DNA from: Spirochaetota bacterium
GTDB taxonomy: Bacteria; Spirochaetota; Spirochaetia; Treponematales; Rectinemataceae
Assembly: GCA_008080685.1 (NCBI GenBank)
Contig: VKGY01000015.1
Location: 5,845-41,960, forward strand
Direction of reading: 5' to 3'
Length of the DNA: 36,116 nucleotides
Part shown: positions 1 through 36,116 of the stretch, in pieces
Position numbering within the stretch: position 1 is the stretch's first letter
Layout: the number at the start of each line of letters is the position of its first letter
Position numbers and translations under genes: made by a program
The notes under the pieces: generated by a model
Told to the model about the DNA's origin: nothing
Database searches by the model: none
The model's input: the letters and a program-made list of their open reading frames with translations, nothing else

Positions 1-492
1 TACGCCCACTATCCCACCTGGACCTTCGACTCCCGCCTCAGGGTGGACACAGCCTACACCAACGACGGCGAAAACCTGGGCTACCACATCCCCCCCAACT
101 CGGATGAAATCCTCCTCCGCCTCGATGCCAGCCCCGCGCCGAGATTGCGCCTCTCCCTGGCCTACAGCCTCATCCGCCACGGGGACAACGAACCTGACTC
201 AATAAGGACTTTCCTGACGCACCCCCAGATCTACGGCGATGTGGACAAGTATCAGAACTACTCGGATTTGGCGGGCTACCCTGACAAAAATTTCTTAAAG
301 GATGGAATCTACGACTACAACCACGCGGGAAGCCTGGAGCTTAGCTGGCGGCCAGCCTCCTTGCCCCTTGAGCTGAGCCTGGGCTACGGCCTTTCCTACA
401 CCTACTGGGACGACGGAGAGGACAAGGGCAGGGCTGTGCCCGACCCGGTTTGGCGGCACATCGTCAAGCTGGGCGTTACGTACCAAATGTAA
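1..492 (+). CDS. Outer-membrane beta-barrel-type protein, C-terminal part (5' end outside the window)
   Basis: Frame is open from the window start (YAHYPTWTFDSRLRVDTAYTND...). Alternating aromatic/charged beta-strand pattern (LELSWRPASLPLELSLGYGLSYTYW) and terminal strand HIVKLGVTYQM. Followed by a strong terminator. Confidence 0.6.
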   Translation, partial: YAHYPTWTFDSRLRVDTAYTNDGENLGYHIPPNSDEILLRLDASPAPRLRLSLAYSLIRHGDNEPDSIRTFLTHPQIYGDVDKYQNYSDLAGYPDKNFLKDGIYDYNHAGSLELSWRPASLPLELSLGYGLSYTYWDDGEDKGRAVPDPVWRHIVKLGVTYQM

Positions 493-512
493 AGTCGAGT
501 TGCAAAAAAGCT

Positions 513-552
513 AGACCAAACGCAGATAGACTTGCGTTTGGTCTTTTTTTTA
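513..552 (+). terminator. Rho-independent terminator
   Basis: Perfect 12-bp stem AGACCAAACGCA (513-524) / TGCGTTTGGTCT (533-544), followed by a T-run, just after the stop at 492. Confidence 0.9.
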
Positions 553-566
553 CCCATACTGTCACT

Positions 567-1620
567 ATGATTGAAAGAGAGTGGTGGAAAAACCAAATAT
601 TTTCATTATGGGAGCGACGGCCTATAGTCTGGCTATCCGGAGTGCGCCGCGCAGGGAAAACAATGCTATGCCGCAGTGTGCAAGGGATACGGTATTACGA
701 TTGCGAGTTGCCCTCGGTTCGCAGGGAGTTGGAAGATCCTGAGGCCTTCTTGAGATCCTTGCCGGAAGGCATGATCGCCCTGGATGAAATTCATCGCCTG
801 CAGGATCCCGTGGCCTTGCTCAAGATAGCCGCGGATTATTTTCCCCGCATAAAGATAATAGCTACCGGATCCTCCACCCTTGGGGCTTCGGCAAAATTCA
901 AGGATACCCTCGCGGGAAGGAAGAGCGAACTCCGCCTTACGCCCCTGTGCGAAAAGGATTCCAATTTTCCCGGCTACGGAGACAGGAAAAAACGCTTTCT
1001 TCGAGGCGGCTTGCCCGGATTTTTCCTGGAAGAAAGCAGGGACGACAAAGATTATTCCGAGTGGATGGAAGCCTTCTGGGCCAAGGATATACTCGAACTC
1101 TTCCGCCTGGAGAGAAGAGAATCCTTCCTAAAATTCGCTGAGCTGCTGCTCGCCCAAAGCTCAGGACGCTTCAATTCAGCGGCCTTCGCAACCGCATGCG
1201 GAGTATCCCGGCCAACTATCGTCAACTACCTGGCGATTCTGGAAGCCACCCACCTCGTATGGGTCTTAAGACCCTTCAATACGCGCCATTCCAAGGAAAT
1301 ACTCTCCACTCCCCCGGTCTACGGCTTTGATACAGACTTTGTCGCTTGGTCCCAAGGCTTGCACGAAATATATCCTCTGCTGGAGGGACAAACAGGGAAG
1401 GGAAGTGGATTTTATCCGACAGCCCAAGGGGAAGCCTCCCGTGGCCATCGAAGCAAAATGGTCCTCCTCGGCCTTCGATCCTGCGGGTATCAAGGCGTTT
1501 CGAACCCTTCATCCCGGTTCTGAAAACATAGTTGTAGCCAACGATATCAGCCAACCGTACACAAGAGAGATAGCGGGACTCCTGGTTCGTTTCTGCCCCT
1601 TGGACCAGGTGGCTGATTAG
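567..1620 (+). pseudogene. AAA+ ATPase with DUF4143-type C-terminus, frameshifted with apparent internal deletion
   Basis: Frame 0 from ATG 567 (MIEREWWKNQIFSLWERRPIVWLSGVRRAGKTMLCRS...LDEIHRL...ATGSSTL...LRGGLPGFF...YGFDTDFVAWSQGLHEI) diverges near 1375. The family C-terminus continues in frame 1 (YILCWRDKQGREVDFIRQPKGKPPVAIEAKW...) to 1620. Confidence 0.8.
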
Positions 1621-1632
1621 CTCGATTGGATT

Positions 1633-2406
1633 TCACCTCAGCCTGTCGTTGAAGCCTTTGATGCGGGGCATGGGGCCTTTGTAGAGGCTCTTGTCGCCCC
1701 CGGCCTGGTCGATCCGCGCCTGCATGGCGGCCCGTGCCGCGGCGGCCAGGGTCTGGGCGGCGTGGATGTCAACCGAGAGCCGCCCTGATGGGCTGGGCGG
1801 GGCGATGGGCGGAAGGAGGTGGACCTCGGCCTTGACGCCCAGGGAAAGGGGTCCAAGGCGCCGTTTTTTGAGGACCGTGACTACGGGAAGGACAAAGGCG
1901 CCATGACGGATGGCGAAATGGAAGGCTCCGGGCTTGAAGGGCCGTATCTCCTGGTTTCTCATGTGGCATTCGCCTTCGGGGTAGAAATGGCAGAGCCCCC
2001 GGGTGGAAAGGGCGGTCGCGACAGCCTGGTCCACAAGGGCGAGGCGGGCCCTGTCCTTGGGGAGGGGAAGTGCGCCGAAAAGGCGCACAAGGGTGCCAAG
2101 CCCAGGGCTTGCAATGGTTTCCTCCAGGGCGGTGAAGTAAGTGAGGCGGGGCGCGAGGGAAATCGAGTGAAGCATGGGATCCAAGAGCAGGGCGTGGTTG
2201 GATACAAGGATCAAGGGCTTATATCTGCCGTCTGACATCCTCAGCCTGAGGGCTGCCTTCGCCTCCGGGTTCTTGCGTATCCTGAAGCCGAAAAGCCCAA
2301 GGCCAAGAAGATAGCCCAGGATGTCAGCAAGCCAGGTCAGGCAGAAGCTGGCGGCCAGGAAGAGAGGCTTCCTTGTGACCAGGGGGTCGCCCGGTTTATA
2401 CGCCAT
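1633..2406 (-). CDS. PlsC-like 1-acyl-glycerol-3-phosphate acyltransferase family protein
   Basis: NHALLLDPM (NHxxxxD motif), FYPEGECHMRNQEIRPFKPGA, N-terminal hydrophobic segment. Confidence 0.8.
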   Translation of the reverse strand: MAYKPGDPLVTRKPLFLAASFCLTWLADILGYLLGLGLFGFRIRKNPEAKAALRLRMSDGRYKPLILVSNHALLLDPMLHSISLAPRLTYFTALEETIASPGLGTLVRLFGALPLPKDRARLALVDQAVATALSTRGLCHFYPEGECHMRNQEIRPFKPGAFHFAIRHGAFVLPVVTVLKKRRLGPLSLGVKAEVHLLPPIAPPSPSGRLSVDIHAAQTLAAAARAAMQARIDQAGGDKSLYKGPMPRIKGFNDRLR

Positions 2407-2424
2407 ACACTGCCGCTCTGCGCC

Positions 2425-3567
2425 CTACCGGACTATCCGGCCCTTCCATACTATACCCCTGCCCTGGGAAAAAATCCTATGCGCCCGCCAGGCCGCGGAA
2501 AGAGTGTTGACGTAGATCACAGGATAGAGAAGGGGAATGTACCAGGGGAGCTTCCTCTCCAGGGCCACCACAAACCAGACGAACATACTCAAGAGCACGG
2601 AGAGGCGAAGCTCGGGCTGGATCCGGGCCAGGGGGCTGGAGGCTGGGAAAAAGGGAGGGATCCAGATCGAGAGGATGATGGGGAGGAATACAAGCAGGGG
2701 CAGCAAAATCGTGGCCGCCGCCAGGATGGGGAATTTTTTTTCGATATAGTCGTAGACGTTTTTCGAAATCCCATCAATAGCGTGGCGGTAGTCCTTGAAC
2801 ATCCTGCAGGAGACCTGGTCCTTCAAGTCCGCGAAGACCACCCTGTAGCCCTGACGCTTCATGCGACGCACAAAGTGCACATCCTCGGAAACCTTGTCTT
2901 TCACCGATTCGTAGCCCCCACTGAGCAGGTAGGCGGCTCTGTCGACAAAGACGAACTGGCCGATGGCGTGGGAAATCCGAGGGTGGAGGGACTGCAAGGT
3001 GAGCCAAAGGGGCATGTACCCCATGGTGAGAAGGTAGATCATGGGAAACACCAAGGAGTCGCCGAGGGTGGCCGCCTTATGCTGGACATAGCCCGAGACA
3101 AAGTCGGCGGCGTAGTAATTGGCTAGGCCCGCCGCCTTGCCGATGCTGTCCGACCTATGGATCGTGTCCGCGTCGGTAAAAAGTAACCGGCTTCCCCTGG
3201 CCCTTTTCGCCAGGCTATGGAGGGCGTGGGGCTTTCCGTACCAACCCTCGGGCAGAGGTCCTCCTCGGATCATGAAGACCGTCTCGGGATAGCGTTTTAC
3301 GAAGCGTTCGATGATAGCCCCGGTTCCGTCCGATGACTGGTCGTCGTAGACGATGATCTCGAAATCCTCGTATTCCTGGCGGATCAGGGACTCCAGGCAG
3401 GCTTCAAGATTGGCAGCCTCGTTGCGCGCCGGCACAAGAACCGACACCTTGCCGCCCGTGGTTTCCTGGGGAATGAGGGAACTCCACATGAGCCACAGGG
3501 TGTTGAGAACCGTGAAGGCCAGCATGAAGGATGGAATTGCGAGGCAGAAGGTGGCGTAGAAGATCAT
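2425..3567 (-). CDS. Glycosyltransferase family 2, membrane-associated
   Basis: VSVLVPARNEAANLEACLESLIRQEYEDFEIIVYDDQSSDGTG, TDADT, SEDVHFVRRMKRQGYRV; N- and C-terminal TM segments. Overlaps the upstream TPR gene by 4 nt. Confidence 0.88.
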   Translation of the reverse strand: MIFYATFCLAIPSFMLAFTVLNTLWLMWSSLIPQETTGGKVSVLVPARNEAANLEACLESLIRQEYEDFEIIVYDDQSSDGTGAIIERFVKRYPETVFMIRGGPLPEGWYGKPHALHSLAKRARGSRLLFTDADTIHRSDSIGKAAGLANYYAADFVSGYVQHKAATLGDSLVFPMIYLLTMGYMPLWLTLQSLHPRISHAIGQFVFVDRAAYLLSGGYESVKDKVSEDVHFVRRMKRQGYRVVFADLKDQVSCRMFKDYRHAIDGISKNVYDYIEKKFPILAAATILLPLLVFLPIILSIWIPPFFPASSPLARIQPELRLSVLLSMFVWFVVALERKLPWYIPLLYPVIYVNTLSAAWRAHRIFSQGRGIVWKGRIVR

Positions 3568-4331
3568 TTTTTCAAGGTTCCTAATCTTTCCAAAGCATAG
3601 CGATTATGAGGATAAAGCTCAAGGGCCGCGGAGAACCAGGCCAGGGCGCCGGCCTTGTCCCCGGCTTTCTCGTAGGCCGTGGCCATGCAGGCACGCAGGT
3701 CGAAAAGCTCGTCCTTGGCCAAGCCCCCGGGGATGCCCCCGGGGATGCCTCCGGGGCGGGAGGCCAGGGCCTTGTCGACCAAGCGGATCGCCTCCTGTGG
3801 GTCCCCGCCGAATACCCTGGGCGGATAGGCCTTGGCTGAAGCGGTGATCAAGAGTGCCCCGAGATTGGAGGGATCGAGCTCGAGGATTTTCTTGGCCAGG
3901 GCGGGAACCTGGGGGCCCTTGGCCGCCAGAAAAACCAGGTCCTTGAGGATGGCAAGCTCAGAGAGGGCCTTGGCCTTGGCCAGGAGTCCCGGAACCTGGG
4001 GATTTTCCGCCTGGGCGAGGTAGCGGTCGGCCGCGGCGATGGCCGATTCGAAGCAGGGGATCGCCCTCTTCGTATCTCCGTTTTCTTTGTAGCCCCGGGC
4101 GAGGAAATAGTCGATCGCGGATTGGCGGAGATGCTGCGCCGTACCCTGGGGCGAGAGGCTTTGGGCTTTTTGCGCCTCCGCTTCGATTTCCGCGAGGGGC
4201 GCGCTGTCGTAGACCGCGTCGCGGAGGGCTTCTAGGCCGAGGCTGTCCTGGGCGGCGGCGGTTTTGGAGACGATGAGGGCGAGGGCGAGAAGAATCGCCG
4301 CCGCCCGAGGCCGCGCTGTAGGAAATCCCAT
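3564..4331 (-). CDS. TPR-repeat protein with N-terminal signal/anchor segment
   Basis: TPR-like helices (ACMATAYEKAGDKAGALAWFSAALELYPHNRYALERLGTLKK); N-terminal hydrophobic ILLALALIVSKTAAA. Confidence 0.7.
   Translation of the reverse strand: MGFPTARPRAAAILLALALIVSKTAAAQDSLGLEALRDAVYDSAPLAEIEAEAQKAQSLSPQGTAQHLRQSAIDYFLARGYKENGDTKRAIPCFESAIAAADRYLAQAENPQVPGLLAKAKALSELAILKDLVFLAAKGPQVPALAKKILELDPSNLGALLITASAKAYPPRVFGGDPQEAIRLVDKALASRPGGIPGGIPGGLAKDELFDLRACMATAYEKAGDKAGALAWFSAALELYPHNRYALERLGTLKK
3724..3759. repeat. In-frame 12-nt tandem repeat in the TPR gene
   Basis: cccccggggatg x2 then cctccggggcgg; encodes PGGIPGGIPGG on the minus strand. Confidence 0.85.
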
Positions 4332-4422
4332 GGGCCTAGAGTAAGCCCGGCGCCTTGGCGGGTCAACTGATTACGCTTGCGCGCCAACAGTTCTGACACT
4401 ACAGTAAACCCTGGAGGAAGCC

Positions 4423-5667
4423 ATGTGCGATACCCTGTACTTTGCTCCCGGCCGCCTTTTCGGCAAGAATTCCGACCGCAATCCCGCCGAACCCCAGACT
4501 CTGGTCTTGGTGCCCAAAGGTGAGACTCCGGAAGGTCCGAGCCTGGCCTTCGCCCTTTCCAAGCCCAGCTGGATGACAGGGGGCGAGATGGGTATCAACG
4601 AGGCGGGCGTGGCCATGGGCAACGAGGCGGTGTTCTCCAAGTACAAGCCCGCCAAGGACGGGGTCCTGGGAATGGAGATCCTCCGCAAGGCCCTTGCCAG
4701 GGAGCGCACCGCCAAGGAAGCCCTTGAATTCATCTGCGCCTTCGTGGAAACCCACGACCAGGGCGGCAACGGAGCCTACAAGGGCTCCCTGTACTATGAC
4801 AACTCCTATCTCATCGCCGATCCGAATGAAGCCTATGTCCTCGAGACCGCGGGCCGCCGCTGGGCTTGGCGCGCCGCCGCGCCCAGGGACGCCATCTCCA
4901 ACTGCTATTGCATCCAGGAGGACTACAAGCGCCTTGATGTCCAGACCCGGAAGGAAATAGCCCCGGTGAACGAAAGGGCGGCCTGCTCCGACGAGGCCGA
5001 CCCAGGAAGGAAGGGCGAAAAGGAATCCTTCAAGGCCCATGTGGAAAACCCCTTCTACCTCCGATTTTCCAAGGCCGAGATCCGAAGATCCCACGCCCTC
5101 TCCCTTCTTTCGGAGCTCAAGGCGCCAAAGGCCCAGGCTTCAAGCCTAACCCTTCCCTTCTTCGATATCCTCAGATCCCACGGCAACTTCGATCCCAGGG
5201 CCCGGTTTTTCAAGAATATGGAAAGCCTCTGCGTCCACGAAGGCCTCCTGCCTCCGGTCTCCGCCTCCACCGCCTCCATGGCGGTCCAGTACAAGGGTCA
5301 GTCCGGGGCTGTCCTCTGGTTCTCAGGCACGTCATATCCTTGCATTTCCCTGTACAAGCCCCTTCTTTTGGCAGGCGGAACCTTCTATCCCCTCTGGAAG
5401 GCCTACAGCTACGTCGAGGGCGCCGAGGCTGCCACAGCCTATTGGCAGCGCTTCAGGGACTGGACAGTCCGGTCCAAGGCAGGGGGACCTAAGTGCCTAG
5501 ACCAGGCTTTCAAGGCGGCCCGCGACCAAGCCCAAGAGGCCTTGGTCCTCATCGCCGACCGTGCTTGGGAATCCCTGTCCGAGAAGGGCGACACGGTGGC
5601 CCTCTCTGTCTTGGCCCAGGAGGCCGGAGCTGTGGTGGCCGGCTGGGAAAAGGACTGCGGCCTATAG
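4423..5667 (+). CDS. C69 family peptidase / secernin-like Ntn hydrolase
   Basis: N-terminal MCDTLYFAPGRLFGKNSDRNPAEPQ with Cys2 candidate nucleophile; GGEMGINEAGVAMGNEAVFSK motif; GGAGG-type RBS upstream. Confidence 0.82.
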   Translation: MCDTLYFAPGRLFGKNSDRNPAEPQTLVLVPKGETPEGPSLAFALSKPSWMTGGEMGINEAGVAMGNEAVFSKYKPAKDGVLGMEILRKALARERTAKEALEFICAFVETHDQGGNGAYKGSLYYDNSYLIADPNEAYVLETAGRRWAWRAAAPRDAISNCYCIQEDYKRLDVQTRKEIAPVNERAACSDEADPGRKGEKESFKAHVENPFYLRFSKAEIRRSHALSLLSELKAPKAQASSLTLPFFDILRSHGNFDPRARFFKNMESLCVHEGLLPPVSASTASMAVQYKGQSGAVLWFSGTSYPCISLYKPLLLAGGTFYPLWKAYSYVEGAEAATAYWQRFRDWTVRSKAGGPKCLDQAFKAARDQAQEALVLIADRAWESLSEKGDTVALSVLAQEAGAVVAGWEKDCGL

Positions 5668-5683
5668 CCGCGGAAAGCCAGCC

Positions 5684-6328
5684 ATGGGCGCATCGCGCAA
5701 AGGCGGGACTTCAGCCATAGTGGTGGCCGCCGCCCTTCTGGGGGCAGCGGTCCTGGGAGCGGTATTTTTCCTTCCCCGGCCGCCAGAAATCAAGGAAACC
5801 TGGAAGATCTACGTCCAGAGCCTCTCGCCTGAGTCAAGGATACTTGCCCTTTCCTCCACCCAACGTTACGCCGCTTCCAAGGAGTTCACTACGAGGCTCC
5901 TCTCGGTCCTCCACCTCAAGGCTTCAATTGAGCTAGAGGCCTGGGCCGATGTCCATTACGTGGTGGACGCCTCGGATACCCAGGCCTGGGACTTCGCCTG
6001 GGACGGAAAGGCCAAGATCCTTAGAGTAAAAACCCCCAAGCCGGATTGCCTTCCCCCTGCGGTAAGGACCGAAACCATAGAAATCCGCGCCAAGGGGGCC
6101 AACCTCCTCACCAACACCCTCTTCCGCCTCAAGGAAGAGGCCTCAAAGATGGAAGCCGATCTTTCAGCCGACCTATTGCGCCAGGCCAAGGCAACCCTTG
6201 TGGATCCGGAGATCAGGCGGGGCATCGCCATGGGAATCGAGGGCGCCGCCTTCTCCTTCTGCGCTTCGGCTTTGAAAATAAAGCCTAAGGCGATCGAGGT
6301 GGTCCTGGGCGACGGGGCGGTGGAATGA
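5684..6328 (+). CDS. Membrane-anchored protein of unknown function (DUF4230-like features)
   Basis: ATG at 5684 follows the upstream stop. Single N-terminal TM (AIVVAAALLGAAVLGAVFFL), then a soluble alpha/beta domain. ORF-track start at 5561 lies inside the upstream gene. Confidence 0.6.
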   Translation: MGASRKGGTSAIVVAAALLGAAVLGAVFFLPRPPEIKETWKIYVQSLSPESRILALSSTQRYAASKEFTTRLLSVLHLKASIELEAWADVHYVVDASDTQAWDFAWDGKAKILRVKTPKPDCLPPAVRTETIEIRAKGANLLTNTLFRLKEEASKMEADLSADLLRQAKATLVDPEIRRGIAMGIEGAAFSFCASALKIKPKAIEVVLGDGAVE

Positions 6329-6426
6329 GCGATCGCAAATTCATTTTAAGGCTTTTTTAGGCTTGACCTATCCCCGCTTCGGTTCCACACTGAGGTAAAT
6401 CATATTATTTGAGGAGGATCTTCCCA

Positions 6427-8115
6427 ATGAAAAAACTCGTATCCCTGTTTGTGGTAATCGCTCTTGCGGGCGGAGCCGTTTCGGCTCAAGGACCCTTGAA
6501 TCTCTACGGCCGCGGCGCTTCCGGCACCCGGGGCGTGGTCGCGGCGGCCAAGCCGGAAGCCTCCCAGGTGGGAGTGGAAATCCTGCGCAAGGGCGGCAAC
6601 GCCGTGGATGCGGCGATCGCCACAGCCTTCGCCCTGGGCGTACTCGAACCCAACGCCTCAGGCCTTGGGGGCGGCGGATTCCTTATAATAAAGATGGCTG
6701 ACATGAGGGAAGCGGTGGTGGTGGACTTCAGGGAGCGCGCTCCCGGGGCCTCCACGGCGGACATGTACCAACTGGACGCCTCGGGGCGTCAGGTGGGCAA
6801 GAAATCCTTCGAAGGCGGACTTTCGGTGGGAGTGCCCGGTGAGGTGAAGGGACTTCTGTACGCCCTGGAGAACTACGGCTCCAAGAAGCTGGACAGGATG
6901 CAGATTCTCGAGCCGGCCATTTCCTGGGCAACCAAGGGAGTTCCCGTCACCGTCAACCTGGCTTCTATAATAAAGGACAATTTCCAGAAGCTGATGGAGT
7001 TCGAGGAAGGGGCCAAGATCTATCTGGACGAGGGCCTTCCCTATGAAATCGGGGACACCATCAAGAATCCCGGCCTCGCAAGGGCTCTGGCCTTGATCGC
7101 GGCGGGTGGGGAAGACGCCTTCTACAAAGGCCCCATGGCGGAAGCCATGGTGGCAGAAGTGAAAAAGAGGGGCGGCATCCTCAGCCTGGAAGACCTGGCC
7201 ACCTACGAGGTGAAGATCCGCAAGCCCGCGGAAGGGACCTATCGAGGCTACAAGATCCTCTCTGTGCCTCCCGCCTCCTCGGGCGGAACCCATCTGGTCC
7301 AGATGCTAAACATCATGGAAAACTTCGATGTGGCCAAATCCGGCCGCATGACAGCCGCCACGGCCCACCTCTGGGCGGAGACCATGAAGATGGCCTTCGC
7401 CGACCGGGGCAAGTTCATGGCGGACACGGATTTCGTCAAGGTTCCCTTGGCTGGATTGGCCAGCAAGGCCTATGCCAAGGATCTGGCCGCCAAGATAGAC
7501 CCGGCCAAGCCAATGGCCAGCGCAACGGCGGGCGACCCCTCCAAATACGAGTCGGGCAGCACCACCCACCTCTCTGTCATGGACAAGGACGGGAACATGG
7601 TGGCCATCACCAAGTCCATCAACTACTTCTTCGGCTCCGGCGTGGTGGTTCCCGGCTACGGCTTCATCATGAACAACCACATGGACGACTTTGTGTTCCG
7701 CCCGGGCACGGCCAACTCCATTGAGCCCGGAAAGCGCCCCCTCTCCTCCATGAGCCCCACCCTGGTGCTCGACCCCCGGGGCAGATCCTTCATGACCATC
7801 GGCTCCCCCGGCGCCACCCGGATTTTCCCGGCGGTTGCCCAGATCATCTCCGACGTGGTGGATTTCGGCACTCCCATCCAGGAAGCCATCCTGGCCCCTA
7901 GGCTCTTCCAGATGGCATCAGGCGCCCTCAACATGGAGGGCCGCTATTCCATCAACACCTATGAGGCCTTGAAGAAGCTCGGCCACACGGTCACGGTCCG
8001 CGGCGACTGGGACGCCTACTTCGGCGGCGTCCACGCCGTGGTCTACGACTACGACAAGGGCCTGCTTTTCGGCGGGGCGGATCCTAGGCGCGATGGCCAG
8101 GCTTTCGCCTACTGA
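6427..8115 (+). CDS. ggt: Gamma-glutamyltranspeptidase
   Basis: Signal peptide MKKLVSLFVVIALAGGAVSAQ; VEILRKGGNAVDAAIATAFALGVLEPNASGLGGGGF; catalytic Thr region STTHLSVMDKDGNMVAITKSIN; RPLSSMSPTLV; GSPGATRI. Confidence 0.95.
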   Translation: MKKLVSLFVVIALAGGAVSAQGPLNLYGRGASGTRGVVAAAKPEASQVGVEILRKGGNAVDAAIATAFALGVLEPNASGLGGGGFLIIKMADMREAVVVDFRERAPGASTADMYQLDASGRQVGKKSFEGGLSVGVPGEVKGLLYALENYGSKKLDRMQILEPAISWATKGVPVTVNLASIIKDNFQKLMEFEEGAKIYLDEGLPYEIGDTIKNPGLARALALIAAGGEDAFYKGPMAEAMVAEVKKRGGILSLEDLATYEVKIRKPAEGTYRGYKILSVPPASSGGTHLVQMLNIMENFDVAKSGRMTAATAHLWAETMKMAFADRGKFMADTDFVKVPLAGLASKAYAKDLAAKIDPAKPMASATAGDPSKYESGSTTHLSVMDKDGNMVAITKSINYFFGSGVVVPGYGFIMNNHMDDFVFRPGTANSIEPGKRPLSSMSPTLVLDPRGRSFMTIGSPGATRIFPAVAQIISDVVDFGTPIQEAILAPRLFQMASGALNMEGRYSINTYEALKKLGHTVTVRGDWDAYFGGVHAVVYDYDKGLLFGGADPRRDGQAFAY

Positions 8116-8147
8116 GCGTGCCTTTCCATTAAACCTGGAGGATCCCT

Positions 8148-9419
8148 TTGACGAACGAGCTATTGGTTTTTGTCGCCATGCTGGGTGTCTTTGCCCTGGG
8201 GACCTTCGCCCTAAAGTGGCCTGTATCAGTTTCCATGCTTCTGGCCTCCGTAGCCGGAGCCTTGGCAGGTGGGTTCGGCCTTCCCCTGCGCCATCTGGTG
8301 GAGGGTTCCTTCGGTTATGTGGATACCATCCTCACCATCGCCACGGCCATGATTTTCATGAACGCATTCAAAGACTCAGGCGGACTCGAGGCTCTCTCGG
8401 CGGCCACAATCCGGCGCTTTCATAAAATTCCCGGCCTTCTCCTAATCCTTCTCACCCTGGTGGTGATGTTTCCTGGGATGATCACAGGCTCGTCCTCCGC
8501 CTCGGTCCTCACCGCCGGCGCCGTGGTGGCCCCCATGTTCGCCGCCCTGGGCATACCGGGGGTCCAGTCCGCGGCCCTCATCGCCATGGCGGGCATTTTG
8601 GGCATGATAGCCCCGCCGGTGAACATTCCGGTGATGATCATAGGCGGGGGCATCGACATGCCCTACGTGGGCTTCGAGCTTCCCCTCCTTCTCATGACTC
8701 TTCCCCTGGCCATCTTCTCGGCCTTGTATTTCGGGCTCAAGCATGTGCGCAAGATCGACATGTCCAAGGTTCTTGCAGCCCTGGACACCGCCACCTTGGA
8801 CAAATACGGCTCGGCGAGGCTCTTCGCCCCCGCTGTTTTGGTGGTCCTCCTCATGATCCTGGACAAGGCTATGCCCAAGGTCTTCAATCTGGGCATGCCT
8901 CTCATCTTCGCCATCGGCGCGGGACTGGCCTATTTCACGGGGAAGAAGTTCAACGTCCTTTCCTCGGCCAGGCAGGCGGTGGAGCAGGCCCTTCCCGTCC
9001 TGGGAATCCTTGTCGGGGTTGGGATGTTCATCCAGATCATGACTCTCACGGGAGTGAGGGGCTTCATAGTCGTGAATTCTCTTTCGGTGCCGCCGGCCCT
9101 ATTGTATCTGGCCATCGCAGTGAGCCTGCCGCTTTTCGGGGCGGTTTCCTCCTTTGGTGCCTCGAGCGTCCTGGGCGTGCCATTTCTCTTGGCCTTGCTG
9201 GGCAGGGATCAGATCATCACCGCCTCGGCCTTGTCGCTCATAGCCTCCTTAGGCGATTTCATGCCTCCCACCGCTCTGTCGGCTATTTTCGCTGCCCAGG
9301 TGGTGGGTTTGGACGGGTATGGCAAGACGCTGAAGAAGCTGATAATTCCATCCCTCATCATCATAGGCTGGTCCCTGCTTTTTATCGTGTTTTCTAAGCA
9401 GATCCGGTCTTTGCTTTAA
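8148..9419 (+). CDS. Multi-TM transporter resembling TRAP large permease (DctM-like) / ion-transporter superfamily
   Basis: TTG start 8148 after a GGAGG RBS; about 12 hydrophobic segments; GMITGSSSASVLTAGAVVAPMFAALGIPGVQSAALIAMAGILGMIAPPVNIPVMI resembles the DctM pore motif. No DctP or DctQ gene adjacent. Confidence 0.7.
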   Translation: MTNELLVFVAMLGVFALGTFALKWPVSVSMLLASVAGALAGGFGLPLRHLVEGSFGYVDTILTIATAMIFMNAFKDSGGLEALSAATIRRFHKIPGLLLILLTLVVMFPGMITGSSSASVLTAGAVVAPMFAALGIPGVQSAALIAMAGILGMIAPPVNIPVMIIGGGIDMPYVGFELPLLLMTLPLAIFSALYFGLKHVRKIDMSKVLAALDTATLDKYGSARLFAPAVLVVLLMILDKAMPKVFNLGMPLIFAIGAGLAYFTGKKFNVLSSARQAVEQALPVLGILVGVGMFIQIMTLTGVRGFIVVNSLSVPPALLYLAIAVSLPLFGAVSSFGASSVLGVPFLLALLGRDQIITASALSLIASLGDFMPPTALSAIFAAQVVGLDGYGKTLKKLIIPSLIIIGWSLLFIVFSKQIRSLL

Positions 9420-9434
9420 CCAAGGAGTTCCGTC

Positions 9435-9581
9435 GTGATGACCTATGTTTACCTTGGGATCCTGGCCGCGGTTCTCGCCCTTTCGGTCTGGTCTTTGCTT
9501 GCATCCAAGAAGCCGAGTTTCCAGGCAACCGCGGCCATGGTGATCGTGCCCCTTCTCTTGCGGCTTTTCCTTATAAAGTGA
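9435..9581 (+). CDS. Small (about 48 aa) integral membrane protein, absent from the supplied ORF track
   Basis: GTG 9435 (or ATG 9438) to TGA 9579-9581: MMTYVYLGILAAVLALSVWSLLASKKPSFQATAAMVIVPLLLRLFLIK. AAGGAG RBS upstream. Lies between two tightly packed genes. Confidence 0.65.
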   Translation: MMTYVYLGILAAVLALSVWSLLASKKPSFQATAAMVIVPLLLRLFLIK

Positions 9582-9588
9582 GGGCGGC

Positions 9589-10713
9589 ATGAAAAAGCAT
9601 CAAATGAGCGCCGCCTTTTTCCTGGTCCTCGCCCTAGGGGTCTCCATTGTCACGGGGGCGGATTTCCTCGCCAAGCGAAAGCCCTTTCCCATCTACAAGG
9701 GGCCGGGGGTCACGGAGATCCGCATGCTCTCCGAGTGGTTCGAAGGGCTTTCAGGTTCGCCGGGCGACACCGAGGTCTACGTCCTGGATTCCGGGGTGCC
9801 CGGAGCCTCCATGCTGGTTTTGGGCGGAACCCATCCCAACGAGCCATCAAGTCATATTTCCGCGGTCATGCTGGTTGAAAACGCGGTGCCTGCCGCAGGC
9901 GTCCTCTATGTGATGCCCCGGTCCAACACCTCGGGCTTTACCCACAACGATCCCCAGGAAGGGGCTCCCCAGTCCTTCACGATCCAGACTCCCATGGGGG
10001 CGCGGAGGTTTTCCTATGGTTCCCGGGCTACCAATCCAGTCCACCAGTGGCCTGATCCCAACGTGTACATCCACGCCTCCTCTGGCCAATCCCTTTCGGG
10101 CTCTGAAACGCGCAATCTGAACCGAGGCTTTCCGGGGCGGCCCAACGGCACCCTCACGGAGCAGGTCTGCTATGGGATCACCCAACTCATACGGGACAAG
10201 GGAATCACGATTTCCGTGGATTTGCACGAGGCTTCGCCCGAGTATCCGGTGGTCAACGCCATCGTGGCCCATCCCCGGGCTATGGGCTTGGCTTCGGAGA
10301 CGGTGTTGGGCCTTGAGATGCAGAACATAACCATAGGCCTCGAGCCTTCGCCGGTCAACCTAAGGGGACTAACGCACCGAGAGTTGGGCGATCACACCGA
10401 GACCCTGGCCATCCTGATCGAGACGGCCAATCCTTCCCAGGGCCGCCTGCGAGGCCGTACCGATGAGGCTTTGGTCCTAACGGGCGTGGATCCCTGGTAT
10501 GTGAAGGCCCAAAAGCTGGGCCGCCTTTACGTGCCCTACGATGAGTCCGGCCATCCTCTCAAGCAGCGGGTCGGGCGCCACGTGGCTTCCTTGCAGGAGA
10601 TAGCCTTTGGCTGGACTTTGAACAATCCGGACAAGCCTTTGGAATTCTCAGGCCTGCCCAGCTACGACGAACTCATGGAGAAGGATCTTGGCTCCTACCT
10701 CCAGCCCAAATAG
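9589..10713 (+). CDS. Succinylglutamate desuccinylase/aspartoacylase (M14-like) family deacylase
   Basis: Metal-binding motif GGTHPNEPSSH and VDLHEASPEYPVVNAIVAHPRAM; N-terminal signal anchor. Confidence 0.8.
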   Translation: MKKHQMSAAFFLVLALGVSIVTGADFLAKRKPFPIYKGPGVTEIRMLSEWFEGLSGSPGDTEVYVLDSGVPGASMLVLGGTHPNEPSSHISAVMLVENAVPAAGVLYVMPRSNTSGFTHNDPQEGAPQSFTIQTPMGARRFSYGSRATNPVHQWPDPNVYIHASSGQSLSGSETRNLNRGFPGRPNGTLTEQVCYGITQLIRDKGITISVDLHEASPEYPVVNAIVAHPRAMGLASETVLGLEMQNITIGLEPSPVNLRGLTHRELGDHTETLAILIETANPSQGRLRGRTDEALVLTGVDPWYVKAQKLGRLYVPYDESGHPLKQRVGRHVASLQEIAFGWTLNNPDKPLEFSGLPSYDELMEKDLGSYLQPK

Positions 10714-10717
10714 CGCG

Positions 10718-11101
10718 TCATTGTACGATGAGGCCCGGGACTACCTTGAAATGGCTGTCCCGGGTGAGAAGGATGGAGCCCGTCTCCAGGGCTGATGCGG
10801 CGATCCAGAGATCGTTGGTGGGAATGGAGTGCCCTGAATTTTTCAGGCTTCCGTGGACTTCCGCATAGAATATCGCGGTTGCCTCGCCGATTTCATGGAC
10901 GCGAACCCTTGGGCTGGATAGGAATTGTTCCAGGGTGAGGAGGTTCGCCTTTTCCCGGCTTCCTCCCCTGAATCCCGACCTCAGTTCTCCAAGCACAATG
11001 GCAGGGACAAGTATTTCCTGGGCGGAGGCCATGACTTCGGTCCGGGAGGGAGATCCCTTGAGAAAATCCCCGTAGGCGTTTGTGTCTATCATGAGCCTCA
11101 T
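10718..11101 (-). CDS. vapC: PIN-domain toxin (VapC-type)
   Basis: MRLMIDTNAYGDFLKG, VPAIVLGELRSGFRGG, IPTNDLWIAASALETGSILLTRDSHF: PIN acidic residues. ATG 11101 overlaps the upstream stop (ATGA). Confidence 0.88.
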   Translation of the reverse strand: MRLMIDTNAYGDFLKGSPSRTEVMASAQEILVPAIVLGELRSGFRGGSREKANLLTLEQFLSSPRVRVHEIGEATAIFYAEVHGSLKNSGHSIPTNDLWIAASALETGSILLTRDSHFKVVPGLIVQ

Positions 11102-11328
11102 TGCCAAAGTTCCCTGTCGATGGTTTCAAACCCTTCCACAGCCTTGTCGAACTCCGCCGCCTCTTGTGCCGACCAGATTCCCGCCAAATGGTCCAGGTCG
11201 CCATAGCGCCTGCCTGTCTCGCGTTTGGAAAATATGGTCTTGTTGACGCTCTTGCCCCTCTTGGCGCTCTCGGATTTGAGGGCTCCCATGAGAAGCGGTG
11301 TGCAGCCGCGCAAGGAAATGTCCGCCAC
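11098..11328 (-). CDS. VapB/FitA-like ribbon-helix-helix antitoxin
   Basis: MADISLRGCTPLLMGALKSESAKRGKSVNKT...YGDLDHLAGIWSAQEAAEFDKAVEGFETIDRELWQ; immediately upstream of the PIN toxin. Confidence 0.8.
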   Translation of the reverse strand: MADISLRGCTPLLMGALKSESAKRGKSVNKTIFSKRETGRRYGDLDHLAGIWSAQEAAEFDKAVEGFETIDRELWQ

Positions 11329-11357
11329 TCTCGCCTCCTAGTATTGATACAGAAATT

Positions 11358-11388
11358 TGATATCATTTTACTTCAAAAAATGATATCA
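11358..11388. promoter_or_regulatory. Inverted repeat, candidate VapBC autoregulatory operator
   Basis: TGATATCATTTT (11358-11369) / AAAATGATATCA (11377-11388): perfect 12-bp arms, 7-nt spacer, just upstream of the antitoxin start. Each arm contains the palindrome TGATATCA. Confidence 0.7.
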
Positions 11389-11416
11389 GGCAAGAGCGGC
11401 GTCCCTTCGAGTCAGA

Positions 11417-12388
11417 TCACTGGACTATGTCTCCCAGGGCGGCGTCGATGCGCTCCAGGACGGAGGGGGTCAGCTTGGGAAGCACGTCTAGGGCGCCCAG
11501 GTTTTCCTTCAGCTGCTCGAGCTTCGAGGCCCCTGTTATGACCGTGGATACCCGGGGGTTTCTCGCCGCCCAGGCTATGCCCAGCTGGCTCATGGTGGCG
11601 CCGAGTTCGGCGGCTATGGGTTCCAGGGCCGCCACGCCCGTGGCGAAGTTTTCGTGCATATACCGCTTTTTGAGCCATTCGTAGCCCGGCAGGGCGAATC
11701 TTGAGCCTTCGGGAATGCCGTTCTTGTACTTGCCTGAGAGGAGGCCCGAGGCCAGGGGGCTGAAGGTGGTGAGCCCCAGTCCTATGCCGTCGTAGAGGCG
11801 GGCGAATTCTTTCTCGACTTTGGTCCTGGCGAGCATGTTGTACAGGGGCTGCTCCATCTGGGGGCGGTGGAGGTTGCGCCGGTCGGCTATCTGCCAGGCT
11901 TCGCGGATTTGCTCCGCCGACCACTCGCTGGTGCCCCAGTAGAAGGCTTTTCCCGAGGACAGGATGTCGCTCATGGCCCTGACAGTCTCTTCCATGGGGG
12001 TTTCGGGGTCCGGGCGGTGGCAGAAGACCAGGTCCACGTGGCTCATACCTAGGCGCTCCAGGCTGCCGTCCATGGCTTCCATGAGGTACTTCCGGTTCAG
12101 GGTGTTTTTTTCGTTTGGGCCGTCGTTGAGGCCCCAATACAGCTTGGTGGAGACAAGGAAGGATCCTCGCCTCAGGCCGAGTTTCTTGAACGCGGCGCCC
12201 ATGATTTTTTCCGATTTTCCGCTTGCGTAGACTTCGGCGTTGTCGAAAAAGTTGACCCCCCTGTCGTAGGCCACTTTGATCATCTCAGCGGCGGCGTCCA
12301 CGTCCACCTGGGAGCCGTAGGTAACCCAGGAGCCGAGGGATAGGACCGATACCTTAACGCCCGCTGAACCGAGCCTTCTGTACTGCAT
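11417..12388 (-). CDS. Aldo/keto reductase (Kv-beta-like subfamily)
   Basis: [29 protein letters not shown]...[28 protein letters not shown]-like strand; [15 protein letters not shown]. Likely start at 12388. Confidence 0.92.
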
Positions 12389-12501
12389 GATGCACCTCCA
12401 CTCCAAATGTACGACATTCAGCGCCGGCCGGGAAAGGCCTTAGACCCCAAAGGCCCGCAGTTCCGATTGACGCGGAGGCCTAAGGGCTTCATCCTGGGGC
12501 T

Positions 12502-13634
12502 ATGCGTCTTTTCCACCTTTCGGATCTTCATCTTGGTAAGAATTTTCGGGGTTACGATCTCCTTGAGGACCAGGCCTACGTCCTTGATAGGGTTGTCGAG
12601 GCCCTTGCGGAGCGGAAGCCTTCATTGATGATCATCGCGGGGGATGTGTACGACAGGGCCATCCCGCCCTTGGGCGCCATCGCCTGCTTCGATGCCTTTC
12701 TCCGCGCCGCCGTCGAGGCGGTTCCGGGCATGCGGATCGTCATAATACCGGGCAACCACGATTCCTCGGGCCGCCTGGCCTTCGGCTCTGCCTTCATGGC
12801 GGATTCAGGCATCGATATCGTGACTGAACTGCGGAAGGAACCTATCCTCCTGCGGGACATCGATGCGCCGCCCCAGGAGGGTGGTGCGCCCTGGGCGGCG
12901 GTCTGGGCTTTGCCCTTCCTCACCCAGCTGATCTCCGATTGGTCCGCCGAGGGCCAGCTGGGCACGAAAGTCAATCGCTGGGGTCTGCCCCCACAGTGAA
13001 AATTCTGGCGGCCCACTGTTTCGCCGCCGGGGCTGTGGCCTCGGAGAGCGAGACTTCCTTCGTGGGCGCGGCGGAACAGGTGGACGTGGGCGCGTTCGCC
13101 GGCTTCGACTATGTCGCTTTGGGACATTTGCACAAAAGCCAGAGCCCCGCGCCTGCGGCCTGGTATTCCGGGTCGCCCATGGCCTATTCCATGGGGGAGG
13201 CGGGGGCGGAAAAGGGCTATCTCGAGGTGGAGCTGGGCGACCCGCCCCTGGTTCGCTTCATACGGATCAAGCCCTTGAGGGAGCTGAGGAAAATTCGCGG
13301 CTATTTCAGGGATCTTGCGGACAATCCCCTTCCCGAGGCTGAAAGGGGGGACTACATCGAGGCTACCCTCCTGGACGGTGAGCCTGTGCCCAACGCAGGC
13401 GAACGCCTGAAAGCCATGTACCCGAGGCTTGTGGGAACCAACCAGGAATGCTACAAGCGGAAATTGGAGGAATCTGCGCCGGGGGCGGTGGATCGGGAAT
13501 CCCTGGATCCCCTTTCGGCCCTTACCCAGGACTTTGAGCGCTTCCATAATGAAATCCGAGGGGAAGATCCTGAGCCCAAGATGGCCGCGCTCTTCGCCCA
13601 GCTTGCAAGGGAGGCGCTGAATGAGGCCGAGTAG
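12502..13634 (+). pseudogene. sbcD: SbcD nuclease subunit, frameshifted near 12960-13000
   Basis: Frame 1: MRLFHLSDLHLGKNFRG...IIAGDVYDRAIPP...IIPGNHDSSGRLAF...WALPFLTQ, stop at 12999. The family continues in frame 0: VKILAAHCFAAGAVASESETSFVGAAEQVDVGAFAGFDYVALGHLHKSQ... to 13634. Confidence 0.88.
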
Positions 13635-16608
13635 ACTCGTCCTAAGTAATTTCGGCCCCTACCGGGAGAAGGCTGAAGTCGATTTTTCCCGCCTGGGGGA
13701 ATTCTTCCTCATCTGCGGGAAAACCGGTTCGGGGAAATCGACCCTCTTCGATGCCATCACCTATGCGCTGTTTGGCCAGGCGCCGGGGTCGCGCAAGGGA
13801 CAGGAGGGCGAGTTGGCCTCGGATTTCGCCCTTCCGGGGGAAAAGCCCGAGGTGGAGTTCGAGTTTTTCCTCTCCGGGCAGAAGTATCGGGTGGCGCGGA
13901 ATCCTCCCTATGCCAAGCCCAAGCGGGGAGGCGGAATGACCGAGGTTCCGTCATCAGCGGGGCTTTGGACCGAGGTCGCTGGGGCTTGGAAGCCTCTAGC
14001 CGACGGGCCAGCGGCGGTGAACAAGGCAATGGTGGAGAGGATTGGCCTGAGCGCCGACGAGTTTTCAAAGATCATCCTGCTGCCCCAGGGGGAATTCCAG
14101 GAGTTCCTGGAGATGGATTCCACCCGAAAGGGACAGATTCTGGAAAAACTGTTTCCGGTAAAGTCCCATGAGGTGGTGGCCCAGTTGGCCAAGGAGAGGG
14201 CGGCGGCGGCGGCCTTGGAGCTTTCCTCCCTTTCCGCGGAGATTGGCCGCCGCCAGGCGGAGTTGGGCGAGGAGCCGCAGGCGAGGGCCGCCGCCACCAG
14301 GGAGCTTTTGGAGGCCAAGCACGCCGAGGAGCAAAAGGCCCAGGCGGCCCTGGAGGAAGCCCAGCGGGTGCTGGAGGCGGAAGCCGCCCGAGTGCGGCGT
14401 GCCGAGGCCGCCCTCGCCGCTCAGGCGGAAGCGGAGGCCCTTGAATCCGCCCTGTCCCAGGAAGAAGAGAGGGCGGAGAGGATCAGGCGGGCGAAGGCCG
14501 CAGCCTTCGTGATCCCCATCAGGGACAACTACCTGCGCCAGGCGGCGGCGGCCAAGGATCTTGAGGCTAGGGTGGAGGCTCTGTCCAAGGAATTGGAAGG
14601 CCTTCTAGCCCAGGAAGGCGAGATCCAGGGCCTGCGGCAACGCATCCAGGTTTTGGAAGCGGAGATGAGCCCGAAGCGGGAAGTCGTATTCGCCCTTGAG
14701 AAGGCCTGCGCCGCCTTCTCGCGCCGCCTCGAGGCAACCCAGGCCTTGAACAGGGCCGAAAACCGAGCGCGGGAGCTTGAGGCTGCCTACGTCTCCCAGG
14801 AGGCATCGATTCGGTCCCGCCGGGAAGCCTTGGAAAAGGCGAAGGGGGAGTTGGAGAAGGAGGGCAACGCCCGGGTTGGCTTGGAAATATCCCGGGCAAG
14901 GCTGGCAGGATTGTCCGCCTTGGCCCAGCGTCTCGATCGCGTCGTCAAGCTTGAAATAGAGGAGGCGAAGGCGCGCAAGGACTGCGGGCTGGCCAAAGAG
15001 GCTTTGGCCAAGGCGCTTGAAGGCAGGCTGGAAGCAGCGCAGGCCTTGAAGCGCCGGGAAGAGGCCTTGGGCTTCCTTGCGGCGGGAAAGCTGGCTTCTT
15101 CCCTTGCCGAGGGAAAGCCCTGTCCCGTCTGCGGTTCCACGAAGCACCCGGCGCCCGCCTTGGGGGCGGAAGGGCTTGCGGAGGCGGAACAGGAGGTTGG
15201 ACAGGGGAGGGCGGCCTTGGTCGAGGCCGAGGCCGCCTTCGCCAGGGCCGGGGCCAACCTCGACCACTCCCTTGCCAGGCTTGGCGAGCTTGCCGCAGGG
15301 TTGGGCGAATCAGCGCAGGAGATTTCCGGGGCGGCGGAGGACCTCTCTGTGGCGCTTGCTCCCATCGACTCGGCCAATCTTGCCCCAGGCAGTTTTGCCT
15401 CGGCGGCGCGGGAGGTTTCCCGGACGAAGGATAGGGAAACAGCCATTTTCAAGGCCATGGCGGCAAGGCTTGAAGGCTTTGAGGCGGTGCGGAAGGCGAT
15501 CAGGGCGGAAGAGGAAGCCTTGGTTGCCGCCGGAGCGGAACTGGAAGGCCTCCGCACCGGCCTGGAGCGTGGGCGGGTGGAGGCGGGAAAGCTTGCGGCC
15601 ATTGTGCAGGAAGCCCTCCTTCAATCAGGAGAAATCGATCCCGCGCCTGCCCTCGAGGAGGCGCAGCGCCAGGCGTCCCAGGCGGAGGCTGAAAAAGCCA
15701 AGGCCGCAGCCCAATGCTCCCGCTGGGAAGCGGCGGCCGCGGCTGCACGATCGTCCCAAGGCACCTTAAGGCAGGAATCCGCCGCTTCGACCCAAGCCCT
15801 CGCCGCGGATCTGTCCGCCCTCGAGGCCGCCCTGGAGGCGAAAGACTTCGCCTCCGGATCCGATCTGGCCCAAGCCCTGGCCAATCTCCATGCCGCATCC
15901 TTGGCTGACCGGGTTCTGGCTGAAGAAGAAGCGGCGGCGGCGCTGTACCGCGTAAACCTGGCCGCCTCGAGGGCCAAGGCGGCATCCCTTGCCCAGGATC
16001 TGCCCCCTAAGGGCCAGGCCATGCCCGATGTCGAAGCCCTGCGGGAAACCTCAGCCCGGTCCAAGGCCGCCTTGGCCGAAGCCCGGGCTGCGACCGATGC
16101 CCTGAGGCTTGAGGCTAACCGCCTTGAAACAGGGCTTTCGGCCCTGGCCGATCTCGAATCCCGGCGCAAGGACCAGGAAGAGGGAAGCCGCGGTCTTTCC
16201 GCCCTCTCCGAGCTCCTGCGGGGCGAAATAGCGGGCCGGCGCATGCCCTTCAAGTTTTTTGTCCTGGCCATGTATTTCTCGGAAGTGGTCCGAAGGGCCT
16301 CGATCCACCTGGCTTCCATGTCCGAAGGGCGCTACTACCTTGAGCCGGAAGATGGCCAGGCCTCGGGCAGGGGGAGGGTGGGCTTGGGCCTGCGGGTCCT
16401 GGATTCCTGGACAGGCCAAAGCCGGCCCACCGCCACCCTCTCAGGGGGCGAGAAATTCCTGACCGCTATAAGCCTCGCCCTAGGACTGGCGGACTCCATC
16501 AGGGAGCGCCGGGGCGGCATCTCCCTCGACGCGGTCTTCATCGACGAGGGTTTCGGCTCCCTGGACGAAGAAGCCCTGGACCGGGCTATCAATGTGCTGA
16601 GGTTTTAG
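13621..16608 (+). CDS. sbcC: SbcC ATPase/nuclease subunit, C-terminus apparently truncated after the Walker B/D-loop region
   Basis: MRPSRLVLSNFGPYREKAEVDFSRLG..CGKTGSGKSTLFDAITYALFG; zinc hook CPVCG; LSGGEKFLTAISLALGLAD; VFIDEGFGSLDEEALDRAINVLRF then stop. The expected ...GIISH... tail is missing. Confidence 0.9.
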   Translation: MRPSRLVLSNFGPYREKAEVDFSRLGEFFLICGKTGSGKSTLFDAITYALFGQAPGSRKGQEGELASDFALPGEKPEVEFEFFLSGQKYRVARNPPYAKPKRGGGMTEVPSSAGLWTEVAGAWKPLADGPAAVNKAMVERIGLSADEFSKIILLPQGEFQEFLEMDSTRKGQILEKLFPVKSHEVVAQLAKERAAAAALELSSLSAEIGRRQAELGEEPQARAAATRELLEAKHAEEQKAQAALEEAQRVLEAEAARVRRAEAALAAQAEAEALESALSQEEERAERIRRAKAAAFVIPIRDNYLRQAAAAKDLEARVEALSKELEGLLAQEGEIQGLRQRIQVLEAEMSPKREVVFALEKACAAFSRRLEATQALNRAENRARELEAAYVSQEASIRSRREALEKAKGELEKEGNARVGLEISRARLAGLSALAQRLDRVVKLEIEEAKARKDCGLAKEALAKALEGRLEAAQALKRREEALGFLAAGKLASSLAEGKPCPVCGSTKHPAPALGAEGLAEAEQEVGQGRAALVEAEAAFARAGANLDHSLARLGELAAGLGESAQEISGAAEDLSVALAPIDSANLAPGSFASAAREVSRTKDRETAIFKAMAARLEGFEAVRKAIRAEEEALVAAGAELEGLRTGLERGRVEAGKLAAIVQEALLQSGEIDPAPALEEAQRQASQAEAEKAKAAAQCSRWEAAAAAARSSQGTLRQESAASTQALAADLSALEAALEAKDFASGSDLAQALANLHAASLADRVLAEEEAAAALYRVNLAASRAKAASLAQDLPPKGQAMPDVEALRETSARSKAALAEARAATDALRLEANRLETGLSALADLESRRKDQEEGSRGLSALSELLRGEIAGRRMPFKFFVLAMYFSEVVRRASIHLASMSEGRYYLEPEDGQASGRGRVGLGLRVLDSWTGQSRPTATLSGGEKFLTAISLALGLADSIRERRGGISLDAVFIDEGFGSLDEEALDRAINVLRF

Positions 16609-16639
16609 GCCAGCCATAAAACATGAACGCAAATATTTC

Positions 16640-16668
16640 TTGCATTCCCCCCTAAGGAAGTATATATT
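16640..16668 (+). promoter_or_regulatory. Candidate sigma-70-type promoter for oppA
   Basis: TTGCAT (16640-16645), 17-nt spacer, TATATT (16663-16668); AGGAGGT RBS upstream of ATG 16700. Confidence 0.5.
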
Positions 16669-16699
16669 TTAACGAGTATTTTAATTTCAGGAGGTATGA

Positions 16700-18247
16700 A
16701 TGAAAAGGACTATATTCGCCCTTTTCGCGCTTCTCGCGGTTGCCGCCCTTGGCGCGCAGAATTTCACCATCGTCAACGGCACCGAACCGGTATCCCTTGA
16801 TCCCCACGCCGTAGAAGGCGTTCCGGAGCACCGGATTTATATGGCCCTCTTCGAAGGGCTCACTGTGGGCGATCCCCGCACCAACCGGGCACTCCCGGGC
16901 ATCGCGGAAAGCTGGAGCTTCTCTGCGGATTACAAGACAGTAACCTTCAAGCTCCGCAAGGCCACCTGGTCCGATGGTGTTGAAATCACCGCCGACACGG
17001 TAGTCAAGTCATGGCTCCGCAAGATGGATCCCAAGAATGCCTTCCAGTACGCTGACTTCCCCGCCTACTACATCGCCGGCGGCATGGACTACCTTTCCGG
17101 AAAGGCCGGTCGCGAAGCTGTCAAGATCCGCGCTGTGGACAAGCACACCTTTGAAGTCCAGCTGGTAGGACCCATTCCCTTCTTCCCGGACATGATCGTC
17201 CATTATGCTTTCGCCGTGGTGCCCATGCACTCCATCGAGAAGCATGGCAACGATTGGATCAAGGCCCAGAACTGGGTCTCCAACGGCCCCTTCGTGCTCA
17301 AGGAGTGGAAACCCCAGGAGCGCGTCGTTGTAGTCAAGAACAACAGGTATTGGGATGCCAAGAACGTCGCCCTCAGGCAGATCACCTTCCTGGCAAACGA
17401 CGACGTCAACGTAGGGTACAACCTCTACAAGGCCGGCGCCGCCGACTGGATCGACACCGTTCCCCTCGAGCTCATGTCCCAGATCAAGCTGGACAAGAAT
17501 TTCCACGTCTATCCCCAGTACGGAACCTACTACTACATCATCAACGTGACACGAAAGCCCTTGGACGACCCCAGAGTTCGCAAGGCACTCGCCATGGCTT
17601 TCGACAAGAAGGTCTTGGTCGAGCAGGTGACCCAGGGCGGCCAGGTCCCGGCCAATTCCTTCGTTCCCCCCTCCACGGGCTACACCCCCGCCAAGGGATA
17701 CGGATTCGATCCCGCCACGGCCCAGAAACTTCTGGCCGAGGCCGGCTATCCGGGCGGAAGGGGCTTCCCGACCTTCGCCATTCTCTACAACACCTCAGCC
17801 AGCCACAAGAAGATCGCGGAGTTTGTGCAGGCTCAGTGGAAAGCCAACCTAGGGATCGATGTCACTCTTGTGAACCAGGAATGGGGAACCTACCTGAACA
17901 CCAGGTCCCAGTCCCACAATTTCGACATCGCCCGCGCAGGCTGGATCGGAGACTACCTGGATCCATCCACCTTCTCTGATATGTGGGTCACCGGCGGAAC
18001 CCAGAACGACGGCCTCTATTCCAACAAGAGGTACGACGAGCTTCTGGAGAAGTCCAGGACGACCTCCGGCGCCGAGCGCATGAAGCTCCTCATGGACGCC
18101 GAGAAGATCCTAATCGACGAAGACATGGCTATCATCCCTATCTACTTCTATGTCACGCAGAACATGATCGATCTGGCCAAGTGGGACGGCTGGTATCCCA
18201 ACCCGATGAACCAGCACCCCTGGAAGTACATCCGCCCCAAGAAGTAA
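16700..18247 (+). CDS. oppA: Peptide ABC transporter substrate-binding protein (OppA family)
   Basis: Signal peptide; NGTEPVSLDPHAVEGVPEHRIYMALFEGLTVGDP; typical SBP_bac_5 features (LRKATWSDGVEITADTVVKSW). Confidence 0.93.
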   Translation: MKRTIFALFALLAVAALGAQNFTIVNGTEPVSLDPHAVEGVPEHRIYMALFEGLTVGDPRTNRALPGIAESWSFSADYKTVTFKLRKATWSDGVEITADTVVKSWLRKMDPKNAFQYADFPAYYIAGGMDYLSGKAGREAVKIRAVDKHTFEVQLVGPIPFFPDMIVHYAFAVVPMHSIEKHGNDWIKAQNWVSNGPFVLKEWKPQERVVVVKNNRYWDAKNVALRQITFLANDDVNVGYNLYKAGAADWIDTVPLELMSQIKLDKNFHVYPQYGTYYYIINVTRKPLDDPRVRKALAMAFDKKVLVEQVTQGGQVPANSFVPPSTGYTPAKGYGFDPATAQKLLAEAGYPGGRGFPTFAILYNTSASHKKIAEFVQAQWKANLGIDVTLVNQEWGTYLNTRSQSHNFDIARAGWIGDYLDPSTFSDMWVTGGTQNDGLYSNKRYDELLEKSRTTSGAERMKLLMDAEKILIDEDMAIIPIYFYVTQNMIDLAKWDGWYPNPMNQHPWKYIRPKK

Positions 18248-18260
18248 TTCCATTTACGCG

Positions 18261-18324
18261 CGCATTCTGTACGCAGAATGCGAAGGCAGCCTTCGAGGTT
18301 ATACCTCGAAGGCTGCTTTTTTTT
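18261..18324 (+). terminator. Tandem hairpins; the second is a strong intrinsic terminator after oppA
   Basis: Hairpin 1 CGCATTCTG (18261-18269)/CAGAATGCG (18274-18282). Hairpin 2 GCAGCCTTCGAGGT (18286-18299)/ACCTCGAAGGCTGC (18303-18316), then T8. Confidence 0.9.
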
Positions 18325-18531
18325 CCCGCTGGTTCTCTAGACTGGCCGCGTTGCGTATCACGGGGAAATTGGCGCTAGCCTTTTTTGTCCTTTCAGGCTA
18401 TACTGGCCCTCCTTGAGAAACGCTATTCTCATGCATCCATTCATCATAGTCATGTCCGGCCGCTGCTTCGCCTTTGATTATTCGCGAAGGAATTGTGTCC
18501 GCCGGGCGTAACGGAAAAGGAGTAGGTCCGA

Positions 18532-19458
18532 ATGTCGCGTTATTTCATTCGGAGAGTCTTAAGCCTGATTCCCACCCTCTTTGTGATCATCACCTTGAGC
18601 TTCTTTCTCATCAGGCTTGCTCCCGGTGGCCCCTTCGCCCGGGAAAAGGATGTTCCGGAGATCATTCTCCAGAACCTTTTAAAGCGCTACAACATGGATC
18701 AGCCTTTGGCCCAGCAGTATCTCCGCTACTTGGGCGACATCCTGCGATGGGACTTGGGGCCTTCCTTCAGGTACAGGGACTTGTCGGTCAACGAGATTAT
18801 CGATTCGGGGCTTCCCGTTTCCATGCTCCTGGGAGTGACAGCCCTTGCCATGGCGGTATTCTCCGGGATCTCGGTGGGGATAATCTCGGCCCTGAAGCAG
18901 AACAAGTGGCCGGACTATGTGGCGGTTTCGATCGCCGTCATCGGCATATCGGTTCCGCTTTTCGTCATGGGGCCGGTGCTTCAGCTTTTCATAGGCATGA
19001 GGTGGAAGATCTTGCCCATGGGGCAGTGGATTTCCATCCATGGCATCAAGGCCATCATCCTTCCCGCCATAACCCTCTCCTTCCCCTACTTCGCCTATAT
19101 AGCCCGCCTCTCCCGAGCCTCGATCCTCGAGGTCCTGAGGTCCGACTACATCCGCACCGCCAGGGCCAAGGGTCTTAAGGAGTCTGATGTGGTGTGGAGG
19201 CATGTGCTCAAGGGCGCCCTTCTTCCCGTGGTCACCTACCTGGGTCCTGCGTTCTCGGGGATTATCGTTGGTTCGGTGGTGGTGGAGACGGTCTTCCTGG
19301 TGCCCGGCATTGGCCGGCCATTCATCCAGTCGGCCATAAATCGGGACTACACCCTGATCATGGGTAGCGTGATCGTGTATTCCGCAGTGCTGATCCTCGC
19401 CAACCTGGTGGTGGATGTCATCTACGGCTTTCTCGATCCGAGAATTTCGTACAAGTAG
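18532..19458 (+). CDS. oppB: Oligopeptide ABC transporter permease OppB
   Basis: MSRYFIRRVLSLIPTLFVIITLSFFLIRLAPGGPF; EAA-type loop RTARAKGLKESDVVWRHVLKGALLPVVTYLG. Confidence 0.93.
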   Translation: MSRYFIRRVLSLIPTLFVIITLSFFLIRLAPGGPFAREKDVPEIILQNLLKRYNMDQPLAQQYLRYLGDILRWDLGPSFRYRDLSVNEIIDSGLPVSMLLGVTALAMAVFSGISVGIISALKQNKWPDYVAVSIAVIGISVPLFVMGPVLQLFIGMRWKILPMGQWISIHGIKAIILPAITLSFPYFAYIARLSRASILEVLRSDYIRTARAKGLKESDVVWRHVLKGALLPVVTYLGPAFSGIIVGSVVVETVFLVPGIGRPFIQSAINRDYTLIMGSVIVYSAVLILANLVVDVIYGFLDPRISYK

Positions 19459-19467
19459 GAGGCATCC

Positions 19468-20724
19468 ATGAAAAGCGCGGTTAACGAATTCAACCAGGTC
19501 ATGAAGCCCGTCTCGCTTTGGGCGGACGCATGGAAGCGGCTTAGAAAGAACAAGATGGCCCTTGTAAGCCTCTATGTGGTGAGTTTCTACATCCTCATCA
19601 CTATTTCAGCCCCCTTGCTCACGTCCCTTGGTGTGATCCACAGCAACAGAGAGCAAGTCATTTACAACGCAACCCTCCCCCCCTCCTTCAAGCCCGCTGG
19701 CGAGCTTGTCCTGGACAAGCTGGAAAAGCGGATAGTAGCTCTTGAGGAAACCATAGCGGAGCAGGCGAAGTACAAGCCCGATATAGGCTTCAACTCCGCC
19801 ACAGGCTACAGTTTCTCCTTCGACACCTCCACCCCCCCGGCGGAGGGCCAGGCCGAAGGTCCGGCGGCCGAAGCGCCGGCCGCTGAAGCGGACATGGGCT
19901 TTTCCCTCAACTTTGGAGGCGTGGGCACGGACACCACCGCATCCTCCAACCCCCTTGTAAGGGAACTGGAGTTCCAGAGATCCGCCCTTGAGCGCCTGAA
20001 GGCCGAGGTGGACACCAATCCGGACTACAAGAAGGTCTACATCTTCGGCACCGACGACCTTGGCCGAGACATGTTGGCCCGGATCATCTACGGGGGCCGG
20101 ATTTCCCTTGCCATAGGCGTGGTGGGAACCCTCACCGCAGCCTTCGTGGGCATCCTCATAGGCGCCGTCTCGGGCTACATCGGCGGCTGGCTGGACAACC
20201 TCATCATGCGTTTCGTGGACATCATGTACGGCCTTCCCTATATGCTCATCGTCATCATCATCATGGCCATGATCGGGGAAAAGGCCCGGGGAAGCTTTGT
20301 GATCCTTTTCATAGCGATAGCTTTGGTATCCTGGCTCACCATAGCCCGGGTGGTGCGGGGCCAGATCATAAGCCTCAAGAACTCTGAATTCGTGGAGGCG
20401 GCCCGCTCCATGGGCGCCAGCGTGCCGCGGATCATATTCCGCCACCTTCTGCCCAACACGCTGGGGGTCATCGTGGTGTTCTCAACCTTGTTGATGCCCA
20501 GCTTTATCATGAACGAGTCCTTCCTCTCCTTCTTGGGCTTGGGTGTTTCGGCTCCGGCCGCATCCTGGGGAACCCTGGTGTCCGAAGGTGTCAAGGCGAT
20601 GGAATTCTCCACCTGGCAGCTCCTGGGCCCGGCGATCGCCATGACGATTTTCCTGTTCTGCATGAACTTCCTGGGAGACGGCCTTAGGGACGCCCTGGAT
20701 CCGCAGAGCAAAAACCGAACCTGA
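19468..20724 (+). CDS. oppC: Oligopeptide ABC transporter permease OppC with enlarged periplasmic loop
   Basis: FGTDDLGRDMLARIIYGGRISLAIGVVG; EAARSMGASVPRIIFRHLLPNTLGVIVV; long insertion after TM1 including a P/A/E-rich tract. Confidence 0.93.
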   Translation: MKSAVNEFNQVMKPVSLWADAWKRLRKNKMALVSLYVVSFYILITISAPLLTSLGVIHSNREQVIYNATLPPSFKPAGELVLDKLEKRIVALEETIAEQAKYKPDIGFNSATGYSFSFDTSTPPAEGQAEGPAAEAPAAEADMGFSLNFGGVGTDTTASSNPLVRELEFQRSALERLKAEVDTNPDYKKVYIFGTDDLGRDMLARIIYGGRISLAIGVVGTLTAAFVGILIGAVSGYIGGWLDNLIMRFVDIMYGLPYMLIVIIIMAMIGEKARGSFVILFIAIALVSWLTIARVVRGQIISLKNSEFVEAARSMGASVPRIIFRHLLPNTLGVIVVFSTLLMPSFIMNESFLSFLGLGVSAPAASWGTLVSEGVKAMEFSTWQLLGPAIAMTIFLFCMNFLGDGLRDALDPQSKNRT

Positions 20725-20741
20725 GCAAGGAGCCAGAAGCA

Positions 20742-21728
20742 ATGACCGATGATCTTATCCTGCAGGTCAAGAACCTGAGAACCTATTTCACTGTCGATGA
20801 GGGCCTTGTGAAGGCTGTGGATGGCGTGAGTTTCGATTTGCGCAAGGGCGAGACCCTGGGCATCGTGGGGGAGTCGGGCTCGGGCAAGAGTGTGACCAAT
20901 CTTTCGATCATCAACCTGATCCCCAGCCCTCCGGGCAAGATAGTTGGCGGGGAGGTGGTTTTCCACGGCAAGGACATCCTCAAGATGTCGCCCAACGAGA
21001 TCCGCCATCTTAGGGGAAACAAGGTTTCCATGATTTTCCAGGATCCCATGACTTCCTTGAATCCCTTCCTCAAGGTTTCCACCCAGATGATTGAGACCAT
21101 CGTCCTCCATCAGGGGCTGGACAAGAAGGCGGCCAAGGAGAAGGCCATAGAGATGCTGAAGCTGGCGGGGATTCCCGCTCCGGAAAAGCGGATCGACCAG
21201 TATCCCCACCAATTCTCCGGGGGGATGCGTCAAAGGGTGATGATCGCCATGGGCCTTTCCTGCAATCCCGAAATCCTCATCGCCGACGAGCCCACGAGCG
21301 CCCTGGACGTCACCATCCAAGCCCAGATTCTGGAGTTGATACAGGAGCTCACGCGCAAGCTCGGAACCGCGGTGATCCTCATCACCCACTCCTTGGGCGT
21401 GGTGGCGGGGATGTGCGACACCCTTTGCGTCATGTACGCCGGGCGTATCATCGAGAGGGGCAAGACCGACGAGGTCTTCGAAAAGCCTCTCCATCCCTAC
21501 ACCCAGGGCCTCATCCACTCGGTTCCCCGCCTGGATAGGGAGAACAAGGAACGGCTGTACTCCATCCAAGGCCAGCCGCCCAATGTGATAGACCTACCGG
21601 ACTGCTGTCCCTTCTACCCCCGCTGCGAAAAGGCCATGGATATCTGCAAGAAGAAGTACCCCGCTTCCGTCGGCCTTGGGAACGGGCGCGCCGTCTCCTG
21701 CTGGCTCTACTCGGAGGGAAACAAATGA
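20742..21728 (+). CDS. oppD: Oligopeptide ABC transporter ATPase OppD
   Basis: [57 protein letters not shown]-terminal oligopeptide/Fe-S-type motif [15 protein letters not shown]. Confidence 0.95.
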
Positions 21729-22729
21729 ACGATCGCGAAATTTTGCTCGACGTGCAGGGGCTCAAGATGCACTTTCCCACCGGCAGGTCCATTTTGTCCA
21801 AGAATCGCGGCTTTATCTACGCGGTGGACGGGGTGGATTTCCAGATCCGCAAGGGCGAGACCCTGGGCTTGGTGGGCGAGTCGGGCTGCGGAAAATCCAC
21901 CACGGTTCGCGCGGTGGCCCAGCTCTACAAGCCCACAGAGGGCCATGTGACCCTCAAGGGTCAGGACCTCACGACTATGTCCGCCCACGACCTTCTCGCG
22001 GCGCGAAAAAACATGCAGATGGTGTTCCAGGATCCCTACGCTTCCTTGAATCCCCGCATGACTTCAGGCGACATTATCGCCGAGCCTATGCGCATCTTTC
22101 AGCAGCGAGGTCTCCTGGACATGGGTGTCCAGGAGCGCAACGAGCGGGTTGAGCACCTGATGGAGCGGGTGGGGCTTTCGCGCTTCTTCAAGAACCGTTA
22201 TCCCCATGAGTTCTCAGGCGGCCAGCGCCAGCGCATCGGCATAGCCCGCGCACTGGCCTTGCAACCTGAGCTTATGCTCTGCGACGAGCCTGTCTCTGCC
22301 CTGGACGTTTCGATCCAGTCCCAGATCCTGAACTTGTTCAAGGACTTGCAGGCGGAGTTCGGCCTCACCTACCTCTTCATCGCCCACGACTTGGCTGTCA
22401 TCCAGTACATTTCCGATCGGGTGGCGGTGATGTACCTGGGTCTTATTATCGAAATTTCCGGCGCCAAGGATCTCTACAAGAAGCCTCTGCATCCCTACAC
22501 CCAGGCTCTTTTGTCCGCTGCGCCCATCCCCGATCCCAAGGTCGAGGCCCAGCGCAAGCGGATCATTCTTTCGGGCGACGTTCCTTCTCCTGACAAGCAG
22601 CGCCCGGGCTGCTACTTCTATGACCGCTGCTGGAAGCGCATGGATGTCTGCAAGGCCAAGCGCCCCCAGCTCAAGGAAGTGGACGAGGGCCATCAGGTGG
22701 CCTGTTTCCTCTACCACAAGCCGGAATAA
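21725..22729 (+). CDS. oppF: Oligopeptide ABC transporter ATPase OppF
   Basis: [61 protein letters not shown]; 4-nt overlap (ATGA) with oppD. Confidence 0.95.
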
Positions 22730-22785
22730 ACCGCGCCCCGCGGAACCGGGCCGTGGCAGGCCGTGCTGTGGCGACTAACGCAATC

Positions 22786-22899
22786 GCGACAGGATGACAA
22801 GATCGGCAGGATTGACTTTTCGATCCTGAAAATCTTCGATATCCTGTCGCATTTCTTTTTAGGGACAAGATAACAGGAAAATCAGGATAGGCAGGAGAG
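22786..22899. repeat. Degenerate ~9-nt periodic CAGGAT/ATCCTG repeats, partly forming an imperfect inverted repeat
   Basis: GCGACAGGATGACAAGATCGGCAGGAT (22786-22812) pairs with ATCCTGAAAATCTTCGATATCCTGTCGC (22823-22850); further 9-mers GACAAGATA ACAGGAAAA TCAGGATAG GCAGGAGAG at 22864-22899. Confidence 0.75.
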
Positions 22900-22967
22900 G
22901 AAATTTTTGGGAATTTTCGAGGCCTCTCCCGCGCCCTCGTCCTCGCCTACGGCGGCCCCGTATTGCC

Positions 22968-23366
22968 TTAACAGAGGCTTTTGATATTCATGGCGCGACA
23001 CATCTCATGGAGGGTTTTGTCGTTGGTCAGGAGGGTGGCGTCGTTCCGCCGCGCCAGGATCGCGAAGTAGAGATCATATATGGAATGGGAATATTTGATT
23101 CCTTCCGCAAGGGCTTCCTTCCAATAATCTTTTGCATCGAAAAAATCATCCACCATGGATAGGCCGTCCTCCGCGAGTTCCATGCATTGGGCATGGGTGA
23201 CTAAACCCGCCTTGCAGTATTTCCACAGCACATTGGTAAGTTCCTCCATGTAGAGGTTTGGGGCGATCACCCAATCCGAATCTTCATGTATCGATCCGAA
23301 TAGAACGCACTTTTCCCTTTGAAGCAAGATTTCAATCCCTGCGCTTGCATCCAGGACGAGAGTCAT
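22968..23366 (-). CDS. vapC: PIN-domain toxin (VapC-type)
   Basis: MTLVLDASAGIEILLQ; APNLYMEELTNVLWKYCKAGL; SIYDLYFAILARRNDATLLTNDKTLHEM. Confidence 0.87.
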   Translation of the reverse strand: MTLVLDASAGIEILLQREKCVLFGSIHEDSDWVIAPNLYMEELTNVLWKYCKAGLVTHAQCMELAEDGLSMVDDFFDAKDYWKEALAEGIKYSHSIYDLYFAILARRNDATLLTNDKTLHEMCRAMNIKSLC

Positions 23367-23608
23367 CGTTCCCTATCCTCCCTGATCCATGCGTCCGCAG
23401 GCGCTTCTTTGACATAGTCCGGGATTTCCCTCTCTTTGATTTTTTTTAAAAGGTCTTTCCTTCTTGCAGTGTTTGTTTGTTCTTGCCCCAGGCTCTTTTC
23501 AAGGAGCGTGACTGCCTGCTGGGCAATGGTGCGTTTCTTGTTTTTCGCCGCGTGGGCGATTTTTTTGTAAATATCCTCGGGGCAGTCTCTTATTTGAAGC
23601 AAGGGCAT
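23363..23608 (-). CDS. Antitoxin (ribbon-helix-helix-like), partner of the downstream PIN toxin
   Basis: MPLLQIRDCPEDIYKKIAHAAKNKKRTIAQQAVTLLEKSLGQEQ; AGGAGGT RBS; 4-nt overlap with the toxin gene. Confidence 0.75.
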   Translation of the reverse strand: MPLLQIRDCPEDIYKKIAHAAKNKKRTIAQQAVTLLEKSLGQEQTNTARRKDLLKKIKEREIPDYVKEAPADAWIREDRER

Positions 23609-23668
23609 AGCTACCTCCTGCATACAATTTAAAGCTATATGTATGTGGTGTCAATCTGTTCACAGCGT

Positions 23669-24685
23669 CTACACGTTCTGCGCGACACGAGGCTCGATCT
23701 CCAGCCACCATTCCTGGACGCCTTGGGGCGGCAAAATCCATTCCATGCCGAATTTTCGGGCATTGCCCGGGGAATCCATGCCCGCGGCCGCAGGCTCGAT
23801 GCCGATGTTGTTCTGCCCCGCCCAGCCGCCTTCATTCACCCATATGCCCAGGTAGGGAACCTTGTCCGCGGGAAAGCGTAGGGCGACGCTGAACCCGGTG
23901 CCGTCTTCCGAGGGCGGATCCTCCAAGAAGACTTCGCCCAGGGTCAGGGGCTTTGCGAAGTAGAACTTGCGGGTCAGGCCTGTGTCGACGCTGATCTTGG
24001 AAAGGTCAAAGGCCGGTACGCCGCGGCGGGGCGAGGCCAAAGGATAATCGAGGAGGGTTCCCTGGGGGCCGAGTTCTTCGCTTGAGTTTGCGACGATGAC
24101 GCGGGCGCAAGACTCTCGATTCGCCGCAGGGAGGGATATGCGCATTCTTTGGCGGGTTGCAAACAGGGGGTGGGCGGCCCAGAGGCAGGGAAAGGGGGTC
24201 TCTCCTAGGTTTTCCACATGATACTGAATACGGAGCGAGGCGCCTGAGAGGCTGAAGGTTTTTTGAAGGCGGTAGGGGAAATTTCGGCCTTGGACAGCGA
24301 AGGAGAGGGACCCGGCCTCGGACGGGGTTTCTTCCCAGGGCATGAACCAGACTTCGCCGTGGTCGGGAAGGGGCTGCCCCGCCCAGGGCGCGAAGGGGTA
24401 GGGTTCGGCGTTGACTGTGGGGAACATGTCGTCGAAACCCGTGGAATCCTCGGGCTTGAATGCCGATCCGGGAACGAGGGGCGGATAGGTGTCGCCCGGG
24501 TATTGCCACAGCAGTTCCCTGGCTGGTTTTTTGACGTAGATCGAAGCTGCCTTGGCTCCGCGGCGGGGAAGGACGACTAGTCTTAGGGCGTCGTTCTCCA
24601 AGACGAGGGCGGGCTCGCCTTTGTAGGTCGATTTTACGCAGGCTGGGGCTTGTGCCAAAGATTGAGCCGAGTTTTTTTTTGTCAT
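23669..24685 (-). CDS. Aldose 1-epimerase / galactose mutarotase-like protein
   Basis: ENDALRLVVLPRRGAKAASIYVKKPARELLWQYPG; PLFATRQRMRISLP; WVNEGGWAGQNNIGIEPAAAGMDSP. Confidence 0.75.
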   Translation of the reverse strand: MTKKNSAQSLAQAPACVKSTYKGEPALVLENDALRLVVLPRRGAKAASIYVKKPARELLWQYPGDTYPPLVPGSAFKPEDSTGFDDMFPTVNAEPYPFAPWAGQPLPDHGEVWFMPWEETPSEAGSLSFAVQGRNFPYRLQKTFSLSGASLRIQYHVENLGETPFPCLWAAHPLFATRQRMRISLPAANRESCARVIVANSSEELGPQGTLLDYPLASPRRGVPAFDLSKISVDTGLTRKFYFAKPLTLGEVFLEDPPSEDGTGFSVALRFPADKVPYLGIWVNEGGWAGQNNIGIEPAAAGMDSPGNARKFGMEWILPPQGVQEWWLEIEPRVAQNV

Positions 24686-24808
24686 GTTCCATATCCCGGA
24701 ATCCGGGCCTCCGAGTTTGAGGATACCTTCGCCGGGGCGGCGCGCGCCATAGGGACAGGAGAAAAAAATGGGAGTAGAATAGGTGGCATCCTGGCGTGGG
24801 GCAAGCCA

Positions 24809-24961
24809 GACCAGTTAGACGAGTCGGACACGGCGGACAGGGCAGACAAAGCTGACAAAGCTGACACGGCGGACAGGATAACGGGATTTACAGGATCGAC
24901 AGGACAGCAGGATCCACAGGCTCCTATCCTGTTTATCCTGCAAATCCTGTTATCCTGTCTA
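24809..24961. repeat. Intergenic array of 17 consecutive degenerate 9-nt units, ending in an inverted-repeat half
   Basis: Units: gaccagtta gacgagtcg gacacggcg gacagggca gacaaagct gacaaagct gacacggcg gacaggata acgggattt acaggatcg acaggacag caggatcca caggctcct atcctgttt atcctgcaa atcctgtta tcctgtcta. Arms 24872-24907 and 24924-24959 match as inverted repeats at 31/36 positions. Confidence 0.85.
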
Positions 24962-25038
24962 ATTTGTCCAATTACTTCCCGCCCGATCATCGTGCGCAAT
25001 CATCCCTGAAGTTGGAAAATTTTATAGAGGAGCGGAAT

Positions 25039-25698
25039 ATGGACACCATATTCGGAGAAGCGAGAATCGAGGCGCTGAGGAAAAAAGGAATCCTGGCAGT
25101 CATGGTGATTGACGACGCCGACGACGCCGTGCCAGTCGCTAAAGCCCTCGTGGAAGGTGGCATCACCGCCATGGAACTCACCTTGCGGACCCCCGCGGCC
25201 ATGGAAGCCCTCAAGCGCATCGTGGCGGAAGTGCCCGAAATGACCGCGGGCGTGGGAACCATCATCACCACAGGCCAAGTCCACGATGTAAAGCTCGCCC
25301 GGGTGGATTTCGGAGTCTCCCCGGGGTTCAACCCGAAAATCGTGGCAGAAGCGATCAAGATCGGCTTGCCCTTCGCCCCGGGAATCTCCATCGCCTCGGA
25401 AATCGAAGGAGCCGTGGAGCTAGGCTGCCGGGTGTTGAAATTTTTCCCTGCCGAAAGCATGGGCGGCATCAAATACCTCGATGCGATCAACAACCCCTAT
25501 GGATTCCTGGGACTCCAATACATCCCCCTCGGAGGCTTGAACATGCAGAACCTCGCCTCCTGGCTGGAGAAGGACTACATCCTCGCCATGGGCGGCTCCT
25601 GGATCGCCCCGAAAAACCTCATCAAACAGAAAGCCTGGGACACAATCCGGGAAAACGCCCGGGCTGCCATGAAGGTTTTCCACGAAGTAAGGGGCTAG
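25039..25698 (+). CDS. 2-keto-3-deoxy-6-phosphogluconate (KDPG/KHG) aldolase family
   Basis: ALRKKGILAVMVIDDADDAVPVAKALVEGGITAMELTLRTPAAMEALKRI; VGTIITTGQ; CRVLKFFPAES (Schiff-base Lys); likely start 25039. Confidence 0.9.
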   Translation: MDTIFGEARIEALRKKGILAVMVIDDADDAVPVAKALVEGGITAMELTLRTPAAMEALKRIVAEVPEMTAGVGTIITTGQVHDVKLARVDFGVSPGFNPKIVAEAIKIGLPFAPGISIASEIEGAVELGCRVLKFFPAESMGGIKYLDAINNPYGFLGLQYIPLGGLNMQNLASWLEKDYILAMGGSWIAPKNLIKQKAWDTIRENARAAMKVFHEVRG

Positions 25699-25701
25699 CC
25701 C

Positions 25702-26793
25702 ATGTACGAATTTGTCAGCTTTGGGGAAATCATGGCCCGGATCGACATGCCGGGCAAGAAAAGATTCCGCCAAGCCCTGCCGGGGAGCGTCGACATCAGC
25801 TTCGCCGGAGCCGAGGCGAACGTGGCTGCCTTCCTGGCCTTCTCCGGACTGACCGCAGCCTTTGTCACCGCCCTTCCCAAGCACGAAGTGGCTGATGCCT
25901 GCGTGGGTGCCTTGCGGAACCTGGGCGTGGAGACGGGATCCATCCTAAGGACGGCGGAGGGAAGGCTGGGGACCTATTATGTCGAGGAAGGGGCGAACCA
26001 GAGGCCTTCCAAAGTGATCTACGACAGGGCGCATTCCTCCGTGAGCCTCACCCCCGCCCAAGCCTATCCCTGGGAGAAAATCTTCTCAGGCGCCCAGTGG
26101 TTCCACTTCTCGGGGATCACTCCGGCGATCTCAGCCATCGCAGCCGAGGCCATGATCGTGGCGGCCAAGGCCGCGAAAACCGCAGGACTCACCGTATCCT
26201 GCGACCTGAATTTCCGCAAAAACCTCTGGCGTTGGGAAGAAGGCACAGCCCCCGCGGCCTTGGCTGCCCGGGTGATGAAGGGAGTCCTCCCCTACGTGGA
26301 CATCCTCATCGGCAACGAAGAAGACGCCCAGGACGTCCTTGGCATAAAAGCCGGGGAGAGCGACGTGGCCTCGGGCCGACTCCATATCCACAGCTACGTC
26401 GAAGTGGCGGCGAAGATCGCGGCCATGTACCCTGCCATCAAAAAAGTGGCCTTCACTCTCCGCGAGAGCGTCTCGGCGACCCACAACCGCTGGGGAGCCA
26501 TGCTCTACTCCGCCGAAGGCGGCGCGGCCCACTTCGCCCCAACCGCCCAAGGAGCGTACAAACCCTATGAAATCACCGATATAGTGGACCGGATCGGCGG
26601 CGGCGACTCTTTTTCCGCCGCTCTCATCTATGCCCTTTGCACCCCCGGCCTCAAAGACGACCAAACGGCCCTTCGCTTTGCCGCCGCCGCCAGCTGCCTC
26701 AACCACTCCATACGGGGAGACTTCAACATCGCCTCGAAGGATGAGATTCTCGCCTTGATGGAGGGAGACACCTCAGGAAGAGTTAAGCGCTAA
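25702..26793 (+). CDS. PfkB-family sugar kinase, probable 2-keto-3-deoxygluconate kinase
   Basis: FVSFGEIMARIDMPG; GAEANVAAFLAFSGL; DIVDRIGGGDSFSAALIYAL (PfkB signature 2); directly follows the KDPG aldolase. Confidence 0.88.
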   Translation: MYEFVSFGEIMARIDMPGKKRFRQALPGSVDISFAGAEANVAAFLAFSGLTAAFVTALPKHEVADACVGALRNLGVETGSILRTAEGRLGTYYVEEGANQRPSKVIYDRAHSSVSLTPAQAYPWEKIFSGAQWFHFSGITPAISAIAAEAMIVAAKAAKTAGLTVSCDLNFRKNLWRWEEGTAPAALAARVMKGVLPYVDILIGNEEDAQDVLGIKAGESDVASGRLHIHSYVEVAAKIAAMYPAIKKVAFTLRESVSATHNRWGAMLYSAEGGAAHFAPTAQGAYKPYEITDIVDRIGGGDSFSAALIYALCTPGLKDDQTALRFAAAASCLNHSIRGDFNIASKDEILALMEGDTSGRVKR

Positions 26794-26839
26794 AGACAAG
26801 GCAGGGCTCAGGCGAGCCTGTCCTTAGGCGCGACTGTCC

Positions 26840-27442
26840 TCAGTCGAGGTTCAGTTCCTTGTCTGAAAACGCCACCCCCGCGGCCTCGGCCATGGCCGAA
26901 CCGGCCTTCAAAAGCCGGGAGGCGCTGCGGGCGGGAAGGGCGTCCACGAGAAAGGATTCTCCCGACGTAGTATCTAGTATCAGGTTTATGTAGGGTTTGC
27001 GACGATTCATCTTGAAAGGCGAAGGCTTCGCGGCCCCATCCCCCTCGGTCGAAACATCCTTGCCCCGCATCATGGAGAACGCCCTCTCCTTGTCCGCCTG
27101 CTCTTCCGGCGAACCCGGGATGGTGCCTCGGGCGAAGGCGCTGAGACGGAGCTCTGCCACCTGGGCGAAAGGTATGGATTGGGTCTTGGTCACCGGTAGT
27201 ATTCCAGCCTTGTGCATGATGGTTCTGGTTTTTGCATCCACGATCCAGCGTTCCTCGTACAGCACGCCGAATCCAAGAAGAAGGATGATGATCCAGGCTG
27301 CGAAACTCGGCCTTCCACTAGCGGAAAAGGCTCCGCCCAGTACGAAGGCCAGCATCGCCCCGGTGGCTATCCGGTACCATAGGGGTATGCCGTATGAGAG
27401 GCTGCCGTCGGAGGTCTTCTTAAGGCTTAGCGGAATTTCCAT
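26840..27442 (-). CDS. Hypothetical membrane protein, PH-like C-terminal domain possible
   Basis: Two TM segments (IATGAMLAFVLGGAF, FAAWIIILLLGFGVLY), then a beta-rich domain. Confidence 0.5.
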   Translation of the reverse strand: MEIPLSLKKTSDGSLSYGIPLWYRIATGAMLAFVLGGAFSASGRPSFAAWIIILLLGFGVLYEERWIVDAKTRTIMHKAGILPVTKTQSIPFAQVAELRLSAFARGTIPGSPEEQADKERAFSMMRGKDVSTEGDGAAKPSPFKMNRRKPYINLILDTTSGESFLVDALPARSASRLLKAGSAMAEAAGVAFSDKELNLD

Positions 27443-27635
27443 AGCTGGAGGATACCCGCCCGAAGCCCCAGGCTCAAGTACTCGGGTAGTGGTACGATGC
27501 TTGCGATGACCATTTTTCTATTTACTTCAATCATAAACAAATACCTAAGGATTGGAGAAGAACCTTAGAGGGAGGATTGTTTTTCTTTGTCCTTCACCGT
27601 TGTTCCCAAACTGTAAACACAAGCTTCCTTACACT

Positions 27636-27677
27636 AACAAAAGGGGCTACCCGGAATTCCGGGTAGCCCCTTTTGTT
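27636..27677. terminator. Perfect 42-bp palindromic (bidirectional-type) terminator
   Basis: AACAAAAGGGGCTACCCGGAA|TTCCGGGTAGCCCCTTTTGTT: 21-bp arms, central EcoRI site GAATTC; downstream of the minus-strand lipoprotein locus. Confidence 0.85.
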
Positions 27678-27708
27678 TGCATGTTGCTTAGCTAAGAATA
27701 GTTATCGT

Positions 27709-29192
27709 TTAGAACAGCACCGCCCCACCGTGGCTGTTGTTGTAGGCGTCGTAGCGGTCCTTCTGGGCTAGGAGCTGGGCGCTTGAGAAGGAGGAAGCGT
27801 TGAGGTGCATGTACTCGCCCTGGTAGAGGAAGTAGTAGGTGGCGAGAGCGTTGCCGCCGATGTAGGCGCCGGAGGCGAAGTTGAACTCGGAGGCGACCAG
27901 CTGCTTGGCTAGGAGGTCAATGGAAGCCGATCCGGTCTTGGAGAGGACGGCGCTGGCCTGCTTCAGCCCGACATCACTGGCGGGGAAGTTGAGCGGAGAG
28001 AGGGCGAAGGTGGAAAGAGTGCCCAGGTAGTTAAGGAGAGTCGCCTTGCTCACCTGGATGCCGTTGGTCCTGTTGGCTATGGCCTTGTCCACGTTGTTCT
28101 TCCAGTATCCGATGGTGAAGCCATTGGCGGTTTTGCCGTTCAGCCAGTCGTAGTTGATGAAGAATCCAAAGTTCACGTTTCCCGCGGTGGCCAGGGGATT
28201 CTGGACGGCGGGGCTGGAGTGCACGAAGCCTTCAAGGTCGGCCACGGTCACCTGGTAGTTCTTGGCAAGGAGGTAGGAGAAGCCATAGGAACCGTCGGCG
28301 GCACTGGTCACGGTAAGGGCGGTTCCGTCCTTGTCCAGGGTCACGTTGACGTTGGGAAGGGCGGGCTCGCCTGCATCGCGGACGCCATTGCTGTTCGCGT
28401 CGTAGAAGACAAAGCCGGAGATGGTCTCGTAGGTGAAGCCGAAGTTCACGTTCTGGGCGCTGGCGGTGACAGTCAAGGATGCGGGACTGGTCCTGTAGAA
28501 TCCTTCCACTTCTCCTGAACCCACGGTGTAGGGCTGGGCGAAGAGCTGGGTGAAGGTGTAAGAGCCGTCGGGAGCGGTGGTAACCGTGACGCCGTTGGAG
28601 AGGTTTACGCTGACGCCGGCCAATCCGGACTCAAGCCAGATATGGTCTGGGTGGGAACCACGGGATCGTCGCCGTCGTCATCGTGGTCTCCAGGGACAAC
28701 CCAGGCGAAGTCAGAGTGGCTTATACCGGCGAATCTCCCTGAGGAGTTTACTGGGGTGTGAACCTGAGTGTCAGCTAGTACTCCGTTGGGGCTGTAATCG
28801 TATACGTTGCCGCCGTTGCCGCCCTTTACAAAGATCGCGAGGACGGGGGTGGTGGAGACAAAGTCGAAGCCAACTACGCTAGTACCAGATTCTACGAGTG
28901 TTGCGTTGGGGCCTTGGTACCAGAGCTTGGTGATGGTGATGGGTCCAATCTGCTCGTTCAGGGCGGGGGCTCCATTATCACGCTTCTGGCTGGCGATAGT
29001 GGTCCCGTTGGCCAAATCGAGAACGACAGTGGCGTTGTAGTCCAACGTTGATGCCTGAACCAAGGCTTTCGCGCTGCCGGAGACGCTGGGAATGGAGCTG
29101 TCGGTCAGGGGGTTGGCGCAGGATGCAAGGAAGACCGCAAGGGCGAGAGCGGCAAAACTATATTTCACCGCCTTGTAAAATGACTTTTTCAT
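27709..29192 (-). pseudogene. Surface lipoprotein with SdrD-B-like repeats and 'GYWKN' C-terminal domain, split by frameshift/deletion near 28605-28625
   Basis: N-terminal ORF 28605-29192 (lipobox FLASC; IFVKGGNGGNVYDYSPNG...PVVPTQTISGL). C-terminal ORF 27709-28623 (LAGVSVNLSNGVTVTTAPDGSYTFTQL...TISGFVFYDANSNGVRDAGEPALPNVNVTL...ANGFTIGYWKNN). Adjacent parts of one SdrD-B repeat fall in different frames. Confidence 0.78.
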
Positions 29193-29326
29193 AAAACCTC
29201 ACTTTTTTAAAGCACTTTAATTTAAGTACCTTACTAATTGCAGGAAACCTAATATATTTTTTTTCTAATGACAAGGGGCGAGGTGAATAATTTTGTCAAA
29301 AATATTAAAAAAAAATAAAAATATTG

Positions 29327-30625
29327 TCACTTTGCCGTTATGGTGAGAACCTTCAAGCCCCCAGTGCCTACCGCCGCCACCGCGACGGTATTCTTTCCAG
29401 CCACGTAATTTACGGACTCATCCAGGCCGAAGCGGATGGAGCCGGCTATGTTGTCTGCGCCTGCGTCGGACTGCGAGGCCAGGGCGTCGGCGTCGCCCAC
29501 CCAGAGCCCGGCCTCGCCGTTGGCTATGTAGAGGATGTTCTTGGCGCCCGTGTTCCCCATGGAGACCGAATTGCTGGATTGGTCTTCATAGGGGATGACG
29601 CTAGGGTCGAAGTCGGGCTCGGGTAAAATCTTGCCCTTGCTTGTAAAAACTTCAAGGTAGGACTTGGCTTCCGGGCTAGTGGGATAGGACGAAAGGCTGT
29701 AGGTCGCTGACGGGGCGGAGAGATTGCCATTGGCGTAGCGCTTGATGCTCGCCGTGGTCGAGGGGGATGCGTAGCTTCCGTTGAGCACGAGGACATCCGA
29801 GCCTGATACCTTGACCGACCTTGCATCCACAAGGCCGGAGGAAAGGCCTGTGGCGATGTAGCCGCCGGTTTTAATGGTAAGGGTAGAGGGATCGAGGGCG
29901 TAGAGGCCCACATTGGGCTGGTCGGCGGCGTCGTAGGCCCCGGTGGTGACGTACAAGACGCCGGTCTGGCGCGCCAGGTCGGTGGCGAAATAGCCCGGGA
30001 GGGTTATTTGAGCCAAGGGGGAGGCGCTTAGGACGCCTTTCTTGAGTTCGTATGCCCTGACATGGGCCAAGCCTCCGCTCTCGCCGGGGGCGGCAGATCT
30101 GCCGGCTAGATAGGCGATTCCCGCCTCCTCAAGGACAGCGGCAACATCGAAATCGGAGAATGAGAGAGTAGAGGTGATATTGGGTCTATTGGCGTTGGAA
30201 AGATTGATCACATCCACGGCGCCGTAAACCGCCGCTCCCTTGGTCATGTAGGCCACCAGGGCGGTCTTGCCGTCCGAGGTGAGCCAGACATGGGAGGCCT
30301 GGAGGGGATTGCCGGTGGCGTCCCTGGGCGGGGAGACTTCGGCGATCAGCTTGATGGACACGCTGCCCAGGACCTCGGGCTTTGGGGCTTTGACTCCCCT
30401 GGAATCGGAGGATGCAAGGGAGGCGGCTTTCGCCATGCCGCGGGAATAGGCTTGGGCGTCGTCGATGCCGACGAGGCTCAGTTCTTCTTCGGCATAGACT
30501 ATCCGTCCCGAATCATCCCACCAGGGAAGTATGAGGTTGCAGGAGATCAAGAGGAGTGCCGCCAAGCCTACGGCCGCGCAGAGGGTGAGCATAGAGAGTC
30601 TTTTGTTCGCATGCATCGCTTTCAT
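29327..30625 (-). CDS. Lipoprotein of unknown function, possible beta-propeller-like repeats
   Basis: Signal peptide plus lipobox LLISC; repeated short beta segments (TALVAYMTKGAAVYGAVDVINLSNANRP; AVLEEAGIAYLAG; ILYIANGEAGLWVGDA; VAVAAVGTGGLKVLTI). Confidence 0.6.
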   Translation of the reverse strand: MKAMHANKRLSMLTLCAAVGLAALLLISCNLILPWWDDSGRIVYAEEELSLVGIDDAQAYSRGMAKAASLASSDSRGVKAPKPEVLGSVSIKLIAEVSPPRDATGNPLQASHVWLTSDGKTALVAYMTKGAAVYGAVDVINLSNANRPNITSTLSFSDFDVAAVLEEAGIAYLAGRSAAPGESGGLAHVRAYELKKGVLSASPLAQITLPGYFATDLARQTGVLYVTTGAYDAADQPNVGLYALDPSTLTIKTGGYIATGLSSGLVDARSVKVSGSDVLVLNGSYASPSTTASIKRYANGNLSAPSATYSLSSYPTSPEAKSYLEVFTSKGKILPEPDFDPSVIPYEDQSSNSVSMGNTGAKNILYIANGEAGLWVGDADALASQSDAGADNIAGSIRFGLDESVNYVAGKNTVAVAAVGTGGLKVLTITAK

Positions 30626-30731
30626 CTTCTATCTCCGTTCACGCTAAATATGCACGGTTAGTGCGCAGGAAAGCAAGCTAGGCTACAATGGTAGTGCACG
30701 GATGGTTGGACATGAACCGAGGAGGAACCCC

Positions 30732-31568
30732 ATGCGAAACAAAGAGATAGAAGAGACCCTGTCGTACTTGAAATCGAGATTGCCCCGGACGCCCAAGATC
30801 GCCCTTGTCCTTGGTTCGGGATTGGGGGTCCTGGCCGAGGAGATCGAGGATCCCGTGATTATTCCCTACGGGGAAATTCCCAATTTTCCCCAATCCACCG
30901 CCCCGGGCCACGCGGGACGCCTGGTTGCAGGTAGATTCCAGGGGATCGATGTCCTTGCCATGCAGGGAAGGTTCCATTATTACGAAGGATATCCCCTGGA
31001 GACGATCGCCTTTCCTCCCCGGGTCTTCAAAGCCCTGGGGGTGGAGATCATCTTCCTCACCAACGCCGCGGGCGGTGTGAACACGGCCTTCAAGCCCGGG
31101 CAGATCATGCTTATAAAGGACCATATAAATCTGAACAGCCTCAACCCCTGCCTGGGGCCCAACGACCCGGAGCTGGGTTTGCGGTTCTTCGACATGTCCA
31201 GGGCTTATGACCCAGAACTCCGGGCCTTGGCAAAGGGAGCCGCGAAATCCTTGGGGATGGAGGTTGCTGAAGGTGTCTACATGTGGTTCACAGGCCCGAG
31301 CTTCGAGACGCCTGCCGAAATCCGGGCAGCCCGGGTCCTCGGCGCCGACGCGGTGGGCATGTCCACGGTGCCTGAGACCATTGCCGCGGTGCACTGCGGG
31401 TTGAGGGTGATAGGCATGTCCTGCATCACCAACCTTGCGGCGGGTGTTACCGAGAACCGCATCACCGCCGAGGAGGTCCTTGAGATCTCCGAGCGGGAAA
31501 AGCCAAGGCTTTCGGCCTTCGTCAAGGCGACCCTGACGGCCATCCGGACGGCGGAGGGCTGGCGGTGA
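30732..31568 (+). CDS. Purine nucleoside phosphorylase (PNP-I family)
   Basis: KIALVLGSGLGVLAEEIEDP; GRFHYYEGYPLE; LTNAAGGVNTAFKPGQIMLIKDHIN; FTGPSFETPAEIRAARVLGADAVGMSTVPE. Confidence 0.95.
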   Translation: MRNKEIEETLSYLKSRLPRTPKIALVLGSGLGVLAEEIEDPVIIPYGEIPNFPQSTAPGHAGRLVAGRFQGIDVLAMQGRFHYYEGYPLETIAFPPRVFKALGVEIIFLTNAAGGVNTAFKPGQIMLIKDHINLNSLNPCLGPNDPELGLRFFDMSRAYDPELRALAKGAAKSLGMEVAEGVYMWFTGPSFETPAEIRAARVLGADAVGMSTVPETIAAVHCGLRVIGMSCITNLAAGVTENRITAEEVLEISEREKPRLSAFVKATLTAIRTAEGWR

Positions 31569-32848
31569 GCCTCTTAGTCAAAAACGCCCTGGTGGAGGGA
31601 ATCCTTTCGGACATCGTGGTCCAAGAGGGCAGGATCGCTTCCATAACGCCCGCCGCTTCGGCCCAGAGCTCGGGCGAAGCCATGGATGAAGTCTTCGACG
31701 CCCGGGGAATGGCCGCCGTGCCGAGCCTGGCAAACGCCCACACCCATGCCGCTATGACCTTGCTGAGGGGCCTCGCGGAGGACATGGAGCTTGAAGCCTG
31801 GCTCACCCAGGCCATTTGGCCAAGGGAGGCCAGGATGAGCCCTGAGGATATCTACTGGGGCACCAGGCTGGCCGCCCTGGAGATGATCGCGTCCGGGACG
31901 AGCATGTGCCAGGACATGTACCTGAACCCTGTCGCCCAGGCCAGAGCGGCCAGGGATTCGGGGATGCGGTTTGTGGTCAACTACGCCCTTATCGACGGAA
32001 TGGACGAAGCCAAGGGCGAAGCCCAGCGCAAGGCTTGCGAGATCTTTTTCAACTCCCTCGGGGCTGAGGATTTCGGCCCGAGGGTGAAATTCAACCTCGC
32101 CGCCCATTCGGTGTACGCCACCTGCCCCACCTCCCTAAAGTGGCTGGGTCAATTTTCACACCAGCGGGGTCTGACCCTCCACATTCACCTGGCTGAGACG
32201 AAGCACGAGGTTGAGGCTTGCCTGGCCCGCACGGAAATGCGTCCCGCCGCCTACCTCGATTCCTTGGGCTGCCTTGGGCCGAATCTCATCGCCGCCCATG
32301 CCTTATGGCTGGACGAGGGTGAATGGAACCTGCTGGCAAAACGAGGCGTGGCCCTGGTCCACAATCCAGCGTCGAACATGAAGCTGGCTTCAGGCCCTGC
32401 TTTCGACTTCGAGGCCGCAAAGTCGCGGGGTATAAGGGTACTCTTGGGAACCGACGGGGCGGCGTCGAACAACAGCCTGGACCTTTTCGCGGACATGAAG
32501 CTGGCCGCCCTCCTCCAAAAGCACGAATACAAGGATCCCCGCCGCCTGGATCTCGACCAGCTTTTTGAAGCGGCGGGCCGCGCCGGGCACGAGGTCTTGG
32601 GCGACGGTGCGGGTCGGCTAGAGTGCGGGAAGGCTGCGGATTTCATCCTGGTCGACCTCGACAGGCCTTCCATGACGCCGTGCCTCAACCTGAGGGCAAG
32701 CATGGTCTACGCGGGCGGCGGCCAGGCGGTGGATTCCATGGTCTGCGACGGGAAGTTCATCATGCGCCATGGGGCCATTGAGGGCTCGGGCGAAGTCCTG
32801 ATCCAGGCCCGGGAAAGGGCGAGAGTCCTGGCTCATGCGTCGAAGTAG
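31565..32848 (+). CDS. Amidohydrolase, 5-methylthioadenosine/S-adenosylhomocysteine deaminase-like
   Basis: NAHTHAAMTLLRGLAEDMELEAWL; THIHLAET-type motif (LHIHLAETKHEVEAC); AAHALWLDEGE; VHNPASNMKLASG; LLGTDGAASNNSLDLF. GTG start overlaps the PNP stop. Confidence 0.88.
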   Translation: MSLLVKNALVEGILSDIVVQEGRIASITPAASAQSSGEAMDEVFDARGMAAVPSLANAHTHAAMTLLRGLAEDMELEAWLTQAIWPREARMSPEDIYWGTRLAALEMIASGTSMCQDMYLNPVAQARAARDSGMRFVVNYALIDGMDEAKGEAQRKACEIFFNSLGAEDFGPRVKFNLAAHSVYATCPTSLKWLGQFSHQRGLTLHIHLAETKHEVEACLARTEMRPAAYLDSLGCLGPNLIAAHALWLDEGEWNLLAKRGVALVHNPASNMKLASGPAFDFEAAKSRGIRVLLGTDGAASNNSLDLFADMKLAALLQKHEYKDPRRLDLDQLFEAAGRAGHEVLGDGAGRLECGKAADFILVDLDRPSMTPCLNLRASMVYAGGGQAVDSMVCDGKFIMRHGAIEGSGEVLIQARERARVLAHASK

Positions 32849-35800
32849 GCCGCATCCTTTCGGGGTACTACGAAGGCGGTGATGGAATGTTCAGGTACGA
32901 GTTGGTGGCCTGAGGTCACCTCAAGGCCGATGCGGGCAGCGCCCAGCAAGTCCAGGACAGCCCTTTGGTATTCCGTTCCGGGGCAGGCAGGGAAACCGAA
33001 GGAATACCTCCTAGTCTTGGCCGGACCTCCCGCGTCCCTGATTTCCTTCTCTATCCTTTCGTGGGCCAGGCGGGCGGCGGCTTCGGCCAAGGCTGATCCA
33101 AGGCCGTGGAGCTTCCAATATTCCTCGTAGTTTCCCGATTCCTTGAGGCCCAAGGCCCGATCCGAGATTTCCCTTCCCACCGTGGCGGCGAAAATGGGCA
33201 TCATGTCGAGCACGGGATGGAAATAATCCGAAATGCTGCGCCTAAGGCCGTCCTTTTCCCGGGGGAAGACCATTTCCACGCTGCTTTTCAATCCTTTTTC
33301 CGGATCTCCGATCAAAAGGCGGCCTTCGGAAACCAAGCGGCAGGGAAAATGGCCGTAGACCAGGGCGGGTCGGAGGATAGGCTCGATCTCCCCAAGGAGC
33401 TTGAGCAATTCATCCTTCGCCTTGGAGAGTTCCTCGCCTCGATAGGCCCAAAGGGTGGAAAAAAGCCATTTTTCATTCAACGCCCCGACCAAGGCATGGA
33501 AGTCAAGGGGCTGGGGTTCCATGGCTCCTGTTTCAGCAAGACGGTAGGCTGGCCCTCCCGGGATCGCGATCGCCGAACCCGAAGCCGAGGCCTTGCGGGA
33601 TCGAGACTCGGGCACCTGAGGCGGGCTCACCAAAGGCTCGGTCGCCTTTGGCCTGTCGCCCACGGCTCCAAGGACTCGGGCTGCCTCGAAGGCATCCTTG
33701 CAGGAGAGCACAAGCCCCGGGTGCTGGGGCTCCAATTCCCTTACAACGTATCGGGGATCGACGGCGGCGCCTCCGCAGAGGACCAGGCGGTCCAGTCCCT
33801 CCCGGTTCAGGGCGGCGCAGGTTTTTTTCATCTCCCCCAGGGAGCGGGTGAGGAGTCCTGAGAGGCCCACAGCCGCCACCCCTTCGTGCCGGGCGGCCTC
33901 GAGGATGCGGTCCGTGGAAACGTCGGTGCCCAGATCCACCACCTCCCAGCCCGAACAGGCGAGGATGGCGGCGACGATGTTCTTGCCTATGTCGTGCAGG
34001 TCTCCCTTCACAGTTGCCATAACCACTTTCCCCTTCGAGGTCTGGGCTTTCATCTCAGCCAAGGGAGTCAAGGCTTTCCTTGCAGCCTCGGCCGACCTCA
34101 AGACTAGGGGAAGGGAAATCGCTCCCTCGGCCCAGAGCCTCCCGGACTCGGCCATCGAGGTGGTCACAGACTCCATGAGGGCTTCATGGCCCTTCGCCTC
34201 AAGGAGGGCGAGGGCGAACTTTTCCGCGGCCTTTTGGTCACCCCGGGAAAGGGCCGCCGCCAAGGTCGATTCCAGGGTCGCTGCGGCACCTGCGGCACCT
34301 GCGGCACCTGCGGCACCTGCGGTGCCGGCAGTGCCGGCAGTGCCGGCAGTGCAGGCGGCCGGGGCAGGCGAGGTTTCCTGGGCTGCCGCGTACTCGAGAA
34401 GGGGACCAAGCTTGTCCTGGGCCTCCGTGTCGCCGCCGGGAAGTCCCAGGGCGGTGAGGGCGGCGGCGCGCAAGGCGGGAGGAATCGCCGAAGGCTTGGG
34501 GATTCCTCCGGTATCGAGGATGGCCGCGTCCAGGCCTGCCGCGGCCGCCGCCTGGAGGAAAAGGGAGGTTGTGGTGGCCCTCACCTTCCTGGGCAGGCCG
34601 TAGGAAATGTTTCCTACTCCAAGGATGGCAAAGGAGCCGGGACAGGCTTTTTTGACTTCGGCAATGGCTGCGATGGTCGCCGCCCCATCGGCGCCGGCGG
34701 CGACAGTGAAGGTCAGTGGATCGAAGAAGAGGTCCTCAGGCGACAGGCCGAACTCGCCTAAGGCCATGTCGTAGAGGTTCCTGCAGATCCGAACCTTGTC
34801 CTCAGAAGTCTTGGCGGGACCTTTTTCGTCCAGGGCGAGGCAAATGACAGCGGCGCCGAACTCCGCGGCGAGGGAAAACACGGCTCTTGCCTTTTCGGCA
34901 TCCTCAAGGCTCGCGGAATTGAGGATGGCTCGGCCGCCCACGAAGGGAAGGGCCTTAGCCAATGCGGCCGGGTCGCTGGAATCAAGGGAAAGCGCAGCCT
35001 TCGCCCGTGGGGCGAGGAGAGAGGCGAGTCTCGAGAGGTCTTCGGCTTCGTCCCGGCCGGGCCTTGAAAGATGGAGGTCGATGGCTGATGCGCCGGTTCC
35101 TTCCTGGGCCAGGGCTTTCTGGGCCATAGCCTCGAAATCCTCTGCGTCCACCAGGGCTGCGAAGGCCGCCGATCCCGCCGAGTTGGCCCTCTCCCCGATG
35201 GAAAAGAATTCAGGCCCTATCGGGACTGGCTCGTACAAGGAGGCGAGGGCGGGCTTAGCCTTCGGGGCTTGCCGCCTGGGAAGCCGTGGCGCTGCGTCCG
35301 CAGCCCAGGTTCGTTGCGCGTCCAAGACTTTCTTCAAGGCGGCAATATGGCCTGGGGCGGTGCCGCAGCAGCCGCCGACAATTTGGATGCCGAATTTTTT
35401 CACCATGGCCGACACCTTCGAGGCGAAAATTTCCGGCCCGAAGGGATAGGTCGTGCAACCCCCTTCGGTGCAGGGGAGTCCTGCGTTGGGCATGAAGCAA
35501 AGGGGAAAGGGCGAAACCCTCGCCAGGGTCGCAAGGGCGGATTCGAGCTCGTCCGGCCCTCCCGAGCAGTTGAGGCCGATGGCCAGGGGCTTGTACGGCG
35601 CCAATATGGCTACCAGGGCTTCGATGCCCGTGCCGGTGAGCATCCTCCCCCTTTCATCCACCGTGGCGGACACTATGAAGGGAAGGCCTCTTCCGCCCCG
35701 GGGGCTCCTGAGCGCGGAGATGGCCGCCTTGATCTGCAGGGGATCCTGGCAGGTTTCTATGATGGCCAGGTCGGCCCCTCCGTCCGCCAAACCTCGGGCT

Positions 35801-36116
35801 TGGGGAAGGTAGGATGCCTTGAGTTCGCTATAGGAGGAGGCGCCGAGGGAGGGCGGGGCTTCGCCAGGTCCCATGGACCCCGCCACGAGGCCTTTCCTGC
35901 CTGCGGGGCGGCAGATCCGGGCTTCGGCGCGGCGCGCGGCGCGGGCCGCCTCAAGATTCACCCGATAGGCGAGGTCCTCGCTTCCCAAATCACGGGTACT
36001 GGCAGAAAAGCTCGCGGTCTCCACCAGGCCCGACCCAGCCTCGAAGTAGGCGGCGTGGAGGGCTTCCACAATCTCCGGATGCTCCAAAGGCAAGAGGGCG
36101 ATCCTGCCCTGGGCGG
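32833..36116 (-). CDS. metH: Cobalamin-dependent methionine synthase, 5' end outside the window
   Basis: Hcy-binding domain (GLNCSGGPDELE, VGGCCGTAPGHIAALK), pterin-binding (IGERANSAGSAAF), B12 cap and binding (GDLHDIGKNIVAAILACSGWEVVDLGTDV), activation domain (FGFPACPGTEYQ). Frame open to the window end. Confidence 0.95.
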   Translation of the reverse strand, partial: AQGRIALLPLEHPEIVEALHAAYFEAGSGLVETASFSASTRDLGSEDLAYRVNLEAARAARRAEARICRPAGRKGLVAGSMGPGEAPPSLGASSYSELKASYLPQARGLADGGADLAIIETCQDPLQIKAAISALRSPRGGRGLPFIVSATVDERGRMLTGTGIEALVAILAPYKPLAIGLNCSGGPDELESALATLARVSPFPLCFMPNAGLPCTEGGCTTYPFGPEIFASKVSAMVKKFGIQIVGGCCGTAPGHIAALKKVLDAQRTWAADAAPRLPRRQAPKAKPALASLYEPVPIGPEFFSIGERANSAGSAAFAALVDAEDFEAMAQKALAQEGTGASAIDLHLSRPGRDEAEDLSRLASLLAPRAKAALSLDSSDPAALAKALPFVGGRAILNSASLEDAEKARAVFSLAAEFGAAVICLALDEKGPAKTSEDKVRICRNLYDMALGEFGLSPEDLFFDPLTFTVAAGADGAATIAAIAEVKKACPGSFAILGVGNISYGLPRKVRATTTSLFLQAAAAAGLDAAILDTGGIPKPSAIPPALRAAALTALGLPGGDTEAQDKLGPLLEYAAAQETSPAPAACTAGTAGTAGTAGAAGAAGAAGAAATLESTLAAALSRGDQKAAEKFALALLEAKGHEALMESVTTSMAESGRLWAEGAISLPLVLRSAEAARKALTPLAEMKAQTSKGKVVMATVKGDLHDIGKNIVAAILACSGWEVVDLGTDVSTDRILEAARHEGVAAVGLSGLLTRSLGEMKKTCAALNREGLDRLVLCGGAAVDPRYVVRELEPQHPGLVLSCKDAFEAARVLGAVGDRPKATEPLVSPPQVPESRSRKASASGSAIAIPGGPAYRLAETGAMEPQPLDFHALVGALNEKWLFSTLWAYRGEELSKAKDELLKLLGEIEPILRPALVYGHFPCRLVSEGRLLIGDPEKGLKSSVEMVFPREKDGLRRSISDYFHPVLDMMPIFAATVGREISDRALGLKESGNYEEYWKLHGLGSALAEAAARLAHERIEKEIRDAGGPAKTRRYSFGFPACPGTEYQRAVLDLLGAARIGLEVTSGHQLVPEHSITAFVVPRKDAAYFDA
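34282..34353. repeat. In-frame 9-nt tandem repeat inside metH (interdomain linker)
   Basis: Four exact units tgcggcacc, then tgcggtgcc, ggcagtgcc x2, ggcagtgca; encodes TAGTAGTAGTAGAAGAAGAAGAAGAA on the minus strand. Confidence 0.9.

Follow-up and report, generated by a model that had tools for sequence, protein, structure and literature searches.

The closest described systems are of several kinds. REP, REPIN and BIME elements are short, dispersed extragenic repeats that occur singly, as inverted pairs forming hairpins, and in clusters of alternating orientation (Bertels and Rainey 2011, PMC3116915). Integron attC sites are imperfect inverted repeats situated between small gene modules, which are often toxin–antitoxin pairs (PMC8876359). 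The intervening sequences (IVS) of 23S rRNA have inverted repeats at their ends that pair into a stem, and some of them also carry a small ORF, S23 (PMC4990558). The multicopy nucleotide sequences of Geobacter bemidjiensis comprise palindromic families or families of 6- to 42-nt direct repeats, and occupy many intergenic regions (PMC2996986).

The locus considered here lies in a 36,116-nt stretch of DNA from a Spirochaetota bacterium, which we call the window. It is an intergenic array with a short repeat period that turns back on itself as an inverted repeat. To our knowledge, no settled explanation exists for intergenic repeats of such short period.

Anatomy of the array

A preliminary description had placed a near-continuous array of 9-nt units at 24809–24961, with an inverted repeat inside it. 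The array is real: identity at a lag of nine nucleotides is 0.597 over 24809–24961, clearly above the 0.252 ± 0.035 (maximum 0.389) obtained from 5000 dinucleotide shuffles. The 9-nt period stands; its continuity does not, since 8-nt steps interrupt it (8-9-9 in one arm, mirrored as 9-9-8 in the other), and the 8-nt step is conserved across the repeat family and is not drift. Nor is the block clearly periodic from 24809, where the first two proposed units have little beyond GAC in common; its clear periodicity sets in at about 24827. The inverted repeat between 24872–24907 and 24924–24959 was reproduced at exactly 31 of 36 matches, a value that 500 dinucleotide shuffles do not approach (the highest being 26) and that shuffling of whole 9-mers within each half attains once in 500. 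The features of the window are listed below, with E values for half-elements taken from R1, a sequence model of the half-element used for genome searches.

22788–22816, + strand: left half of a second hairpin (R1 E=3.7e-5, 22.5 bits)
22820–22853, − strand: right half of the second hairpin (13.1 bits)
22863–22895, + strand: lone half-element adjoining the second hairpin (R1 E=1.1e-4, 16.5 bits)
22968–23366, − strand: PIN-domain (VapC-like) gene, between both copies (PF01850 E=1.6e-5)
23363–23623, − strand: RHH antitoxin-like gene (PF07878 E=1e-4; 22.3 bits, under the Pfam cut-off of 26)
23669–24685, − strand: aldose-epimerase-like gene, left neighbor of the array (PF01263 E=1e-8)
24827–24871, + strand: lead-in made up of five 9-mers of GACA type, which share the register of the half-element's first unit (direct reading)
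24872–24905, + strand: left half-element, heptamers spaced 8-9-9 (two mismatches to the pattern; R1 E=1e-10)
24906–24925, no strand assigned: loop region, with one extra CAGGAT at 24908 (direct reading and fold)
24926–24959, − strand: inverted half-element forming the right arm, with 9-9-8 spacing as read on the + strand (one mismatch to the pattern; R1 E=7e-12)
25039–25698, + strand: KDPG aldolase gene (eda), right neighbor of the array (TIGR01182, above cut-off)

The hairpin at 24872–24959 thus consists of a half-element and an inverted half-element, each with four ACAGGAT heptamers. Those of the left arm start at 24873, 24881, 24890 and 24899, with the next at 24907; those on the other strand, at 24926, 24935, 24944 and 24952, mirror them. 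Inverted pairs of half-elements can fold back on themselves when single-stranded, whether as DNA or as RNA, and the array region, folded as a single strand, gives a long hairpin (z = −7.7 as RNA, z = −8.5 as DNA). The array sits between the aldose-epimerase-like gene and eda, which form a divergent pair. Treponema assemblies are among those that carry relatives of eda. Its lag-9 signal is not unique, as other spots in the window score higher, apparently the 9-mer repeat at 34281–34356. There, the 9-nt tandem CTGCGGCAC (4.7 copies) is followed directly by GTGCCGGCA (3.9 copies), nearly its complement; this looks like a coding repeat and does not belong to the hairpin family.

The lead-in is best explained by the first unit having expanded locally in tandem, and a comparable lead-in of GACAGATCG units lies ahead of the half-element at another locus (L064). 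Local replication slippage and template switching, with no dispersed family involved, would explain the entire array from such events; it can point to the lead-in 9-mers, which resemble in-register tandem expansion, and may account for the lead-in only. For the hairpin it is refuted by some 100 dispersed copies of one consensus, with the same half-element also present in other families of the order, and as an account of the whole array it is extremely improbable.

A second copy of the family within the window, at 22788–22895, had been overlooked in the preliminary description. Together with the array at 24872–24959, it brackets the PIN/RHH toxin–antitoxin-like pair and the epimerase gene, and 22788–24959 may therefore be a hairpin-bordered segment. 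Relatives of the epimerase gene within the taxonomic family were found in genome G009 only, with no half-element near them.

The repeat family and its placement

The structured intergenic repeat family suggested earlier is borne out by further copies dispersed through the genome. The half-element has a consensus of about 34–40 nt, (GAATNR)GACAGGATAACAGGATnnnCAGGATYnACAGGAT, and is found alone or paired with an inverted copy across a short loop. R1 recovers 110 matches from the bacterium's own genome at E≤0.01, and tightening the threshold to E≤1e-3 leaves 99; a mismatch-tolerant scan of the fetched stretches finds 76 half-elements from this genome, 45 from other genera, and one in reversed sequence. 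Among relatives the distribution is patchy: R1 is positive in 24 of 121 genomes and 14 of 56 genera of the order, and 9 of 248 genomes in a sample of the phylum carry the half-element at E≤1e-4. The genomes compared are draft assemblies, in which R1 counts range from 41 (G012), 28 (G009), 22 (G023), 18 (G050) and 16 (G020) to zero in G018, which shares a genus with G009, and in G022, which shares one with G012 and G020. Counts of 41, 16 and 0 within one genus, and of 28 and 0 within another, therefore suggest fast turnover. The consensus is also genome-specific, and the G009 half-elements fall into two end sub-types.

Other repeats and arrangements were seen alongside the family. One contig of G035 holds a series of hairpins next to a HicA-type gene, several of them spaced by about 140 nt (L115:1371–2890, G035:C26); its left arms and its right arms are each consistent, and of differing sub-types. 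Another dispersed palindrome, GGGGTCAGACCCC or GGGGTCTGACCCC accompanied by a nearby TTGACT, is frequently found a few dozen bases away from half-elements (L062, L066, L068, L077, L087, L097, L098, L101, and L248 near 1430). Literature searches by sequence returned nothing relevant, and none of the papers searched contains the GGGGTCAGACCCC form of the palindrome.

Placement relative to genes was assessed with rough gene calls, based on codon-usage scoring of ORFs. Across 14 genomes, 143 arrays divide into 34 in convergent, 42 in codirectional and 11 in divergent gaps, with 23 overlapping a called gene and 33 unplaceable; baseline gaps in the same stretches number 5, 37 and 18, respectively. 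Arrays are thus in excess between convergent genes (OR 7, p=2e-5), and lie a median of 16.5 nt past the stop codon of the upstream sense gene. Both features fit either a function at 3′ ends or insertion tolerated where it does no damage to promoters. Neighboring halves are arranged '+-' in 51 cases and '-+' in 18, with gaps mostly of 37–77 nt.

The first of these possibilities would make the repeat a functional RNA element, a hairpin in the 3′ (sometimes 5′) UTR that stabilizes the mRNA, serves as a target for RNase III, or blocks convergent read-through. Convergent excess, proximity to stop codons, and the strength of the RNA fold argue for this. However, the two arms of one hairpin match no better than arms taken from separate loci, the difference slightly favoring the latter; compensatory covariation, and with it a selected RNA structure, is therefore unsupported. 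Of the checks set out in the preliminary description, those for further copies and for a lag-9 signal came out in its favor, and that for covariation did not. Many half-elements are single, the repeat is missing from sister species, and the window's own array belongs to the divergent minority. No intrinsic terminator (a G+C-rich stem with a T run) occurs at 24600–25100, and comparison with Rfam gave sub-threshold matches only, the best being miRNA-precursor models, with none at the gathering threshold. We consider a functional RNA unlikely. A CsrA-type sponge, suggested by the half-element's ACAGGAU, which resembles CsrA sites, was rejected because strand use at codirectional genes is not significantly skewed (17 vs 10).

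It has also been proposed that the array binds protein: four spaced heptamers could form a site for an oligomeric nucleoid organizer or regulator. The 8-9-9 spacing is kept across genera, and single half-elements persist, as would suit such a site. But spacing is 9-10-9 in two genomes (G035 and G032), most relatives carry no copies, and divergent promoter regions are avoided, making this explanation less probable still than a functional RNA.

Two half-elements were observed in frame within coding sequence, one inside a MalK-like ATPase (..GQDNRIGQDLQDKGK.., L073:1181–1215) and one within Tex, in the tail at its C-terminal end (..GQDTRIGQDQQEK.., L077:2624–2658). Both recall Rickettsia palindromic elements.

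Cargo genes and proposed cassette borders

Some copies border small genes that may be regarded as cargo, including those for GxxExxY, HicAB, MazEF, AbiE, VapC and AAA_14/DUF4143 proteins. G050 and G032 each have a GxxExxY gene (TIGR04256/PDDEXK_3) with inverted half-elements on either side, at distances that match; the one in G023 stands amid half-element arrays that also border an AbiEi-like gene. G035 has a HicA gene flanked by half-elements, and in G009 small modules, Phd/ParE among them, are separated by half-elements. The bacterium's own genome has a single GxxExxY gene, about 90 nt from a hairpin. Most of its copies lie between ordinary genes with no cargo, and AAA_14 genes show no clear excess beside them (5 of 82 adjacent genes vs 2 of 53 others); in this genome, cargo is therefore associated with a minority of copies. 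AAA_14/DUF4143 ATPase genes were repeatedly seen as neighbors of half-elements, or as their cargo (L248 in G012; G000).

Three species of one genus were compared. A 19.9-kb stretch of G012 (L248) was aligned to G022 (L272) and partly to G020 (L273), and is alignable with these sister stretches save at three places. At the first, G012 has 3.1 kb (HicAB, AbiEii with an adjoining gene, and four half-elements) where G022 has about 57 nt. At the second, 4.3 kb in G012 (two AAA_14-DUF4143 genes, MazEF, and half-elements) corresponds to about 250 nt with one bare hairpin in G022. At the third, 1.9 kb (AAA_14-DUF4143, PIN, and half-elements) corresponds to about 90 nt with one bare hairpin in G020, and to about 190 nt in G022 with no half-element detected. 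Apart from those in these two bare hairpins, no half-element of the sister stretches scores above 10 bits. Hairpins in this genus thus mark where toxin–antitoxin and other small genes came or went, with cargo either gained in G012 or lost in its sisters; neither an exact empty site nor a target-site duplication could be defined at the three sites. Of the three functions first offered for the array, recombination substrate fits best, given that cargo differs at orthologous sites; an RNA structure under selection is not supported, and a protein-binding array is a less likely possibility.

Periodic flanks extend beyond this motif. Across the order, periodicity of 7–9 nt was found in the flanks of 16 of 31 GxxExxY genes and 17 of 26 S23 genes, compared with 0 of 31 and 1 of 26 far windows, respectively, and with none of 20 control genes (RAYT genes and relatives of the epimerase gene). 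The motifs vary by genome, being of CACGGAG or CACAGAG type at GxxExxY genes (L148–L177) and of GGTAAT, GTGAAT or GTGGACA type at S23 genes (L178–L207). The inverted-repeat score of the flanks exceeds the 95% level of cross-locus pairs at 11 of 31 GxxExxY and 7 of 26 S23 genes. Around these genes, folding energy does not fall below that of far windows or of control genes; the other motif families therefore show periodicity only, plus inverted repeats in some. We tentatively suggest, as a rather speculative extension, that arrays or hairpins of 7–9-nt units, with a motif particular to each genome, are general borders of mobile cassettes, comparable to attC or IVS and acted on by a yet-unnamed enzyme. 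The travelers in this general class might then, with similar reserve, be GxxExxY or S23 proteins, toxin–antitoxin pairs, and AAA_14/DUF4143 ATPases, and the cassette machinery could include the GxxExxY nuclease or the S23 bundle. Both genes are absent from the repeat-rich G012. A literature text search for 'GxxExxY' returned unrelated papers only.

If such repeats are cassette borders, this would explain why toxin–antitoxin pairs, GxxExxY genes and S23 genes are scattered singly in unrelated places, and would provide a testable home for two protein families of unknown function (GxxExxY and S23). Comparison of species within a genus makes gain and loss of cassettes directly measurable.

Relation to known systems

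Taken together, the array is probably one copy of an interspersed, non-autonomous hairpin repeat that proliferates and also serves small gene cassettes as a border or landing site. Its mobility is suggested by high copy number, intergenic sites near stop codons, patchy spread, a genome-specific consensus, and differences in cargo; the cassette-border behavior is an addition to this reading that is supported but less certain. The hairpin would spread by means of an enzyme supplied in trans and be best tolerated at sites where promoters stay uncut, and recombination between hairpins might allow small gene modules to enter and exit. The reading is weakened because searches yielded no mobilizing enzyme, and because most copies in the bacterium's own genome lack cargo.

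Several specific assignments were considered. RAYT/IS200 was rejected as the mobilizer: RAYT (PF01797) has no match in the repeat-bearing genomes G000, G012 and G035, and no half-element lies within about 1 kb of the RAYT genes sampled in G009, G032, G041, G050 and G062. Paired half-elements are better conserved than single ones in G000 (0.751 vs 0.721, p=0.02), with no such difference in G009, G012 and G023, a pattern of REPIN-type doublets that is thus not general across these genomes. An attC site was rejected, the core (GTTRRRY/RYYYAAC) occurring at 2 of 218 outer ends, compared with four in the reversed control. As for MITE criteria, inverted halves are present in the hairpin, and there is no exact empty site from which to define a target-site duplication. 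Spread by phage was rejected, since exact partial matches occur in five viral contigs, where the full half-element is mostly missing; a plasmid search matched one Spirosoma record.

Like integron cassettes, the hairpins keep company with small modules, many of them toxin–antitoxin pairs; unlike attC sites, most copies have no cassette at all. Like IVS, they include inverted repeats that form a stem, and a small ORF may or may not accompany them; IVS, however, are insertions in rRNA, whereas the copies examined here lie between protein genes. The likeness to the multicopy sequences of Geobacter bemidjiensis is one of description. In form, the family resembles REP and REPIN elements, which are likewise mostly intergenic, single, in inverted pairs with a short spacer or in clusters whose orientation alternates, and potentially hairpin-forming, although the half-element described here differs in being composed of four 8–9-nt units. 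We regard the element as a new form of interspersed palindromic repeat, one that is most likely mobile.
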